Shown here: positions 1 through 64,000 of the stretch, piece by piece
Numbering within the stretch: position 1 is the first letter of the stretch
Layout: each line of letters begins with the position of its first letter
Source of the DNA: Flavivirga spongiicola
GTDB lineage: Bacteria > Bacteroidota > Bacteroidia > Flavobacteriales > Flavobacteriaceae
Assembly (NCBI RefSeq): GCF_030540825.1
Contig: NZ_JAUOEO010000001.1
Coordinates: 2,143,001 to 2,207,000, forward strand
Direction: 5' to 3'
DNA length: 64,000 bases
The notes under the pieces: model-generated
The model's database searches: none
What the model saw: the letters and a program-made list of their open reading frames with translations, nothing else
What the model was told of the DNA's origin: nothing
Program-made: the position numbers and the translations under genes

Positions 1-338
1 ACAATGCCACTTAAATAAATAATGTGCTTAACATTGGTTTTATTTAATGCATTTCGAAAATTAATGGCAGACTCTTGCTCAAGTGTTTGATAATTTGCTG
101 ATGCAGACATGGAGTGCACCAAGTAATAAGCACCATCAATGTCATGTGGGATATTATTCAAAGAGTCACTATCCAAAAGATCATTTTCAATAACTTTAAC
201 CTTATCCCGTAAAGAACTTGAGACATTAAATCGATCTGAATCTCGCACACAGCAAACTACTTCGTGTCCTTCCTTAACCAAAACTGGTAAAAGCCTTTTC
301 CCGATATAACCCGTTGCTCCTGTTAGTAGAATTTTCAT
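1..338 (-). CDS. NAD(P)-binding short-chain dehydrogenase-like protein (partial)
   Basis: The reverse strand from an ATG at 338 reads through to the window edge, giving about 112 N-terminal residues. The protein opens with a Rossmann glycine motif, TGATGYIG (residues 6-13), after a short beta strand, which is typical of NAD(P)-binding epimerase/NmrA-like atypical SDR proteins. The later strand ending in IIYLSGI fits the same fold. Family knowledge suggests an NAD(P)H-dependent or NAD(P)-sensing cytoplasmic protein; the substrate cannot be told. The C-terminus lies outside the window. A copy of the long intergenic repeat (361-472) sits just upstream of the start and could supply the promoter. 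Confidence 0.8.
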   Translation of the reverse strand, partial: MKILLTGATGYIGKRLLPVLVKEGHEVVCCVRDSDRFNVSSSLRDKVKVIENDLLDSDSLNNIPHDIDGAYYLVHSMSASANYQTLEQESAINFRNALNKTNVKHIIYLSGI

Positions 339-360
339 TTTAATTAAACACAACTAATGT

Positions 361-472
361 ATAAACATACTTTATGGTGTTTATTTCACTTATCGTAGCC
401 TAAATATAGGGAGTTTATCTGAACATTTGACAGATTTGTCTTATAAAACAAAAAACAATATCTGATTTTACT
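361..472. repeat. Intergenic repeat family 1, copy A
   Basis: This copy of an imperfect repeat starts near ATAAACATACTTTATGGTG and ends near TCTGATTTTACT. It shares the blocks CCTAAATATA, AGTTTATCTGAA and CTTATAAAAC with copies at 3173-3253, 6357-6420 and 9746-9855, all in the same orientation. It lies immediately 5' of the minus-strand NAD(P)-binding gene. On the minus strand it contains TATATTTA, one base from the Bacteroidota -7 consensus TAnnTTTG, so a promoter role is possible (inference). Confidence 0.75.
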
Positions 473-508
473 AACGACTTATGCGCTTTGTTCTTGATAG
501 TTTTTTAT

Positions 509-976
509 TCATTTATGCTGATAACAATGTCCACCCCCTTTTACTTTTCTTTTGCAATAGCCACCAGATTTGGTACGTGCCCCACAAGTTGATGTACTGC
601 TATTTGAAGAACTTGTTGAAGCACTATTCTGTTTTGTATGCTGATAACAATAACCATTTGCAAGTCTTGTCTTATGTTTACATCGTGTTCCTTTTTTAGT
701 GAAACCTTTACATCTTACAGATGATGATGTTCCTACTGCTTTATTCGAGGAACTATAACTGCGAACATAATTATTTATAGATGGGGGTTTGCATATTTTA
801 CAAGGTGTTAAATGGTATTTTGAAATGTCACTATTCCCCAAAAGTTTCTTTGATACATTTTCAACCATTCTGCAAGAAGACAAATGATATTTCTTTCCGG
901 ATGGCGTTTTATATATATTTTGAGCATTAACATTAATATATAAAACAAATGAAACAAAGAATATGAAGTATTTCAT
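509..976 (-). CDS. Secreted Cys/His-rich protein with tandem zinc-finger-like motifs
   Basis: This 155-residue protein has a signal peptide (residues 1-19, ending NAQ). The first part has a YHLSSC...YHLTPCKIC arrangement (C35, C59, C62) resembling small Ada-like metal-binding segments. After a Ser-rich linker come two copies of a C-x9-C-x9/10-C-x2-H unit: C89, C99, C110, H113 and C131, C141, C151, H154. Each has a TK-x-G-x-x-C core, as in the DUF5763-type short domains found in Bacteroidota. The cysteines and histidine suggest metal binding outside the cytoplasm. It appears monocistronic. No enzymatic motif is visible and the function is unknown. Confidence 0.75.
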   Translation of the reverse strand: MKYFIFFVSFVLYINVNAQNIYKTPSGKKYHLSSCRMVENVSKKLLGNSDISKYHLTPCKICKPPSINNYVRSYSSSNKAVGTSSSVRCKGFTKKGTRCKHKTRLANGYCYQHTKQNSASTSSSNSSTSTCGARTKSGGYCKRKVKGGGHCYQHK

Positions 977-1083
977 AATAAATTACTATTTAAAATCTCA
1001 GAGATCAATTTAAACATCGTAAACTATCCCTTCTTCACAAGCAATCATATATCTGATTACCTGTTGATTAAATCGAGCTCACG

Positions 1084-1509
1084 TTAATCTAAAGACTGCC
1101 ATAAGACTTTATTAATCATCCATTTATCATCATACTTTGCCATAAGTAAGTAATCGATTCCCCAGTATAAGGTCAACTTTACGCAAGCAATTTTATCCTG
1201 GGCATCCAAGATTTCAATGGTTTTCACTGCGTCCTTTGAAGCTGCCCATCGTGGATCACTTGCTACATCGCGGGCAAAACCGATAGCCCTATCATATGTC
1301 ATAATATGTTCTTTAGACCCTTTACTTTTACGTCCATATCCTAATTTTGATAAGTCCGGATGAATACTCCTTTTAATTTTAGTAGTATCGCCTTCATAAA
1401 AACCTTCAATGTAGTCTAGAGCGGCTCTTTCTATTTTGCTTCTATCCTGGCTATATGAATCCATATAAAAACAAAATATGAGCAGACATATAAAAATTGT
1501 TTTCTTCAT
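1084..1509 (-). CDS. Secreted lumazine-binding/SnoaL-like protein
   Basis: The gene encodes 141 residues with an N-terminal signal peptide ending YSQ at about residue 21. The rest reads as an NTF2-like cone: an N-terminal helix (RAALDYIEGFYEGD), a central HPDLSKLGYG segment typical of the putative lumazine-binding (SnoaL-like) family, and C-terminal strands ending in KWMINKVLWQ. These proteins are small and often bind hydrophobic ligands, but their roles are mostly unproven. It is a single gene with no close partner. Confidence 0.75.
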   Translation of the reverse strand: MKKTIFICLLIFCFYMDSYSQDRSKIERAALDYIEGFYEGDTTKIKRSIHPDLSKLGYGRKSKGSKEHIMTYDRAIGFARDVASDPRWAASKDAVKTIEILDAQDKIACVKLTLYWGIDYLLMAKYDDKWMINKVLWQSLD

Positions 1510-1589
1510 TACTTATTTTATTTAGAGTTAATAACTAGTCTTTTTATTTCTAATAATACTTCTCAATGCCGCCAAACCCCTTTACTATT

Positions 1590-2111
1590 TTATTTTGTCT
1601 TATTAATAAAATTATTTAGTCGTTTTTCAAATTCCTCGGGTCTTTTTCTGGCACTATCGATATATGCTATGCGAATGCGCTTATAAGATTCAGATAGTTT
1701 TTCATAATTATTCCATACAGCTTTATCGACTTTTAATTTATCAATTATATCATTGGGGAAAATAAACGCTGTGTTTATGATTACTTCAATGTCACTTCTA
1801 AGTGAATCGTGAATCATGCCTCTTTCGAAAAGCCATTTTAATCGTTCTTTATTTGGTTGAGAGAATGTCGATTTTTTTCTTCTCCGACAGAATCTTTGGA
1901 TAGTTGTTTCTTCATCGAGTGATTTAACAGTACTATCTATCCAACCAAAACAAAGCGCTTCTTCAACAGCATCATTATATATAATTCTTTCTTTCCCCGT
2001 TTTTTTTAGAGGGTACTCTAACCAAATATCATCTCTTGATTCAAAATTAGTTGTAAGCCAGTTCCTCCATTCTTTTCTGTTAATAAAATATTTTGTTTCG
2101 TATTTGCTCAT
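1590..2111 (-). CDS. YdeI/OmdA-like (bacteriocin-protection type) protein
   Basis: This is a 173-residue cytoplasmic protein. It has the family pattern: an N-terminal segment W...WLTTNFESRDDIWLEY, the ALCFGWIDS motif (about residues 52-60), an RRKKSTFSQPN segment and a C-terminal YIDSARKRPEEFEKRL helix. This matches the YdeI/OmpD-associated (OmdA) family, known in enterics for effects on antimicrobial-peptide resistance; the molecular activity is not established. A promoter-like repeat shared with the DUF4272 gene lies 23 bp upstream. Confidence 0.8.
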   Translation of the reverse strand: MSKYETKYFINRKEWRNWLTTNFESRDDIWLEYPLKKTGKERIIYNDAVEEALCFGWIDSTVKSLDEETTIQRFCRRRKKSTFSQPNKERLKWLFERGMIHDSLRSDIEVIINTAFIFPNDIIDKLKVDKAVWNNYEKLSESYKRIRIAYIDSARKRPEEFEKRLNNFINKTK

Positions 2112-2133
2112 TACTAATTACTGCCAACGTTTC

Positions 2134-2181
2134 GTATAAAAATAGTAGCCTACTGAGTTATACTTTCCTGTCAAATTACAA
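2134..2181 (-). promoter_or_regulatory. Promoter-like repeat family 2, copy 1
   Basis: On the plus strand this reads GTATAAAAATAGTAGC, then AGTT, ACTTT and CAAATTACAA blocks. The same arrangement recurs at 4124-4170, also just 5' of a minus-strand start codon (23 and 32 bp away). On the minus strand the two copies give a TTG followed 22-24 bp later by TACTATTnTTATAC, which resembles a -33/-7 pair. Duplication and position are seen; promoter function is inferred. Confidence 0.5.
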
Positions 2182-2214
2182 GAAACTCGTAGCGGTCTAA
2201 AACTCTTGAATTAA

Positions 2215-3162
2215 CTATTTTTTCGATACATTGTTATGTAGCGATATTATTCTCTTTAAAGTACCTTCCGTTACCTTAAAAACAGTTCCATGTCTTGTTC
2301 CTTCAGGGAAAATGATTTTATCAGATAAATCTGTCCAATTAATTAAATCGGAAGATTTGACAGCTCCCATTTTGTGTTTCGTATACATATCAAAATAAAC
2401 TATCCATTCACCATTAATTTTAATACTTGTTGGCCCCTCAACCCAATTTGTGCTAATGGGTTTCGAAGGTTCAGAATAATTACCTTGAAGTTCATTACTA
2501 GTGGCAATTCGGATATTTTTTTGGGCATGTGGTAGCAGGGTTTCATCTTTTAAAAACATTAGATAACGATTATTGTCTTTCTGAAGATGGGCATCAATGA
2601 CATTAAATCCTTGGTCATAGAATAATTTAGTGTCTGCAAATTCAACAAAATCTTTCGTAGTTGTATAATACATTCTATGGTTGTAACCATTATCACCTAA
2701 AGAATCTGTTTTCTGAAATCGACCAGGAATTGTAGTAGCCCAATTGATTAAATACTCTTGAGAATCTTCATCGAAAAATAATTCTGGTGCCCAGCAATTT
2801 CTAGCATTCGGCTCATGATGCATTACCGGAATGTATTTCTGTTCAGACCAATGAATCAAATCTGTCGAATTCGCATAACCAATTCCTTTTTCATTCCAAC
2901 TTACTGTCCATACCATATGGAATTTATTGTCTCCCCCTTTAATAATACAAGGGTCACGCATTAGTTTATCATTTCCCACAGTTGGTTTTAAAACGGACTC
3001 ATTATTATTAATTGCAGTCCATTTTAATCCATCTTTACTATATGCAAGATGCAAACCATCTTCGCCATTGTTCTTAAAATAGGAGAAAAGATACACATCT
3101 GATTCTGTATCTTTGCATCCAAACACTATTATTAAGATTATTATTAATAAATATTTGTTCAT
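2215..3162 (-). CDS. GH43-like glycosidase lipoprotein
   Basis: I place the start at the internal ATG at 3162, because this gives a clean lipoprotein signal (MNKYLL...VFGC, lipidated Cys16). An upstream in-frame start at 3273 would place 37 residues of repeat-encoded sequence before it. The mature protein of about 300 residues looks like a five-bladed propeller: repeated HLAYSKDGLKW, GYANSTDLIHW and AVKSSDLINW blade motifs, MRDP (D70) and WAPELFFD (E127), typical of GH43/GH117-type arabinosidases and xylosidases. It is probably anchored to a membrane and acts on plant or algal glycans; the exact substrate is unknown. No SusCD partner is nearby. Confidence 0.75.
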   Translation of the reverse strand: MNKYLLIIILIIVFGCKDTESDVYLFSYFKNNGEDGLHLAYSKDGLKWTAINNNESVLKPTVGNDKLMRDPCIIKGGDNKFHMVWTVSWNEKGIGYANSTDLIHWSEQKYIPVMHHEPNARNCWAPELFFDEDSQEYLINWATTIPGRFQKTDSLGDNGYNHRMYYTTTKDFVEFADTKLFYDQGFNVIDAHLQKDNNRYLMFLKDETLLPHAQKNIRIATSNELQGNYSEPSKPISTNWVEGPTSIKINGEWIVYFDMYTKHKMGAVKSSDLINWTDLSDKIIFPEGTRHGTVFKVTEGTLKRIISLHNNVSKK

Positions 3163-3172
3163 ACAACTTCTC

Positions 3173-3253
3173 TTATAGCTACCTAAATATAAGAAGTTTA
3201 CCTGAATGTTCGACTGAGTTATCTTATAAAATAGAAAGACATCTAATTTTACT
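3173..3253. repeat. Intergenic repeat family 1, copy B
   Basis: This copy shares ACCTAAATATAAGAAGTTTA, CTGAATGTTCGACTG, ATCTTATAAAA and ATCTAATTTTACT with the other copies but lacks the left 35 bp seen in copies A, C and D. It lies directly upstream of the GH43-like lipoprotein gene on the minus strand. Confidence 0.75.
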
Positions 3254-3306
3254 TTGGTGCGGCACAAAACCACAATGGATTATGGTCATAGTTGTATGTT
3301 AGCTTT

Positions 3307-4092
3307 TTAGGTATCTGTAGTAACATGATCCCAATCTTGCTCCCTAAATTTAATTAACCAATTTAAAGCATAATGTCTTTCGTAAACTACGCTTGAATTC
3401 AAACCACCTGGCGCGTTTTCATTTTTCACTCGTGCACTTACACAAGCCCAGTCAAACCTTAAGATTAAATCAGCTTGGTCAAGAATCTCTTTTTTACTTC
3501 TCAATTTAGATTGTTCTCTAAATTTGTCTGCTCCTAATTGATATATAATTTTCACATCATCAGCAACATGACACATTTGGTTAGGGTAAACTAATTCATC
3601 AATATAACCTAATGACCAAAGTAAAACGTGCAAACTTTCATATCTCCAATTTGCATTAGTTTTTTGTTGCTCCGTTGGGTTTTCAGAAAATGCATATGCC
3701 TTTTCAGTTGGTGTTAGTTTTGATGAAATCCCAAAATCTTTATCCATTTTATCTAAATGGACTTGCTCAAGCCCTTCGCTCTTTAGGCCTAAATATAAAA
3801 GAGCTAATGCTCTGTCGACAACTTCATCTTTTGCCCTTAATTTCACATTTTTTTCTGGTTCAACAAAAAGGGAGTTTGGGTTCTTATAAATGGGGATTTC
3901 GTTTGATTTACATATTTTTTCAGAGTTGGATCTTCTCTCTTTTTGATCGATAGTTGCTGAAATGTTCTCAACAGGCTTGGTCATTGGTGGATTAATGGCA
4001 TCAGAACTATTTTCTGGGTTTTTGCTTTTTTGACCACATCCAAATAGGCTTGATAAAAATCCCATAAGTATAATTATTCTTAAATATTTCAT
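3307..4092 (-). CDS. DUF4272-domain lipoprotein
   Basis: The 261-residue protein starts with a lipoprotein signal (LSSLFGC, lipid Cys19) and a low-complexity Asn/Ser/Pro linker to about residue 60. The body has the features of DUF4272: DRALALLYLGLKSEG (about residues 90-105), then WRYESLHVLLWSLGYIDEL, and a C-terminal VVYERHYALNWLI helix. Most family members are cytoplasmic and uncharacterised; a lipoprotein form is somewhat unusual. Promoter-like repeat family 2 lies 32 bp upstream. Confidence 0.75.
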   Translation of the reverse strand: MKYLRIIILMGFLSSLFGCGQKSKNPENSSDAINPPMTKPVENISATIDQKERRSNSEKICKSNEIPIYKNPNSLFVEPEKNVKLRAKDEVVDRALALLYLGLKSEGLEQVHLDKMDKDFGISSKLTPTEKAYAFSENPTEQQKTNANWRYESLHVLLWSLGYIDELVYPNQMCHVADDVKIIYQLGADKFREQSKLRSKKEILDQADLILRFDWACVSARVKNENAPGGLNSSVVYERHYALNWLIKFREQDWDHVTTDT

Positions 4093-4123
4093 TTAGATTT
4101 CGGTTTTTCTTATTGACGGTCTG

Positions 4124-4170
4124 GTATAAGAATAGTAGCGATTTAGTTCAGCTACTTTTCAAGTTACAAT
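4124..4170 (-). promoter_or_regulatory. Promoter-like repeat family 2, copy 2
   Basis: The plus strand reads GTATAAGAATAGTAGC and then CAAGTTACAA. It is the partner of the element at 2134-2181 and lies 32 bp upstream of the DUF4272 start codon. The minus strand gives TTG-N22-TACTATTCTTATAC. A promoter function is inferred from position and conservation. Confidence 0.5.
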
Positions 4171-4184
4171 ATACTTTAATTAAA

Positions 4185-4224
4185 TGAAAAGCGGTATGCG
4201 TGCTCCTGCCCAAACCGCTTTTCA
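4185..4224 (-). terminator. Hairpin terminator of the 4246-4656 gene
   Basis: An 11-bp perfect stem (TGAAAAGCGGT paired with ACCGCTTTTCA) encloses an 18-nt loop. It lies 21 bp after the stop codon of the membrane-protein gene, and the minus-strand sequence after the stem is ATTTAATT. The tail is only moderately U-rich. Confidence 0.65.
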
Positions 4225-4245
4225 CTTTAGGATAGATTGTTGCGC

Positions 4246-4656
4246 TTAGTACTTTGGCTTATAATTTTTATAAATTAAACCAATGCAAGCTCCATATATT
4301 CCAAATTGAAGTAGAAGATAAAACGTTTCCATTAAAATAAAGGATATTCCATTTTCAACATTTTGTTTAGCTACAAAAGCTAAAACATGAGATGTCCAAA
4401 AGAACAAACCTACTGTTAGGACATATTTCATGCTTTTCACAAAATTTGTTCCTGAGAAAGAAACAAAATTATATAAGTAGGTAAGTACAAACCCTTGAAT
4501 TAAAATGGTTAAGAACCCAACACTTATATTAGGCTCTCCTTTAAAGTAACCAAACGATATATATGTATCCTCAAATAGTACTATATGCCATATTATAGCT
4601 ATAAAAAATGTTACCAATGTGTAAGCTAGCGTACCTAGAATTATTTTTTTATTCAT
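4246..4656 (-). CDS. Four-helix membrane protein, uncharacterised
   Basis: The 136-residue protein has four hydrophobic spans: about residues 5-28, 44-66, 77-95 and 107-130. There is a conserved-looking acidic/aromatic loop (FEDTYISFGYFKGEPN) between the first two. Similar small four-span proteins are common in Flavobacteriaceae, but I cannot name a function. It is a single gene with its own terminator. Confidence 0.65.
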   Translation of the reverse strand: MNKKIILGTLAYTLVTFFIAIIWHIVLFEDTYISFGYFKGEPNISVGFLTILIQGFVLTYLYNFVSFSGTNFVKSMKYVLTVGLFFWTSHVLAFVAKQNVENGISFILMETFYLLLQFGIYGACIGLIYKNYKPKY

Positions 4657-4719
4657 TTTTTTACAATTCTGATAATTAGTTATTTGAATGTCCGTTTTGT
4701 GTCATAGCGATACTTTTTA

Positions 4720-4846
4720 GCGTCATTCCGAATTTATTTCGGAATCACATGAAGCTGATTGTAAAACCATTATAATGAGAACCTGAAATACTGAAATAAA
4801 TCCAGCACAAGCAAGTTCAGGTTGGCGTAGCTCATTATGATTGGTT
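4720..4846. repeat. Nested intergenic palindromes
   Basis: There are two adjacent inverted structures. The first is ATTCCGAA (4725-4732) paired with TTCGGAAT (4738-4745). The second is nested: the outer arms ACCATTATAATGAG (4766-4779) and CTCATTATGATTGGT (4831-4845) surround the inner arms AACCTGAA (4780-4787) and TTCAGGTT (4816-4823). The remaining part of the 206-bp gap, 4657-4862, shows nothing else. The structure is typical of REP-like or MITE-like repeats; it could fold as RNA or DNA and end transcription of the 4863-5228 unit's upstream neighbour. Confidence 0.65.
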
Positions 4847-4862
4847 ACGGATATTCAATTAG

Positions 4863-5228
4863 TTATAAATTAAACTCCTTTTTATACTCTGTTGGATCAT
4901 AGTATATTTTCATTGCCTTTATTTTTCCTTCTTCAATAGTATAGAATTCAGCAATATCCAACGCAATGATTTTCCCAGATGGTGTTTCTATTTTTAGGAT
5001 GACTTGGGTGGAAACAATATTTTCTCCTCCAGTTATACTTAAAAGCTCATGCCCCCTTATAAGTTTGCCAAACTCTAAATGTAAATTGATATTAGCTTCT
5101 TTTCCTTCTACTTTGTCAACAGGTCCTTGAAAAACAATGTTTTCATCCATTAAGTCCATCCAGTCAGGTGTTTGGGCACTTATTGATTGTTGAAATACCT
5201 CTAAAATTTCTAATGCTGTTTTTTTCAT
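4863..5228 (-). CDS. SnoaL/NTF2-like protein
   Basis: The 121-residue cytoplasmic protein has the NTF2-like order: an N-terminal helix (LEILEVFQQSI), WMDLMDENIVFQGP, then paired strands IIALDIAEFYTIEEGKIKAMKIYYDP, the usual C-terminal signature of SnoaL-like polyketide cyclase folds. It lies 80 bp downstream of an ECF sigma factor gene in the same direction. The ECF41 group carries a SnoaL domain fused to the sigma factor, so a functional link is possible, but that is inference. Confidence 0.75.
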   Translation of the reverse strand: MKKTALEILEVFQQSISAQTPDWMDLMDENIVFQGPVDKVEGKEANINLHLEFGKLIRGHELLSITGGENIVSTQVILKIETPSGKIIALDIAEFYTIEEGKIKAMKIYYDPTEYKKEFNL

Positions 5229-5308
5229 TTTTTTGATAAATTTTAATGATTTATACTATTTAGACAAATAGAGATCTCATTTCGGACGAGAAATAACAAT
5301 TTTTTTTA

Positions 5309-6085
5309 TTAAGTTTCCCAACTTTCTAAATTTTCCAACATGTAAGTATTCAAAATTGAATTTTTAGAGTGTAGAGGATCTATACCTCTTACAAGTTCTA
5401 ATCTTAAATTTAAAAGATAATCTTGATTACCTGTATTCCCTTCTTTTACAAGTTTTATTTGTTGTGCTTCAATATGTGCATGTTGATCTGGATTTAAAAC
5501 ACCTTTTAGAGTTGTACACTGATGACAAATACCTTTTTTATTTATGAAAGAACACCTGCTATTGAAAATACGCATCATATTGTTTCGAGCATCGGCTAAA
5601 GCATGCTTAACAACACCTTCGGTAAACTTTGTTATTTCTATGATTTCAGATACTTTAAAATGATAAACCTCCTTGAGTAATAAGCAGACTTGTTGCTTTA
5701 GTAACAATGTTTTGTTTATGCAATTAAAACAATAATTGATGTGTTCCTTAATCTCATAATTCCGTTCAGGTGTTTGTTCAAAAACAATTTTCATTTTTGC
5801 TGATAATTCAGCAGATTTTGAATGTGAATCAGCTCCTAAATCCTGTGCATTTTCCTTCCATCTTTTTTGTTTGGATAAATGGTTTTTTGCGGTGTTTAAA
5901 GCAATACTAAACACCCAGGTTTTAAATGATGATATTCCACGAAACGTATCTAATCTTTCAAAAGTTTTTATGTACGTGTCTTGAATAACATCTTCAGTGT
6001 CTTGTTTATTAGTTAATAATCTAAATATGAATGATGACAGTTCGTTTTTGAAGTTTAGGAACTCAGTTTGGTATTGGTCTGTCAT
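5309..6085 (-). CDS. ECF-type RNA polymerase sigma factor with Cys-rich C-terminal extension
   Basis: At 258 residues it is longer than a usual ECF sigma of about 190. Region 2 is clear (DTEDVIQDTYIKTFERL, then FRGISSFKTWVFSIALNTAKNHL, residues 29-70). Region 4 follows at about residues 115-175 (VSEIIEITKFTEGVVKHALADAR). It has C119xxC122 and C134 inside region 4 and a CSFINKKGICHQC cluster (C178, C187, C190) right after it, followed by a 65-residue tail. The cysteines suggest metal or redox control in place of a separate anti-sigma factor, none of which is adjacent. A SnoaL-like gene follows downstream. Confidence 0.85.
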   Translation of the reverse strand: MTDQYQTEFLNFKNELSSFIFRLLTNKQDTEDVIQDTYIKTFERLDTFRGISSFKTWVFSIALNTAKNHLSKQKRWKENAQDLGADSHSKSAELSAKMKIVFEQTPERNYEIKEHINYCFNCINKTLLLKQQVCLLLKEVYHFKVSEIIEITKFTEGVVKHALADARNNMMRIFNSRCSFINKKGICHQCTTLKGVLNPDQHAHIEAQQIKLVKEGNTGNQDYLLNLRLELVRGIDPLHSKNSILNTYMLENLESWET

Positions 6086-6356
6086 TTTTTTATTTCGATT
6101 TATCTGGTGAAAAGGTAAAGGTCGTTAATTTGTATTGAAGTGGTTTAACCTTTTTATAATTGGTTGTAAAATGCCCTTTCATCCCCACGTTTTGCCTTTT
6201 TATTACTCCGTAGTGATGCTATATAGCTCAAAAAAGCCTTCATTTTGGGATATCACCTATTGGCAGACTGGAAATTACTATTTTTCACTTCAATCAAAAA
6301 ACATGTGCTCAGCTTGACTGGGTAGTTTAAACCAGTTCATTAAGTAGAGCTATTGA
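6086..6356. other. Intergenic region with no supported gene
   Basis: The gap between the ECF sigma start and repeat copy C holds only a 60-codon plus-strand frame (6135-6317) of unlikely composition. I see no RNA gene or clear terminator. The sigma-factor promoter is expected here, but no strong TAnnTTTG motif was found. Confidence 0.5.
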
Positions 6357-6420
6357 ATAAACGTAATATGGCATTTATTTCTTTAATATATAAGAAGTTT
6401 ATCTAAATGCGCGACAGTTG
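6357..6420. repeat. Intergenic repeat family 1, copy C (right-truncated)
   Basis: It matches the left half of the family (ATAAACGTAATATGG, GTTTATTTC-like, TATAAGAAGTTTATCT, GCGACAGTTGT) and stops exactly at the end of the beta-lactamase-like gene at 6421. The right half (CTTATAAAA to TTTTACT) is missing. Confidence 0.65.
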
Positions 6421-7530
6421 TTATTTATAACCTAATGTTTTAATTAGTTTGAAGCATAACTGGTCAATATGCCCCATTTTCTTATTAAATGCAGAAACAT
6501 TTGATAAAATTATGATACCGTTTTTATTTTTAATGTTTAATACCATTGAGGAGGTATAACCTCCTGTTCCTCCATTGTGCCAAAGGAATTCACTTTCATT
6601 TTTCCTACTCAAAATATGCCAACCTAAACCTAAACTCATATTTTCATTTACTTTGAAAGTAGGTTTTTGAGTAAGAATTAATTCTTTATTTTTTTTATCA
6701 AACTGAGCTAATGCAAACTTTGATAGATCTTCTGTTGATGATAAAATGGCTCCGCCACCTTCTAATACCTTGAAGTCCCAATTTGAAGTTATTTCTCCTT
6801 TTGGGTTTAATCCAGGAACTAGTTTGTTCTTTATATGGTCTCGTTTAGTTGTTGAGTTTGACATACCATACCTTCTAAATATTTTTTCTTGTAGCAAAGC
6901 TTCATATGTAGATTTTGATATTTCTGCCAATTCAAAACTTAAAACTCCAGCGCCAAGGTTAGAGTACTCATATTTTATTCCTGGTTTTTGTTTTAATTTA
7001 ATCTTTTCTGTTAAATATGCTATAAGCTTTTTAGAGTCATATTCTTTATAAGGATTATCCTTATCAATAGAAAAAAGGTTCAAATTTGAAGGTAATCGTG
7101 GAAGTCCTGAAGTATGATTTGCAAGTTCTTTAAAAGTTATTTTGTCGCTAACTTTTATTGTAAAGTTAGAATAATCTTGTATCGCGTCTTCTAAATTCAA
7201 TTTTTTTTCCAATGCAAAATTTGACAATAATGTGGCTGTAAATACTTTGCTTATAGAACCTATTTCAAAAACACTTTGATAGTTTTCAGATACTTTAATG
7301 GTATCGTTAATTCTTTTTATCCCAATAAAGGTAACTTTTCCTTTATCAATTATCGCTATAGAAAGTTCTGTGCTATTGGGAAATGGCTTCGTTTGCTCAA
7401 AAATTAAATCAGATTGTTCATTTGTAATTTGAACCGATAAACTCTCAAGCCCATGACTAGCGTTTTTAACCTGTCCGTTTAAACCACCTGATAAGATTAT
7501 TCCAATTAAAGCTGTTAAATACTTTTTCAT
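6421..7530 (-). CDS. Serine beta-lactamase-like hydrolase (class C/PBP-like fold)
   Basis: The 369-residue secreted protein has a signal peptide of about 20 residues (ending LNGQ). The three motifs of the beta-lactamase/D-alanyl-D-alanine peptidase superfamily are present: SISK (S92 nucleophile, K95), YSN (Y189, S190, N191) and HNG (318-320, in place of KTG). This combination fits class C-like esterases and peptidases (AmpH/EstB type), so true beta-lactam hydrolysis cannot be claimed. It probably acts in the periplasm on peptidoglycan-type or ester substrates. It is a single gene. Confidence 0.85.
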   Translation of the reverse strand: MKKYLTALIGIILSGGLNGQVKNASHGLESLSVQITNEQSDLIFEQTKPFPNSTELSIAIIDKGKVTFIGIKRINDTIKVSENYQSVFEIGSISKVFTATLLSNFALEKKLNLEDAIQDYSNFTIKVSDKITFKELANHTSGLPRLPSNLNLFSIDKDNPYKEYDSKKLIAYLTEKIKLKQKPGIKYEYSNLGAGVLSFELAEISKSTYEALLQEKIFRRYGMSNSTTKRDHIKNKLVPGLNPKGEITSNWDFKVLEGGGAILSSTEDLSKFALAQFDKKNKELILTQKPTFKVNENMSLGLGWHILSRKNESEFLWHNGGTGGYTSSMVLNIKNKNGIIILSNVSAFNKKMGHIDQLCFKLIKTLGYK

Positions 7531-7891
7531 TGTGAGTTTTTAATGGTTGTCAATATTTGAATAAGCCGTCATTTTAATGCTGTTTTAATGTTGTTATGAA
7601 TTCTCAGTTTTTGGCTATCGGGAGTCATTATAAATATAGAGAAACATAAGTACGGTCTATAATAAAGCTAATTTGAGTCTAACACTGATTTTGTAATCAA
7701 TTAATTGAGTGAAATTAGAATCGCTTTGAGCTATAATTAAATTAACTTTTTTGTGTAAGTCGCATGAGTTTAAATTTTGTTACATTTAAATTGTTGTCAT
7801 TCATGTGTTTAGAGATTGGTATCTTAATATGCCTGATTCAAAATAAAATATTAATTTCGAGACACATAAATTAATTATTTGAGGATAAAAA
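7531..7891. other. Divergent intergenic region
   Basis: This 361-bp gap separates the minus-strand hydrolase gene from the plus-strand EEP lipoprotein gene, so it must contain both promoters. A TAAATTTTG string at about 7770 resembles a -7 element with one extra base. Nothing else is supported. Confidence 0.4.
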
Positions 7892-8932
7892 ATGATAAAA
7901 CGAACTGGAAGAATAATCTGCATTTTACTTGTACTATTTTTTTATTCATGCGCCACAGAAAGCAAAACGGATTTGGAGCTTAATGTCATGGCATGGAATA
8001 TATGGGGAACCCTGAATACAGCTGAACATTTTTACTACAATGGTAAATCGGCGAGAGAACGGACTATAGAGATTATCAAAAATTACGAGACAGATATAGT
8101 TCTTATGGTAGAGACTTATGGCTCTGCTGCCGAGATAGCCAAATCGCTGAATTTTCACCACTATACCCCAGACCCTAAAGCCAACCTTTGTATTTTTAGC
8201 AGGTATCCGTTAGAGGATGTCGGTGTTATAAATGGTGTGAGTTCTTTTTCTTTCATTAGGGCAACGGTACGTTTGCCTTCTGATAAAAAGATTAACCTTT
8301 ATTCATGTTGGATTCCTATGAAAAGCAAGTATAGATTGAGTGATGAAAACGTAGCCGATAATGATATTACCTCCTCAATAGAGGCAAGGGAAAAAACCAT
8401 AGAGAAATTTTTGATAAACCCTACTGTAGTGAGAGATATACAAGCCACTGATTCCATACCAATGATAATGGGTGGAGACTTTAATACCATATCCCACCTT
8501 GATTTTACTAAGGAAAGCGCAGCACAGGGATTAAATTATGGAAGAGTATTTGACCGTCACCCTGTTATGTCTTTATTGCAGGGGCTAGGTTTTGTTGATA
8601 CATATAGATACGCCAATCCTAAAATAACACCTGAAACATTGGGGCACACCTGGACGACAGTAGGTCCGGAATATACTTATGTAGGGTATGATAACGGAGG
8701 TTTTGCGCTTACATCTGAGATGGATAAGTATAAAGGGGTCAAAGAGGTTGATGACCATCCTATGAGTGGTTTGAAGAGCCGAATAGATTATTTGTTTTCA
8801 AAAGGAAAAGATGTTGAAGTAGTTTCATCAACAGATATTGTCAAATATGATGGGAAACATTTTCCAGCATTTCCTTCAGACCATGGAGGTGTTTTTACTA
8901 AGTTTAAAATTTCTGTGGATAAAAGTCAATAA
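7892..8932 (+). CDS. Endonuclease/exonuclease/phosphatase-family lipoprotein
   Basis: The 346-residue protein has a lipoprotein signal (LVLFFYSC, Cys20). The EEP fold motifs follow in order: NVMAWNIWG, the metal-binding Glu in LMVETYG, MGGDFNTISHLD and the C-terminal PSDHGG with the catalytic His. The family cleaves phosphodiesters in nucleic acids, phospholipids or other substrates. Membrane anchoring and surface export suggest extracellular phosphate-ester scavenging, but the substrate is not determinable. It is a single plus-strand gene in a minus-strand neighbourhood. Confidence 0.85.
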   Translation: MIKRTGRIICILLVLFFYSCATESKTDLELNVMAWNIWGTLNTAEHFYYNGKSARERTIEIIKNYETDIVLMVETYGSAAEIAKSLNFHHYTPDPKANLCIFSRYPLEDVGVINGVSSFSFIRATVRLPSDKKINLYSCWIPMKSKYRLSDENVADNDITSSIEAREKTIEKFLINPTVVRDIQATDSIPMIMGGDFNTISHLDFTKESAAQGLNYGRVFDRHPVMSLLQGLGFVDTYRYANPKITPETLGHTWTTVGPEYTYVGYDNGGFALTSEMDKYKGVKEVDDHPMSGLKSRIDYLFSKGKDVEVVSSTDIVKYDGKHFPAFPSDHGGVFTKFKISVDKSQ

Positions 8933-8971
8933 ACAGAAACATATTTTTGAGTCGCCCAATCGTTTCTGTTT
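8931..8971. terminator. Hairpin between convergent genes
   Basis: A 10-bp perfect stem, AAACAGAAAC (8931-8940) with GTTTCTGTTT (8962-8971), begins within the stop codon of the EEP gene. It can serve the plus-strand gene and, less directly, the convergent acyltransferase-like gene. The 3' tail is only weakly U-rich. Confidence 0.5.
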
Positions 8972-9044
8972 CGAAAATAGTTTTCTCTATTTTGTTCGAT
9001 TTGTGGTTAATGCTTTGTATATCAATATGTTGTGTCCCATTTTT

Positions 9045-9665
9045 TTATTCCATTTCCAGTTGCTCAATCAATTCCAGTCTTTTTACGATAGTGTTTTTCT
9101 CTAAAACAGTTCCAGGAGATAGCACCCCATTTGCTCCGATTCTCGAATTGTCTCCCACCAAAGCGCCAAGTTTTTCAACTCCGGTTTCTATAATTTCGTT
9201 TTTATATTTAATCCAAATTCTTTTATCTGTCCTTTCGTTATAATGATTAGCTGCTATCGAACCTGCTTCAAAATTCACTTCTTGTCCAATTATGCTGTTC
9301 CCAATATAGTTTAAATGTGCAATTGCTGTTCCTGAGCAAATGATGCTACTTTTTATTTCCGAACAAGGTCCAATTTTTACCAATTTATCTAAGAATACAC
9401 CTTCTCGAAAATATGAATTTGCTCCAATATGACAATTTTCCATTGCTATAAACGGTCCTTTGATTGTAACGCCATTTTCTACAATGGTAGATTTATGAAT
9501 AGCTATACCATTCGCTATTTTGAAGTCCCCGTTAAGGTTTGGTATTATTTCTTCAATGATTTCTTTTAAATTAGTTGTCAATTCCCAAGGCAATTGGTTT
9601 TGTTCTGTTTTAAAATATTCCGAAATATTGGAAATAAAATCATTAATGTTTATTTTTTGCTCCAT
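9045..9665 (-). CDS. Left-handed beta-helix (hexapeptide repeat) transferase-like protein
   Basis: The 206-residue protein has an N-terminal helical part (1-45) and then about eight hexapeptide-type turns with I/V/L every six residues (IAIHKSTIVENGVTIKG, HIGANSYFREGVF, IGNSIIGQEVNFEAG, VGDNSRIGANGVLSPGTVL). The arrangement resembles the C-terminal acetyltransferase half of GlmU-like sugar-nucleotide enzymes without the pyrophosphorylase half. A cytoplasmic acyltransferase role is likely; the substrate is unknown. Repeat copy D lies about 80 bp upstream. Confidence 0.75.
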   Translation of the reverse strand: MEQKININDFISNISEYFKTEQNQLPWELTTNLKEIIEEIIPNLNGDFKIANGIAIHKSTIVENGVTIKGPFIAMENCHIGANSYFREGVFLDKLVKIGPCSEIKSSIICSGTAIAHLNYIGNSIIGQEVNFEAGSIAANHYNERTDKRIWIKYKNEIIETGVEKLGALVGDNSRIGANGVLSPGTVLEKNTIVKRLELIEQLEME

Positions 9666-9745
9666 AGGAAATTAATTTTTTACCCGCTAGGGTTTAAATT
9701 TTTGTTGAGTTTTACAATCTTGGCTAAATTGGATACAACTATAGA

Positions 9746-9855
9746 GTAAACGTAATATTTCGTTTATTTCTGATATTGTTACCTAAATTATAAAAAGCTT
9801 TGTAAGTACTTAACAGCGCCATCTTATAAAACAGAAAACGACACCTAATTTTACT
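9746..9855. repeat. Intergenic repeat family 1, copy D
   Basis: This is a full-length copy: GTAAACGTAATATTTCGTTTATTTC, ACCTAAATTATAAAAAG, CTTAACAGC, ATCTTATAAAACAGAAAACGACA and CCTAATTTTACT blocks. It lies in the 367-bp gap (9666-10032) upstream of the beta-helix protein. The rest of the gap holds only a small hairpin (CTGTTC/GAACAG, 9980-9996). Confidence 0.75.
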
Positions 9856-10032
9856 TAAACGCCTCTTTTTTATGGGTCGCTATTTTTTATTGATTTGAAG
9901 TTGTAAACTTTGAAGAGCAGACTTTGGCAATCTGTTTCGTTTTAACTTAAAAAACCCCTGCCTACCAGATAGGTTCACGCTGTTCTGAATGAACAGTTAA
10001 ATTAACGTCTTAAATTTCTTGTTAAACCTCCA

Positions 10033-12228
10033 TCAATGATCAACAACTTCTTTTAAGCGTTTTCCAAAATCAAATAAGGCTTTAATTTCTTTAATGCTTG
10101 CCAAACGTTCCTTCCCAAAAATTAATAAAGACTCTCCGTTTGACTCAATATGGTAATAAGGATTACTTTCAAAGAAATGGATAAGATCATCATTAAAAAA
10201 GGCGGTGATGGCCTCTTCGTTATCACCTAATAAATAAAAACGGTTAGAAAAATCGGAATGATTTTGAATCGGAATATCTTTAAACCCGGCGAAGGAATAA
10301 ACCTTTTCTAAAAAGCCTTCTCTGTCTAAAGTGAACTCGGGAATGGCATCATCTAATTTTATATGAAGCATAGTAGACCTAATAACTTCTTTGGCTATAA
10401 ACTCACCTTCTGAAAACTCAATATCAAATAAATTTATAGCATTATTGTTATATGATAATTGATTATAAATATGGTTGATGTTTTTTGTATTGAAAAATAA
10501 AAAATGAGTTAGAAAATCGATATGCCTCAGTTTTTTAGAATTGTACTTTAAATTATAATTTTTGGCCAAATCTTCCATACTGGTTTGACGCCTGGTAAGA
10601 TTATTTTTAATAATATTTGGTACAGGCAGTAAACGCCTCAAAGCAAAAGGGTGCTCAGAGTCTGTATCATGCATATCTAAGCCTATAACATCAAAATGGC
10701 CATTACGTTTTTTAAAGAGTTCTTGATAATTATGCATGTTTTCCATCACAGTATGGTCTACAAAACTACACATCGAAAAATCAACAATAATATCTCTATC
10801 TTCTGGTACAGCGTCTAACTTATCTTTTAACTTATAATAGTTTAAAAAACTACAAAAATGTTTTACACTAACATAATAATTATCCTGACCTTCTTCCTGA
10901 TACATTAAAACATTAGGCTTTAAAACATTTCTAACAAATAAGGAAACCGTTTTATTAATTACTAAATGAATAATTAAAGTCGTCATGACTCCTGCGAGTA
11001 TACCTGTTATTAGCCCTATTTTTAAAGTTATGAATAGCGTCACAAAAAATATTATAAGTTGTTCTTTACCAATAGAGAATATTTTTTTAATAACGTTAGG
11101 AGATGCTAGTTTATAACCGGTGTATACCAAAATAGCCATTAAAGCGGGTAATGGTATTCGGGTTAATTGCGTACTAAATAAAACAATGAAAAGCACTAAA
11201 AAAGTAGCATGAAAAAAGTTAGAAGACTTGTTGCTTGCACCATTATTTACATTAACAGAGCTACGGGCAATAACAGTTACAACATTTAATCCACCTAAAA
11301 AACCACTGCCAATGGTTGCCAAACCAAGAGCTTTAAGGTCTTTGTTTACATTAGATCGTCTTTTTTCAGGGTCTAATTTATCTACGGCTTTTATGCTTAA
11401 TAGCGATTCTATGCTGGCTATAAGCGCTATAGCTAGCACACTTGACCAAAATGGAAAACTACCAATACTGGAAAAATTTGGTAAATGCATCTCGGCTATG
11501 ATGGTTTGAATGCTCGGTATCCCGGAAATCATATATTCTTTAGCAATGGGATTTGTCTCATGCGCTACCAATTCAAAATAATAGCTAAAGCCTATGGACA
11601 ATATAACAATCCACATAGGTGCTGGTATAAGTTGCAGATATTTATTTCTAATTTTAGAATAAAACATCATGATTGCTAAACTTAATATACCTGCTAAAGT
11701 AGCAAAGATTAACCCTTTGTTTTGATAATGTAAAGCATCGTTGATAGTAAAGGGGATTTCAAACAGATAATCTAAAGTATCTTCGCGATTGATTTTATGG
11801 GCGAGCATAATATGAAACTGCTTGCCCAAAATAATTAACCCAATGGCAGCTAGCATGCCTTGAATGGCTGAAGACGGAAAAAAATCGGCTAATTTTCCCA
11901 TTCTAAAAAAGCCTAATAAAAGTATTAATATTCCAGAACATATAATGGCAGCATAAGCACTTTCCAGGCCTAAGGTTGTTATTGCTATTAGAAGTACCCC
12001 AACCAGACCGTTACCAGGGCCTGCTATAGTAACGTGACTTCCACCAAAAAAAGAAACAACAATACCGCCCACTACGGCTGCTATAATACCGGCTATGGGA
12101 GGTGCTTCACTTGCCATAGCTAAGCCTAATCCAAGAGGTAGTGCAATAAGACTCACTACAAAACCAGAAAATATATTTTTTGGTAATGCACTGAGAAAAT
12201 CTTTTATTTTATTTTTTCTCGGACTCAT
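10033..12228 (-). CDS. SulP-family anion transporter with STAS and extra C-terminal domain
   Basis: This is a 731-residue inner-membrane protein. Residues about 1-430 form the SulP transport domain, with hydrophobic helices and the N-terminal PLGLGLAMASEAPPIAGI segment; the family carries sulfate, bicarbonate or other anions. A STAS domain follows at about 440-525 (DIIVDFSMCSFVDHTVMENM). About 200 more residues, ending in a FSNRFYLLGDNEEAITAFF segment, form an additional soluble domain that many SulP proteins lack. The start codon overlaps the stop of the universal stress protein gene (ATGA), so the two are translationally coupled. The BicA-like or SulP specificity cannot be decided. Confidence 0.9.
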   Translation of the reverse strand: MSPRKNKIKDFLSALPKNIFSGFVVSLIALPLGLGLAMASEAPPIAGIIAAVVGGIVVSFFGGSHVTIAGPGNGLVGVLLIAITTLGLESAYAAIICSGILILLLGFFRMGKLADFFPSSAIQGMLAAIGLIILGKQFHIMLAHKINREDTLDYLFEIPFTINDALHYQNKGLIFATLAGILSLAIMMFYSKIRNKYLQLIPAPMWIVILSIGFSYYFELVAHETNPIAKEYMISGIPSIQTIIAEMHLPNFSSIGSFPFWSSVLAIALIASIESLLSIKAVDKLDPEKRRSNVNKDLKALGLATIGSGFLGGLNVVTVIARSSVNVNNGASNKSSNFFHATFLVLFIVLFSTQLTRIPLPALMAILVYTGYKLASPNVIKKIFSIGKEQLIIFFVTLFITLKIGLITGILAGVMTTLIIHLVINKTVSLFVRNVLKPNVLMYQEEGQDNYYVSVKHFCSFLNYYKLKDKLDAVPEDRDIIVDFSMCSFVDHTVMENMHNYQELFKKRNGHFDVIGLDMHDTDSEHPFALRRLLPVPNIIKNNLTRRQTSMEDLAKNYNLKYNSKKLRHIDFLTHFLFFNTKNINHIYNQLSYNNNAINLFDIEFSEGEFIAKEVIRSTMLHIKLDDAIPEFTLDREGFLEKVYSFAGFKDIPIQNHSDFSNRFYLLGDNEEAITAFFNDDLIHFFESNPYYHIESNGESLLIFGKERLASIKEIKALFDFGKRLKEVVDH

Positions 12229-13073
12229 TGAAGGATTAATACGTCGGTTGGTAATTCTGTTAAGATGTGTTCTATATCATGCGGAAATAAACGATCCCAA
12301 AAAGTCATTTTACTGGGGGCGTTCATAACCAATAAATCTGCTCTGGAAATTTGGGCATAATGCCCGATCGAATACCCTTGTTTACCAAAAATAGGTTGCA
12401 GTTTTGTAACAATGTTTTTGGTGTATTTTTCTGGAATATGTTTTATAATATCTTTAATTCTGGAATTTTCTCTAAGTCTTATGCGTTCTTTGATAATATT
12501 AGCCTTGCGTAAAGATTTATCATCATCAACTTTTACTGAAATTTGTTCTTGTTTAATTTCTTCAACAATAGTGATTTTTTCGGCTTCAAGTTGTTTGGCA
12601 ACATAAAAAGCTGTTTTGATAGTTTGTTCGGTTTTGGGATCTTTTAAGCCATTAACAACAATATGTTCACATGCTATACGCTCAACAGAAGGCTTAATTA
12701 ATAATAAAACAGAACATTTTGCTTTACGGGTGATCTTCCTGGCAATAGACCCTACGTAATATTTTAAAAAACGTTCTCGTTGTACAGCTCCAAGAATTAA
12801 AAGGTCAATATTTTTTTCTTCAGTAGTTGATAGAATAACGTCGACAGGGTTTCCTGATTTATATACAACTTCATAATCCAGATTATCTTTTTCAAAAGGT
12901 TTTAAAAAAACTTTAAGCATTTTTACTTTATCATCAGAGAATTCACCGACATGAATTAAAAACAGTTTTGACTTAAGAAAAAGAGAAAGCCTAGCTGCCT
13001 CATGAAGGTTAGCTTTTAAATTAGGTGAAAATGCAGCACCGATACCAATACTTTTAAATGGTTTTAAAGACAC
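12225..13073 (-). CDS. Universal stress protein (tandem UspA)
   Basis: At 282 residues it spans two Usp folds. The first (1-130) opens with SIGIGAAFSPN and contains the ATP-binding-type pattern LILGAVQRE...YVGSIARKI. The second half (140-282) is more divergent but keeps LLVMNAPSKM near its end. It is the first gene of a two-gene operon and overlaps the SulP transporter by 4 bp. Usp/SulP pairs are common in bacteria, and a regulatory contact with the STAS or extra C-terminal domain is plausible (inference). Confidence 0.88.
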   Translation of the reverse strand: MSLKPFKSIGIGAAFSPNLKANLHEAARLSLFLKSKLFLIHVGEFSDDKVKMLKVFLKPFEKDNLDYEVVYKSGNPVDVILSTTEEKNIDLLILGAVQRERFLKYYVGSIARKITRKAKCSVLLLIKPSVERIACEHIVVNGLKDPKTEQTIKTAFYVAKQLEAEKITIVEEIKQEQISVKVDDDKSLRKANIIKERIRLRENSRIKDIIKHIPEKYTKNIVTKLQPIFGKQGYSIGHYAQISRADLLVMNAPSKMTFWDRLFPHDIEHILTELPTDVLILQ

Positions 13074-13336
13074 TTAGTTTGTTTACGATTACAAGAGTAG
13101 AAAGATAGTATTTTTTTGAAACATCAAACAGATTAATTAAAACAATCACTCAATTTTGTATTAATGTTTACGATCTATGGAAAGAAATAAAATATAATCA
13201 AATGAAACTTCCATACGAACAGTCGATACTCAGGAGAATTATTATAATGGAAGCTACATGTGACGAATAAAAACAAATAATATAAATACATGAAATCATC
13301 TGTTTTATTTAAATTAGTATCTTATTATATATAAAG

Positions 13337-15187
13337 ATGTTAGAATTAGCAGGAATTATTATTTTAGGGATATTGGCACAGTGGTTTGCATGGAAATTTA
13401 AAATCCCAGCCATCTTACCCCTCATTCTTATAGGGCTATTGGTTGGTCCAATTGCAGCCGAGTTTTTAAGTGAAGACGGGTCTAAATGGATAGAACCTAT
13501 TTGGGATGGTAAGCAAGGCTTGTTCCCAGGGGAAGGCCTGTTTTATTTTGTGTCGCTTGCTATTAGTATTATTCTTTTTGAAGGCGGATTGACATTAAAA
13601 CGTTCTGAAATAAAAAATGTAGGGCCGGTTATTACCAAATTAATAACATTGGGTTCTGCCGTTACTTTTTTTGGAGCAGGTATATTAGCACGCTTCATTT
13701 TTGAATTGAGCTGGGAGTTGTCATTTTTGTTTTCCGGGCTTATAATTGTTACCGGGCCAACAGTAATTACTCCTATTTTAAGAAACATTCCCCTTAAAAA
13801 AGACATTTCAACCGTATTGAAATGGGAAGGTATTTTGATTGATCCTATTGGTGCTTTGGTGGCCGTATTGGTATTCGAATTTATTAGTGTTGAAGGGGAT
13901 AGTGGTTTTACTAAAACGGCTTTGATTGAATTTGGAAAAATTATTCTTTTTGGTACGACCTTTGGCTTTACGTTTGCTCATGCATTGGCTTTTGCTATTA
14001 ATAAAAAACTGATTCCGCATTATTTACTAAATGTTGTATCTCTTTCTGTAGTGTTATTGGTTTTTGTTGAATCTGAAATTTTTGCTCATGAGTCGGGCTT
14101 ATTAGCTGTAGTGGTTATGGGTATGGTTTTAGGAAATGGCAAATTGGAAAACATAAAGGAACTGCTGTACTTTAAAGAATCTTTGAGTGTTTTATTGATT
14201 TCAATTCTTTTTATTTTACTGGCTGCTAATATTAACATAGAAGATTTAATGTTGCTTTATAGTTGGAAGACGGTTTTACTTTTTGCAGCTGTTGTTTTTA
14301 TTATAAGGCCTTTAGCTGTGTTTTTAAGTACATCTAAATCTAAATTAAAGACGAATGAAAAAGTATTTATTAGTTGGGTTGGTCCTCGGGGAATTGTTGC
14401 TGCAGGGATTGCATCTCTTTTTGGAAGCAAACTAATGAAACAAGGTGTTGAAGGTGCAGAGTATATTACGCCATTAGTCTTTATGATTGTTCTTGGAACT
14501 GTTTTACTAAATGCAACTACCGCAAGAGCTTTTGCTAAAGTAGCTGGTGTCTTTCTTAAGAAATCGGAGGGTATTTTAATATTGGGAGCATCACAAGTAT
14601 CTCGATTAATTGGACAATATTTAATGGATAACCAACGGCATGTTGTTTTGATTGACAGTAACCAAACTAATATTCAAATAGCTCAAGAATTAGGGCTAGA
14701 GGCTATAAATACAGATATATATTCTGAAACCTTAGGCGATAATATAGAGCTTAATGATGTTGGGTTTTTAATGGCATTAACTGGTAGTGCAGATATCAAT
14801 AAGTATGTTATCGATAAATTTGGAAAACAATTTGGAGAGAATGGCTCCTTCAGATTAATAACGGTTGATGAAATGAATGACCCTAACAATAATCCAAAGG
14901 AAGGCTTATTTTCTCATACAGATGATTTTAACACCCTTACAGAAGTTGCTCGTAAATACCCTAAGATTCATGAAGTTGAAATTCATGATAGAAAACATTA
15001 TGAAGATTTGATTGAAGCAACAAATAAAGAGAATGATACGGTGCCTTTATTTGTTAAAGACAAAGTGGGAGTTTTGGAAATTATATCTTCATATAATAAG
15101 GCTATTGATAAAGTTGAGAAAGGGTATAAGCTAGTATACTTAGGAAAGTCTTTAGGTATTAAAGAAATGCTTCTGCTTAAGTCATAA
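13337..15187 (+). CDS. Cation:proton antiporter (NhaP/CPA1-like) with TrkA-N domain
   Basis: The 616-residue protein has about 12-13 membrane helices over residues 1-400, including GPTVITPILRNIP and EGILIDPIGALVAVL, the acidic ion-site region of Na+(K+)/H+ antiporters. From about residue 411 a Rossmann TrkA-N (RCK) domain starts (GILILGASQVSRLIG) with the acidic strand end VVLIDSN, implying nucleotide-gated transport. Predicted role: Na+ or K+ extrusion and pH control. It is transcribed alone, divergent from usp-sulP. Confidence 0.9.
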   Translation: MLELAGIIILGILAQWFAWKFKIPAILPLILIGLLVGPIAAEFLSEDGSKWIEPIWDGKQGLFPGEGLFYFVSLAISIILFEGGLTLKRSEIKNVGPVITKLITLGSAVTFFGAGILARFIFELSWELSFLFSGLIIVTGPTVITPILRNIPLKKDISTVLKWEGILIDPIGALVAVLVFEFISVEGDSGFTKTALIEFGKIILFGTTFGFTFAHALAFAINKKLIPHYLLNVVSLSVVLLVFVESEIFAHESGLLAVVVMGMVLGNGKLENIKELLYFKESLSVLLISILFILLAANINIEDLMLLYSWKTVLLFAAVVFIIRPLAVFLSTSKSKLKTNEKVFISWVGPRGIVAAGIASLFGSKLMKQGVEGAEYITPLVFMIVLGTVLLNATTARAFAKVAGVFLKKSEGILILGASQVSRLIGQYLMDNQRHVVLIDSNQTNIQIAQELGLEAINTDIYSETLGDNIELNDVGFLMALTGSADINKYVIDKFGKQFGENGSFRLITVDEMNDPNNNPKEGLFSHTDDFNTLTEVARKYPKIHEVEIHDRKHYEDLIEATNKENDTVPLFVKDKVGVLEIISSYNKAIDKVEKGYKLVYLGKSLGIKEMLLLKS

Positions 15188-15202
15188 ACAGGTATATCAA
15201 CT

Positions 15203-15904
15203 TTATTGAAAAATAGTATTTTTAAAGCGTCTCATATCGTCAATCACCCTGCCTTTTATAAGCCATGAAATTCCAAAGGGTATGACTGCTGTTGTTTCAA
15301 AAATGAACACATAGTGTTTGAAAAACCACAAATCTTTTCCTACCCCTAATTTTTCAAGTATAATCATTAAAACAATGAACCCTACGGATATAAAAACAAT
15401 GTTTCCGCAAATACGGTATAGTTTATTATTGACATCATCTTTATTTCTGGTAAACTTATATTTAGACATCCATCCCATTGAGAGGATGAATATAGCAGCA
15501 CTTATTAAGTGAATAGCATTTTTATACGGGTTATCATGACCAAATAAAGGGTAGTTTCCATGTTCACATATAAGGTCAATGGTAGCGCTAGTACTATCTA
15601 TACAACGCGTGGGGATAAAAACAAGAATGAGTGCCGCAAAACCACCAATATTAGTAATAATATCGTCGCTTATAAGCTCAGTTGTAACATCCTTTTTATA
15701 GCCTTTATATGAAATTAAAAATAAAGCGAAAGCAGATAAAATGATGATGAAGAATAAAGAGGATAATGTACAATAGTAATAATGACTTATAGATGCTAAC
15801 AATTCACCTTTAACAATAAGCAATATAAAAGGTAGACATAAGCCTAAGGTGCCTATCAATTTTCTAATTCTATAATCCGAATTTTCAAGTTCCTGATGTA
15901 TCAT
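15203..15904 (-). CDS. Multi-span membrane protein, uncharacterised
   Basis: The 233-residue protein has about six or seven hydrophobic segments (about 17-35, 45-65, 85-103, 133-148, 165-185, 195-215). A conserved-looking HYYYCTLSSLFF stretch lies in the second span, and a Cys-containing loop (TRCIDSTSATIDLICEHG) between spans. It converges on the antiporter gene with only 15 bp between stop codons. I cannot assign a function. Confidence 0.65.
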   Translation of the reverse strand: MIHQELENSDYRIRKLIGTLGLCLPFILLIVKGELLASISHYYYCTLSSLFFIIILSAFALFLISYKGYKKDVTTELISDDIITNIGGFAALILVFIPTRCIDSTSATIDLICEHGNYPLFGHDNPYKNAIHLISAAIFILSMGWMSKYKFTRNKDDVNNKLYRICGNIVFISVGFIVLMIILEKLGVGKDLWFFKHYVFIFETTAVIPFGISWLIKGRVIDDMRRFKNTIFQ

Positions 15905-16074
15905 CTTAGATTTTAATTTAAAGTCCCTCGATACAATGTACGAATAATCTTTAAATTAATTGTTGTCTAAATATGAAGACTTGTCATTCCTTTTTAATAA
16001 TTAATGTGTTGAATATGTGTTTTTTAATGTGTGTGGTTTGTGAGCAAATGTGTAAAGGCAATGTAAATTATTAG

Positions 16075-16107
16075 AAAGGCTCCTGAGTTCAATACTACAG
16101 AAGCCTT
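16075..16107. terminator. Hairpin terminator after the GH31 gene
   Basis: AAAGGCT-C-CTG pairs with CAG-A-AGCCTTT across a 12-nt loop, 20 bp beyond the stop codon of the minus-strand GH31 gene. Runs of T occur on the plus-strand side and shorter ones on the minus side. It most likely ends the glycogen operon. Confidence 0.6.
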
Positions 16108-16127
16108 TTTAAAATTTTATAAAGATA

Positions 16128-18527
16128 TTATGCCTTTATTTGAAGGTTTGTAAATTCTTTAGAAATAACAAGTGTATTAGCTCCATTGAACTTGACATCT
16201 TTTAAATCAACATATTCGTTGTCAACTTTAATAGATGCTACCTTAAATGGCAATCCGAACAAATTAATTTTGAATGTGCTATAAGAGGTCATGTATTTCC
16301 CTCTTTTATGAATTCTAATGATTAATTTATCGTCTGTACCGGCTAAGTTAAACTTCTTTAAACTATAGCGTCCTTTGGTATAGTCGTAGCCATCGTTTGC
16401 ATCTTCATACAATTCAGAATCCTCTTTTCCGTTTTTGTAATAAACATCTAAGGTTAATTCTTCAATATCTTTTTCACCTACATATTGCTGTACAGGATAT
16501 TTAGGAATAATAGCGCCTGCTTTTACAAAGATTGGCATACTATCTAAGTCGGCTTCTACCCAGGCTTCTTTTCCACCTGAAACTAATTCTTTTGTCCAGA
16601 AGTTGTACCATTCACCTTTAGGAATATACATGCGTCGTCCTTGAGAATTAGGCTCATTTATTGGGCAAATTAAAAGCTGGTTTCCACAAATAAACTCATC
16701 CGTTCTGTAGTGTGTTTGCGAATCTTCTTGATCGAACAGTACCAGCGATTTTAACATGGGTACATTATCGTGAGCATATTGATAGAATGCCGTATATAGA
16801 TAGGGTAGTAATTCGTATCTAATTTCAATAAACTTACGGACTACGTTTGTAATTTCTTCATCGAAAGCCCAAGGTTCTTGGTCGCCATGATCGCCGGAAG
16901 AGTGTGTTCTACAAAAGGGGTGGAAAGCGCCCAACTGAATCCAACGTGCATATAATTCACCATTTGGTTGTTCGGCAAACCCACCGATATCAGACCCTGC
17001 AAAAGAGAACCCTGATAAGGCTAAACGCTGTGCCTGAATATTTGCAATTTGTAAATGCTCCCACGATGCGACGTTATCTCCCATCCAAGTTGAGGTATAA
17101 CGTTGTGTGCCTGAATAAGCTGAACGTGTTATTACAAAGGGGCGTTTAGGATAGTTAAAGCGTTTTAATCCGTGGTAAGTGGCACGTGCCATTTGCATAC
17201 CGTAAATATTATGTGCTTTTTGGTGGCTACAGGGGTTTCCGTCGTAATCGTGGCGTACGTCTGCAGGAAATGTTTTTCCTGGAACGTCCATAACTGCGGG
17301 CTCGTTCATATCATTCCAAACACCTTTTACGCCGATGTCTTCAACCAATTCTTTGAATAACCCAGCCCACCATTCTCTTACTTCTGGTCTGGTGAAATCC
17401 GGGAAATAACATTCTCCGGGCCAAACTTTACCTTTCATATAGGGGCCGTCTGCACGCTTACAGAAATAGTCTTTATCCAGCCCTTCTTTAAAGACACTAT
17501 ACGCGTTGTCAATTTTAATTCCCGGGTCAATAATCACGACAGTTTTAAAGCCATCGTCTGCTAATTCCTTAACCATTCTTTTTGGTTCTGGAAAATGGTC
17601 TTTGCTCCAGGTAAAACAGCGGAAACCTTCCATGTAATCAATATCTAAATAAATAGCATCACAAGGAATTTTTAGTTCTCTGAATTTATTGGTAATTTCT
17701 TTTACATTAGATTCGGGATAGTAACTCCATTTACACTGATGGTAGCCTAAAGCCCATAATGGTGGCAATTCTGGAGTTCCTGTTAAATCGGTATAACTTG
17801 TAACGACATCTTGCATTTTAGGACCGTAAATAAAATAGTAATTCATTTCACCACCTTGTGCCCAAAAACTTGTTACATTTCTTCTCTCCTGACAGAAATC
17901 AAAGAATGTTTTAAACGTATTATCAAAAAAGATTCCATAAGATTTTCCATGATGTAACCCTGTGTAAAACGGAATCGCTTTATAAATAGGGTCGGTATCT
18001 TTACCAAAAGCATAAGAATCTGTTGCCCAATTTTCAAAACGTCTTCCTTTTAAATTAATGTGTTGAGGTTTATCGCCTAAACCATAATAGCTCTCTCCAT
18101 TTTGAGCAGCTTTACTCATTTTAACAATGTCTCCACCTAATTCGTAGCTTTCTTCCCAATGGAAGCCTAATTCGTCTTCACAAATTAATGTATGGTCTTT
18201 AGCATCAAAAATGGATTTTCTTAAATCTGCTTTATGAATGTGACAAATTAATTTCGAGGTGGTTACTATATATTTTTTGTCGTCGTCCGTAATTTCTAAA
18301 TGATTATAACCTCTGCTTGCATCTTCATTAATAGCATAAGAAAAGTCATTATCAAATTTACCTACCGTTGTATATCTAAAACGAAGTAAGCTATCTCTTA
18401 AAACAGTAAGTTGAAGAATAATATTATTAGAAGTTGAAAAATGTAATACATCAACATCTTTTTTATAGTCTGTTATATCCGCAGGAAACAAGTTTCCTTT
18501 ATATTCTAATTCGGTATTTAAAATCAT
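16128..18527 (-). CDS. Glycoside hydrolase family 31 alpha-glucosidase
   Basis: At 799 residues it is a full-length GH31 enzyme. The nucleophile region is GVWNDMNEPAV (Asp at about 407) and the acid/base region WMGDNVASW (Asp near 483), followed by SGFSFAGSDIGGF. The N-terminal beta domain and C-terminal sandwich flank the barrel. No signal peptide is visible, so it acts in the cytoplasm, probably on maltooligosaccharides or glycogen breakdown products. It follows glgB in the same direction, separated by a 163-bp palindromic element. Confidence 0.93.
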   Translation of the reverse strand: MILNTELEYKGNLFPADITDYKKDVDVLHFSTSNNIILQLTVLRDSLLRFRYTTVGKFDNDFSYAINEDASRGYNHLEITDDDKKYIVTTSKLICHIHKADLRKSIFDAKDHTLICEDELGFHWEESYELGGDIVKMSKAAQNGESYYGLGDKPQHINLKGRRFENWATDSYAFGKDTDPIYKAIPFYTGLHHGKSYGIFFDNTFKTFFDFCQERRNVTSFWAQGGEMNYYFIYGPKMQDVVTSYTDLTGTPELPPLWALGYHQCKWSYYPESNVKEITNKFRELKIPCDAIYLDIDYMEGFRCFTWSKDHFPEPKRMVKELADDGFKTVVIIDPGIKIDNAYSVFKEGLDKDYFCKRADGPYMKGKVWPGECYFPDFTRPEVREWWAGLFKELVEDIGVKGVWNDMNEPAVMDVPGKTFPADVRHDYDGNPCSHQKAHNIYGMQMARATYHGLKRFNYPKRPFVITRSAYSGTQRYTSTWMGDNVASWEHLQIANIQAQRLALSGFSFAGSDIGGFAEQPNGELYARWIQLGAFHPFCRTHSSGDHGDQEPWAFDEEITNVVRKFIEIRYELLPYLYTAFYQYAHDNVPMLKSLVLFDQEDSQTHYRTDEFICGNQLLICPINEPNSQGRRMYIPKGEWYNFWTKELVSGGKEAWVEADLDSMPIFVKAGAIIPKYPVQQYVGEKDIEELTLDVYYKNGKEDSELYEDANDGYDYTKGRYSLKKFNLAGTDDKLIIRIHKRGKYMTSYSTFKINLFGLPFKVASIKVDNEYVDLKDVKFNGANTLVISKEFTNLQIKA

Positions 18528-18663
18528 AAAAGTAAGCGCAATTTATTAAATGCCGAAATTACTAAATTCAGCAAGTATTAGTGGTCAGTTTTTATTAAAA
18601 AAACATCGTGATTTTTTGATAAAACACAAAGAATCAAAGAGATAATTAAATAAACCTCAAATA

Positions 18664-18826
18664 ATACCAATTTAACTTTGAAATAGCACATAAAAATCGT
18701 TTATTTTTTGCTTACCCTACGTTAAAAAACAGAACCGTAGCTATAGCTATGCTTAGGTTTTTTGCCTTGTTTAAGCAAAAAATAATTCAATTTTACTCAT
18801 GCACAATTTCAAAGTTAAATTGGTAT
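18664..18826. repeat. MITE-like 163-bp palindromic element
   Basis: Perfect 21-bp terminal inverted repeats, beginning ATACCAATTTAACTTTGAAA at 18664-18684 and ending at 18806-18826, enclose further inverted segments: TTATTTTTTGCTTA against its complement, and a central AGAACC...GGTTTTTT around TAGCTATAGCTA. The whole element can fold into one long hairpin. It has no ORF and sits 6 bp after the glgB stop codon, in the 305-bp gap before the GH31 start; the rest of the gap (18528-18663) shows nothing else. Confidence 0.85.
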
Positions 18827-18832
18827 AAGCTA

Positions 18833-20740
18833 TTATTTAAATTGAAATACTAGGATGCCTAAAGGAGGTAATGTTATTTCTACTGAGAAATCTTTTCCAT
18901 TCCAGGGGTCTTTTTTTGCTGCAACCTCTCTTTTATTTATAATGCCACTTCCCCCAAATTCTTTAGCATCGCTATTGAAAATTTCTTTAATTTTTGTTTT
19001 TATAGGGATTCCTATTTTGTAATTTTCTCTAACCGTTGGGGTTAAATTACAAACTACCATAACATCGTTTTTGGAGTTGTAGCCTTTTCTTATATAAGAC
19101 ATGACACAGTTTTCGTGATCATCAAAACTAATCCATTCAAACCCTTCGCCGCTAAATCCTTTTTCATATAAAGCAGGTGTCGTTTTATAGAGTTTATTTA
19201 ATGCTTTATAATAGTTTTGAAGGTTTTTATGTGGTTCAAATTCTAATAGATTCCAATCTAAACTTTCTTGGAAATTCCACTCTTTATATTGACCAAACTC
19301 ACCACCCATAAACAATAATTTGGTCCCTGGATGCGTAAACATATAGCCATATAATAAACGAAGGTTTGCAAAACGTTGCCATTCATCGCCAGGCATTCTA
19401 CCCAAAATGGAGTTTTTGCCATAAACGACTTCGTCATGAGATAATGGTAGCATAAAATTTTCGGTGAATGCATATGCCAGACTAAATGTTATATCATTTT
19501 GATGGTGTTTTCTATAAATAGGATCTTTGGCAAAATACTCCAAAGTATCATGCATCCAACCCATCATCCATTTCATACCAAAACCCAATCCACCTGAAAA
19601 AACAGGTTTAGAAACCATGGGGAATGCTGTAGATTCTTCTGCGATGGTTTGAACATCTGGAAAAGACCTATAAACTTCTTTGTTCAGTTCTTTTAAAAAA
19701 CTGATAACAGCCAGATTTTCTCTGCCTCCATAAATATTTGGTTCCCATTCACCATCTTCTCGGGAGTAATCTAAAAAAAGCATAGATGCAACAGCATCAA
19801 CACGTAATCCGTCTGCGTGATATTGTTCCATCCAAAAAATGGCATTACTTATCAAGAAAGATCTAACTTCATTACGTTCGTAATTGAAAATCAAACTTTT
19901 CCAATCTTGATGATAGCCTTTCCTTTTATCTGGATGCTCATATAAATTTGAGCCATCAAAAAAACCAAGACCGTGTGCGTCTTCAGGGAAGTGAGATGGC
20001 ACCCAATCTAAAATAATACCAATATCGTTTTGATGTAGTTTATCAACTAAATATTTGAATTCTTCTGGATATCCAAAACGAGATGTTGGTGCAAAATATC
20101 CTGTTAATTGGTATCCCCAAGAAGGATCATAAGGATGTTCCATAATAGGCATGAGTTCTACATGTGTAAAATTCATGTCTTTTACATAGTTTACTAAATC
20201 ATTTGCTAGTTCAAAATAAGACAAAAATCGATCTTCTTCTAAATGTTTTTTCCAAGACCCTAAATGTACTTCATAAACAGAAAAAGGTGCGTCTATAGCA
20301 TTATGCTTTTTACGTTTTTTCATCCAATCGGCATCTTTCCATGTATAGTTATCGTCCCAGACTATCGATGCTGTTTTTGGCGGGTGTTCACATCGTCTTG
20401 CATAGGGGTCGGCTTTTTCGGTTTTTATGTTGTCGTTATAGCTTTCAATATGATATTTATATATGGAGCCTTTTCCTATTAAAGGAATAAAACCCTCCCA
20501 GATACCACTTGAATCCCAACGGACGTTTAATTGGTGTGCGCCTTCTGCCCAATGGTTGAAATCACCAATTACAGATACGGATTTGGCACTAGGAGCCCAG
20601 ACAGCAAAATAAGTCCCTTCAATACCATCAATAATGGTGATGTGAGATCCAAATTTTTCATAAAGGCGATAATGTTTGCCTGCTTTAAAAAGGTTGATGT
20701 CAAAATCTGTAAATAGGCTATAAGGTTTTACTGGCTTCAT
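18833..20740 (-). CDS. glgB: 1,4-alpha-glucan branching enzyme GlgB
   Basis: The 635-residue GH13 protein forms alpha-1,6 branches in glycogen. An N-terminal CBM48-like domain (SVIGDFNHWAEGAHQL) precedes the barrel. Catalytic motifs are DGLRVDAVAS (nucleophile Asp at about 313), IAEESTAFP (Glu) and PLSHDEVVYGK. It starts 1 bp after the glgC stop codon, so it is cotranscribed. The length is typical of the shorter GlgB forms without the extra N-terminal module. Confidence 0.96.
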   Translation of the reverse strand: MKPVKPYSLFTDFDINLFKAGKHYRLYEKFGSHITIIDGIEGTYFAVWAPSAKSVSVIGDFNHWAEGAHQLNVRWDSSGIWEGFIPLIGKGSIYKYHIESYNDNIKTEKADPYARRCEHPPKTASIVWDDNYTWKDADWMKKRKKHNAIDAPFSVYEVHLGSWKKHLEEDRFLSYFELANDLVNYVKDMNFTHVELMPIMEHPYDPSWGYQLTGYFAPTSRFGYPEEFKYLVDKLHQNDIGIILDWVPSHFPEDAHGLGFFDGSNLYEHPDKRKGYHQDWKSLIFNYERNEVRSFLISNAIFWMEQYHADGLRVDAVASMLFLDYSREDGEWEPNIYGGRENLAVISFLKELNKEVYRSFPDVQTIAEESTAFPMVSKPVFSGGLGFGMKWMMGWMHDTLEYFAKDPIYRKHHQNDITFSLAYAFTENFMLPLSHDEVVYGKNSILGRMPGDEWQRFANLRLLYGYMFTHPGTKLLFMGGEFGQYKEWNFQESLDWNLLEFEPHKNLQNYYKALNKLYKTTPALYEKGFSGEGFEWISFDDHENCVMSYIRKGYNSKNDVMVVCNLTPTVRENYKIGIPIKTKIKEIFNSDAKEFGGSGIINKREVAAKKDPWNGKDFSVEITLPPLGILVFQFK

Positions 20741-20741
20741 A

Positions 20742-22007
20742 TTATTTGATTACAAAACCATTAGGGATTATAGCACCTTTCTTGATAACGACAATACCAT
20801 CTTTAACAGCATAAGAATCTGTTTCAGTTGGTTCTAAATGCGGACCTCCATTTATTCTTACATCATCACCAATACAGCAATTTTTATCTAGAATTGCATT
20901 TTTTATAAAGCAACGTGCTCCAATGCCTATTGAATTTACATTAGGATTCGTAACGTCTTCTAGGGTTTGATAATGATCGCTACCCATCATATAGGTGTTT
21001 ATCACGGTTGATTCATCTCCTATCCTGGAGCGAATACCAATGACCGATTTTTCAATTTTGGCGGCACTAATGATGCAACCTTCTGCAACGACTGTTTTGT
21101 TAAGGGTCGTGCCAGATACTTTTGTTGTAGGAAGCATTCTGGCTCTGGTATAAATACGTTTGGATTTGTCGTATAAATCGAAATCTGGAATGTCTGCCGT
21201 TAGACCAATATTAGCCTCAAAGAATGAGTCTATATTTCCGATGTCTGTCCAATACCCTTCATATTGATAGCTTAGTGTTTTGTGTTTATCGATATTTTGG
21301 GGAATAATCTCTTTGCCAAAATCTATGGTGCTGGGGTCGTCCATTAATTTAATTAATAAATCCCTGTTAAAGATATAAATACCCATAGAAGCCAGATAAT
21401 TTCGCCCTTCTCCTTTCATTTCATCGCTCACTTCAGAGGTCCATTCTGGTAATAAACCAGCATCTGGTTTTTCAATAAATGAGGTTATTACATTTTTATC
21501 ATTAGCTTTTAGGATACCAAAAGACGTCGCGTCCTTCGCATTAACAGGAATGGTTGCAATAGAGATTTTGGCTTTACTTTTTACATGTTCAGCAATCATT
21601 AACTCATAATCCATTTGGTATAATTGGTCTCCGGAAAGGATTAATACATAATCAAAATCGTGCCTTGTAAAGTGGTGCATGCTTTGGCGGACAGCATCTG
21701 CGGTGCCTTGGAACCAGCCTTTATTTCTGGGCGTTTGTTCTGCCGCTAAAACATCAACAAAAGCTGAACTAAAAAAACTAAAATGATAGGTGTTTTTAAT
21801 ATGACGATTTAATGAAGCCGAATTAAATTGTGTTAGAACAAACATGCGTTTTATGTTTGAATTAATACAATTTGAAATAGGAATATCTACTAATCTATAT
21901 TTTCCCGCAATAGGAACTGCAGGTTTAGATCTTGCTTCTGTTAGTGGATATAATCTGGAACCTTGGCCGCCCCCTAATATAATGGCTAAAACTTTATCGT
22001 TAATCAT
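20742..22007 (-). CDS. glgC: Glucose-1-phosphate adenylyltransferase GlgC
   Basis: The 421-residue protein makes ADP-glucose from glucose-1-phosphate and ATP. The nucleotidyltransferase signature ILGGGQGSRLYPLTEARSKP is at residues 10-30, followed by GKYRLVDIPISNCINS and SGDQLYQMD. A beta-helix C-terminal domain follows. It overlaps glgA by 4 bp (ATGA) and abuts glgB, giving the order glgA-glgC-glgB. Confidence 0.96.
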   Translation of the reverse strand: MINDKVLAIILGGGQGSRLYPLTEARSKPAVPIAGKYRLVDIPISNCINSNIKRMFVLTQFNSASLNRHIKNTYHFSFFSSAFVDVLAAEQTPRNKGWFQGTADAVRQSMHHFTRHDFDYVLILSGDQLYQMDYELMIAEHVKSKAKISIATIPVNAKDATSFGILKANDKNVITSFIEKPDAGLLPEWTSEVSDEMKGEGRNYLASMGIYIFNRDLLIKLMDDPSTIDFGKEIIPQNIDKHKTLSYQYEGYWTDIGNIDSFFEANIGLTADIPDFDLYDKSKRIYTRARMLPTTKVSGTTLNKTVVAEGCIISAAKIEKSVIGIRSRIGDESTVINTYMMGSDHYQTLEDVTNPNVNSIGIGARCFIKNAILDKNCCIGDDVRINGGPHLEPTETDSYAVKDGIVVIKKGAIIPNGFVIK

Positions 22008-23422
22008 ATTTTTTCTAGTTTAATGGATTTATATAATTTAATGTATTCTTTTGCAGATGCATCCCAAGAGTGGTTAATTCCCATAATCTGTGCACTTAGT
22101 TTTTTATAGGTGTTTTTGTTTTTATAGAGAGAAACGCCTCTGTCAATAGCATTTGTTATATCTGAAACGGTAACGTCTGTATGGCAAATACCAAATCCGT
22201 TTTTTTCTGAAATATCTATAACGGTATCTTTAAGCCCCCCAATACTTCTTACAATGGGTATGGTGCCATATCTTAAGGCATACATTTGGTTAAGCCCGCA
22301 AGGCTCAACTCTTGATGGCATGAGTAAAAAATCGGCTCCTGCATAAATAATATGGGATAAGGCTTCGTCGTACCCTATAAAAGCATTATAGCTGCCTTTA
22401 TAGTTGTCTTTAAGCCCCTCAAGCTGCATTTCTGTCTCATCGTGGCCAGAGCCTAATAATAAGATGGTCGCTTCTCCTTTTTCAAGCGTGTCTTTAAATG
22501 TTTCAGGAAACAAGTCAGATCCTTTTTCTCCAACTAATCTGCCAATAAAAGCAAAAAGCGGTTTGTTAAAGTCTAAATTAAAACTATCGCATAAATGCTT
22601 TTTGTTTGCCTTTTTTCCAGAAATGACTGTTTTGACATTATAGTTAGCGATCAGGTAATTGTCGGTTTCCGGGTTCCATACATTCCAATCGATACCATTT
22701 AAGATACCGGAACATTTGGCGCTTTCATGATTTAAGAGATCTTCTAGTCCATTGGCATCTGTTTTTAATTCCTCCATATAGCTGGGAGATACTGTGGTAA
22801 CTCTCCAGGCACATTTTATGGACGCTGCTAATGGATTTACACTACCATCCCAATCCAAAAGTCCTGCGTTATCAAAATTAAAGGCAGGAATTAAATTTAC
22901 TTTTTTATGAGAAAACCACCCTTGGTATTGGGCGTTATGTATAGTTAAAATATTTGGTATTTTTCTAAAGGATTCATATTTAAAGCTTTCTTGCAGCATA
23001 AAAGGTGTCAATCCTGTATGATGATCATGACAGTGTATATAATCGGGATATGTATTCCAGGTTAGCATCCAATCTAAAGCAGCAATTTGAAACGCTAAAA
23101 AACGCTCTGTATCGTCATTGGAATACACATATTCTTTGAACAAAAGCTCCGGAACATGAACAAAAAATATGTCAAAATCTAAAAGGGTTTCTTTTAGGCT
23201 TAAAATTTTAAAAGGGTATGATATACCTCCTAAGTCTAATTGAGATTCATAAACCGTATTAAATGTATTTGCTTTGGTAAAGGTGTTATTATAAAAAGGC
23301 ATAATAACTTGGGATGAAAATGTGGCACTATTTTGATATTTAGGTAGTGCTCCAACAACATCTGCCAACCCTCCTACTTTAGCTACCGGGTAGCACTCCG
23401 CGCTTATGTGTACAACGTTCAT
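22004..23422 (-). CDS. glgA: Glycogen synthase GlgA
   Basis: This 472-residue GT5 enzyme extends alpha-1,4-glucan from ADP-glucose. The N-terminal KVGGLADVVGALPK (residues 15-28) is the ADP-glucose-binding KxGGL motif. The C-terminal PSRVEPCGLNQMYALRYGTIPIVRSIGGLKD region carries the GT-B donor-site Glu. First gene of the glycogen operon, with a possible -7 element 29 bp upstream. Confidence 0.96.
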   Translation of the reverse strand: MNVVHISAECYPVAKVGGLADVVGALPKYQNSATFSSQVIMPFYNNTFTKANTFNTVYESQLDLGGISYPFKILSLKETLLDFDIFFVHVPELLFKEYVYSNDDTERFLAFQIAALDWMLTWNTYPDYIHCHDHHTGLTPFMLQESFKYESFRKIPNILTIHNAQYQGWFSHKKVNLIPAFNFDNAGLLDWDGSVNPLAASIKCAWRVTTVSPSYMEELKTDANGLEDLLNHESAKCSGILNGIDWNVWNPETDNYLIANYNVKTVISGKKANKKHLCDSFNLDFNKPLFAFIGRLVGEKGSDLFPETFKDTLEKGEATILLLGSGHDETEMQLEGLKDNYKGSYNAFIGYDEALSHIIYAGADFLLMPSRVEPCGLNQMYALRYGTIPIVRSIGGLKDTVIDISEKNGFGICHTDVTVSDITNAIDRGVSLYKNKNTYKKLSAQIMGINHSWDASAKEYIKLYKSIKLEKI

Positions 23423-23450
23423 ATATAATTTTGCATATCTTATAAACTTA

Positions 23451-23458
23451 CAAAATTA
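23451..23458 (-). promoter_or_regulatory. Possible -7 element of the glycogen operon
   Basis: On the minus strand this reads TAATTTTG, an exact match to TAnnTTTG, and its 3' end lies 29 bp before the glgA start codon. I did not find a clear -33 TTTG at the right distance. Confidence 0.4.
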
Positions 23459-23631
23459 TTGTCTAATTTTTTTTATAGATTTCATTTTTAAGGAAAATAA
23501 GGCATATACAAGATTAATCGATATTATTAATAACAAAAATTGAAAAAAGGAGACAAATACTTTTAATTTTTCAATAATTAAAAATGAAATCTTAGAAAAT
23601 TAATTTTAGCTATTAAAGGAAAACGCATTAA

Positions 23632-23658
23632 TTGAATATAGGATAAATTCTATATTTG
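23632..23658 (+). promoter_or_regulatory. Predicted promoter of the TPR histidine kinase operon
   Basis: TTG (23632-23634), then 16 bp, then TATATTTG (23651-23658) matches the Bacteroidota -33/-7 pattern. The start codon of the kinase gene follows 28 bp later. Confidence 0.5.
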
Positions 23659-23686
23659 TTTTTGCTGTTATAAACAGTTACTAAAT

Positions 23687-25744
23687 ATGTTTAAAAATGC
23701 TTTTTTACTAACATGTCTGATTCTTTTTTGTTTAAACACAAGTGGGCAAAAGAAGAACTTTAAAAAGCAGCTTGATAGTATACAAGAGTTAAAGGTCTTA
23801 TCCAAAAACAGAAAATTAAAAATAGAAACTCGAATACAATATGCTGAAAAAGCAAGTGAGTTATCTTCCAGAACTGAGATAGATTCAATTATTTTGAATT
23901 CGAATTGGAACCTTGCAACGGTTTATATTGAACACGAAAAATATATAGAACAATCAATAATCTTAAATCATAAAAATTTAAGATTAGCTATGAAGCTTAA
24001 TGATTCAACGAACCTAGCATATATAAACTCTCACCTGGGGTATGCCTATCAAACTTTTGAGGCAATGAATGATAGCACTTTTTATTATTATAGCAATGCT
24101 TTAAGGATTTTTGAAAAATGTAAGTCTTTAAACAGGAATAGAGATAAATTATATCAGTCCGATATATATGGAAATATTGCTGATATACTAAGAAGTGAGC
24201 ATGATTATTTGGGTAGTCAATCTGCTATAATAAAAGCAGTGAATTTAATACTTTCTATTCCAGAAACAGTAGGCAGTCTTCAAAGTTTATCCTTGTTGTA
24301 TAACTCTTTAGGGTTAGATTTGGTAAAACTTAAAGAATATGATAAGGCTTTAAATTATTACGAAAAAGCTCTTAGTATTAATGATAAAATACTAATAGAT
24401 TATTTTGTAAATAAACTATCTATTGAAATTAATATAGCCGAACTTTATAGAAAAAGAGGAAATTATGGTGTCGCACTTAAAATATATAATAAATTACTCA
24501 AAAACCATGCTATAAAAGATAAAAGCCCTGTTTCTTATGGATCAATATTGAACAATTTAGCTTATACCATGTTTTTAGCAAAGGATAAGAATGCGTATAA
24601 AATAGATTCTTTGTTTACTAAGGCTCATAAAATTTTTGAAAATTTGGATTTACAATATGAAATATCTGCTGGAGGGAATGACATGGCAGAGTTCTATTAT
24701 GAAACTAACCAAAAGAATAAAGTGCTATATTATACTAAGCAGTCCTATAGAGCAGGAAAAAACATTAAAGAGTTTAAGGAAGTATTAAGGTCTTTAAAAA
24801 TGTTTTCAAAACTTAAAGAAGGTGATTCAGGAAAAGCCTATTTGTCTGAATATATAAGACTAAGTGATAGCTTAATTGCCAAGGAAAGAGTCAATAGAAA
24901 TAAATTTGCCAGAATACAATTCGAAACAGACCAGTATATCAAAGAAACCAAGCGATTAAGTACCCAAAATATTTTAATTTCTGCCATAGGGGGAATACTA
25001 TTATTAGTATTAGGTCTCTTGTATTTTATAAGGGTTCAACGTTCTAAAAACAAGGCGTTAGTTTTTGTAAGTGAGCAAGAAAAAGCCAATCAGGAAATAT
25101 ATAAATTGATGTTGCAACAACAAACCAAGGAAGAAGAAGGTCGTTTACAAGAGCGCAACAGAATAGCAGAAGATTTACATGATGGCGTGTTAAGTAGGTT
25201 GTTTGGCACAAGAATGGGGCTAGGATTTTTAGATATTAAAGGCGAAAAAGACACCTTAGAGAAGTATAAATTATTTATAGAAGAGATGCAAGGGATAGAA
25301 AAAGAAGTACGGGATGTATCTCATGCACTTAAAAAAGATCTAGAGACATCAAAAGCTAATTTTGAGTCTATTATAGAACAGTATTTGGAAAGCCAAAGTC
25401 TTATAGGGAGCTTTAAATATAAAATTAGAAAGGAAACCGAAGTAAATTTGGAGTTGTTAAGTGAAAGTATACGCGTAGAGATTTACCGCATTATTCAGGA
25501 AGCTATCCAAAATATAATAAAGCATTCGCAGGCCAAATGTGTTACTGTTTATTTTTCATTATTAGAAAATTCTGTTTTGGAGATCACTATAAAAGATGAT
25601 GGCATAGGGTTTGATGCCACAAGAAGTTATAAAGGCATCGGTTTAAAAAACATCACATCAAGAATATCAAAACTAGCCGGTGATTATAAAATAACTTCAA
25701 CCTCAGATAAAGGCACAGAAATCAATATAAATATACCAATATAA
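23687..25744 (+). CDS. TPR-containing sensor histidine kinase (NarL/DesK type)
   Basis: The 685-residue protein has a signal peptide (1-21, ending SGQ), a periplasmic array of TPR-like repeats (about 30-400; for example KLKEYDKALNYYEKALSI) and a single membrane span at about 427-447. A coiled coil then leads to a HisKA_3 dimerisation domain with the phospho-His in IAEDLHDG (His at about 497). The HATPase domain (about 590-685) has EIYRIIQEAIQNIIKHS, DDGIGFD and GIGLKNI boxes. The response regulator gene follows 15 bp downstream. The signal sensed is unknown. Confidence 0.92.
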   Translation: MFKNAFLLTCLILFCLNTSGQKKNFKKQLDSIQELKVLSKNRKLKIETRIQYAEKASELSSRTEIDSIILNSNWNLATVYIEHEKYIEQSIILNHKNLRLAMKLNDSTNLAYINSHLGYAYQTFEAMNDSTFYYYSNALRIFEKCKSLNRNRDKLYQSDIYGNIADILRSEHDYLGSQSAIIKAVNLILSIPETVGSLQSLSLLYNSLGLDLVKLKEYDKALNYYEKALSINDKILIDYFVNKLSIEINIAELYRKRGNYGVALKIYNKLLKNHAIKDKSPVSYGSILNNLAYTMFLAKDKNAYKIDSLFTKAHKIFENLDLQYEISAGGNDMAEFYYETNQKNKVLYYTKQSYRAGKNIKEFKEVLRSLKMFSKLKEGDSGKAYLSEYIRLSDSLIAKERVNRNKFARIQFETDQYIKETKRLSTQNILISAIGGILLLVLGLLYFIRVQRSKNKALVFVSEQEKANQEIYKLMLQQQTKEEEGRLQERNRIAEDLHDGVLSRLFGTRMGLGFLDIKGEKDTLEKYKLFIEEMQGIEKEVRDVSHALKKDLETSKANFESIIEQYLESQSLIGSFKYKIRKETEVNLELLSESIRVEIYRIIQEAIQNIIKHSQAKCVTVYFSLLENSVLEITIKDDGIGFDATRSYKGIGLKNITSRISKLAGDYKITSTSDKGTEININIPI

Positions 25745-25759
25745 AAGAAGTTTTAAAAC

Positions 25760-26425
25760 ATGAACATATTAATTGTAGAAGATCATCCATTAATTAGTGA
25801 TGCTTATGAGAATGCCTTGCTGCATGTAAGCTCCAACAATACAGGGATAAAATTTAATATAAATAAAGTTACAAATTGTGATGATGCTTATTTAATGATT
25901 AAAGGTGCCCAGAAAACAAAAGTTATTGATATTGTTTTTTTAGATATTAAATTACCACCATCTAAAAATGGAGAGATCATTTCGGGTGAAGATTTAGGTA
26001 TTAAAATAAGAACACTTCTACCAAAAACTAAAATAATTATAGCTACAACGTATAATGATAACTATAGGATTAGTAGTATTTTTAAAAGTATAAATCCTGA
26101 GGGTTTTTTAATAAAAAACGATTTAAACCCTAAAGAACTTGTTTTGGCTATCGAAAAAATAATAGATAACGATCCTTATTATAGTAAATCTGTAGTTCGA
26201 CTGATGCGAAAATTAACCTCTAATGATTTAATAATAGATGATATTGATAGAAAATTATTATACGAGTTATCACGTGGCACAAAAATGAGTGAGCTAACAC
26301 AAATAATCCCACTTTCTTTAGCTGCTTTAGAAAGAAGAAAACGCCTATTAAAAGAACTTTTTAATGTAGATAGTAAAAGTGACAGAGACTTACTTGAAGT
26401 CGCAGAGCAAAAAGGATTTATTTAA
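25760..26425 (+). CDS. Response regulator (REC plus divergent HTH)
   Basis: The 221-residue protein has a receiver domain with acidic residues E7/D8, phospho-acceptor Asp62 (VFLDIKLPP) and a Lys in FLIKNDL. The C-terminal 70 residues ([41 protein letters not shown]) resemble a LuxR-type helix-turn-helix, though divergent. It is cotranscribed with the TPR kinase. Its stop codon overlaps the convergent lepA stop codon by 3 bp. Confidence 0.88.
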
Positions 26426-28224
26426 TCATTCAACTTTAAAACAGCCATAAACGCTTGCTGAGGTATTTCTACATTACCTACTTGGCGCATACGTTTTTTT
26501 CCTTTCTTCTGTTTTTCCAGAAGTTTACGCTTACGCGAAATATCACCTCCGTAACATTTTGCAGTAACATCTTTACGAAGTGCTTTAATAGTTTCTCTTG
26601 AAATAATTTTTGCTCCAATTGCTGCTTGAATAGGAATATCAAATTGCTGACGCGGAATAAGTTCTTTTAGCTTTTCACACATTTTTTTACCAATACTCTG
26701 AGCATTATCAGCATGAATTAAGGCAGAAAGCGCATCAACAGGTAATGCATTTAATAAAATGTCTAAACGTACAAGCTTAGAAGTTTTCATACCTATTGGA
26801 TGGTAATCGAAAGAAGCGTACCCTTTTGAAACAGTTTTTAAGCGATCGTAAAAATCAAAAACAATTTCAGCCAAAGGCATTTCAAAAGTTAGCTCTACGC
26901 GTTCTGTTGTTAAATACGTTTGATTTTGAACAAGCCCTCTTTTTTCAATACAAAGCGACATCACATTACCAACAAAATCAGATTTGGTAATGATAGTTGC
27001 TTTAATATAGGGCTCTTCAACACGGTTAACAGTTGAAGGGTCTGGCAAATCGGATGGGTTATTTACTATAAAAGCCTCATCAGGGTTTTTATTTGTAAAA
27101 GCATGGTACGATACATTGGGAACCGTAGTAATCACAGTCATATCAAACTCACGTTCTAAACGCTCCTGGATAATTTCCATATGTAGCATACCTAAGAAAC
27201 CACAACGAAAACCAAAACCTAAAGCCGCAGAACTTTCTGGAGCAAATACTAACGAAGCATCGTTTAGTTGTAGTTTCTCCATCGAGTTACGAAGCTCTTC
27301 GTAATCTTCTGTATCAACAGGGTAAATACCCGCAAAAACCATAGGTTTAACATCTTCGAAGCCTTCAACAATATTGGTTGTTGGGTTTGCGAAATCGGTA
27401 ATGGTATCTCCAACTTTTACTTCTTTAGCTGTTTTAATACCTGTTATTAAATAACCAACGTCACCGGTTTTTACGCTTTGTTTTGCAACTTGATTCAGTT
27501 TTAATGTTCCAACCTCGTCCGCAAAATACTCTTTATCTGTTGCAACGAATTTAATTTTTTGACCTTTTTTAATTTCACCATTAAAAACTCTAAAATAGGT
27601 TTCAATACCTCTAAAAGTATTATAGACAGAATCAAAAATTAAGGCTTGTAAAGGGGCGTCTGGATCTCCTTTTGGAGCAGGTACGCGATCTATAATGGCT
27701 GCTAAAATATTATCAACTCCAAAACCTGTTTTCCCACTGGCATGAATAACCTCTTCTGGATCGCAACCTAATAAATCTACGATATCGTCGGTTACTTCCT
27801 CTGGGTTAGCACTTGGTAAATCTACTTTATTTAATATAGGAATAATTTCCAAGTCATTTTCTAAGGCTAAATACAAATTAGAAATCGTTTGCGCTTGTAT
27901 GCTTTGTGCAGCATCTACAATAAGTAAAGCCCCTTCGCAGGCAGCAATAGATCGAGACACTTCATACGAGAAATCTACGTGACCCGGCGTATCAATTAAA
28001 TTTAGAATATATTGTTCGCCATTAAGTTCATATTCCATTTGAATGGCATGCGACTTGATAGTAATGCCACGTTCGCGCTCTAAATCCATACTATCAAGTA
28101 GTTGAGCTTGTTGCTCTCTGGCAGTTACTGATCCTGTATAATCTAATAAACGGTCTGCGAGTGTACTCTTACCGTGATCTATATGTGCAATAATGCAAAA
28201 GTTTCTAATATGCTTCATAGTCAA
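26422..28224 (-). CDS. lepA: Elongation factor 4 (LepA)
   Basis: The 600-residue translational GTPase back-translocates ribosomes. G1 is [10 protein letters not shown]3 DTPGHVDF and G4 NKVD. The C-terminal [19 protein letters not shown] segment is the LepA-specific domain. It is a core gene of standard length. Confidence 0.97.
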
Positions 28225-28397
28225 AATAGCTGTCTAAAACAGCGACTGCAAAGATAGTTAAATATGTTTGTGATTGACAACAGCTAAAGAATCTAATTCA
28301 TGCAGTTTACAAGCCAAATTTGCAGTTGGCAAGAAATCGGTTTGTATAACATGACGAATAAAGTTCATTTGTAGTATAAATATTTAAATTTACCGTT

Positions 28398-30248
28398 ATG
28401 AAAAAATTATGCCCCTTCTTATTCTTTCTGTTTATAGGAATTGCATCTTTTGCCCAAGAAACTGAAAAATTACCAATACAACCTTGGAAAGATATTCTTG
28501 AAATGAACAGCAATGCATATTTCCCTATTACAAAATGGGCAACAAATATTGATGTTAAATTGAAAGGGACTTACACTGAAGCTGATTCACTAACCATTGA
28601 TAAAATTGTAAAAAAGTTAGATGCTTTAACCGAAACGATATCAATTAAATTTTCAAATACCGAAGATTCAAATCTTGAATTACATTTTTTAGACACTCTT
28701 GCGAAAGACGTGAATAATGTCAATAGTACTATAACAGGGCGTTATGGTCCTAACACTGGTTCTGGGTACACAAGTGGAGAGTTTTATATTTATAAGATTG
28801 ATAAAACAGATTTGGAAGTCCAAAGTTCCTTAGAATCGAGGTTAGCAAAAATACTGGTTAATGGCTCATTTATATTTCTAAAGAGAAAAGAAAAAAGAAA
28901 CAGTGTTTTCAATCCCTTAGTGGGAAATAATAACAGCACGACCCCACTGAATCAAGAGGATATGTCTATTATAAAAGAAGTCTATAGAAAAGACTATGAA
29001 GACCGGTTAAAAACAGCCGAATCGCAATTTGAATTAGTTGTTGAAAATATTAGAAATGAAAGAATCTCACAAAGGAAGAAATCAATTTGGTGGGTAAAAA
29101 ACCCTGTTTCGGTTCTTATTTTACCAGCACTTATTTTGTTTTTAGCTTTTGTCTTTGTTATTAAAAAAATTAATCAATCACTAGTTCCTAAAATTGAAAA
29201 GGAATGGCTTCGGTTTGGAGTTATGACTTTAATAGCATTATTTTTTGCTGATATAATAATAGTGCTTTGTGTATCTGTCTATGATTTTTTAACAATACCT
29301 GATGACTATCGTTTTGTTCCTGTAATAAGAAACGATACAATTATATCAACTACAATTTTACTGGTTTTTGTATTTCCTTTTATATTTTTACTTCGTTTTA
29401 TTGAGTTAAAAATTAGTAAAAGTTCACGTCAAATTTTTACAAAGACAGTATTGATTTTCATATCGACAGGATTTTTACCTTTTGTTATTTTCTTGTCACT
29501 TATATATTTTACTAATGGTGTTCATGATAGTCAACGGTTTTATATTGTATCCCAAGTATTTATGTATTTAATGGCAATTGCTTCTATAAGAGCTTTTGTT
29601 AGCTATTTTATTTTTAAAGAACGAAACTTAATTGAAGAAAACGAAAAAAAACTTTCTAACTTAAGAGAATTAAAAACCAAGGCAGAACTAAAATCTTTAC
29701 AATCACAAATCAATCCACATTTTTTATATAACTCACTAAATTCCATTGCAAGTTTAGCGCCAATAGATGCTAGAAGAACACAGAAAATGGCCTATTCTTT
29801 GTCCGATTTGTTTAAATATTCTATCAATAGAAAAGGAAAAAAGGTGAGTACAATAAAGGATGAAATTGACATGGTGAAAACCTATTTAGAGATAGAAAAA
29901 ATTCGCTTTGGTGATCGGTTGGAGTTTATTATTGAGGTTAATAATGAGCTGGAGGGACACAAGATTCCACTATTTTTAATACAACCTTTAGTTGAAAATG
30001 CGGTGAAGCATGGTATCTCTCAAAATGAAGGAAAAGGTGAAATTGCTTTAAAAATTAAAAAAGAGGATAATAAAATTAATATTTCAGTTTCTGATAACGG
30101 GCCAGATTTTCCAGAAGGTTTATTGAGTGGTCATGGTTTGCAAACCGTTTATGATTTGTTACGATTGAGCTATAAAGATGAAGCATCTTTAAATTGGACA
30201 AATACGCCAGAAAAAATGATTACCATTACAATTCCAGAAACGATATAA
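28398..30248 (+). CDS. LytS-type sensor histidine kinase with periplasmic domain
   Basis: The 616-residue protein has a signal peptide (about 1-20, SFAQ). A periplasmic region of about 210 residues with a DUF2927-like feel precedes about five membrane spans (about 236-255, 272-297, 312-335, 350-372, 380-405). The cytoplasmic part is a His_kinase/LytS-type transmitter: LQSQINPHFLYNSLNS (His at about 441) and LIQPLVENAVKHG (N box, about 528-541). The LytTR response regulator starts 1 bp after its stop, so they form a two-gene operon. Confidence 0.9.
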   Translation: MKKLCPFLFFLFIGIASFAQETEKLPIQPWKDILEMNSNAYFPITKWATNIDVKLKGTYTEADSLTIDKIVKKLDALTETISIKFSNTEDSNLELHFLDTLAKDVNNVNSTITGRYGPNTGSGYTSGEFYIYKIDKTDLEVQSSLESRLAKILVNGSFIFLKRKEKRNSVFNPLVGNNNSTTPLNQEDMSIIKEVYRKDYEDRLKTAESQFELVVENIRNERISQRKKSIWWVKNPVSVLILPALILFLAFVFVIKKINQSLVPKIEKEWLRFGVMTLIALFFADIIIVLCVSVYDFLTIPDDYRFVPVIRNDTIISTTILLVFVFPFIFLLRFIELKISKSSRQIFTKTVLIFISTGFLPFVIFLSLIYFTNGVHDSQRFYIVSQVFMYLMAIASIRAFVSYFIFKERNLIEENEKKLSNLRELKTKAELKSLQSQINPHFLYNSLNSIASLAPIDARRTQKMAYSLSDLFKYSINRKGKKVSTIKDEIDMVKTYLEIEKIRFGDRLEFIIEVNNELEGHKIPLFLIQPLVENAVKHGISQNEGKGEIALKIKKEDNKINISVSDNGPDFPEGLLSGHGLQTVYDLLRLSYKDEASLNWTNTPEKMITITIPETI

Positions 30249-30249
30249 G

Positions 30250-31011
30250 ATGGACAAACCGTATTCAGCAATTATTATAGACGATGAAGCGCCTGCCAGA
30301 GAAGGTCTGCAAAACCTACTAAAAGAATTCCCTGAAACTTTTAGTATTATAGCTACTGCTCAAAATGGCACAGAAGCTCAAGAACAGATAGAACGTTTAA
30401 ATCCTGATATTATTTTTTTAGATATAGAAATGCCAGGGTGCACAGGTTTTGATTTGTTAGGAAGACTCAAAACGATTCCCATGGTTGTTTTTTGTACTGC
30501 CTACGATCAATATTCTCTGGAAGCTTTTGAGACTAATAGCATTGATTATTTGGTAAAGCCTGTAAAGTTAGAACGGATCGAGAAAACAGTCGAGAAACTA
30601 AAGTCTTTTGAAAAAAGTATGTCTTCGGATCAAATTTTAAAGGTGTTAAAAGCCATTTCTAATCAAAAAGAAGTCAATAAAATGACATCTATTACGGTTA
30701 GAAAAAACGACAAATTAATTTTTATAAAATTAGAGGCCATTGCTTATTTTGAAGCTGATAATAATTATACAACCATTTATTCGGATACTGGAGCTTACCT
30801 GAGCACAGAATCCATTTCTGGTTTAGAGCAAAAACTACCTGATAATTTTTTAAGAGTTCACAGGTCTATGATTATTAATAAAGATCATGTGAATGACATT
30901 CAAAAGTACTTTAATAGTAGATATATAATCACCCTAAGAGATAAAAAGAAAACGAGCATTACAACCGGGAGGAGTTATAATGAGATTATTAAAGAGTGGA
31001 TAAGTGTTTAA
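30250..31011 (+). CDS. LytTR-family response regulator
   Basis: The 253-residue protein has a receiver domain with D11/D12, phospho-acceptor Asp58 (IIFLDIEMPG) and a Lys in YLVKPV. The C-terminal LytTR DNA-binding domain (about 150-250) has the VRKNDKLIFIKLEAIAYFEA and FLRVHRSMIINKDHV motifs. It works with the adjacent LytS-type kinase. The gene converges on the small membrane-protein gene at 31037. Confidence 0.93.
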   Translation: MDKPYSAIIIDDEAPAREGLQNLLKEFPETFSIIATAQNGTEAQEQIERLNPDIIFLDIEMPGCTGFDLLGRLKTIPMVVFCTAYDQYSLEAFETNSIDYLVKPVKLERIEKTVEKLKSFEKSMSSDQILKVLKAISNQKEVNKMTSITVRKNDKLIFIKLEAIAYFEADNNYTTIYSDTGAYLSTESISGLEQKLPDNFLRVHRSMIINKDHVNDIQKYFNSRYIITLRDKKKTSITTGRSYNEIIKEWISV

Positions 31012-31036
31012 TTATTATGGTGCCTTGCTCTAAAAA

Positions 31037-31216
31037 TTATAACATCATACCACCACAAATACCGAAGCTTATAATGACATAAACAGCAGCTAAAATAAAT
31101 AATACTTTGGCTGCTTTTTTGTTTTTTTCACGAATAGCAAATCCAATAATAGCTAGTAAAATAGCTGGTCCAAGCATGATCGCTAGTATTAAGTATACCA
31201 AGCCATCTAAATTCAT
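31037..31216 (-). CDS. 59-residue membrane protein, paralogue of the gene at 31420-31623
   Basis: I prefer the ATG at 31216 (MNLDGLVYLIL) over the upstream one at 31273, since it is preceded by AGAAGG and gives a protein matching its neighbour. Two membrane spans flank a basic loop (REKNKKAAKV). The segment KKAAKVLFILAAVYVIISFG closely parallels KTAKVLGIITAVYLIISLG in the gene at 31420-31623, so the two arose by duplication. It is the last gene of the Lgt-like/radical SAM operon. Function unknown. Confidence 0.7.
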   Translation of the reverse strand: MNLDGLVYLILAIMLGPAILLAIIGFAIREKNKKAAKVLFILAAVYVIISFGICGGMML

Positions 31217-31224
31217 ATTTCCTT

Positions 31225-31404
31225 CTAATACCAATTTGAATATAAAATGTCCCATGTCGACTCGTTTACCCAATCAAGTTGAGTACAGGCTTTTTTAAAT
31301 CTAAATACCTTGTTCATAAATTCCGTAACGATGCTATGCAATCTAATCACAGCGTTTTTATATTTTAAAATAACGTCGTCTTTAATACGATATTTTATAC
31401 TCAA
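31225..31404 (-). CDS. Possible 59-codon ORF with TTG start
   Basis: Between the two mini membrane-protein genes an open frame runs from TTG (31404) to TAG (31225). It encodes a hydrophilic, aromatic-rich peptide ending DILYSNWY. No ATG gives more than 30 residues and no homology is recognised, so this may be non-coding spacer. I list it because the gap would otherwise be unexplained. Confidence 0.25.
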   Translation of the reverse strand: MSIKYRIKDDVILKYKNAVIRLHSIVTEFMNKVFRFKKACTQLDWVNESTWDILYSNWY

Positions 31405-31419
31405 ATTAGTATGAAAATA

Positions 31420-31623
31420 TCATAAAGTCATAATGCCGCAATAGCCTAAGCTAATTATTAAATAAACCGCAGTAATAATACCTAGAACTTTGGCTGTTTT
31501 TGGTTTTTTCCGTCTTAAAGTTAGAGCAATAATTCCTAAAATAATTGGTATCCCAAAGAAAAATAATAAAAACAGTAATATGACAATGGTGTAATCGCCT
31601 CCTTCAATTAAAAGTGTGGTCAT
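31420..31623 (-). CDS. 67-residue membrane protein, paralogue of 31037-31216
   Basis: Two hydrophobic spans (about 13-37 and 46-66) flank a basic loop (RRKKPKTAK). The second span and following CG-containing tail match the downstream paralogue. It starts 9 bp after the stop of the radical SAM gene, so it is almost certainly cotranscribed. Small two-span proteins of this type may act as partners for membrane enzymes, which is inference here. Confidence 0.72.
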   Translation of the reverse strand: MTTLLIEGGDYTIVILLFLLFFFGIPIILGIIALTLRRKKPKTAKVLGIITAVYLIISLGYCGIMTL

Positions 31624-31632
31624 AATATTTCG

Positions 31633-33024
31633 TTATATTTCGTTTCTAAGTGTTTCTAATCTCGCTTTTTTATCATCCCTATAAAATAAATTCATAGTTT
31701 CAAACGGGATAATTTTATTGTCTTTATCTACAATATGAACGCAAGATTTTTTAATAGCTCGCACATCAAAATTATAAGCATCAATAAATTGCATGATAAT
31801 GACCCTAAATAAATTATCGTAGCCCAAATTTGGTGCATCAATGTTTGGCAAACAACACATAATTGACTTTAAATTTTCTTCGGCAACTTCAACAGAGTTT
31901 CCCGTACTAAAAAGTTCTATCATTTTACCTTGAAGACTTTCATCTTGCTCATAAATAATAGTGTTTTTACTATTATCTAATAAATCATTGGGGTTTATAT
32001 ATCTGGTTAACGGAAATACCTCTTCTCCCAATTTAAGTGCGTATCCCATGACCAAAGCATCTGGATTACAGGGTACAGGAAGCAAATCGTCTGGATTGAA
32101 AATAGTGGTTTGTTCCATGATTTTTCGACGTACCTCTGTGAGTGTCATTCTATCGGTTTCTGGATTAAAATGTTCCAGTCTACCAGCAATTTGCGTTGGT
32201 TGAAGTGTAACACCCCGAACACATTTTTGCTTTAAAGCAAAGTCTATTATTTTACCTATTTCGTGATCGTTTAACCCTTTTTGAAGGGTGACTACCAGTG
32301 TGGTTGATAAATTAAGTTGGTTTAAATTTTCAATGGCTTGTTTCCTTATATCATTTAAGTGGGCGCCACGGAGTTCTTGTAATACACTGTTTTCAAAAGA
32401 ATCAAATTGAAGATAAATTTCAAAATCTGGTGCATAGGTTTTTAGTTTTTCCGCGAAAGCAAAATCTTTTGCAATTTTAATCCCATTGGTATTCAACATT
32501 AAATGGCGAATGGGTAATGATTTTGCATAATCTAAAATTTCAAAAAATTGTGGATGAATGGTGGGTTCGCCACCACTAATTTGTACGACATCTGGTTCTT
32601 TTTCGTTAGCGACGATGGTATTCAACATGGTTTTTACTTCTTGTAAAGTACGATGTCTTCCGTAAGTTGGTGATGAGCCCGCATAACAGGTCGGACAGGT
32701 TAAATTACAACGGTCTGTAACCTCAACAACGGTTAAACAGGAATGTTGTTCGTGGTCTGGACACAAACCACAGTCGTAAGGGCAGCCATAATCTGTTTTA
32801 GTATTAAATTTATAGGGCGTTTCAGAAGGTTTATTATAGTTTCTTATGTTTTTATAATAGGCTATATCGTCGGCTATTAACACTTTAGAATTACCGTGTT
32901 CATTGCAGCGTTTTAACATATAAACATGGTCGTTTTCGAACACAATTTTGGCATCGACACGTTTTAAACATTCCGGGCAAAGGCTTAACGTAAAATCATA
33001 GTAGGTATATTTTCTAACGGGCAT
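31633..33024 (-). CDS. Cys-rich radical SAM protein resembling tetraether-lipid synthase family
   Basis: The 463-residue protein has the radical SAM cluster motif CNLTCPTC (C106, C110, C113) and SGGEP (about 154). N-terminal to it are a CPEC pair (C16, C19), C40, and CPYDCGLC (C81, C85, C88) with C96; CC and another Cys lie near the C-terminus. This layout of extra cysteines around VVEVTDRCNLTCPTCYAG resembles the archaeal Tes/MJ0619 family, which joins lipid tails by C-C bond formation and uses auxiliary iron sites. The start overlaps the Lgt-like gene by 11 bp. The lipid link is reinforced by that neighbour, but the reaction is not shown by sequence. Confidence 0.8.
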   Translation of the reverse strand: MPVRKYTYYDFTLSLCPECLKRVDAKIVFENDHVYMLKRCNEHGNSKVLIADDIAYYKNIRNYNKPSETPYKFNTKTDYGCPYDCGLCPDHEQHSCLTVVEVTDRCNLTCPTCYAGSSPTYGRHRTLQEVKTMLNTIVANEKEPDVVQISGGEPTIHPQFFEILDYAKSLPIRHLMLNTNGIKIAKDFAFAEKLKTYAPDFEIYLQFDSFENSVLQELRGAHLNDIRKQAIENLNQLNLSTTLVVTLQKGLNDHEIGKIIDFALKQKCVRGVTLQPTQIAGRLEHFNPETDRMTLTEVRRKIMEQTTIFNPDDLLPVPCNPDALVMGYALKLGEEVFPLTRYINPNDLLDNSKNTIIYEQDESLQGKMIELFSTGNSVEVAEENLKSIMCCLPNIDAPNLGYDNLFRVIIMQFIDAYNFDVRAIKKSCVHIVDKDNKIIPFETMNLFYRDDKKARLETLRNEI

Positions 33025-33757
33025 TTTTAAAAATGTTTAAAATGGTTTTGTGGTAATAAAGCAAACAAATTAGACATAATATTTGAATTGTGCTTAATCC
33101 GAAGAGATAAAACACATTTGGTTTTAAAAGCTCTATGAAGAATCTGAATGTAAAATAGATAATCATAAACCATTTAAATAGGTCGCCATTTTTTAAGGTT
33201 GATCTGTTTCTGATACGTTTTAAACTGAAAAACAGAATAATTAGAAATATCAATTCGTATAGAGCTACAGGGTGACGTAACAAGCCATCCCCTAAATCCA
33301 TGCCAAAAATAGAAATTGTTTTTGTACCATAAGTAAATTCATTTATGCCAGACAAAAAGCACCCAACCCGTCCAATAAAAATACCTAGAATAATCGGGAA
33401 CACAAATAAATCACCAGATGATTGGATTTCACCGATGCGTTTTTTAGCTATTTCGACACCTAGTAAACCGCCAAATAATCCACCCATAATGGTTTTTGTA
33501 TTGAGTAGTTGAATGATGTTTTCTTGTGATATGTTAACAAAGGGGTTTTCTAAAAACCCAACGAGTCTGGAACCTATTAAAGCGCCAAGTGCAGCACCTA
33601 AAATAATAGAGAGCCTATTGTTTGATGAAATAACATCGCTGCTTTTTCTTCTTAGAAGTACGTAATACCGAAAGGCTATAAAAAATGCCAGGTATTCTAA
33701 AACCAGATGGATATTTATGTTATAACCAAAAAGAATGGGTTCGTAGGGAATATTCAA
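33014..33757 (-). CDS. Divergent Lgt-like membrane protein lacking the catalytic His
   Basis: The 247-residue protein has about seven membrane helices and the overall Lgt pattern: ALIGSRLVGFL, TIMGGLFGG, GIFIGRVGCFLSG (equivalent of the Arg-containing GRxGNxxNGE) and LLRHPVALYE. Canonical prolipoprotein diacylglyceryl transferases have HGG where this has MGG (Met91), and NGE is replaced by SGI, so classical lipoprotein transferase activity is doubtful. The start is TTG at 33757, since an in-frame stop lies two codons upstream. It is the first gene of the operon with the radical SAM protein. Confidence 0.8.
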   Translation of the reverse strand: MNIPYEPILFGYNINIHLVLEYLAFFIAFRYYVLLRRKSSDVISSNNRLSIILGAALGALIGSRLVGFLENPFVNISQENIIQLLNTKTIMGGLFGGLLGVEIAKKRIGEIQSSGDLFVFPIILGIFIGRVGCFLSGINEFTYGTKTISIFGMDLGDGLLRHPVALYELIFLIILFFSLKRIRNRSTLKNGDLFKWFMIIYFTFRFFIELLKPNVFYLFGLSTIQILCLICLLYYHKTILNIFKNAR

Positions 33758-33846
33758 AAATTAAAATTTGGTTTTAAAAATACAACAATATTAGAGTGAA
33801 TAATTAATTTGATTAAAAAACAGTAATTTTGCCCAAAATTTAGATT

Positions 33847-34842
33847 GTGGTAAAAATAGACAACATAGAACTTCCAGATTTCCCATTGCTTTTAGCTCCG
33901 ATGGAAGATGTTAGCGATCCACCGTTTCGTGCTTTGTGCAAGGAACAGGGAGCTGATGTTGTATATACTGAGTTTGTATCTAGTGAAGGTTTAATTCGTA
34001 ATGCTGCAAAAAGTGTTATGAAGTTGGATATTTACGAGAAAGAACGCCCTGTGGGTATTCAAATTTTTGGAGCCAATTTAGATAGTATGTTGCAGACCAT
34101 TGACATTGTTTCGGCTTCAAAACCAGATATTATCGATATTAATTTTGGGTGCCCTGTAAAAAAAGTGGTGAGTAAGGGAGCCGGTGCAGGTATCTTAAAA
34201 GATATCTGTTTGATGGAAAGCCTCACAGCCGAAATGGTGAAACGCACTAATATACCTATTACTGTGAAAACACGCCTGGGTTGGGATCATGATTCTATAA
34301 AAATAGTTGAGGTTGCAGAAAGATTGCAGGATGTTGGTTGTAAGGCTATTGCTATACATGGGCGCACCCGAGCGCAAATGTATAAAGGAGATGCCGATTG
34401 GAAACCTATTGCTGAGGTAAAAAACAATCCGCGAATGCATATTCCTGTGTTTGGAAATGGTGATATAGTTAGTCCGGAAAAAGCTATGGAAATGAGAGAT
34501 AGTTATGGGTTGGATGGGGCTATGATTGGTCGTGCTACTATTGGGAATCCATGGTTTTTTAAACAAGTAAAGCATTATTTTAAAACAGGTGAGCATTTAG
34601 CACCTATTTCTTTAGCGGAGCGTGTTGAAGCTGCTCGCAGGCATTTACAAATGGCTATTGATTGGAAAGGTGAAATTTTGGGCGTTTTTGAAACTCGCAG
34701 ACATTACACTAATTATTTTAAAGGCATTCCGCATTTTAAAGACTACCGTATGAAAATGGTAACTAGTGACCACTCAGCAGATGTGTTTGCTGCTTTTGAT
34801 GAGGTGTTAGAAAAGTTTTCAGATTATCAGTTTACTGAATAA
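33847..34842 (+). CDS. dusB: tRNA-dihydrouridine synthase (DusB/NifR3 type)
   Basis: The 331-residue flavoenzyme reduces uridines in tRNA. Motifs include LLAPMEDVSDPPFR, DINFGCPVKKV with the catalytic Cys, KTRLGWD and AIHGRTRAQMYKG. The start is GTG at 33847, since an in-frame TAG lies two codons upstream; a possible -7 element TAATTTTG is at 33824-33831. Confidence 0.93.
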   Translation: MVKIDNIELPDFPLLLAPMEDVSDPPFRALCKEQGADVVYTEFVSSEGLIRNAAKSVMKLDIYEKERPVGIQIFGANLDSMLQTIDIVSASKPDIIDINFGCPVKKVVSKGAGAGILKDICLMESLTAEMVKRTNIPITVKTRLGWDHDSIKIVEVAERLQDVGCKAIAIHGRTRAQMYKGDADWKPIAEVKNNPRMHIPVFGNGDIVSPEKAMEMRDSYGLDGAMIGRATIGNPWFFKQVKHYFKTGEHLAPISLAERVEAARRHLQMAIDWKGEILGVFETRRHYTNYFKGIPHFKDYRMKMVTSDHSADVFAAFDEVLEKFSDYQFTE

Positions 34843-34988
34843 TTTACTCGATGATCGAGATTTTTAATATTTTTTCCCTACAAATGCTTCTTGAGCTTTC
34901 TCCAAGGTCATTTATTTTTTGTAAGTACTAAATTTCCTCACTTGAAATAACTGTAATAGGGCACTATTTTTATGGCAATCCGCTCAAA

Positions 34989-36194
34989 TTAATAGTTTTT
35001 CACTAATGATTTTGAAATTCTTACGGATGCAATTTTAGAGGCAATACTACCTAAAACCGAAATGGTTATAAATACAATAAAAAAGTTTTCAACCTTTATA
35101 GTCATTGGATAAGCTAAGGATGGTGTTATCATAACCAAACCAAATATTTTTTGAACCCCTGTAACTATTAATGCTACACCTAAGCCTATAATACCGCCTA
35201 CAATACTCATTAAACTGCCTTGTAAAAAGAAAATTTTACGGATATCTTTTATGGTGGCCCCCAAATTAAAGAGGGTGCTTAAGCTTCTCTTTTTATCTAA
35301 CATCATCATGATTAGCGACCCTATAACATTAAAAAAAGCAATGATTAATACCAAAGTAAATATTAAATATACGGCAAGGTTTTCGGTGTTTAACATTTTA
35401 TAAAGCGCATCGTTAAGCTGTGCTCTGTTTTTTAAAACAATTTTGTCCCCCATAATAGCTTGAATCTTTTGCTTGGCAAGTTCTTCTTCAACACCTTCAT
35501 TAAGTTTAAATTCTAAAGCAGATACTTGATTGGGTTTATAATTTAAGAGGTTTTTAGCTAAATCTAAGGATGCATATACATAGGTGTCATTTAATGTTTC
35601 ATTTATGTAAAATACACCAACATTAATAGCATTAACTGTGCTAAATGCATTTTTATTAGAGGTTATTTGCCCCTTCCCAGGTTTTGGTACATAAATATTT
35701 ATGGTTTTTGACAAATCTAAAACGCCTAGGGATAAGTTCTTTGAAATGCCCCAACCCACTACAATATGATTGGATTTTTGACTTAGCCAATTACCATGAT
35801 CTATTTTAGATTCAATATTAACGACGTCTTTAAAGTGCTTATCAACGCCTTTAATAGTTGCTAAATAGTTTTTATCATTGCAGACAATAGCAACACGTTC
35901 TTCAATAATTTTAGAGAACAGCGCTATTTCTTCTAAATCGTTTAGTTTAGAAATATCATCTTCATTCAAAAGAAACGATTTGCCAATTGAAGGCTCAGCT
36001 TTTAAATCGGGATCAACAACACTGGAAAATTCAAGTGTAAAGTCTTTTAAACCTGCAAAACCAGATAGCACAATAAATAATGATGCTGCTCCAAGTATAA
36101 CGCCAATAATGGCAATTATAGTTATAAAATTAATAGCATTGTTACTGCTTTTAGTGCGTAAATAACGTTTTGCTATATATAATGGGAAGTGCAT
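34989..36194 (-). CDS. FtsX-like ABC transporter permease (LolC/LolE type)
   Basis: The 401-residue protein has the LolC/E layout: an N-terminal span preceded by YIAKRYLRTKS, a periplasmic domain of about 220 residues (MacB-PCD-like), and three C-terminal spans with LSTLFNLGATIKDIRKIFFLQG. It should act in lipoprotein release from the inner membrane or a related export. The ATPase partner is not adjacent. It lies upstream of dusB's convergent end and downstream of rbfA in the same direction. Confidence 0.88.
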   Translation of the reverse strand: MHFPLYIAKRYLRTKSSNNAINFITIIAIIGVILGAASLFIVLSGFAGLKDFTLEFSSVVDPDLKAEPSIGKSFLLNEDDISKLNDLEEIALFSKIIEERVAIVCNDKNYLATIKGVDKHFKDVVNIESKIDHGNWLSQKSNHIVVGWGISKNLSLGVLDLSKTINIYVPKPGKGQITSNKNAFSTVNAINVGVFYINETLNDTYVYASLDLAKNLLNYKPNQVSALEFKLNEGVEEELAKQKIQAIMGDKIVLKNRAQLNDALYKMLNTENLAVYLIFTLVLIIAFFNVIGSLIMMMLDKKRSLSTLFNLGATIKDIRKIFFLQGSLMSIVGGIIGLGVALIVTGVQKIFGLVMITPSLAYPMTIKVENFFIVFITISVLGSIASKIASVRISKSLVKNY

Positions 36195-36246
36195 GTTTAA
36201 ATTAGTAAATAAATAAGTTTTTTAATTTGAGGTTTTTAAAAAATGA

Positions 36247-36642
36247 TTAAGATTTTTTTCTTTTATCTAAAATATTTGGGTCTTTAATTGGGTTTTCTTT
36301 TCCTTTTAGGGACTTTTCTATTTGATCGATATATTCTAAAGAGTCGTCTACAAAAAATTCTAAATTTGGCATGCGTCTCAATTGGTGCTTAGTACGTTGT
36401 GCTAATTCATGTCTAATTAAAGGCGTATTAGATTTTATGCCTTCAAGAAGTTCTTTAGCTTTATCATTTGGAAAGATACTCAAATAAACTTTAGCAACAG
36501 ATAAGTCTACCGTTACTTTAACTTTAGACACCGATATTAATATACCATGCATGCCGCCTTGTGTAGCGGCACCTTGCAGTACTTCAACTAGATCACGTTG
36601 TAAAACAGATCCTATTTTTTTTTGTCTTTGACTTTCCTCCAT
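36247..36642 (-). CDS. rbfA: Ribosome-binding factor A (RbfA)
   Basis: At 131 residues it is a typical RbfA, which matures the 16S rRNA 5' region and supports growth in the cold. The KH-like core shows SKVKVTVDLSVAKVYLSI and HELAQRTKHQLRRMPNLEFFVDDS, the family hallmark. It lies directly upstream of the LolC/E-like permease in the same orientation (52 bp apart). Confidence 0.95.
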   Translation of the reverse strand: MEESQRQKKIGSVLQRDLVEVLQGAATQGGMHGILISVSKVKVTVDLSVAKVYLSIFPNDKAKELLEGIKSNTPLIRHELAQRTKHQLRRMPNLEFFVDDSLEYIDQIEKSLKGKENPIKDPNILDKRKKS

Positions 36643-36731
36643 ATTGCAAAAATAACGGATATTTAAAGATTATTTTACTTTTAGTTCGCTATTTTCATAT
36701 CTTGATGATAAATTTGAGCTAAATTGAAAAG

Positions 36732-36751
36732 ATTCCCTCCTTTGAGGGAAT
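36732..36751. promoter_or_regulatory. Small hairpin upstream of the epimerase gene
   Basis: ATTCCCTC (36732-36739) pairs with GAGGGAAT (36744-36751) around a 4-nt loop. It overlaps an upstream alternative ATG at 36750 and lies just 5' of the preferred start at 36768, so it could affect translation. Confidence 0.4.
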
Positions 36752-36767
36752 GATAAAAAAATATTCA

Positions 36768-37172
36768 ATGAATAAAATTGAACATATAGGAATTGCCGTA
36801 AAAAGCCTTGAAAATTCTAATGAATTGTTTTCCAAATTATTTGGTGAATCTCATTATAAAATAGAAGAAGTTGCAAGAGAAGGTGTTAACACCTCTTTTT
36901 TTAAAGTTGGCGCCAATAAGATTGAATTGTTAGAAGCTACCAATGAAGACAGCCCGATTGCAAAATTTTTAGATAAAAAAGGAGAGGGCATTCATCATAT
37001 TGCTTTTGATGTTACCGATATTGAAGCAGAAATTAAACGCCTTAAAAATGAAGGCTTTAAAGTTTTAAACGAAACCCCAAAAAAAGGAGCAGACAATAAA
37101 TTGGTGGCTTTTTTGCATCCAAAATCTTCAAATGGTGTTTTAATTGAGTTATGTCAGGAGATAAAGAAATAA
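36768..37172 (+). CDS. mce: Methylmalonyl-CoA epimerase
   Basis: I place the start at 36768 (MNKIEHIGIAV), because the family begins with this strand; an ATG six codons upstream overlaps a hairpin. The 134-residue protein is a glyoxalase-fold epimerase: metal-binding His in IEHIGIAV and in EGIHHIAFDV, and Glu in VLIELCQ. It interconverts (2R)- and (2S)-methylmalonyl-CoA in propionate metabolism. The gene ends at a terminator before the tRNA. Confidence 0.92.
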   Translation: MNKIEHIGIAVKSLENSNELFSKLFGESHYKIEEVAREGVNTSFFKVGANKIELLEATNEDSPIAKFLDKKGEGIHHIAFDVTDIEAEIKRLKNEGFKVLNETPKKGADNKLVAFLHPKSSNGVLIELCQEIKK

Positions 37173-37177
37173 TTTTT

Positions 37178-37237
37178 CACACGTTTTAATTTTTGTAATT
37201 TTAGGCTAACAAATTAATTAAAAAAATAAAACGTGTG
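37178..37237 (+). terminator. Hairpin terminator after mce
   Basis: CACACGTTTTA (37178-37188) pairs perfectly with TAAAACGTGTG (37227-37237), with A/T-rich flanks extending the pairing inside. It starts 5 bp after the mce stop codon. The 3' side has no strong T-run, so efficiency is uncertain. Confidence 0.55.
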
Positions 37238-37312
37238 TAACCGCTTTGCTCTCGCATTAAAAATTTAAAACATTAAACAAATGGTTTTTTAAAATTTATT
37301 AGTGCTCGTTTC

Positions 37313-37343
37313 TTGCTAAGAAATAAAATAAGTAGTAATATTG
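37313..37343 (+). promoter_or_regulatory. Predicted promoter of the tRNA gene
   Basis: TTG (37313-37315), 20 bp, and TAATATTG (37336-37343, one mismatch to TAnnTTTG) precede the tRNA by 12 bp. Confidence 0.5.
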
Positions 37344-37355
37344 CACTCCAATTTC

Positions 37356-37429
37356 GGTCCCATAGCTCAGTTGGTTAGAGCACCTGACTCATAATCAGGT
37401 GGTCCTTGGTTCGAGCCCAAGTGGGACCA
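37356..37429 (+). tRNA. tRNA with CAT anticodon (elongator Met or Ile2)
   Basis: The 74-nt gene folds as a standard cloverleaf: acceptor GGTCCCA/TGGGACC, anticodon stem CCTGA/TCAGG around loop CTCATAA (anticodon CAT at 37390-37392), and T arm CTTGG/CCAAG with TTCGAGC. G1-C72 pairing and a non-GGG/CCC anticodon stem argue against initiator tRNA. Whether C34 is modified to lysidine (Ile2) cannot be seen; the GGTCC acceptor and GACTCATAATC loop resemble E. coli ileX. The CCA is not encoded. An integrative element uses its 3' end as att site. Confidence 0.93.
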
Positions 37430-37430
37430 C
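37418..37430. repeat. Left attachment-site core within the tRNA 3' end
   Basis: CAAGTGGGACCAC covers the 3' part of the T arm, the acceptor strand and the discriminator base. It is repeated exactly at 52791-52803. Because it carries the tRNA 3' end, integration leaves the tRNA intact. Confidence 0.8.
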
Positions 37431-37437
37431 AGAAAAC

Positions 37438-37472
37438 ATCCGTAAATCGTTAATTGTTAACGAATTGCGGAT
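37438..37472 (+). terminator. Terminator inside the left end of the element
   Basis: ATCCGTAAATCGTTAA and TTAACGAATTGCGGAT form a 16-bp stem with two mismatches and a TTG loop, followed by TTTTTCTTTTTT. It terminates the tRNA transcript. As the chromosomal copy of the tRNA flank is now beyond 52803, this one came with the element. Confidence 0.8.
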
Positions 37473-37491
37473 TTTTCTTTTTTATAAGGTT

Positions 37492-37510
37492 ACAACATTG
37501 GGGGCGACAA
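37492..37510. repeat. Possible integrase arm-type site, left
   Basis: ACAACATTGGGGGCGACAA resembles the doubled motif ACAACATTAGGGACAA at 52645-52660 near the integrase end, in the same orientation. The region from 37473 to 37649 holds no other recognisable feature. Confidence 0.4.
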
Positions 37511-37649
37511 TTATCCAATTATTTGTATTATTTCTAGTTCCATTTAAAAGACGGTGATCCTTATTGCTCACTAATTAATACTAAAAAAGACTTCGATCTT
37601 TTTAATTCTTTAGAGTATAATGAACATATTTAAAATTCAATTAAGATAA

Positions 37650-37883
37650 TTATGGTTTCTTCCTTTTTTTCATAACCACATTTTCTATTAAATAACGCAT
37701 CGCATCCGCTTCCGAAAAATCAGGTAGGCGTTTTCTTTTTCGTTTTTTTATATCATACTTAGAGTTAAAATGAGCCTTAACCAAATCATACAATTTATTT
37801 TGTTCTTCATGATCTAATACCATATAAACTTCGAAAACGGTTTCTGCTGTCATTGGTAACTTTTTTATAATTATATTCGTCAA
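37650..37883 (-). CDS. 77-residue basic protein, unknown
   Basis: The protein has a central DHEEQNKLYDLVKAHF helix and a lysine/arginine-rich segment (KKRKRKRLPDFSE). It ends VMKKRKKP. The ATG at M11 (37853) is an alternative start. Composition and length suggest a small DNA- or protein-binding element gene; I do not recognise a family. It is the last gene at the left end of the element. Confidence 0.5.
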   Translation of the reverse strand: MTNIIIKKLPMTAETVFEVYMVLDHEEQNKLYDLVKAHFNSKYDIKKRKRKRLPDFSEADAMRYLIENVVMKKRKKP

Positions 37884-38035
37884 TGTTCAGTTTCTCTATT
37901 GGTGTTGTATTACATGTCATTTTAATGAGTCCCGAGTTTTCTAATTTTATAATAATACATCCTCTAAATCTTTATTATTTAAGTTAGTTGTGTTTTTAAA
38001 TTAGTCAATTTCTATAAATTTAAGAAGGTAAGAAG

Positions 38036-38458
38036 TCATATTAATCCAAAAGCAGCAAAGCTGTAAAACTCCTTACTCTCACATATAACAAGATGGTCTA
38101 ACAATTCTATATTTAGAACATCTGCTCCTTTCTTTATTTTTTTGGTAACCTGTTTATCTTGTGGGCTAGGTTTTGTGTCTCCAGAAGGGTGGTTATGACA
38201 CATAATTATTCTTTTGCATTTCTTAGCTACTGCAAAATTAAATACCTCTACGGGGTCTATGCTATTTTGATTTAATGCTCCAATAGTAAGAAGCTCAATA
38301 TATTCTATATCGCTTTTAGAGCTAAGTCCGATAGTCCAGAAGTATTCCTTTTTCCTATGTAGTTTATTTTGCCTTAGAAGTATTTTACGCATAATTCGTG
38401 CAATATCACGTGAATCTCCTATGCGTGTATTTTCATTTTTAGGAATACGTACGTTCAT
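38036..38458 (-). CDS. RadC-like JAB-domain protein
   Basis: The 140-residue protein is the JAB/MPN domain of RadC without its N-terminal HhH part. The metal-site motif is complete: MCHNHPSGDTKPSPQD, with H88, H90 and D101. RadC-like JAB proteins are frequent in mobile elements of Bacteroidota, and their role is still unclear despite the DNA-repair name. It lies 94 bp downstream of the small ORF that ends the defence operon. Confidence 0.88.
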   Translation of the reverse strand: MNVRIPKNENTRIGDSRDIARIMRKILLRQNKLHRKKEYFWTIGLSSKSDIEYIELLTIGALNQNSIDPVEVFNFAVAKKCKRIIMCHNHPSGDTKPSPQDKQVTKKIKKGADVLNIELLDHLVICESKEFYSFAAFGLI

Positions 38459-38552
38459 TTAAATTTAGTTTTATCAAATATAAGATTATTCCGTATAAAG
38501 TTGAAAACAAAACCACCGCATCCATAAGGCGAGTCTGTCCAAAATTAAATTG

Positions 38553-38732
38553 TTATTGTTTCTTGTACCCTTTTGTATATAGATGCCGCCAAATCAATGA
38601 ATCTATTTTGTCAAAAACACCATTTTTAGTGAGTTTAGTTTTTAGCTCCTGTGCTTGAGCAGTACCACTTTTATAAGTTACACCTATAACACTAGAATAA
38701 TATTCGAAATCTTGATTGGTAAAGAAATCCAT
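38553..38732 (-). CDS. 59-residue hypothetical protein of the defence operon
   Basis: An ORF of 59 codons runs from ATG at 38732 (MDFFTNQDFEYY...) to TAA at 38553. It starts 4 bp after the HNH stop codon, spacing like that of the other operon joints. The sequence is hydrophilic with a likely C-terminal helix (FDKIDSLIWRHLYTKGYKKQ). I recognise no domain; it may be a small accessory protein or the remnant of a longer gene. Confidence 0.5.
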   Translation of the reverse strand: MDFFTNQDFEYYSSVIGVTYKSGTAQAQELKTKLTKNGVFDKIDSLIWRHLYTKGYKKQ

Positions 38733-38736
38733 GAGA

Positions 38737-39825
38737 TTATATCGTGATCATTTTTAAAACTGCATTTCTGTAATTTAAACATTCATCTGTTAAAAGAAAG
38801 TCAAACAAAGCATGTTTTATGAAGTTATATTCATGATAGTAATTGGTGTTAAAACTATTTCTTTTTAATCTAATTTCACCTTCTAACCTATCCAAATTCC
38901 ATTGAACATAAATTTTACTGTCTTTCTCAAAAGCAATTCTATTCATTGAATCCTTTCGAAATTCATTAATTAGTTTATCACATTCAGTTTCTTGTTTTGA
39001 ATTATCTAGTTTCTCGAGAAATTCTTCTTTACATCTATCAGTGATGTCAAACACACTATCCCATGTTAGGACTTCCGAAGAGTTCGGTGTAATATTCACT
39101 TGCCATACCCGTTTGCTTGGATCACTCGACATGGTACTACCTTTTAAATCAAATATTGGTGAAATAATATTATAATAAGGGTTGACAGCAGACCTAATAT
39201 TTCCATCATCATCCATTAAAAGGTCATCTGTTTTCTTATGAATGCGATTACACTTTATGCCCATTGGTGCCAAATTGTGCATATTGACAGATGCAACAGG
39301 GTATTTCGCTTTATATAAAAGATGGTCGTAATCTTGTTTAAATCTTTTAAAAGAGACGAATTTTTCCATCCCACAAAACGGGCACCAAGTGTCTTTCTTT
39401 TCTTTAAAAACTTTTTTATAATGATCTTTTATATCATACTTACCTAAAGTGTCTTTATATAAGTGCAAAAACAATGCTTTTGTTTGTTTTCTTATTCCTA
39501 TAGGGTAGTCAAGTAATCTTAATGCAGTATTTGGGTTGGCAAATTGGGTCTGAACATCGTTTGTTTGATTGAAGATTAAAATAAAACGATCTCTATCAGG
39601 TTGACTTAAATCTAAAAAGGCAATATGAAACTCTTCAATTAGATCTCTAGTGTTTTTCTTAACGGTTGTCCTTTTTTGTCCTATAAAACCTCCAAATTTT
39701 ACATCACAATTATTTATATCAAAATTAGTTCCTCTTGGTAAATTTTGAATAGTGTTCAAGTAATTTTGAACCGAGACTTGTAACTCTTTAACAGGATGAT
39801 CTAGATCAATACATTTTTGAAGCAT
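38737..39825 (-). CDS. HNH nuclease paired with AAA-type ATPase (Septu-like)
   Basis: The 362-residue protein has a central HNH zinc-finger: CPFC (C148, C151), YDHLL (D167, H168), NMHNLAP (N184) and CNRIHKK (C192, N193). About 145 N-terminal and 165 C-terminal residues of unknown fold surround it. It starts 2 bp after the stop of an ABC/AAA-type ATPase, the arrangement of Septu (PtuA/PtuB) and similar anti-phage pairs, where the nuclease degrades DNA or RNA when the ATPase senses infection. Its position at the end of a type I restriction operon suggests it is a second layer triggered together with it. Confidence 0.75.
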   Translation of the reverse strand: MLQKCIDLDHPVKELQVSVQNYLNTIQNLPRGTNFDINNCDVKFGGFIGQKRTTVKKNTRDLIEEFHIAFLDLSQPDRDRFILIFNQTNDVQTQFANPNTALRLLDYPIGIRKQTKALFLHLYKDTLGKYDIKDHYKKVFKEKKDTWCPFCGMEKFVSFKRFKQDYDHLLYKAKYPVASVNMHNLAPMGIKCNRIHKKTDDLLMDDDGNIRSAVNPYYNIISPIFDLKGSTMSSDPSKRVWQVNITPNSSEVLTWDSVFDITDRCKEEFLEKLDNSKQETECDKLINEFRKDSMNRIAFEKDSKIYVQWNLDRLEGEIRLKRNSFNTNYYHEYNFIKHALFDFLLTDECLNYRNAVLKMITI

Positions 39826-39827
39826 AA

Positions 39828-41390
39828 TTATTGTTCCTTGTTTTTCTTATCCGATTTCATTTCTTCAATTTTATGATATAACATCATTTTTTTTATCGAA
39901 TCTCCAAAGCCTAAAGCCTTTTTTTCAAGCTCTTCAATTGTACTATTTTTATCTTTGATCAACCTATTAATTGCGTTGGAAGAAAGTTTTGCAACTGGTG
40001 GAGCTACTCCAAATGCAACCTCTAATAGCTTATCGATAGCTGCACCATAGGTTTGAATTTCAGGTTGCTCTATTTTTATTTTATTATTGGTTTTTTCGAA
40101 AACAAAAACATCTTCACTCTTAGAGTCAGAGAGTAAGAATGGTGAATGAGTTGTAACAATATATTCCTGTTTACTTTTACCTGCGGTACTTTTCATGTTT
40201 GAGATAAAAGCAGACCTCCATTGCGGATTAAAATGAGTTTCAGGTTCATCCATTAAAAACAAAACGTTATTCTTATTAACCATGTTCAGCGTACCAAACA
40301 CATGTAAATACTGATGTTCACCATCGCTTAAATCATTATAATTGATGATTGTGTTTTTATTTTTATGATTAATTCTGATATGGGAAATATTAAATGCCTT
40401 TTGGTTATCTGCAACGTTAGGCCTGTCTAATTTTTCTCCTGTATTTTTTTCAATACGCTTAATTTCACTTAAATCCGATCTTATTAAGATATGATTTAGT
40501 AAATGGAGCTGAAATAGGGCAACATATAATTTTAATTTTGTTTTAAAACTATCTTTAAATGCATTAACAGTCGCTTTAGAATTATAAAAGTCTAAGATTA
40601 AGGTGTTTTCTTTTTCTATTTTGGTACTTGTTGTTGCACAAAGTTCAAGCTTTTTTATTATTAACTCTTGCTCTTTTGCAGGGATAATACCATTAGTTGG
40701 TCCATTTCTTGGTTTTAATTTAATAGTAATTCTAAAAGACCTTAATGTCTCAATATTTATAGTTTTAGTGATGTTTGGCCAAGTGGATTCCTCTGAAAAA
40801 CCTAAAATAGCATTAGCAATAAAAACTAAGTGATTCATACTAAAATCTACCCATAAAAATTTGGGTAAATCAGGAAGGCTTACTTTTTTATTATCATAAA
40901 TTGCACCTTCTTGATAATAGCCTGAAAAAGCATCATTGTAAGGTCTAAAGTAAGAACTTAAAGATTCGTTTTCGCCTGACGTATAACCTACAACAATTTC
41001 TGGTAGATAACTTTTAATTTCTTTAACATCATTACATAATTCTAGATCATCTCTGTTTTTTCCTAAATAACATTCTGTTACTTTATTAGTTGAAGACTTA
41101 ATAAAGCTTACATATTTATAACCTTTTTTAAGTTTAAAGAGATAATCTACTTGAAAGCTTAAATATTCATTGTCTAATTCTGAAATGAAATCTGAATATT
41201 CACCTATCAAATACTCCATAACTTGAGCAATACACTCTAAAAGTTTTGATTTACCTGAACCATTGATTCCGACCAAACAAATAGGATGAAATCCATCTTC
41301 CAAAAAAGCTTCATTTCTAAACTCTTCATCAAAACCATTTAAGGGATGAGAACTATTAGCATGGCTATATTTAAAGTGAACTAACTTCAT
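39828..41390 (-). CDS. AAA/ABC-type ATPase of the defence operon (PtuA-like)
   Basis: The 520-residue protein has Walker A GINGSGKS (residues 41-48), an ABC-like signature LSDGEHQ (about 347) and Walker B VLFLMDEPETH (about 375), followed by VTTHSPFLL with a switch-like His. The long insertion between Walker A and signature is typical of OLD/PtuA/RloE-type SMC-like ATPases. Its start codon overlaps the hsdS stop (TAATG), so it is translationally coupled to the type I R-M genes. A TOPRIM domain is not visible, so nuclease activity should come from the HNH partner. Confidence 0.8.
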   Translation of the reverse strand: MKLVHFKYSHANSSHPLNGFDEEFRNEAFLEDGFHPICLVGINGSGKSKLLECIAQVMEYLIGEYSDFISELDNEYLSFQVDYLFKLKKGYKYVSFIKSSTNKVTECYLGKNRDDLELCNDVKEIKSYLPEIVVGYTSGENESLSSYFRPYNDAFSGYYQEGAIYDNKKVSLPDLPKFLWVDFSMNHLVFIANAILGFSEESTWPNITKTINIETLRSFRITIKLKPRNGPTNGIIPAKEQELIIKKLELCATTSTKIEKENTLILDFYNSKATVNAFKDSFKTKLKLYVALFQLHLLNHILIRSDLSEIKRIEKNTGEKLDRPNVADNQKAFNISHIRINHKNKNTIINYNDLSDGEHQYLHVFGTLNMVNKNNVLFLMDEPETHFNPQWRSAFISNMKSTAGKSKQEYIVTTHSPFLLSDSKSEDVFVFEKTNNKIKIEQPEIQTYGAAIDKLLEVAFGVAPPVAKLSSNAINRLIKDKNSTIEELEKKALGFGDSIKKMMLYHKIEEMKSDKKNKEQ

Positions 41391-43144
41391 TATTTGGGAA
41401 TTTGAAAGTATAGAATGTCTCCGTCATATATCATTTTTAGTTTACATTCGTTAATATTGGATTTCTGATGATCTAACAATCGAAATAACAGTAACCTAAA
41501 TTCGTCATAAGAATAATTTGATGGAATTTGTATTTCCTCAAAGGTGAATTTATTATGAGTGAACTTTTTTTTTAGATGTTCAAATACAGCATCGGTTCCT
41601 TTTAATATAATCTCCTTACTGGTTAGTGTTCCCGATGTTGTTGTTTTACTTTCTGATTTACCAATTAACTGCTTTTTTTCACTCTTTTTAGGCTTCTTTT
41701 TTGTTGTTTTTTCACCCTCTTTTTTAAGTTTTTTAATTTCTTCTAACAAACCTTTTGCATCTCCATCTGTAGGCAGCTGTTCGACTAACTCACCTTTAAA
41801 GGCTTTTTGTAAAATAGCTTGAGGTAGATAATCTATTTTTTTAATTAAAGTCTCATATTCCTTTTCAATGGCATTTGCTTTTGAAAATAGATTATCAACT
41901 CGTTTTACAATTTCATCCTGCTCTAATTTTGGTGGCACAGGAAAAGCTATTTTAAATAAGATTCCTAGATTTATATTTTTTTGAGCAGTTGCAGGTGCAT
42001 AATGTTCTAAATCTCTCTGAATAGTTCTTAAATAATACATAGCAAACTTTGAAGAGTACATACCCTTGTATGGTAAATAACCGACAACACTATCAGGAAA
42101 ACATGAATCAAAATCTAGAATACCAGTTTCAGCAATATTCGCAGCAATAGTAATACATAAAGTTCCTTTTGGAAAAAGCCTGCTTTGTGATAATCCAAAC
42201 TCACTATAAGTTTGAGTGTGATTTTCAATTAAACCATTTGATCTTGCAACATCTCCCGTTTGAATAAATGGGTAATTACCTCCGAAAAGCCTTTGGTCAT
42301 TTCTTGGTCTATGTTTTGATTTGCCCCTAGTAAATTCACCGAAATTTTGTAAATAACCAAAAGACCATATTTTGGGTACTTGATATGGTTGAGAAACATT
42401 CTCAAATACTAGTCCAGGTGTTCTCTTAGGTAGTCCTAATTTCTTTCTTTCTTCTATTATTTTTTTTCGCCAATCATTAGCATTTTCAAGAGTTTTATCT
42501 TTCCTCCAACCTTCTGTAAGCTTCCCTGTAACAGCTTTAGATAACACGGCTTGTCTAAAATTTTTAAGTAAATCTGGAATTTTATCTAACCGTATTTTAA
42601 TCTCTTCCAATTGAGTGAAAAATGTATCTAATTTTTTAACAATACGCTGCTGTTCTTTTATTGGTGGTATTGGAAAAGGAATATTGTAGATGCTTTTGGA
42701 AGACAAATGTTTAACAGTAGTAGCCGAAGTGTTTTCGTTTATTATATTCAAATATCCTGGAAGACCATAATAAAGAAGCTTCTTCATTAAAAACTTTTCA
42801 TTCGGAAATATTCGACATACTCGCTGATTTAACAAAGCATTTTTGCCTTTCCATAAATCAGAATTAAAATCTCCATCCATTCCGACCAACAAGTCTCCTT
42901 TATTGACGACATAGTCATTAGAATAATCACCTTTATAGTAGGTTTGAGTCTTACCTTTTAATATATCCCTAATTCTTATAAGTGGTATTCCATCCCCTTC
43001 TTTATTAAAATCCTTGGATTTGAATGCAAATCCATTTTGAATTTTAACTAAATCACTTAAAGGTATTAAAGCCCAATTTTGATGAGCTGAAACTAACCCC
43101 GTTCTTTCTTCAAAGAGATCTTCTACTTTATGAATCAAACTCAT
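41390..43144 (-). CDS. hsdS: Type I restriction specificity subunit HsdS with C-terminal extension
   Basis: The 584-residue protein has two target-recognition units. Each ends with a conserved stretch: PPIKEQQRIVKKLDTFF...LSKAVTGKL and PPKLEQDEIVKRVDNLF...LQKAFKGEL. Usual HsdS is about 400-460 residues; here a lysine-rich linker (KKKPKKSEKK) and a folded tail of about 85 residues (EIILKGTDAVFEHLKKKF...) follow. It overlaps hsdM by 4 bp. It sets the bipartite recognition sequence, which cannot be predicted. Confidence 0.92.
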   Translation of the reverse strand: MSLIHKVEDLFEERTGLVSAHQNWALIPLSDLVKIQNGFAFKSKDFNKEGDGIPLIRIRDILKGKTQTYYKGDYSNDYVVNKGDLLVGMDGDFNSDLWKGKNALLNQRVCRIFPNEKFLMKKLLYYGLPGYLNIINENTSATTVKHLSSKSIYNIPFPIPPIKEQQRIVKKLDTFFTQLEEIKIRLDKIPDLLKNFRQAVLSKAVTGKLTEGWRKDKTLENANDWRKKIIEERKKLGLPKRTPGLVFENVSQPYQVPKIWSFGYLQNFGEFTRGKSKHRPRNDQRLFGGNYPFIQTGDVARSNGLIENHTQTYSEFGLSQSRLFPKGTLCITIAANIAETGILDFDSCFPDSVVGYLPYKGMYSSKFAMYYLRTIQRDLEHYAPATAQKNINLGILFKIAFPVPPKLEQDEIVKRVDNLFSKANAIEKEYETLIKKIDYLPQAILQKAFKGELVEQLPTDGDAKGLLEEIKKLKKEGEKTTKKKPKKSEKKQLIGKSESKTTTSGTLTSKEIILKGTDAVFEHLKKKFTHNKFTFEEIQIPSNYSYDEFRLLLFRLLDHQKSNINECKLKMIYDGDILYFQIPK

Positions 43145-44604
43145 ATAGAAAGTTCTTTTATAATATTGTTTAGAGCTTTAGTGATTTCATTAAGCTCTGT
43201 TAATGCTTCTTTGGCAATATCAATAGGCTCATCTAATTCTGCTCCATTGCTTAAATTTTCATCAACCATTAAACCTAAATCTAGAGAGTCGTTTTTCTTT
43301 TTTATCTCCTCCCTCGTAATACATTGCCAACGCTCATCTTTAATAGATTCTCTTTTTTTATCATCGATATCTCGATCATAATTCATTAATACCTTGCTTG
43401 TGTCAGTACCACCTGTGTAGGCTTTAATAAAATCATTAAAGGCAGCTCTTGTAAACGGTGTACGTTTTCCATAACTAGGGACATTGGTGCGCATATCATA
43501 GTACCAAACATTTTTGGTATTTCCTGTTTCGGTTTTGCCTCGTGTAAAAAACAGCACATTGGTTTTCACTCCTGCAGAGTAAAAAATCCCAGTTGGTAAA
43601 CGTAATATAGTATGCAAATTACATTTATCCATTAGGTCTTTACGAATGCGTTGCCCATCACCATCTTCAAACAAAACATTATCAGGTAAAACTACAGCAG
43701 CTCTAGCGGTTCCTTTTTTATGTAAAGACCTATAGATGTGTTGTAAAAAGTTGAGTTGCTTATTACTGGATACAAAGGTTAAATCATCTCGTGTTGGTTT
43801 TTCACCACCTTTTTTGGTTCCAAAAGGTGGATTAGCTAATACGCCGTCTAAACCTTTTAATGTTTTACCTAAATCGGTCAATGTATCTCCTAAATGGATT
43901 GTACTGTCTAAGCCATGTAATTTAGCATTCATTAATGCTAAACGATGTGCATCTTGAACCAGTTCTACTCCGCTTAAAGCTTCGTTAACTTGAAATTGAC
44001 GTTGTTTATCATTAGAATCATATTTATAATTGTAACGGTCAACTAAATACTGATCAAGAGAAATCATAAAACCAAAAGTTCCACAAGCAGGATCGTTCCA
44101 TCGTTCTCCCAATTTTGGAGCCAACAATTCTATCATCACTTTTATTAGTGGTCGAGGAGTAAAGTATTGGCCTGCTCCACTTCGTTTTTCGTTAGCATTA
44201 CGCTCTAACAAATCTTCATAAATCTGTCCCATGGTATCACGCTCACTTTCATTATACCAATCTATAAGGTCTATTTGCGTGATTAAAGTTCTTAAATTAA
44301 CAGGTTTACGTAATGTAGTAGATGCGTTAGTATAGATTTCTGTAATCGTTGTGTTATCTCCTTTAGCACTTATATTGGCTAATAAGTCTCTATAGCGGTC
44401 GTATAATTCTTTATTATCTGTAATCTCGAGTAAAGTGCTCCATTGATATTCTTTAGGTATTTGTTCTTTAAAACCTTTTACTTCGGATAGCTTTAAAAAC
44501 AAGATATATGTTAACTCATTTAAATATTGGTGATAAGTAACTCCATCATCCCGTAATACATTACAAAGGTTCCAGAGTTTATTTGAAATTTCTTCTGCGC
44601 TCAT
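43141..44604 (-). CDS. hsdM: Type I restriction modification subunit HsdM
   Basis: This 487-residue adenine N6-methyltransferase has an N-terminal HsdM helical bundle, motif I DPACGTFG (171-178, G-to-F change from the usual DPACGTGG), GQYFTPRPL just before it, and catalytic NPPF (258-261). It abuts hsdR and overlaps hsdS. The Phe in motif I is tolerated in many HsdM proteins, so it is probably active. Confidence 0.95.
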   Translation of the reverse strand: MSAEEISNKLWNLCNVLRDDGVTYHQYLNELTYILFLKLSEVKGFKEQIPKEYQWSTLLEITDNKELYDRYRDLLANISAKGDNTTITEIYTNASTTLRKPVNLRTLITQIDLIDWYNESERDTMGQIYEDLLERNANEKRSGAGQYFTPRPLIKVMIELLAPKLGERWNDPACGTFGFMISLDQYLVDRYNYKYDSNDKQRQFQVNEALSGVELVQDAHRLALMNAKLHGLDSTIHLGDTLTDLGKTLKGLDGVLANPPFGTKKGGEKPTRDDLTFVSSNKQLNFLQHIYRSLHKKGTARAAVVLPDNVLFEDGDGQRIRKDLMDKCNLHTILRLPTGIFYSAGVKTNVLFFTRGKTETGNTKNVWYYDMRTNVPSYGKRTPFTRAAFNDFIKAYTGGTDTSKVLMNYDRDIDDKKRESIKDERWQCITREEIKKKNDSLDLGLMVDENLSNGAELDEPIDIAKEALTELNEITKALNNIIKELSI

Positions 44605-47600
44605 TTATGCTGTTTCTATGTATAAATTATCATTTAAGGTTTCTATGACATCTTTTAACTGATGCTCAAATATTTTGTTTAATCTTTTAAAGCCTCCATC
44701 TGACATAAATGGATCTTTATTTAAATCTTCAATTTTAATAATGGTTTCTTGAATAAGTTGTTTTTCAAAACGGTCTATCCATTTTAATTGGATTTTATTC
44801 CAATCTTTCATGCTGCGTACTTTGTCAACTGCATTTCTAATACGTTCTTCATGGCTTATCAGTGTACTGCCTAAAGCCAGAGTCCGAATGTATGAAATAA
44901 TATCGGCAACGATGTCCTCATTTTTACTATCCTTCCAAGCTGCATTTAAATTTCTAGAATTAAAACCTTTTTGGTCTAACAGCAATTTTAATTCTTTAAG
45001 TGAATGACGATCTAACTCTTTAGGTTTTGTACAAATAATTTGAAGAGCTGCCACTTTATTTAAATTCTGCTCAAGGAAGATTTTAAAACTATTTAAATAA
45101 TCTTCTGGTTTTTGTCCTTTACCATAACCACGTTCACTACCTAGATACTCATCGTCATGCTCTGATACATATTGTGCTCTTGGTTGTGGTATAAATTCAT
45201 CTAAAAACCTCCATAATTGGTCATATTTCGAAAGTGATGAAGCTATGCTATGTTCTTCAATATTCTTTAACATATTTATGAAAGCTTCAGGGTCTTTACC
45301 TTCAGTATTGTATTTGAAAATTTCCTCATTCTGCCCTATAATCTTTGTTTTTTTGCGTTGAAGCTTCGAAATAATTTGTTCTAACTGTTTTTTTGCTCTG
45401 ACATTGGATTCAATGTCATCAAACTCATCAATTAGTTGAGTGAATGATGTTTTTGGATTTGTCACTACAGGTTTCATGGAGGAGAAAACCTCTAAAGATT
45501 CATAAAGTTTTACTGCGTCAAAAATATTGAACACTTCTTTTCCTATATCGTCACATCGTCTGGTAGCACGCCCTAACATTTGCTCGTATAAAATTCGAGA
45601 TTTGATACGTCTTAAAAATACCAAATTGCAAATTGGTGGTACGTCAATACCAGTAGTTAATAAATCCACAGTCACAGCTATACTAGGAAATTTTTCATTT
45701 TTATAACGTGTTACTAATTCTTGAGGTTTATAGGATTTGCCTGTGATTTTTGCAATAGCATCATCAGGTACATCTATGCCTATATTTTCATATTCCTCTT
45801 TTAATAATTGAACAATCAAATCAGCATGTTCGTCTTTAGCTGCAAAAATCAGGGTTTTTTCATCTCCTTCGGGGTCAATTTCTTTTACTAATTGTTGAGC
45901 AACAGTTCTATTAAAAGATTCTGTAATTACCATTTTATTAAACCCTTCAATATCTATGTTTAATTCATCTTCTAGTTCATCAAGTTCTTCAATACGATTA
46001 TCTTCTTTAATATATACCTTTGGTTTTTCACCTTTTTTCCAGGTTATACCTTCTTCGCTTAATTTCGTTTTAATAATATTAGGCGGTTCATGATCTATTA
46101 AATAACCATCTATTACCGCCTCTCTATATGAATATGTATAGACAGGATGCCCAAATATCTCAGTTGTATGTAAAGCAGGTGTAGCTGTTAAGCCTACAGT
46201 AAAAGCATCAAAATAATCTACAACCATACGATATTTACTAACGTAATCTCTTTGGTCTTTGAAGTTTAGTTCTTCATCATCCAACTCTCTATCCTGTAAA
46301 TATCCACGATGCGCCTCGTCTACAATAATACAGTCATAAGTGTCAATTGGTAAAACATCTTCATTATTACCATAAAATAAGCGTTTTACCATGCTTTGAA
46401 CCGTAGAAAAATGTAATCTAGATTCAAGATCTGGAATTGTAGCTTTTAGTTTGTCAACTTTATATGTTTCAGCAAATGTATTAAGACCTTCGATTTTATT
46501 ATCCTCAAAATTGTTGATGGCTTGCGTTGCTAATAATCTCCTATCTACCAAAAATAAGATGCGTTTAAAACGGTTAGCTTTAATAAGGCGATAACAAAGA
46601 CCAATAATGGTTCGTGTTTTACCTGTGCCTGTTGCCATTGCTAAAAGCGTTTTTTTGCTATCTGGCTTATGTCTAACAATTTTTTCAACAGCTTCAATAG
46701 CTTTTATTTGATAATCCCTTAAACTTAAACCTGCTTTATCTTGTAAATAGGAAATGTTTGAATCTTTCAGTTTATCATTGGACTCTTGAATATTTCTTTT
46801 ATATAATTCTAAAATACCTTCCGGGGAATACCACCCTCTCAAAGCTTTAGAATGATTCCTTTCATTTCTAACATCAAGAAACCAAACACCACTTTTAGTT
46901 TTTATTTGTTCTAAATAGGTTCTTCCGTTAGTTGAAAACAAAAATGGCACATTGTAATTTCTCCATTTCCCCAATAGTTTAGCTTCGTGTTCGTCTTCAG
47001 CTAATTCTGAATATATTTTAGATTGCTGTAAGTCTGTAGAAATATCACTTTCATATTTTTTTGCCTCAACTATGCCATACAGGTCAGTGCCAATAAATAA
47101 AGCATAGTCAGCCCATTTAGAACCTACAGGCCACTCAGCAATGGCTATTCGTCTTCCTTTTTCTGGTAAAGTCTTATTTTTTTTATAATCGAGAACACCC
47201 GTTTCTGCTTCCCATCCAGCTTCTTGCAGTTGTTTGTCAATGAGTTTTCTGGTTTCTTTTTCGTCCCAATCAATTTTTTTAGCGGCTAATTCAGAACGTT
47301 TAAGAAGTTCTTGCTTTTCCTCTAAAGACTGTTCTTTAATTTCTCGTTCTTGAAGTAGAGAATTATACTTTTTTTCTAAATCATCATAGTCTTGACTTAG
47401 AACATGTAAGGCATGTCTTGCGTCAAGGTTTTTTGGTAAACTGTATTTAACATCATCAATATTTGTTTTTCCATAGGTTTGATAAAACCACATAGATAAT
47501 TTAAATGCAGAAAATAAAATAGATTTGGCATCATCAAATGAACCTTTATTGTCATGTACTGCTTGATTACCTTTACCTTTAATTGTAAAAAATAAGTCCA

Positions 47601-47841
47601 ATACATTAGTAGGTAATATGTCTTCGAACTGTAAAGATTTTAGTCTATTATGAAACGTATTGTCAAATGGGAATTCTAAATAATGTTCTTCAAAAATTAA
47701 TTCTGTGATTTTTTCACCTAGCATTCTAACTTTAAAAATAGTAACTATAGGGTCGCTATATAAAGTGTATTCCGCTGTTTGTCCAATATTCCACAGAATT
47801 GGATACTCTTTTTCAAGATAAATAAAATTTGATTTCTTCAT
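44605..47841 (-). CDS. hsdR: Type I restriction endonuclease subunit HsdR
   Basis: The 1078-residue protein starts with a DUF4145-like domain (about 1-125, ending SMWFYQTYG). An HSDR_N nuclease region follows (ADYALFIGTDLYGIVEAKKY, with the Asp...Glu-x-Lys signature). The superfamily 2 motor has AMATGTGKT (Walker A, about 400), IIVDEAHRG (about 504), VGLTATP and a C-terminal LLTTGIDVPP with QMLGRATRR. It translocates DNA and cuts remotely when the target is unmethylated. It is the first gene of the defence operon. Confidence 0.95.
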   Translation of the reverse strand: MKKSNFIYLEKEYPILWNIGQTAEYTLYSDPIVTIFKVRMLGEKITELIFEEHYLEFPFDNTFHNRLKSLQFEDILPTNVLDLFFTIKGKGNQAVHDNKGSFDDAKSILFSAFKLSMWFYQTYGKTNIDDVKYSLPKNLDARHALHVLSQDYDDLEKKYNSLLQEREIKEQSLEEKQELLKRSELAAKKIDWDEKETRKLIDKQLQEAGWEAETGVLDYKKNKTLPEKGRRIAIAEWPVGSKWADYALFIGTDLYGIVEAKKYESDISTDLQQSKIYSELAEDEHEAKLLGKWRNYNVPFLFSTNGRTYLEQIKTKSGVWFLDVRNERNHSKALRGWYSPEGILELYKRNIQESNDKLKDSNISYLQDKAGLSLRDYQIKAIEAVEKIVRHKPDSKKTLLAMATGTGKTRTIIGLCYRLIKANRFKRILFLVDRRLLATQAINNFEDNKIEGLNTFAETYKVDKLKATIPDLESRLHFSTVQSMVKRLFYGNNEDVLPIDTYDCIIVDEAHRGYLQDRELDDEELNFKDQRDYVSKYRMVVDYFDAFTVGLTATPALHTTEIFGHPVYTYSYREAVIDGYLIDHEPPNIIKTKLSEEGITWKKGEKPKVYIKEDNRIEELDELEDELNIDIEGFNKMVITESFNRTVAQQLVKEIDPEGDEKTLIFAAKDEHADLIVQLLKEEYENIGIDVPDDAIAKITGKSYKPQELVTRYKNEKFPSIAVTVDLLTTGIDVPPICNLVFLRRIKSRILYEQMLGRATRRCDDIGKEVFNIFDAVKLYESLEVFSSMKPVVTNPKTSFTQLIDEFDDIESNVRAKKQLEQIISKLQRKKTKIIGQNEEIFKYNTEGKDPEAFINMLKNIEEHSIASSLSKYDQLWRFLDEFIPQPRAQYVSEHDDEYLGSERGYGKGQKPEDYLNSFKIFLEQNLNKVAALQIICTKPKELDRHSLKELKLLLDQKGFNSRNLNAAWKDSKNEDIVADIISYIRTLALGSTLISHEERIRNAVDKVRSMKDWNKIQLKWIDRFEKQLIQETIIKIEDLNKDPFMSDGGFKRLNKIFEHQLKDVIETLNDNLYIETA

Positions 47842-47973
47842 TTAAGTGTATTGCATAATAGGAGTCTAATTAAGATGCTTGCTATAATTTTGAGAGAGAG
47901 ATTAAAGGTATAAAAGAAATTGTAAGAATCATTGTTATTGTAGGATTTTTTCGTGTTTTAAAAAGGAGCATAA

Positions 47974-48261
47974 CTAATATGTTCTCCTTTTATATTTTAA
48001 TGATTTTACTTTTTTAAGTGTATTTTCAATATCTAATTTTTTAATAATATAATTTCGGCCTATTTTAGAAGCTGGGAGTAGCCCCTTTTTAATGTAATTA
48101 TAGATTGTTAATTCTGCACAGCCTAACAGTTTAGAAACTTCTTGCACGGAATAATTTTCTTTCTCTTTCGCTTTAAGTAAAATAGCTTCTATTTTTATTT
48201 CGCTGATTATCACGTCCTTTAATTCTTCAGGTGTCATGTTATGTAATAAGATTGTTTTCAT
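47974..48261 (-). CDS. Excisionase-like HTH_17 protein
   Basis: The 95-residue protein carries an MerR/excisionase-type winged HTH: YSVQEVSKLLGCAELTIYNYIKKGLLPASKIGRNYIIKKLDI (about 37-80). It resembles the protein encoded at 50164-50451. Such proteins act as recombination directionality factors or as regulators in Bacteroidota elements. Confidence 0.85.
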   Translation of the reverse strand: MKTILLHNMTPEELKDVIISEIKIEAILLKAKEKENYSVQEVSKLLGCAELTIYNYIKKGLLPASKIGRNYIIKKLDIENTLKKVKSLKYKRRTY

Positions 48262-48290
48262 GATGTATTATATTAATTATTCTAACCAAT

Positions 48291-48716
48291 TTAATAAACA
48301 TCAAAATCACTTTTATTATTTAGTAATCGCTTTATTTCATTAATATCCTTTTTTAATTTATCAATATCACCTTTAGTCGCAGGAAGCGTTTTAGGTGTAA
48401 ATAATCGTTTGACACCATGTACGGCTGTGTTAGAGACAAAGGATCCTAGTGCGGCGTTCGCAATGGAGGGTACATTGATTTTGTCCATTTTCTGAACACG
48501 GTTCTCTAATGACGTGATTGTTCCTTCAATCTTTTTGGTTACTGGAAAAATACTACCTTCAGGTTTGGTTGTGAGTTGTTTTTGGTAATGCCCAGCGATA
48601 TACTTGTAGTTGTTTCTTTTGTAGCTTGCCATAGTCTTACAGCTGATACAGCAATACATGTGGTTACGCCTTCTGGCGATGAATGTTTCATAGCAATGTT
48701 TGCAGTTTTTATCCAT
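48291..48716 (-). CDS. Zinc-ribbon hypothetical protein
   Basis: The 141-residue protein starts with a zinc finger, CKHC (C5, C8) and CCISC (C22/C23, C26), followed by a basic region. The remainder ends in a coiled coil (KGDIDKLKKDINEIKRLLNN). Zinc ribbon plus coiled coil suggests DNA binding or assembly; the family is common in Bacteroidota mobile elements, with unknown function. Confidence 0.65.
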   Translation of the reverse strand: MDKNCKHCYETFIARRRNHMYCCISCKTMASYKRNNYKYIAGHYQKQLTTKPEGSIFPVTKKIEGTITSLENRVQKMDKINVPSIANAALGSFVSNTAVHGVKRLFTPKTLPATKGDIDKLKKDINEIKRLLNNKSDFDVY

Positions 48717-48768
48717 AATTGTTGGTTTATTTTGGAATAAAACGTTAAAATAGGTTTAATTTAACGTT

Positions 48769-49500
48769 TTATCTTCTCATGCTTTTTCCATTGAATTGGA
48801 TAACATTAAAGTTTTCATATAGCCTGTCAGCCATTCTTTGGTCATAATGATCACCTAATTTTAAAAGTGAACCATTTATGTCATTTTCTAAACCAGACAG
48901 AGGGTTAATTGTTAAATGCGTTTTATAGTCCAATGAGCTGCGACGTATAAGTATTTCTTTCATAATATTTACATGACCATAATTATTAGCCATTTTTTCA
49001 GAATTTAAGTCATCAAAAAGAATGGTGCCAGTTGTGAAATTTTTGTAAAAAAGTTTACGATCTTCGGAAGTCTCTATGTCTTCATACTTTTCGACAACTT
49101 TATAAGTCGGAATTATTTTAAATCTATGAGGGCGGTATTTTTTAAATATTAATTCAAACACTTCCATTATATGTGTTTTTCCAACTCCTACATTTCCAAA
49201 AAGTAATAAACCTTTTCTAAAAGAAGGAGCGGATATGTCTGAGCGTAAGTTTTCACAATTGAAAAACGTATCTGATTCTAAAAAATAATGAAATATAGGT
49301 TCGATGTTTTTTGCGATAATATCATCGTAAAGAAAAGGTTTGCCCTGTAAATTATGAAATTCAGTTAAAAATAATTTCCATAAAATGTCTTTGTTAAATG
49401 GGTGATCCCTTTTTTTTTCTAACGATATATTTTTAAGGCTTATTTTAATCTGATTAAAAATATTGTTGGATTCATTGGTGTTTGAGTTTAAATTTTCCAT
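48769..49500 (-). CDS. DnaC-like AAA+ ATPase
   Basis: The 243-residue protein has Walker A GNVGVGKTH (about 107-115), Walker B TILFDDLNSE and an Arg-finger-like tail (YDQRMADRLYENFNVIQF). The fold and context fit a helicase loader (DnaC/IstB type). It starts 2 bp after the stop of the winged-helix replication protein at 49503, so both form the element's replication module. Confidence 0.8.
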   Translation of the reverse strand: MENLNSNTNESNNIFNQIKISLKNISLEKKRDHPFNKDILWKLFLTEFHNLQGKPFLYDDIIAKNIEPIFHYFLESDTFFNCENLRSDISAPSFRKGLLLFGNVGVGKTHIMEVFELIFKKYRPHRFKIIPTYKVVEKYEDIETSEDRKLFYKNFTTGTILFDDLNSEKMANNYGHVNIMKEILIRRSSLDYKTHLTINPLSGLENDINGSLLKLGDHYDQRMADRLYENFNVIQFNGKSMRR

Positions 49501-49502
49501 GA

Positions 49503-50162
49503 TTATCTGTTTGAAGTTGTATTGTTTTTTTGGTTATTGAATGTTGTTGGTTTTTCATTTGATTGCCATTTTTCTAATCGTAATTTGATATCAAAAAAAT
49601 CGTCTTTTTCACACCGCATTTTGCCTTTTTTAGAATTTAATTCACTCCAATAATTAAAAAAAGAGGATAAAATATTATTTGAATAATTAGAGTGTTCAAA
49701 AACTTGTTTTTTGAAATTTTCTTTACGCTGCTCTATTGTTTCATTATTTAATTTCTTTTTATTATTACTTTTTTTAGTTGTTGTTGATTCATTGTTACTC
49801 GTATGTTTTCTGTTTGTTATCAATGTTTTGTTTTGATTGTTAATTACTGCATTAGATGATTGCCTGTCGCTATAGCCAATAAGGGTTATTAAAGTGAATT
49901 TGTTTGTTGTATGGCGCGTTATGTAACCGCTGGATTCAAGTTTTTTTAACGCGGTTCTAATTTGTTGGATTGATAATGATAATTCTGTAGATAGGTGTTT
50001 GTTCGAGGTTACCAATTGCCCCCTTTTAATTTCTATTCCTTGCCATTTTTTATTTAAATAATTGGCGCGTAAAATAAGATGAATAAAAACTCTTGTAGTC
50101 TCGGGAGATTGATACCATTCCCAATCCATAATCTCTCTATGTAGTAAAACAAAACCAATCAT
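49503..50162 (-). CDS. Winged-helix replication protein (DnaD/phage Rep-like)
   Basis: The 219-residue protein starts FVLLHREIMDWEWYQSPETTRVFIHLILRANY, the opening typical of phage and element replication initiators of the DnaD-like group. A winged HTH follows (LSIQQIRTALKKLESSGYITRH), then an Asn/Lys/Thr-rich linker and a C-terminal helical domain. It is cotranscribed with the DnaC-like loader (2 bp) and the HTH gene upstream (1 bp). Confidence 0.75.
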   Translation of the reverse strand: MIGFVLLHREIMDWEWYQSPETTRVFIHLILRANYLNKKWQGIEIKRGQLVTSNKHLSTELSLSIQQIRTALKKLESSGYITRHTTNKFTLITLIGYSDRQSSNAVINNQNKTLITNRKHTSNNESTTTKKSNNKKKLNNETIEQRKENFKKQVFEHSNYSNNILSSFFNYWSELNSKKGKMRCEKDDFFDIKLRLEKWQSNEKPTTFNNQKNNTTSNR

Positions 50163-50163
50163 A

Positions 50164-50451
50164 CTAATCTTGTTTTACGAGTTTTGCGAAGATGTCACTC
50201 TTTTTGTAATACACGCGGTTACCTAACCTGTATGAAGGTAAGATGCCGTTTTTTCTCCAATTCCAGAGTGCTTGTTTGGAGCATTTAAGTAGGTTTAAGG
50301 TTTCTTCAACTGTTAGTAATTGTTCGTTCTCTTCTTGAGATTGTTTAAATTTCTTAAAGCAGTCTTCTATTTTCTTATCAACACCAATGAGGATAGTTGA
50401 GGTAATATCCTCTGGGTTAGCTTGGTAAAAAATAGTTGGTTTTGAATCCAT
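50164..50451 (-). CDS. Excisionase-like HTH_17 protein
   Basis: The 95-residue protein has a winged HTH (LLTVEETLNLLKCSKQALWNWRKNGILPSYRLGNRVYYKKSDIF) of the excisionase/MerR type. It is the first gene of a tight group with the replication proteins. A second copy of the family lies at 47974-48261. Confidence 0.88.
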   Translation of the reverse strand: MDSKPTIFYQANPEDITSTILIGVDKKIEDCFKKFKQSQEENEQLLTVEETLNLLKCSKQALWNWRKNGILPSYRLGNRVYYKKSDIFAKLVKQD

Positions 50452-50528
50452 TTTACAATATTTGATTATTCTACACTACAAATATTGGAAACGAATTGGA
50501 GGATTCAGGTGCCGGAGGGTGTCGGCAC

Positions 50529-51308
50529 CTAGCCTAAAAGCTTAGAATGAGGCATATAATATTCTGCTTTTTCAAAGCTTATTTTCAAAGATTGGTTTTT
50601 TTCATTATCAGGGCTCATGAATTTACTTAGTGTTTCTCTTTTAACCTCTTTTCTTATTTTAAATGAGTTTTGCACTTCAATAGCTAATGCTTTATAATGA
50701 ATTTCTCCATTTTCTTTTTTTGGAGCTTCTATGTATCCATTTTCTATTAATTGACTTATAAAAAAAGCTAGATGACTAGGTTTACCGTGCCAATTTAATA
50801 GATTAAGATTGTTATTGTTTTTTAAGCTTTCTGTCATTTTTATATAATCTAACAGAATTGTTTTTCTTTCTTGTAAATCTTCTATAAGATTCTTACATGC
50901 AGCCCAGTGATAGAACATGCTAAATTCAAATTCTCTATGTTTAACTAAGCCATCGGATTTAACAAATCCGTCTTCTAATGCTGTTTGATCAAAATAGTCA
51001 CCTCCTTCAAGTGAAAAATTTGCGTTGTTAATTATTTTTTCAGTTGATGGAAGTATTTTTAGTTTTAAAGTTTTTATGAGTTTTTCTTCATCTTTAGAGT
51101 TTTCATATTGAAAAGAGAGAAAGTCCTCTAATTCTAAAATGTCAATCTCAAATAATGATTTTTTGAGAAAAACTCTCAAGTAAAAATCTTTTTCAAGACT
51201 AGGTTTATAATAATTGTAATTGTTTAGTGCGTATTCTGAAGAAGCTTCATCAGTGTTTTTTCTGTCTTTAAATGAAACTTTGTCTACGGCAAATATATTT
51301 TGATACAT
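50529..51308 (-). CDS. RteC-like protein of the element
   Basis: The 259-residue protein has an N-terminal part of unknown fold. From about residue 170 it has KPSHLAFFISQLIENGYIEAP and a following helix ending LAIEVQNSF, which resembles the RteC family of conjugative-transposon regulators in Bacteroidota. RteC controls excision in CTnDOT-type elements. It lies 22 bp downstream of the integrase gene. Confidence 0.65.
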   Translation of the reverse strand: MYQNIFAVDKVSFKDRKNTDEASSEYALNNYNYYKPSLEKDFYLRVFLKKSLFEIDILELEDFLSFQYENSKDEEKLIKTLKLKILPSTEKIINNANFSLEGGDYFDQTALEDGFVKSDGLVKHREFEFSMFYHWAACKNLIEDLQERKTILLDYIKMTESLKNNNNLNLLNWHGKPSHLAFFISQLIENGYIEAPKKENGEIHYKALAIEVQNSFKIRKEVKRETLSKFMSPDNEKNQSLKISFEKAEYYMPHSKLLG

Positions 51309-51330
51309 GTGTTTGATTTAAATGTTTTGG

Positions 51331-52620
51331 TTATTTAAAAAAGGCTGAATCTGCAATTTTAACCGCGCGTTCTTGAGGAGTTACTTTAATATAGTTATAA
51401 AATTCTTTTTCCGTGGTGTGTCCACTTAATGCCATAATATCAATTACAGGCATTTTTGATAAATAAGCATTCGTACAGAATGAGCGTCGTGCAGTGTGGG
51501 TGCCAATTAAATCGTGTTTGGGTATGGTTTCTTCTTTAATGGTTCCTCCAATAGTAATTTTGGTTGTTATGCCTTCTTTGATTTTTGCTTTTCTTCCGAC
51601 TTTTTTGATATACTCATTGATTTGCTGGTCAGGTAGTTTAGTTGGTAGGCTACCTTTGTAACGCAAATTCATAATGTCTTTTATTTTTGGGTGGATTGGG
51701 ATAAAAACTGTTTTTTTTGTTTTCTTTTGATGTATTTCGAAAACCTTTTTTTTATCAAATACTTTTATATTCTTTTTGCTAAGACCGTTATAATCAGAAA
51801 CCCTTTGACCTGTGTAATATCCAATTAAAAAGATGTCTCGGGCTCTTTCCCAATCTTTATTAAATGATAAATCCAATTTATATAAATCGTCAATTTCTTT
51901 GGCTGTTAAGTAAATCGAAGTGCTTTCTTCTGAAACCCTTTTAAAGTCTCGGTGTTTATATTTTAAATTAGTGTTTACGCCATCTTCGGTCGCTCTATTT
52001 AACAAGGCAATTACATTTTTTATATGTTTTCCAACCGTGTTTAAAGAAAAGCCTTTTTCTTCCAAAAAATTTACAAAAGCATAATAAAATGCCATGTCGA
52101 TTTTATCAAAATCTAGTTGATAGTTTTTTTCTTTGTCAAAGTTTTTTATTTGTTTTATGGTTTGTTTGTATGATCTAATAGTGCCAGGGCTTAATTTCAT
52201 GCTAGCAGCATTAATTAAGTTCTTATCATGCGCTTCAGTGAAATCGTCTGCGTATTTAATGAATTTGATTTTAGCTTCATGAGTATTGGTTCTTCGACCT
52301 TTTATTTTATCATATATTGTTTTAAGAACATCTTTGTTTTGCTTTTCTTCTTCAGTTATCTTTGAAAGAGCTTTTACAAATTTCAGTTCAATTTCTTTAA
52401 GGCGATTGTTTATTTCTTCTCTATTGTTTATTGTAGATACAGCTCTAATCCTTTGGTTTCTTGAGTCCCAGTTCTTTGGAAATGTTTTAAATCCTGTAGA
52501 ATATTTTAGTCTATTTCCTCTTCCGTAGCTGTAGTCAAAGATTATTGGTGTTTCTTTTATACTGTTACTTTGTTTTAATCTAAATTTAACTGTTCCTGAG
52601 GTTGATTGTATTGTATTCAT
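51331..52620 (-). CDS. Tyrosine recombinase (integrase)
   Basis: The 429-residue protein has an arm-binding and SAM-like N-terminal part. The catalytic domain shows R273 (GYYTGQRVS), H375 and R378 (THTARRSF), H401 (LSGHTT) and the tyrosine nucleophile at Y410 (EFYNYIKV). It belongs to the Bacteroidota transposon group with an N-terminal ARM DNA-binding domain. It lies next to the right att core and drives integration in the tRNA. Confidence 0.95.
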   Translation of the reverse strand: MNTIQSTSGTVKFRLKQSNSIKETPIIFDYSYGRGNRLKYSTGFKTFPKNWDSRNQRIRAVSTINNREEINNRLKEIELKFVKALSKITEEEKQNKDVLKTIYDKIKGRRTNTHEAKIKFIKYADDFTEAHDKNLINAASMKLSPGTIRSYKQTIKQIKNFDKEKNYQLDFDKIDMAFYYAFVNFLEEKGFSLNTVGKHIKNVIALLNRATEDGVNTNLKYKHRDFKRVSEESTSIYLTAKEIDDLYKLDLSFNKDWERARDIFLIGYYTGQRVSDYNGLSKKNIKVFDKKKVFEIHQKKTKKTVFIPIHPKIKDIMNLRYKGSLPTKLPDQQINEYIKKVGRKAKIKEGITTKITIGGTIKEETIPKHDLIGTHTARRSFCTNAYLSKMPVIDIMALSGHTTEKEFYNYIKVTPQERAVKIADSAFFK

Positions 52621-52641
52621 ATTTGTTTCTTTATTAAAAAA

Positions 52642-52663
52642 GGGACAACATTAGGGACAACAT
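52642..52663. repeat. Doubled 10-bp repeat upstream of the integrase gene
   Basis: GGGACAACAT occurs twice in tandem (52642-52651 and 52654-52663), in the integrase 5' leader. A related string is at 37492-37510 near the other end of the element, which suggests arm-type integrase sites or an autoregulatory operator. Confidence 0.5.
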
Positions 52664-52684
52664 ATTCTTTAATTGTGTGGATTT

Positions 52685-52692
52685 CAAAGATA
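52685..52692 (-). promoter_or_regulatory. Possible -7 element of the integrase gene
   Basis: The minus strand reads TATCTTTG, an exact match to TAnnTTTG, 64 bp upstream of the integrase ATG. The doubled GGGACAACAT repeat lies between. Confidence 0.4.
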
Positions 52693-52790
52693 AGTATATT
52701 ATTTGAATAAAGTCGTAATGCCTTGATGTAAAGGGGATTTGCGTATTTTGAGTTAAAATAGCATAACATAGATTCAATTAAAAAAAGGTT

Positions 52791-52803
52791 CAAGTGGGAC
52801 CAC
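52791..52803. repeat. Right attachment-site core
   Basis: CAAGTGGGACCAC is an exact copy of the tRNA 3' segment at 37418-37430. It lies 170 bp upstream of the integrase start. Confidence 0.8.
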
Positions 52804-52817
52804 TTTTAGAGATTGAT

Positions 52818-52850
52818 AAAGCCTTGAATATATATATTCAAGGCTTTTTT
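52818..52850 (+). terminator. Chromosomal terminator originally behind the tRNA
   Basis: A perfect palindrome with 15-bp arms (AAAGCCTTGAATATA and its complement) followed by a T-run lies 14 bp beyond the right att core. Before integration it would have been the tRNA terminator. Confidence 0.8.
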
Positions 52851-53194
52851 GTTTTGCTAAACTATACGCGCGAACAATAAATCAAACTTGCTTTTCAATT
52901 TACATTTCCAAAATTTAATAAATGTTTTGTTTAACACTTAGGTTGTAGAGGGCTATATTATATTTATACAATATGTTTATAATCAGTGATTTGTAATTGG
53001 TTTGGTTTTGGTGGATTAAATATATGCTCAAACCATAGCTTTGTTTTTAAGACTTAAGTTTCTGGAGGGAATCGAGCTTAAAAGCTTCTCAATCGATGCT
53101 CTGACCTTTATAGATTTATACTCCTCCATATTACTTTTAGAACAGCGAAAGAAGATATCTAAAACTACATATTGCTATATAGTACTGCATAACA
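52851..53194. other. Non-coding stretch at the element boundary
   Basis: The sequence between the terminator and the recombinase relic holds no supported gene. A frame at 53041-53247 has no recognisable domain. Confidence 0.5.
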
Positions 53195-53380
53195 TTGTAC
53201 TCAATAGTAGAACGTATAGAAAAGAAACTAACAATACATATGGCTAGAAGAATTTTTGCAAGTATTGTGTTGTTGTATAATGATATACCTATGGAAATTG
53301 TTAGTGAATTATTAGGGGGTTTTAGTATGAAAATAACGCAAGATAACTATGGGAAAGTGGTGCAGAAGATAATTAGTTAG
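53195..53380 (+). pseudogene. C-terminal relic of a second tyrosine recombinase
   Basis: The frame encodes IEKKLTIHMARRIFAS...EIVSELLGGFSMKITQDNYGKVV. This matches the C-terminal end of a Bacteroidota tyrosine recombinase: the HxxR of box II is present, the second His of LLGH is changed to Gly, and a Tyr is in the right place (NYGKV). About 350 N-terminal residues and the catalytic Arg I are missing. It is not functional and marks an earlier integration at the tRNA. Confidence 0.8.
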
Positions 53381-53549
53381 AGATACAGAGGCTAAAGAAT
53401 AATGACGAGTAAGTAATTACTTGATAGAAAAATTTAGTATGTAGAGAGATGGGATTTTATGGTGTCTTAGGTCAGGACTATACAAGAACTGCGATATTCT
53501 AGAAATGATTAATTCATGTTCTGGAATCCCGATTCGGTTAAGAATTAAT

Positions 53550-53557
53550 TAAATTTG
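53550..53557 (+). promoter_or_regulatory. Possible -7 element of the ECF sigma gene
   Basis: TAAATTTG matches TAnnTTTG and lies 96 bp upstream of the sigma start codon at 53654. No clear -33 TTG was identified at the right spacing. Confidence 0.35.
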
Positions 53558-53653
53558 TTTAATATTGAGCAGTTTTATTATTTAGAATTCAATTCCCCAA
53601 TGTGGAATTCATAATTAAATACGGTATAATTATATAGATAATTTTTTGTAATA

Positions 53654-54253
53654 ATGTCAGGTAAGAAAGTATTTAACGAAAAGTTTTTAATTAAGGAACT
53701 TATAGGAGGTAACAACAAAGCATTCCGTAAACTTTTTGATACATACCGTAATGATGTGTATGCATATAGTATAAGCATGCTTAAAACAAAAGTACTCGCA
53801 GAAGAAATTGTACAAGACGTATTCTTGAAAATTTGGCAGCATCGGGACCGATTAAACCCCGATTTATCTTTCAAGTCTTATGTTTTTACAATTACTAGAA
53901 ATCTCACATTCAATCTTATAAGTAAAGTGGCTAATAATAGAAAACTTAAGGAAGAAGTATTTTACGAAAGCCAAGAATTCTATAATCCTATTGAAGATAA
54001 AATAGCAGAACATGATTATGAGATTATTAAAAACAATGCTATTGAACAGCTGCCACCGAAGCGCAAGATTATTTTTAAAATGTCTCGTAATGAAGGTAAA
54101 AGCTATGAAGAAATTAGTAAAGAGTTAAATATTTCAGTGAGTACAGTCAAGGGACAAATGAGCAAGGCTTTAGCAACTATTAAGGATTTCTTACAAACCC
54201 ATGGTGATGTTACACTTTTAATCACACTTCTATCGTCTAGATGGTTAGAATAA
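53654..54253 (+). CDS. ECF RNA polymerase sigma factor (SusC/FecR associated)
   Basis: The 199-residue sigma factor has region 2 (EEIVQDVFLKIWQHRDRL, SFKSYVFTITRNLTFNLI) and region 4 (PPKRKIIFKMSRNEGKSYEEISKELNISVSTVKGQMSKAL). It has the typical length of the Bacteroidota group that works with FecR and a signalling SusC. It should switch on the downstream susCD genes when released. The FecR gene follows 79 bp later. Confidence 0.95.
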   Translation: MSGKKVFNEKFLIKELIGGNNKAFRKLFDTYRNDVYAYSISMLKTKVLAEEIVQDVFLKIWQHRDRLNPDLSFKSYVFTITRNLTFNLISKVANNRKLKEEVFYESQEFYNPIEDKIAEHDYEIIKNNAIEQLPPKRKIIFKMSRNEGKSYEEISKELNISVSTVKGQMSKALATIKDFLQTHGDVTLLITLLSSRWLE

Positions 54254-54332
54254 ATTCCATTTTTTTAAAAAAGTAAGTATCGAGTAGTACTTACACCAAC
54301 CTCATCTGTATTATATACACATAAAGTATATC

Positions 54333-55511
54333 ATGCATCCAAGTAATCACATTCAAAGCATCTTAAAAAAGTTTATTCTTAATAAATGCAACAAGCAAGA
54401 AATAGAAGAAGTCATTGCTTATATTCAAAGCCTCAAAGAATCTAGTCAGATACCTTCTGTAGAGGAGGTGTTAGAACTTCTTGATGAAAAACAGATAGTG
54501 GAGCTGGAGGTTGCAAACCGAATCCATGATGATATCCTAAAGATTTCAAAAAGACAAACCACAAAACCAACTAAAAAGAAAAATTATATTTGGCGCTATA
54601 CAGCTGCTGCAATATTAGTAGGAATCCTAGCGACAAGCTATTTTTTTAGAGACAGCTTTTTTAATAATGATTTAGAAAGCTCAACTCCAATAATAGTAAA
54701 TACTAACACCATAATACCTGGTACCGACAAAGCAACATTAACCTTAGAAGATGGTTCGGTAGTAGTATTAGAAAAAGGCAATACATTCAAAACTAAAAAT
54801 GCTAGTAGTAATGGCGAAGAAATAGTTTATGAAGCAAGTAAAGATAAGTCAGTAGAAATAGCATATAACTATTTAACAATCCCAAGAGGAGGTCAATACC
54901 ATGTAAAACTAGCAGATGGCACAGAAGTATGGCTTAATTCTGAAACACAATTAAAGTACCCTACATCTTTTATAGAAGGAGAAGAACGTAAAGTTGAACT
55001 CGTTTATGGTGAAGCATATTTTGATGTGTCTCATAGTATCAATCACAAAGGTTCAAAATTTAGAGTAATTAATAATGCCCAAGAAGTTGAAGTTTTAGGG
55101 ACTGAATTTAATATAAAAGCTTATAAAGATGAGACCAGAATTTACACAACATTAGTGGAAGGCAAAGTGACTATAGATAATGGTATTTTAAAACAAAATT
55201 TAACTCCAAATCAACAGTCAAATTTGAATATTCTAAATAGTAGTATGACTATTGCTGTAGTTGATGTAGAAGGAGAAATTTCATGGAAAAGGGGCATTTT
55301 TAGCTTTAAAGGAAAACCATTAAAAGACATAATGAAAGTAATATCTAGATGGTACGATGTTGATGTAGTTTTTGTAAATAAGGATTTGGAATCGGTTAAA
55401 TTCAAAGGTAATTTGAATAAAAACCAGAGTATTGAAAGAATTCTATCAATTATGCTGTCTAGTAAACTTGATAAATACGAAATAAAGAATAAAACGATAT
55501 TATTAAAATAA
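54333..55511 (+). CDS. FecR-family anti-sigma factor
   Basis: The 392-residue inner-membrane protein has a cytoplasmic N-terminus that should bind sigma (1-80), one membrane span (about 85-105), a periplasmic FecR domain with TIPRGGQYHVKLADGTEVWLN and GEAYFDV, and a C-terminal DUF4974 domain from about 310. It transmits the signal from the STN domain of SusC to the sigma factor. Confidence 0.95.
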   Translation: MHPSNHIQSILKKFILNKCNKQEIEEVIAYIQSLKESSQIPSVEEVLELLDEKQIVELEVANRIHDDILKISKRQTTKPTKKKNYIWRYTAAAILVGILATSYFFRDSFFNNDLESSTPIIVNTNTIIPGTDKATLTLEDGSVVVLEKGNTFKTKNASSNGEEIVYEASKDKSVEIAYNYLTIPRGGQYHVKLADGTEVWLNSETQLKYPTSFIEGEERKVELVYGEAYFDVSHSINHKGSKFRVINNAQEVEVLGTEFNIKAYKDETRIYTTLVEGKVTIDNGILKQNLTPNQQSNLNILNSSMTIAVVDVEGEISWKRGIFSFKGKPLKDIMKVISRWYDVDVVFVNKDLESVKFKGNLNKNQSIERILSIMLSSKLDKYEIKNKTILLK

Positions 55512-55662
55512 ATTATTAACATCTAAAACTATAGCCTATGAAATAAAAAGAACTATCAAAAAAAAAGAAGGATAAAGTTTAACCGGCAAAAGTTTAAAAC
55601 TCTATCCCCTTGTATTATTATCAATTAATTAAATGTTTAACTAACTAATAACATACAAATTT

Positions 55663-58600
55663 ATGAAAATTAAATCAAGTAATACTTGTTTTCTATATAG
55701 AAAGCAACTTTTAATGACCCTTATGAGAACATTCATTTTCTTATTTTGCGCGACGGTTTTTTCCTTAACACCAGAAAATGTAGTATCACAAAACTCTAAA
55801 ATTAAAATAGAAAAAGATAAAACATTAACTGTTGATGAGGTTTTCGACTTAATCATGGATCAAACAGATTACAATTTTTTTTACGAAGAAGGTATATTTA
55901 AAGATTTCCCTAATGTACATGTAAAAAAAGGAGTTGTCAGAACCAATAAGTTACTTAAACGAAGCTTATTACAGGGTGATTTTGAAATCATAATAACTAA
56001 TGATTATGATATTCTCATAAAGAAAAAAAATCTAAATGCTGTAAATATACAGCAAGGACACAAAGTTTCAGGTACTATAACGGATCAATCAGGCCAACCA
56101 CTTGCAGGAGCGAACATTATCGAAAAAGGAACCTCAAATGGGGCACAAGCTGACTTTGATGGCAAATTTTCATTAATAGTAGCAGACCAGAATGCCGTAC
56201 TTGTTATTTCTTACTTGGGATACACAACAAAAGAAGCAGTTGTTGGAAACCAAACCAATATTGATATTACTTTAGTTGAAGATGCCGCTAGTTTAGACGA
56301 AGTTGTAGTTGTAGGTTACGGTACACAGAAAAAATCTAGTTTAACAAGTTCAATAACATCGGTTGACGTAGAAAATATCCAAGGTCGTTCTACTGTTAAT
56401 TTAACAGGAGCATTACAAGGTTCAACTCCAGGGTTATATCTCAGACAAGCTTCTGGACGTCCAGGAGCTGGCCCTGTTAATATTGATATTAGGGGGGCAT
56501 CAAGAAGTACTTTTAGTAATATTGGAGCGCTAATACTTGTAGATGGAATTGCAACTGAATTCAATAATGTAAACCCAGAAGATGTTGCAAATATCTCTAT
56601 TTTAAAGGATGCTGCCGCAGCTTCTATATATGGAGCAAGAGCTGCTGGAGGAGTTGTTTTAATTACAACTAAAAGAGGAAAAGAAGGAGGGCTCTCCATA
56701 AATTATAATGGACAAGCGGGGTTTCAATCTTCTCAGATATTAAACAACCTAGACTTCCTAAGTACAGCTGAGTATATGAGGTTTGCAAATACGGCACAAC
56801 AAAATGATGCAACTGCTACGGGAGCTGCATATAATCCAGTTTGGAGTGATGCACAAATAGCTGATGCAGAATCGGGTACAGGTGGTTTTCCTAGATCTTC
56901 TGAATGGAGAGATTGGATTCCAAAATCTTTTTTTCAACAAAATCATAATGTTAATATCTCAGGAGGGTCTGAGCAACTTAAATATTATACTAGTGTAGGT
57001 TTCTTAGAGCAAGATGGGTTGATTCCTAATGATGAATTTCTAAGAAAATCAATACAAATAAATTTAGATTTTAAAGCTTCTGAAAAATTAGACCTTGGTT
57101 TAAATTTAAGTTATATAAAAGAGGATAGAAATGCTCCTTCGGCTAACGATTGGAATGGATATTATGACCTTTTACGTTCAGCTATTTTAACAGATCCGAC
57201 AGTACCCTTTAGACATCCTAATGGAGAGTATAATCATAGTGCTTGGGCAGCAGCAGGAAACCCTGTGTATCTTTTAGAAAATTCAGGGACTAGGCAAGAC
57301 GACAGAGATAAATTTAGAGCAAATATTGATATAAAATATAAAATATTAGATGGTTTAAATTTCAATGTTGCATTAGGAGGAGAATTAAATCATTCAGCCT
57401 TTAATAGACAACGTTTAAGAGTTCCTTTGTATAATGAGGATGGCAGCCTGCTTAGATTTGAAGGGACTACAAGTGTTGATGAGACCTTTTCAAAACAATT
57501 TCATTACAATACTTTAGTTAGTTTGGACTATACAAAAAGTTTTGGAGATCATAACCTTTATGGATTTATTGGATATACAACAGAAAAAAATCGCTATGAT
57601 GAGCTTAACGGAAATGCGCGTAATTTTATCAACAATAACCTTAGAGAGATTAATGGTTCGGTAGGAAGTAATGAAGAGAAAAATGCTTCTGGTAGTGCTT
57701 CAGAGTGGGGTTTAAAATCTTATGTTGGAAGACTTAAATATAATTATAAAGAGAAATATTTTATAGAAGGAACGTTACGTAGAGATGGCTCTTCTAGAAT
57801 CTCACCGGTAGAACGTTATGCTTATTTCCCTTCAGTATCGGGAGCTTGGGCCATAAGTAAGGAATCCTTTATGGATAATGTAGATTTCGTAAGCAATTTA
57901 AAATTAAGAGCCTCATGGGGTAAAGTAGGGAATCAAGGAGATAATTTATATCCTTTCACACAATTTTTAAATACACCTTCTGGTGTTACAGCTTTTGGGA
58001 ATAGTCCAGTAACAGGAGCTTTTTTAGGAACGCCTGTAGATAACAGATTGAAATGGGAAGAAAAAACCAGTCGTAATTTAGGGTTAGACTTTGGGTTTTT
58101 AAACAATAGATTAACAGGGTCTTTTGATTACTTTTTTGATGAGACTAATGATATCTTAACACGTAATCCAGCACCAACAACTTTTGGACAATCATTTCCT
58201 CTAACTAATCTTTTTAGTATAGAAAATAGAGGATGGGAATTTGAGATAAACTGGCAAGAAACCAGAGGGGATTTTAGTTATAGTGTAGGATTCAATATTT
58301 CTGATGCTACAAATAAAGTTGTTGATTATGATAGAGGAGGTGCTATTCCAGGCTTAGATCCAAAATATAATGGGTTTGCAGGCAGCACTATAACTGCAAA
58401 TGGTAGAGCTACTGGTGAATGGTATGGTTTATTAACAGACGGACTGTATGTTAGTCAAGCAGAAATTGATGCCGATGGTAATTTATATAATGCACGCCCT
58501 GGAGATATAAGGTTTATAGATGCCGATGGCGATGGTGATTTAGATGGTGATGATAGAAGACCTTTTGGTAAATCAAATGTACCACACCATATCTACGGAT

Positions 58601-59112
58601 TTAACTTTTCTGTAAAATATAAAGCTTTTGATTTATCAGCTATATTTAATGGAGTTGGTTCACGGTGGCAGCCTAGACAAAATGGTGGTAATTATTTTTT
58701 AGGATATAGACCGGGACCAGCAATTTTAAGAAGCACAGCTCAAAATGCATTTTCTCTTGACAATCCTAATAAATGGGCAACATGGACACGACCAACCAAT
58801 GATTTTGGGAGATTGTTTGGAGGATTGTGGCCTTTTGGTGGTGAAAGCCGTCATTGGAATTTACGAAACTATGCTTATTTAAGGCTAAAAAATTTACAAG
58901 TGGGTTATACCATTCCTAGTAAAACATTAGAATCAACAGGTATAGGTATTACAAAAGCTAGAATATATTTTACTGGTGAAAACCTGTTTACTATAGCCAA
59001 TGGTTTTGACGATCCTATTGATCCAGAAGCAGATCAAATTTTTTCAACAGATTCACGAGCTTACTTAAGTAATCTTAGGAATTTAAGTTTAGGCCTTTCT
59101 ATCTCCTTTTAA
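55663..59112 (+). CDS. SusC/RagA TonB-dependent transporter with STN signalling domain
   Basis: The 1149-residue protein has a signal segment near residues 20-43, an STN secretin/TonB domain at about 50-122 (LTVDEVFDLIMDQTDYNF), a carboxypeptidase-D-like domain (133-215), the DEVVVVGYGTQKK motif and a plug (about 222-335), then a large beta barrel. STN plus the neighbouring FecR/sigma means this is a transducer as well as an importer. It takes up oligosaccharides together with the SusD lid encoded next. Confidence 0.97.
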   Translation: MKIKSSNTCFLYRKQLLMTLMRTFIFLFCATVFSLTPENVVSQNSKIKIEKDKTLTVDEVFDLIMDQTDYNFFYEEGIFKDFPNVHVKKGVVRTNKLLKRSLLQGDFEIIITNDYDILIKKKNLNAVNIQQGHKVSGTITDQSGQPLAGANIIEKGTSNGAQADFDGKFSLIVADQNAVLVISYLGYTTKEAVVGNQTNIDITLVEDAASLDEVVVVGYGTQKKSSLTSSITSVDVENIQGRSTVNLTGALQGSTPGLYLRQASGRPGAGPVNIDIRGASRSTFSNIGALILVDGIATEFNNVNPEDVANISILKDAAAASIYGARAAGGVVLITTKRGKEGGLSINYNGQAGFQSSQILNNLDFLSTAEYMRFANTAQQNDATATGAAYNPVWSDAQIADAESGTGGFPRSSEWRDWIPKSFFQQNHNVNISGGSEQLKYYTSVGFLEQDGLIPNDEFLRKSIQINLDFKASEKLDLGLNLSYIKEDRNAPSANDWNGYYDLLRSAILTDPTVPFRHPNGEYNHSAWAAAGNPVYLLENSGTRQDDRDKFRANIDIKYKILDGLNFNVALGGELNHSAFNRQRLRVPLYNEDGSLLRFEGTTSVDETFSKQFHYNTLVSLDYTKSFGDHNLYGFIGYTTEKNRYDELNGNARNFINNNLREINGSVGSNEEKNASGSASEWGLKSYVGRLKYNYKEKYFIEGTLRRDGSSRISPVERYAYFPSVSGAWAISKESFMDNVDFVSNLKLRASWGKVGNQGDNLYPFTQFLNTPSGVTAFGNSPVTGAFLGTPVDNRLKWEEKTSRNLGLDFGFLNNRLTGSFDYFFDETNDILTRNPAPTTFGQSFPLTNLFSIENRGWEFEINWQETRGDFSYSVGFNISDATNKVVDYDRGGAIPGLDPKYNGFAGSTITANGRATGEWYGLLTDGLYVSQAEIDADGNLYNARPGDIRFIDADGDGDLDGDDRRPFGKSNVPHHIYGFNFSVKYKAFDLSAIFNGVGSRWQPRQNGGNYFLGYRPGPAILRSTAQNAFSLDNPNKWATWTRPTNDFGRLFGGLWPFGGESRHWNLRNYAYLRLKNLQVGYTIPSKTLESTGIGITKARIYFTGENLFTIANGFDDPIDPEADQIFSTDSRAYLSNLRNLSLGLSISF

Positions 59113-59133
59113 TCATAAATAATTTATAGAATT

Positions 59134-60855
59134 ATGAAAAAATATATATTTAGTATAGCAATAGTGATTTTGTTTTTTGCAAGTTGCGAAGATCCTACAG
59201 ATGTGGCTAATTTAAATACATTAAGCCCTGATACATTTTTTAAATCACAAGGTGATTTCGAACTGTTTGTTAACTCAACTTACCAATGGAGTATCCCTAC
59301 TAGTAGTGAAATAGATTTGGATTATGGAACTGATATTTCGATAAGAAATAAAGGAAATGAAGCTGGTTCAATTTTGAGTAATGGGAATATAAGTCCTACA
59401 AATACAGGTTTAACAAGTAGATATTTTGACTATAGCTCAATAAGACATGCTTACGAGTATTTTAATGCAGTGGCTGACTTTGATGGCTTACAGGCAGAAG
59501 TTAAGGCAAATTTAGACGGGCAAGTATATTATATGTTGGCATATCGTTATTTTGCTATGTTTAGAGCTTATGAAAATGTGCCATTAGTAACAAAAGTGTT
59601 ATTGCCAGAAGAAGGAGATGTAGCCTCTTCGGATAAGGCACTAATATTAGCCGAAGCTCTCAAACATATAAATTCGGCAATAAGTAACTTGCCTTCGGAG
59701 CGTTCGGAAAGAGGTAGGTTAACTAAGTTGGCAGCTATGACCTTGAAAACAGATTTACTTTTATATACGGCATCTCGTTATAATGAATCTGGAGGAGCTA
59801 CCTATGCTGAGGCATTGACAGCTGCCAATGCAGCCATTGCTGAAGCTGATTCACAAGGTTACGGTTTAGCTGAAAGCTATTCAGGACTGTTTACGGCAGG
59901 TCTTCAAGCTTCTACAGATGCTCAAAAAGAAATTATTTTAGAAAAAGTAAGATTAGATGAAACTTTTAGAAATAGTACAAGCTCTAGACGTTTTCGTTTA
60001 AAAAGTGAAGGTGGAGAAGGTACTATGCAAGGAGCTCAGGAATTAATAGATAAATATCCATGTACAGATGGGCTACCTATTAATTTGAGCCCTTTATATG
60101 ATCCGCAACGCCCGTTTGCAAATAGAGATCCAAGACTTGCTTATTCATTTCTATACCCTGGATCAGTGATTTCTTATGTAGATGGTAGTAAACCAGATAG
60201 AATCTTTAATGGATTGGATGCTACTGCTGGTACAGATTATATTTTAGATAGTGATCTTGATGCCAATGTTTCAGGTTATTCATGTCAAAAGTATTGGGAT
60301 AAGGAAGGGCATGGATTATTTGATGGATATGCTAGCTTTATTGTATACAGGTACGCAGATTTATTATTAATGGCAGCAGAAGCAGAAAATGAAGCTACAG
60401 GACCAAGCGCTGCAGTTTATAATAGGATTTCTGAAATACGAGGTCGTACAGATGTGACTTTACCTCCAGTTAGTGCAGCTACGCACCCTTCTCAATCTAA
60501 TGTAAGAGATTTAATTCGTGATGAACGTGCTGTAGAGTTTTGTTTTGAAGGTAAACGGTATTGGGATTTAAGAAGATGGGCACTAGCTGAAACGGTATTG
60601 AACATGGATCAAAAATCTCTAAATATTAAATCGTTTAACCCAGATGGGACATTTAATTCTTTTGTAGATCAGATATTTGTTAGAACCGATATCTCAAACC
60701 CAGCAACGGAAGCATTATTCCCTATTCCTAGTGGTGCTGCAGGAGGTGTTACATTTGGAACATTTGTTTTTGACACTAAAGAATATGTTTGGCCAATATC
60801 GCAAGGAGCTATAGATGTATCTGAAGTATTAGAACAACATCCGTTATGGAATTAA
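59134..60855 (+). CDS. SusD/RagB-family nutrient-binding lipoprotein
   Basis: The 573-residue lipoprotein (signal ending FFASC, Cys18) has the SusD pattern: VNSTYQW, RYFAMFRAYENVPLV, TPR-like helices, FIVYRYADLLLMAAEAENE and VRDLIRDERAVEFCFEGKRYWDLRRW. It forms the surface lid of the adjacent SusC barrel. It starts 21 bp after susC and is followed by a strong terminator. Confidence 0.96.
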   Translation: MKKYIFSIAIVILFFASCEDPTDVANLNTLSPDTFFKSQGDFELFVNSTYQWSIPTSSEIDLDYGTDISIRNKGNEAGSILSNGNISPTNTGLTSRYFDYSSIRHAYEYFNAVADFDGLQAEVKANLDGQVYYMLAYRYFAMFRAYENVPLVTKVLLPEEGDVASSDKALILAEALKHINSAISNLPSERSERGRLTKLAAMTLKTDLLLYTASRYNESGGATYAEALTAANAAIAEADSQGYGLAESYSGLFTAGLQASTDAQKEIILEKVRLDETFRNSTSSRRFRLKSEGGEGTMQGAQELIDKYPCTDGLPINLSPLYDPQRPFANRDPRLAYSFLYPGSVISYVDGSKPDRIFNGLDATAGTDYILDSDLDANVSGYSCQKYWDKEGHGLFDGYASFIVYRYADLLLMAAEAENEATGPSAAVYNRISEIRGRTDVTLPPVSAATHPSQSNVRDLIRDERAVEFCFEGKRYWDLRRWALAETVLNMDQKSLNIKSFNPDGTFNSFVDQIFVRTDISNPATEALFPIPSGAAGGVTFGTFVFDTKEYVWPISQGAIDVSEVLEQHPLWN

Positions 60856-60902
60856 ATTTTGTAAATAAATATAGCAGTTGAATTAGTTTTAGTTTTGAAT
60901 TT

Positions 60903-60938
60903 AAAAGATGGGTTAGAATTATTTAACCCATCTTTTTT
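60903..60938 (+). terminator. Intrinsic terminator after susD
   Basis: AAAAGATGGGTTA (60903-60915) pairs with TAACCCATCTTTT (60924-60936) over an 8-nt loop, followed by Ts and an AT-rich stretch. It ends the susCD transcript and separates it from the gene at 61120. Confidence 0.85.
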
Positions 60939-61119
60939 ATTTTTTTTAGAGTTAAAAAATGTATGCTAAAGGAATAAGTTAGTATGGGTGAAATTTCTCT
61001 TTTAAACTTAATTCGATGCAATATGAAGATGTTTATAGATTAAAATACAGTTCAGATATTTTTAAAAGTAAAAATATTGGGTTTTAGAAATAATTTATAG
61101 CATAATAAAAAATAAAAAA

Positions 61120-63765
61120 ATGAAATTAAAACACGCTCTGCTGTTATTATTTACGATAAGTATATTGAACAACTGCAGAAATCCAGAAGTAGCAGAAAAT
61201 AAAAAAGAAAGCCCTGTAGACGGGAAGTGGGCCTATCAAATGGTAGACCCTTCAATAGACGATCCAGAAAAGCCCTGGTCATATTCACCAAAGCCGACTT
61301 TGGTAATAGGGACACCATTTTCTCCTAGCCCAGTACAAGTCACTTACGATGGGGCTATTTATACAGGAGAGGCAGAACTTGCTTTTTTCTATGGAGAAAC
61401 TTTGAACCCAATAACCGCACGCCAAAGAACCTTTTTTAAAGGCTGGATTCCAATTGTTCAAAATAGCTGGCAAGATGACGGCCTATTATATGAAACAGAA
61501 ATTTTCGGAACTAATGTTAAGGGTTTAGAAAAAACAAACTCATTACAATTTGCAAAAGTAACGGTTACCAACATTTCCGATCAATCAAAAGAAGCGACCG
61601 TAGCAGCAGCATCACGAACATCAGGATTAGACCATCGCTATAGAGGAGCAGTAGCCTGTCCGCCAGACACCAAGTATGTTATGAACGACAATGTCTTTAC
61701 AAGAGATGGTCAATTAATTTATAATTACGAAAAGGGCGAAACCCTTTATGCAGTTCCAGATAAAACTTACCGAGCACCGTTTACCGCAGCAGATTATCAA
61801 ATTACCCAAAGAGCAGAAGTTGGAGTAACAAAGTACAATGCAACATTGAAATCTGGAGAAAAAGCAGCATGGGTATTTAAAATGCCTCGTGTTCCCGTAC
61901 CCGTAAAAAACACAACCGCTATAACAGCAATTAAAAATGCCGATTACAATGCATATCGCAAGGAAACAATAAGTTTTTGGGAAGGTCTGGTTGAGAAGAA
62001 AGTGACGTTTAGCATCCCCGAAGAAAGAGTTGATCATGCCTATCGGGCAGCAATGGTACACCTTATATTAGCCACAAGAGAGGAAGAAGGTAGAAAACGT
62101 CAAGGAAGTGGACTGCCATACGACGGATTGTTTCTTAACGACTATTCAGATATGCGTTTGGCTTACGATGTACTAGGTCTTTATGATTATGTGAATGTAA
62201 ATACGCCTTGGCTTATAGAGCAACAAACAGAAAGCGGCATGTTTATAGACAAAAGTTTGAGCCACGGACAAGAAATATTGGCCTCTCATGGACAAGCGCT
62301 TTTCAGTATGGCACACCATTATACAATGAGTCAGGATAAAGCATATATAAAAGCAGCATACCCCTCAATAAAAAAAGGAGTAGAATGGATCGAGAACGAA
62401 CATAAGACACATGAGAATGGACTGCTACGTACCTCCACTCCTTATGACAATGAAATGATAAAAGGGTATTATACCAGTCATAACCTATGGGGGATTTTAG
62501 GGCTAAGAAGTGCAATTAATGTAGCACGATCTTTAAACAAGCAAGAAGATGTTGCTAATTGGGCAGCATTGCACGAAACCTATCTCACAGCAATAAAAAA
62601 AGCTGTTAAAACCAGTACAAAAGAAGGTCATTATTTACCACCCGGATTATATGACTATATGATAGGCGAAGACGCCAGAGCTGGATTTAAGGAATATAGA
62701 ACCAACCAAGATTGGGAAAATATGCTTTTGTTATATCCAACAGAACTTTTAGAAACCAAAGACCCCATAGTAATGGGGACCCTGGAGACCATTCGCAAAA
62801 GCAAATATAGAGAAGGGGTTATGACCTATAGAAACGGTATGCATTTACATCAGTATATAACCTATAATCAAGCACAACAATATATGGCAGCAGGTTATTA
62901 TAAACGTGCACTCACAGATTTTTATCATATTATGTTGCACAATGGATCAGTACATGAAGGTTTTGAAAATCTGGTAGACCCGTGGGAAGATCGTGATCCA
63001 GACCCATCACCATCACCCCATGCATGGGCAGCAGCGAAAACAGTTGTTTTTACAAGAAATATGCTTGTACGTGAATACGGAGGTCAAGCTGGGCTTGACC
63101 CTAAAGAGCGTAATCTTTATTTATTTTCGTTGCTATCGCCAGAATGGGCAAAAGAAGGACAGTACGTTGAAATTAAAAACGCTGTAACCGAAATGGGAGA
63201 TATTTCAGCAAAAATAGATTTCAACAGCACAGGAGCAGAAATAGTAGTCCAATCAAATTTTCATCAATTCCCACAATACATAGCTATTCCGACACCCTAT
63301 TTTAAAACATTTGAGAGTTTTGAAAGCAATGCCAAAAATTATTTTGAGAAAGATGGTATGCTCTATTTTAGTTCGGAAGTGAGTCAAATTACTATAAAAT
63401 GGAAAGACAAAAACCTTGAAGAAGAATACAATTACCAAGACATATTAAAGGCATATAGGTCAGAGCCAAATATACAATGGAAGGGATATGATGGTTTGGG
63501 AAGCCCTAAGCCAGCTATGCAGTTAATGGATGGTGAAGCAGGAGAATTAATAGCTATTGAAGGAGAAGAAGGCTATTTATTAGATGATGAGAAAAACTAT
63601 CCGGCAGAACATTTAAGTTTCAAACTAGTAGAAAAAACATTTAAAAAAGAATATAAAAGAAGATTTGAAGAGTACCTCAAAGCTGGTGAAAAAGCGATTG
63701 ATGTAACTCCTCTAAAAATATTGACTCCAGAAGAGCGAAAACAATTGTTTGAAAAGAAGAAGTAA
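61120..63765 (+). CDS. Large lipoprotein with (alpha/alpha)6 glycosidase-like domain
   Basis: The 881-residue protein has a signal sequence ending near Cys19 (ILNNC), which does not match the classical lipobox well. An N-terminal beta domain (about 40-270) is followed by a helical region (about 290-680) with six-hairpin glycosidase features: RVDHAYRAAMVHLILA, GLFLNDYSDMRLAYDVLGLYDYV, SLSHGQEILASHGQALFSMAHHY, TSTPYDNEMIKGYYTSHNLWG and HEGFENLVDPWEDRD. I cannot assign the exact GH family. Conserved Asp/Glu in NDYSDMR and HEGFENL are catalytic candidates. It lies downstream of susCD and likely cleaves the imported glycan. Confidence 0.7.
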   Translation: MKLKHALLLLFTISILNNCRNPEVAENKKESPVDGKWAYQMVDPSIDDPEKPWSYSPKPTLVIGTPFSPSPVQVTYDGAIYTGEAELAFFYGETLNPITARQRTFFKGWIPIVQNSWQDDGLLYETEIFGTNVKGLEKTNSLQFAKVTVTNISDQSKEATVAAASRTSGLDHRYRGAVACPPDTKYVMNDNVFTRDGQLIYNYEKGETLYAVPDKTYRAPFTAADYQITQRAEVGVTKYNATLKSGEKAAWVFKMPRVPVPVKNTTAITAIKNADYNAYRKETISFWEGLVEKKVTFSIPEERVDHAYRAAMVHLILATREEEGRKRQGSGLPYDGLFLNDYSDMRLAYDVLGLYDYVNVNTPWLIEQQTESGMFIDKSLSHGQEILASHGQALFSMAHHYTMSQDKAYIKAAYPSIKKGVEWIENEHKTHENGLLRTSTPYDNEMIKGYYTSHNLWGILGLRSAINVARSLNKQEDVANWAALHETYLTAIKKAVKTSTKEGHYLPPGLYDYMIGEDARAGFKEYRTNQDWENMLLLYPTELLETKDPIVMGTLETIRKSKYREGVMTYRNGMHLHQYITYNQAQQYMAAGYYKRALTDFYHIMLHNGSVHEGFENLVDPWEDRDPDPSPSPHAWAAAKTVVFTRNMLVREYGGQAGLDPKERNLYLFSLLSPEWAKEGQYVEIKNAVTEMGDISAKIDFNSTGAEIVVQSNFHQFPQYIAIPTPYFKTFESFESNAKNYFEKDGMLYFSSEVSQITIKWKDKNLEEEYNYQDILKAYRSEPNIQWKGYDGLGSPKPAMQLMDGEAGELIAIEGEEGYLLDDEKNYPAEHLSFKLVEKTFKKEYKRRFEEYLKAGEKAIDVTPLKILTPEERKQLFEKKK

Positions 63766-63832
63766 TGGTATTTTGAGTGGTTTTATCCATTTATCTGTTT
63801 TTTATAAGAAAAACCAAGATATAAATAAGAGA

Positions 63833-63860
63833 GAAATCTTTTTAAGAGATTTCGTTTTTT
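63833..63860 (+). terminator. Intrinsic terminator after the glycosidase-like gene
   Basis: GAAATCT (63833-63839) pairs with AGATTTC (63847-63853), followed by a TTTTTT run. It lies 67 bp after the stop codon. The remaining 140 bp to the window edge hold nothing recognisable. Confidence 0.7.
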
Positions 63861-64000
63861 AAAAAGTTTTATCGGACACTACTGATTATCAAATTAATTA
63901 TCGCTTTTACAAAATCAGTAACCGCGAAGACCAAGGATTTACTTTATGATAACCATTGACTAATACAGGTGAATTTTTAGATAAATAAGCAATACTATTT

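Follow-up and report, generated by a model that had tools for sequence, protein, structure and literature searches.

The lipoprotein pathway (Lgt, LspA and Lnt) follows the lipobox rule, in which Gly, Ala or Ser occupies position -1 and the cysteine begins the mature protein. The active site of Lgt presumably faces the periplasm, an arginine network has been proposed to activate the C3-O, and the histidine of the HGGL motif has been proposed to assist binding of the lipobox peptide; five E. coli Lgt variants mutated at H103 all failed to complement (PMC4728403). The radical SAM enzyme Tes (GDGT-MAS, MJ0619) was crystallised with phospholipids, has free lipids as its substrates, and is proposed to link alkyl ends via a C-terminal cluster (PMC9433317); relatives of Tes in bacteria were described in 2022, their function being left open (PMC9433317, PMC8941075). 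In the lipidated RiPP DybA, of the MNIO family, a small gene-encoded peptide receives both a metal-enzyme modification and an S-diacylglyceryl lipid, the latter from the general Lgt/LspA/Lnt pathway at an N-terminal lipobox, and the term 'radical SAM' occurs 0 times in the text of that report (PMC12636315).

The window (the whole 64,000-nucleotide stretch analysed here) carries a four-gene cassette that combines elements of these systems. A search of open-access papers found no description of it. Its features, all on the minus strand, are as follows.

33014..33757, minus strand: Lgt2, an Lgt-like transferase paralogue of 247 aa with a TTG start
33359..33370, minus strand: Lgt2 codons R130 to C133, motif R-V-G-C, with R130 and C133 present in 103/103 Lgt2 rows
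31633..33024, minus strand: radical SAM enzyme (rSAM) of 463 aa, placed in a sister clade of the tetraether lipid synthase Tes by profiles, tree, alignment and fold
31420..31623, minus strand: mini1, a two-span membrane protein of 67 aa ending in ISLGYCGIMTL (Cys62), whose homologues adjoin the rSAM gene in 87/97 loci
31438..31440, minus strand: conserved C-terminal Cys codon of mini1 (sequence and conservation)
31037..31255, minus strand: mini2, a paralogue of mini1, 72 aa (78 aa from TTG 31273), ending in ISFGICGGMML
31055..31057, minus strand: conserved C-terminal Cys codon of mini2 (sequence and conservation)

The gene order is Lgt2, rSAM, mini1, mini2. As the earlier note described, Lgt2 opens at a TTG, its reading frame (33757-33014) overlaps that of the rSAM (33024-31633) by 11 bp, and 9 bp separate the rSAM stop from the mini1 start; the motifs it listed (CNLTCPTC, CPEC, CPYDCGLC, RHPxxLYE, GRxG and MGG) are likewise all present. 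The longest mini2 reading frame opens at TTG 31273 and would encode 78 aa, but its start is probably ATG 31255, because the database protein has 72 aa. Pfam matches on the cassette are LGT (86.4 bits, cut-off 24.9), Radical_SAM (88.3 bits, cut-off 29.5) and Zn_ribbon_HMPTM (69.6 bits, cut-off 27).

Lgt2 belongs to the LGT fold family (PF01790) and scores below the Lgt equivalog cut-off (TIGR00544; 45.1 bits vs 118.9). Nor is it the only Lgt of the genome, a circumstance that the earlier note had named as fatal to its reading: a canonical Lgt is encoded elsewhere, at C1:3402670-3403527 (E 9.9e-59). Residues were mapped to the E. coli enzyme via this canonical Lgt and 5azb, Y201 being equated with Y235 from its distance to R239. 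Lgt2 shares with the lipoprotein pathway the lipid-site network of arginines and glutamates: E. coli R143, E202, Y235, R239 and E243 are retained as R130 (103/103 Lgt2 rows), E168 (103/103), Y201 (102/103), R205 (102/103) and E209 (99/103). Two other positions differ from that pathway. The HGGL histidine (H103) is never present in the 103 rows, the residue before GG, assigned by motif since MAFFT shifts that stretch, being M in 88, V in 7, L in 3, and I, A and T in one each, with no motif in 2; and the position of Asn146 is Cys (C133 in the window protein) in 103/103. Judged from these positions, Lgt2 is an Lgt paralogue whose putative lipid-binding and C3-O activating residues are kept and whose acceptor side is changed.

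Among solved proteins, Tes is the best relative of the rSAM: the sequence search gives E 1.4e-66 to 7tol, and the Foldseek comparison of folds gives a TM of 0.81, normalised to query length, and E 1e-35. SkfB and SuiB are well behind. The window enzyme shares with Tes the fold, the rubredoxin site CX2CX20CX2H (C16-C19-C40-H43), the N-cluster cysteines (C81-C85-C88), the SAM cluster CX3CX2C (C106-C110-C113) and Met439. It differs in scoring below the Tes equivalog cut-off (NF045702; 291.2 bits vs 450), which L154, a protein of the same phylum, passes with 493.8, and in its place outside the Tes clade: the 12 Tes rows form one side of a 100/100 branch, and the 30 rows of the present system, all outside Tes, are united at 94/59, one value being weak. 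Tree and alignment place the cassette rSAM in a clade sister to Tes, not in Tes itself. Furthermore, rSAMs of the window clade have no cysteine aligned with the three C-terminal cysteines invariant in nine Tes rows (C338, C455 and C470, whose invariance suggests that they are the ligands of the C-terminal cluster) and lack Tyr459; the residues of the window protein at these four positions are A323, S427, E442 and I431, respectively, and the nearby cysteines C319, C390, C391 and C428 may replace those of Tes. The Tes layout claimed in the earlier note is therefore only partly right: the fold and the rubredoxin, N-cluster and SAM-cluster sites bear it out, but the cysteines of the third cluster differ. 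An actinobacterial rSAM clade lacks the N-cluster cysteines.

The top NCBIfam model for the rSAM is TrsS rather than Tes (330.2 bits vs 291.2), again below the equivalog cut-off (NF045646; 490). Affinity to TrsS and to related rSAM/methyltransferase pairs of haloarchaea and Mycolicibacterium is also seen in H94, C96, C319 and C428 of the window rSAM, which are common to two such loci (L159 and L160). The surroundings of those pairs are different, with a methyltransferase gene after the rSAM gene in 4/4 loci, DUF547 and redoxin-type genes in two of the 4, and the annotated neighbours displayed there include no Lgt. The possibility, raised earlier, that the enzyme would align best with a non-lipid family is thus answered in part: Tes is the closest solved protein by both sequence and fold, but TrsS is the highest-scoring NCBIfam model and the tree position lies outside Tes.

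The two enzymes are conserved together, as the earlier note supposed. Among 296 genomes of the phylum (the window's own genome included), Lgt2 is found in 25, the rSAM in 26 and both in 24 (Fisher p 6e-32), and two of the genomes with both, G092 and G328, have them on different contigs. Of 80 named loci, 78 have Lgt2 upstream of the rSAM gene in the same orientation, 73 of these at a distance within 400 bp, and the remaining two also show Lgt2 by tblastn. Tree distances of Lgt2 and rSAM correlate (r 0.89, 27 rows, uncorrected for species relatedness), with 0 of 2000 permutations as high. The cassette is accompanied by one mini in 41 loci, two in 43 and three in 3, and a search of 149 class genomes with mini1 only yielded a further complete cassette in G401. 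It ranges over many Bacteroidota and some actinobacteria, recurring in Mycobacterium branderi and Nonomuraea; no near relative of the rSAM was found among viral contigs. Lgt2, the rSAM and the minis are solidly established as an inherited module. There are exceptions: no mini was seen at L101 (986 bp downstream examined) or L123, G092 has both enzymes but yielded no mini when searched with a related one, and G075 has an orphan Lgt2.

The minis are paralogous, as claimed, with 44-45% identity. They look like real genes, since dN/dS is 0.09-0.34 for mini2 in the 10 closest comparisons and 0.28 for mini1 in one comparison. Their sequences diverge far more than that of the rSAM, but a cysteine, usually within G-x-C, lies in the last 15 residues of 129/136 minis adjoining the rSAM gene (126/132 when distinct sequences are counted), with 3-11 residues after it. 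Position -2 is Gly in 128/129 of these; position -1 is most often I (83), followed by V (23), Y (9), L (5), F (4) and A (2). All 87 mini-bearing loci have at least one Cys-bearing mini, including each locus of the 7 minis without the cysteine. The earlier note had overlooked this residue. A near-terminal cysteine occurs in 9/75 control proteins, which have at least 120 aa and are thus not size-matched to the minis.

Because the first-pass mini lists were selected for a near-terminal cysteine, a separate count was made to remove that bias on 17 hand-chosen divergent loci, which do not include L123 (no Lgt or mini beside the rSAM gene). The cysteine is present in 21/22 small membrane proteins of the cassette, defined as small multi-span ORFs that abut or overlap either the first mini or one of the core genes; the sole miss is L161 6395-6826 (Cys 25 from the end). 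Omitted from the 22 were the ICMT- and DUF4395-like ORFs of L151 and L152, the ORFs L126 3329-3493, L152 7513-7788 and L122 3095-3313 (which overlaps the mini out of frame), and, in L126 and L128, two ORFs that stop some 55 bp ahead of Lgt2 and have their Cys 39 from the end.

Lysine and arginine are concentrated in the loop of the minis (mean 4.9) and nearly lacking after the cysteine (0.03), so the cysteine should face the periplasm, the same side as the presumed active site of Lgt. Like the cysteine of lipoproteins, it would lie at the outer membrane face, after basic residues and a hydrophobic helix. It is, however, at the C-terminal and not the N-terminal end, does not start a mature protein, and is usually preceded by Ile or Val where the lipobox has Gly, Ala or Ser; LspA cleavage is therefore not expected. 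Several other assignments were considered and set aside. The C-terminal anchor model lipo-invert (NF058595) gives 15.1 bits for the mini against a cut-off of 37, 0/40 relatives pass, and the sub-cut-off matches are noise because they appear in 14/14 control genomes. Matches to DUF4064 and heme O synthase are far under cut-off. A general C-terminal sorting signal was rejected on a search of the window's own genome with mini2, in which mini1 and mini2 were the only matches at E under 0.3.

We propose, tentatively and with a probability of roughly 0.4, that the cassette is a dedicated lipid-attachment module in which Lgt2 lipidates the tail cysteine of the minis and the rSAM synthesises or modifies the lipid. 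From what computation shows (the module and its joint inheritance, homologies, folds, and a conserved cysteine with its likely membrane side), we infer that the cysteine is lipidated, with Lgt2 as the agent and the rSAM acting on the lipid. The minis would be N-out/C-out hairpins carrying the cysteine, mostly in G-x-C, at the outer end of the last membrane helix and 1-14 residues from the C-terminus. Lgt2 would transfer a diacylglyceryl-type lipid onto it, and the helix would stay uncut, the bulky residue before the cysteine being unlike a lipobox. Before or after transfer, the rSAM would couple or branch an alkyl chain, or insert sulfur into it, by radical chemistry, and the product would be a transmembrane mini-protein bearing an unusual lipid. 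The lipid-modification system suggested by the earlier note, which pairs an Lgt-like enzyme with one related to Tes, hence stands as the leading reading, given the affinity of the rSAM, the second Lgt and the conservation of the pair; its mini-proteins are likely substrates rather than accessories, since their C-terminal cysteine is conserved. Radical SAM enzymes are generally cytosolic, so with the cysteine predicted outside, the rSAM and Lgt2 would work on different sides of the membrane, which weighs against this reading. Also counted against it are the loss of the HGGL histidine and Asn146 from Lgt2, the lack of the Tes-aligned C-terminal cysteines and Tyr459 in the window-clade rSAM, the actinobacterial clade without N-cluster cysteines, the 94/59 branch support, and the Cys-less minis, the mini-less L101, L123 and G092, and the orphan Lgt2 of G075.

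Lgt2 might instead move diacylglyceryl to a small-molecule or lipid acceptor, with the rSAM altering chains and the minis serving as non-substrate subunits whose cysteine is structural or metal-binding. This agrees with free lipids being what Tes acts on (PMC9433317), with the absence from Lgt2 of the histidine proposed for lipobox peptide binding, and with G092, where both enzymes were found and no mini. We consider it doubtful, as the minis vary in copy number and sequence yet retain the cysteine even in barely similar loci, the pattern of a modified residue, and the acceptor of Lgt itself is a cysteine. Small Cys-bearing proteins beside a radical SAM gene, the arrangement of this cassette, are typical of RiPPs, and the rSAM could modify the mini as RiPP maturases do (for example by a thioether at the cysteine), with Lgt2 secondary. 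DybA is a precedent for a RiPP that also enters the lipoprotein pathway (PMC12636315); such maturation is nonetheless unlikely here, with the cysteine predicted outside, Tes as the closest fold, SkfB and SuiB far behind, and SPASM maturase models scoring far under cut-off.

Two further alternatives concern Lgt2 itself. Its invariant Cys133, which replaces Asn146 in every row and lies beside the catalytic arginine, could accept an acyl chain as a thioester and hand it to the mini cysteine. This S-acylation appears quite improbable, because Lgt chemistry is an attack at glycerol C3 without acyl transfer, and the arginines proposed to activate the C3-O as a network are retained in Lgt2. That Lgt2 is simply a second ordinary lipoprotein Lgt, its linkage to the rSAM meaningless, is compatible with its membership of PF01790 and otherwise hardly credible given the canonical Lgt already present, the equivalog score, the missing HGGL histidine and Asn146, and the near-perfect co-occurrence.

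What looks new is the three-part module, each enzyme coming from a known superfamily with its function inferred. The cassette differs from the lipoprotein pathway in its rSAM partner, and from Tes in the accompanying Lgt2 and minis; it offers one large clade of bacterial Tes relatives a partnering enzyme along with a candidate acceptor protein. If the lipid-attachment reading is true, a C-terminal lipid anchor joins the known ways of tethering bacterial proteins, and radical lipid chemistry is tied to proteins. A bolder form, which we hold to be rather doubtful, is a new protein-lipidation class in which an Lgt paralogue attaches, to the extracytoplasmic C-terminal cysteine of a transmembrane mini, a lipid whose chains the rSAM has joined or sulfur-linked. 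Ordinary marine bacteria and mycobacteria could then make a peptide anchored by a lipid with coupled chains, one that might even span the membrane.

The dusB-, lepA- and rbfA-like neighbours (read by eye), common to most of the 80 named loci, were considered as a fourth conserved partner and rejected; seven divergent stretches have other neighbours (also by eye), and the shared genes are taken as the chromosomal synteny of one family. A query with the M. branderi Lgt returned 24 plasmid records, of which four are cassettes and the other 20 are weak, partial matches, most of them annotated lgt.

The module of an Lgt-like transferase paralogue (Lgt2, 247 aa), a radical SAM protein related to the archaeal tetraether lipid synthase Tes (rSAM, 463 aa) and one or more two-span small membrane proteins (minis) is real and widespread, and literature searches on combinations of Lgt with radical SAM proteins found no description of it. 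An earlier note, which inferred a lipid-modification system, had placed the four genes (Lgt2, rSAM, mini1 and mini2) at 31037..33757, and the window sequence bears this out. Pfam and NCBIfam assign Lgt2 to LGT and the rSAM, which is 97% identical to Flavivirga proteins, to Radical_SAM and Zn_ribbon_HMPTM; neither places the minis in a family above cut-off. The note had also asked if Lgt2 might be its host's only Lgt; a normal Lgt is present 1.2 Mb away in the 5.9 Mb genome, in which the window spans C1:2143001-2207000.

Lgt2 and the rSAM are conserved together, a point on which the note had also staked its proposal. In an even sample of Bacteroidota (296 genomes including the host's own; E <= 1e-40 for the rSAM and <= 1e-12 for Lgt2), the rSAM is present in 26 genomes, Lgt2 in 25 and both in 24 (Fisher p 6e-32, kinship ignored). 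Both are present on separate contigs in G092 and G328, and the Lgt-like protein adjoining the rSAM of G153 is too distant for the Lgt2 threshold. Within one genus (g46), six listed genomes have both genes and 11 have neither. Among the best 80 of 290 loci from a search of genome contigs, all 80 have an rSAM ORF, and in 78 an Lgt2 ORF precedes it on its strand, overlapping by <=30 bp (49 loci), within 400 bp (24) or further away (5); Lgt2 was detected by tblastn in L077 and in L047, which is truncated at a contig end. Three loci titled as Saprospiraceae MAGs (L076, L083 and L098) have rSAMs 90–92% identical to that of the window, as in Flavobacteriaceae, which suggests that these contigs are mis-binned. 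G075 has an orphan Lgt2 with GRVGC (L173 3153-3998); no Zn-ribbon-domain protein or rSAM of the cassette family was found in its genome, and no mini with one related query.

A profile grown from both window minis and searched against 4786 small ORFs from 97 loci gave 138 matches. Of these, 136 share the strand of the rSAM and are found between -400 and +1500 bp relative to its end, in 87 loci (L109 and L113, with identical rSAMs, count one species twice) with one (41), two (43) or three (3) copies. L048 has two extra copies off the cassette, about 4.8–5.0 kb past the rSAM. Ten loci (L101 and L120 to L128) have no profile match: L120 stops at a contig end, no mini was found in L101 or L123, and the other seven among L120 to L128 have divergent minis. 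A query with mini1 only, which misses divergent minis, gave four matches in 149 genomes of the class: the window's own, the G079 cassette, G401, where a complete cassette was then located, and G156, likely a chance match.

A cysteine lies within the last 15 residues of 129 of the 136 rSAM-linked minis (126 of 132 distinct sequences), with Gly at -2 in 128 and at +1 in 123 of these 129, and every one of the 87 loci retains at least one Cys-bearing mini. At 17 divergent loci, with ORFs listed irrespective of Cys and assigned to the cassette by position, 21 of 22 small multi-span ORFs have a Cys 1–14 residues from the end; of 75 controls whose C-terminal part spans the membrane, 9 have one in the same range. 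The 129 minis have on average 4.9 positive residues in the loop, against 0.29 among their first 12 residues and 0.03 beyond the Cys, so that by the positive-inside rule both termini are predicted to face out.

Lgt2 looks able to work on its donor side and changed on its acceptor side. Among 103 aligned rows (102 distinct; numbering mapped through the genome's canonical Lgt and 5azb), the counterparts of E. coli G142, R143, G145, G154, E202, Y235, R239 and E243, whose roles are described in excerpts of PMC4728403, are kept in 99 to 103. For the predicted model (pLDDT 87.6), E. coli Lgt is the one fold matched with confidence. The HGGL histidine is present in none (Met in 88), and Asn146 is replaced by Cys in all 103.

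The Tes layout that the note ascribed to the rSAM stands in part. Rubredoxin motif spacing is identical, and the N-cluster Cys and SAM cluster are shared (Tes clusters as in excerpts of PMC9433317); none of three Cys near the third cluster, invariant in nine Tes rows, aligns with a Cys of the window's rSAM (C428 is one position off, with C319, C390 and C391 nearby), and Met439 is retained and Tyr459 absent. The actinobacterial rSAM clade, in contrast, keeps the three invariant Cys and lacks the N-cluster Cys. As to whether a non-lipid family is closer, the predicted fold points to Tes: the model (pLDDT 79; residues 347–396 unreliable) matches 7tol/7tom at TM 0.81, and other rows shown reach <=0.38 by query length. 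In a midpoint-rooted tree of 46 rows, 30 system rows (27 with gene context, all but P0164, P0178 and P0224) lie on one side of a branch supported at 94/59, the second measure being weak, and Tes is separate at 100/100; the nearest outsider is a long-branched Mycolicibacterium rSAM with a methyltransferase neighbour. A bacterial rSAM in G124 (L154 6864-8321), one of the exceptions to the co-occurrence with Lgt2, scores above the NCBIfam Tes cut-off (493.8 vs 450), with neither an Lgt-like nor a Cys-tailed mini gene seen around it, and is a candidate maker of membrane-spanning lipids.

For its chemistry Lgt requires a thiol at the outer membrane face, with basic residues and a hydrophobic helix ahead of it. 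In the minis these elements are found at the opposite end of the protein, and the minis are likely the substrate, which is the new point of the finding. A lipobox has Gly, Ala or Ser at -1, where Ile or Val is usual in the minis; LspA cleavage seems unlikely, so the product would be a mini hairpin carrying a lipid near its C-terminus. By kinship with Tes, the rSAM may couple, branch or thiolate lipid chains, before or after transfer. Lipid tails enter the active site of Tes, and an alkyl radical is proposed to be held on cluster sulfur (excerpts of PMC9433317). We put this chemistry forward as a hypothesis, with a probability of about 0.4.

The trees of Lgt2 and the rSAM are concordant (distance correlation 0.89, 27 rows) and have three odd placements in common: L124, of the window's family, beside L125 of another; Persicobacter among Flavobacteriaceae (90/64 and 82/70); and L133 with actinobacteria. 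This suggests that the pair is transferred and inherited as a unit. Plasmid records with an rSAM match number 71, and four of these, which are all the plasmid records matching the window's Lgt2, have this match no more than about 1.1 kb from the rSAM (two Mycobacterium, one Nonomuraea, one Persicobacter). The M. branderi cassette starts with the Lgt-like gene and closes with the rSAM, and between them lie two small membrane proteins with the tails ...GGLCTGLNPADYAG and ...VGVCTGLNPAMYTGA; in Nonomuraea the Lgt-like gene and the rSAM come after a membrane protein with the tail ...SAGICTGINPSLYG. A further Nonomuraea membrane ORF at the rSAM end (L161 6395-6826) has a Cys 25 residues from its end, and its tail resembles that of a G153 ORF (L153 4278-6215; ..RSxCxLxDTRLVLAYL..). 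At the level of protein matches, this rSAM has close relatives in named Mycobacterium, Mycolicibacterium, Nocardia, Nonomuraea and Microbispora.

A five-gene variant is present in two genomes from different families (L151 4486-8088 and L152 3435-6941; domains assigned by Pfam on L152 proteins). It runs rSAM, ICMT-family methyltransferase, DUF4395 protein, Lgt-like protein and C-terminal-Cys mini, the DUF4395 protein having Cys-Cys close to its end. Eukaryotic ICMT homologues act on lipidated C-terminal cysteines. A methyltransferase gene also follows each of four Tes-related plasmid rSAM genes (L159, L160, L181 and L182; Mycolicibacterium and three haloarchaea), joined in two of the three haloarchaea by DUF547 and redoxin-type genes.
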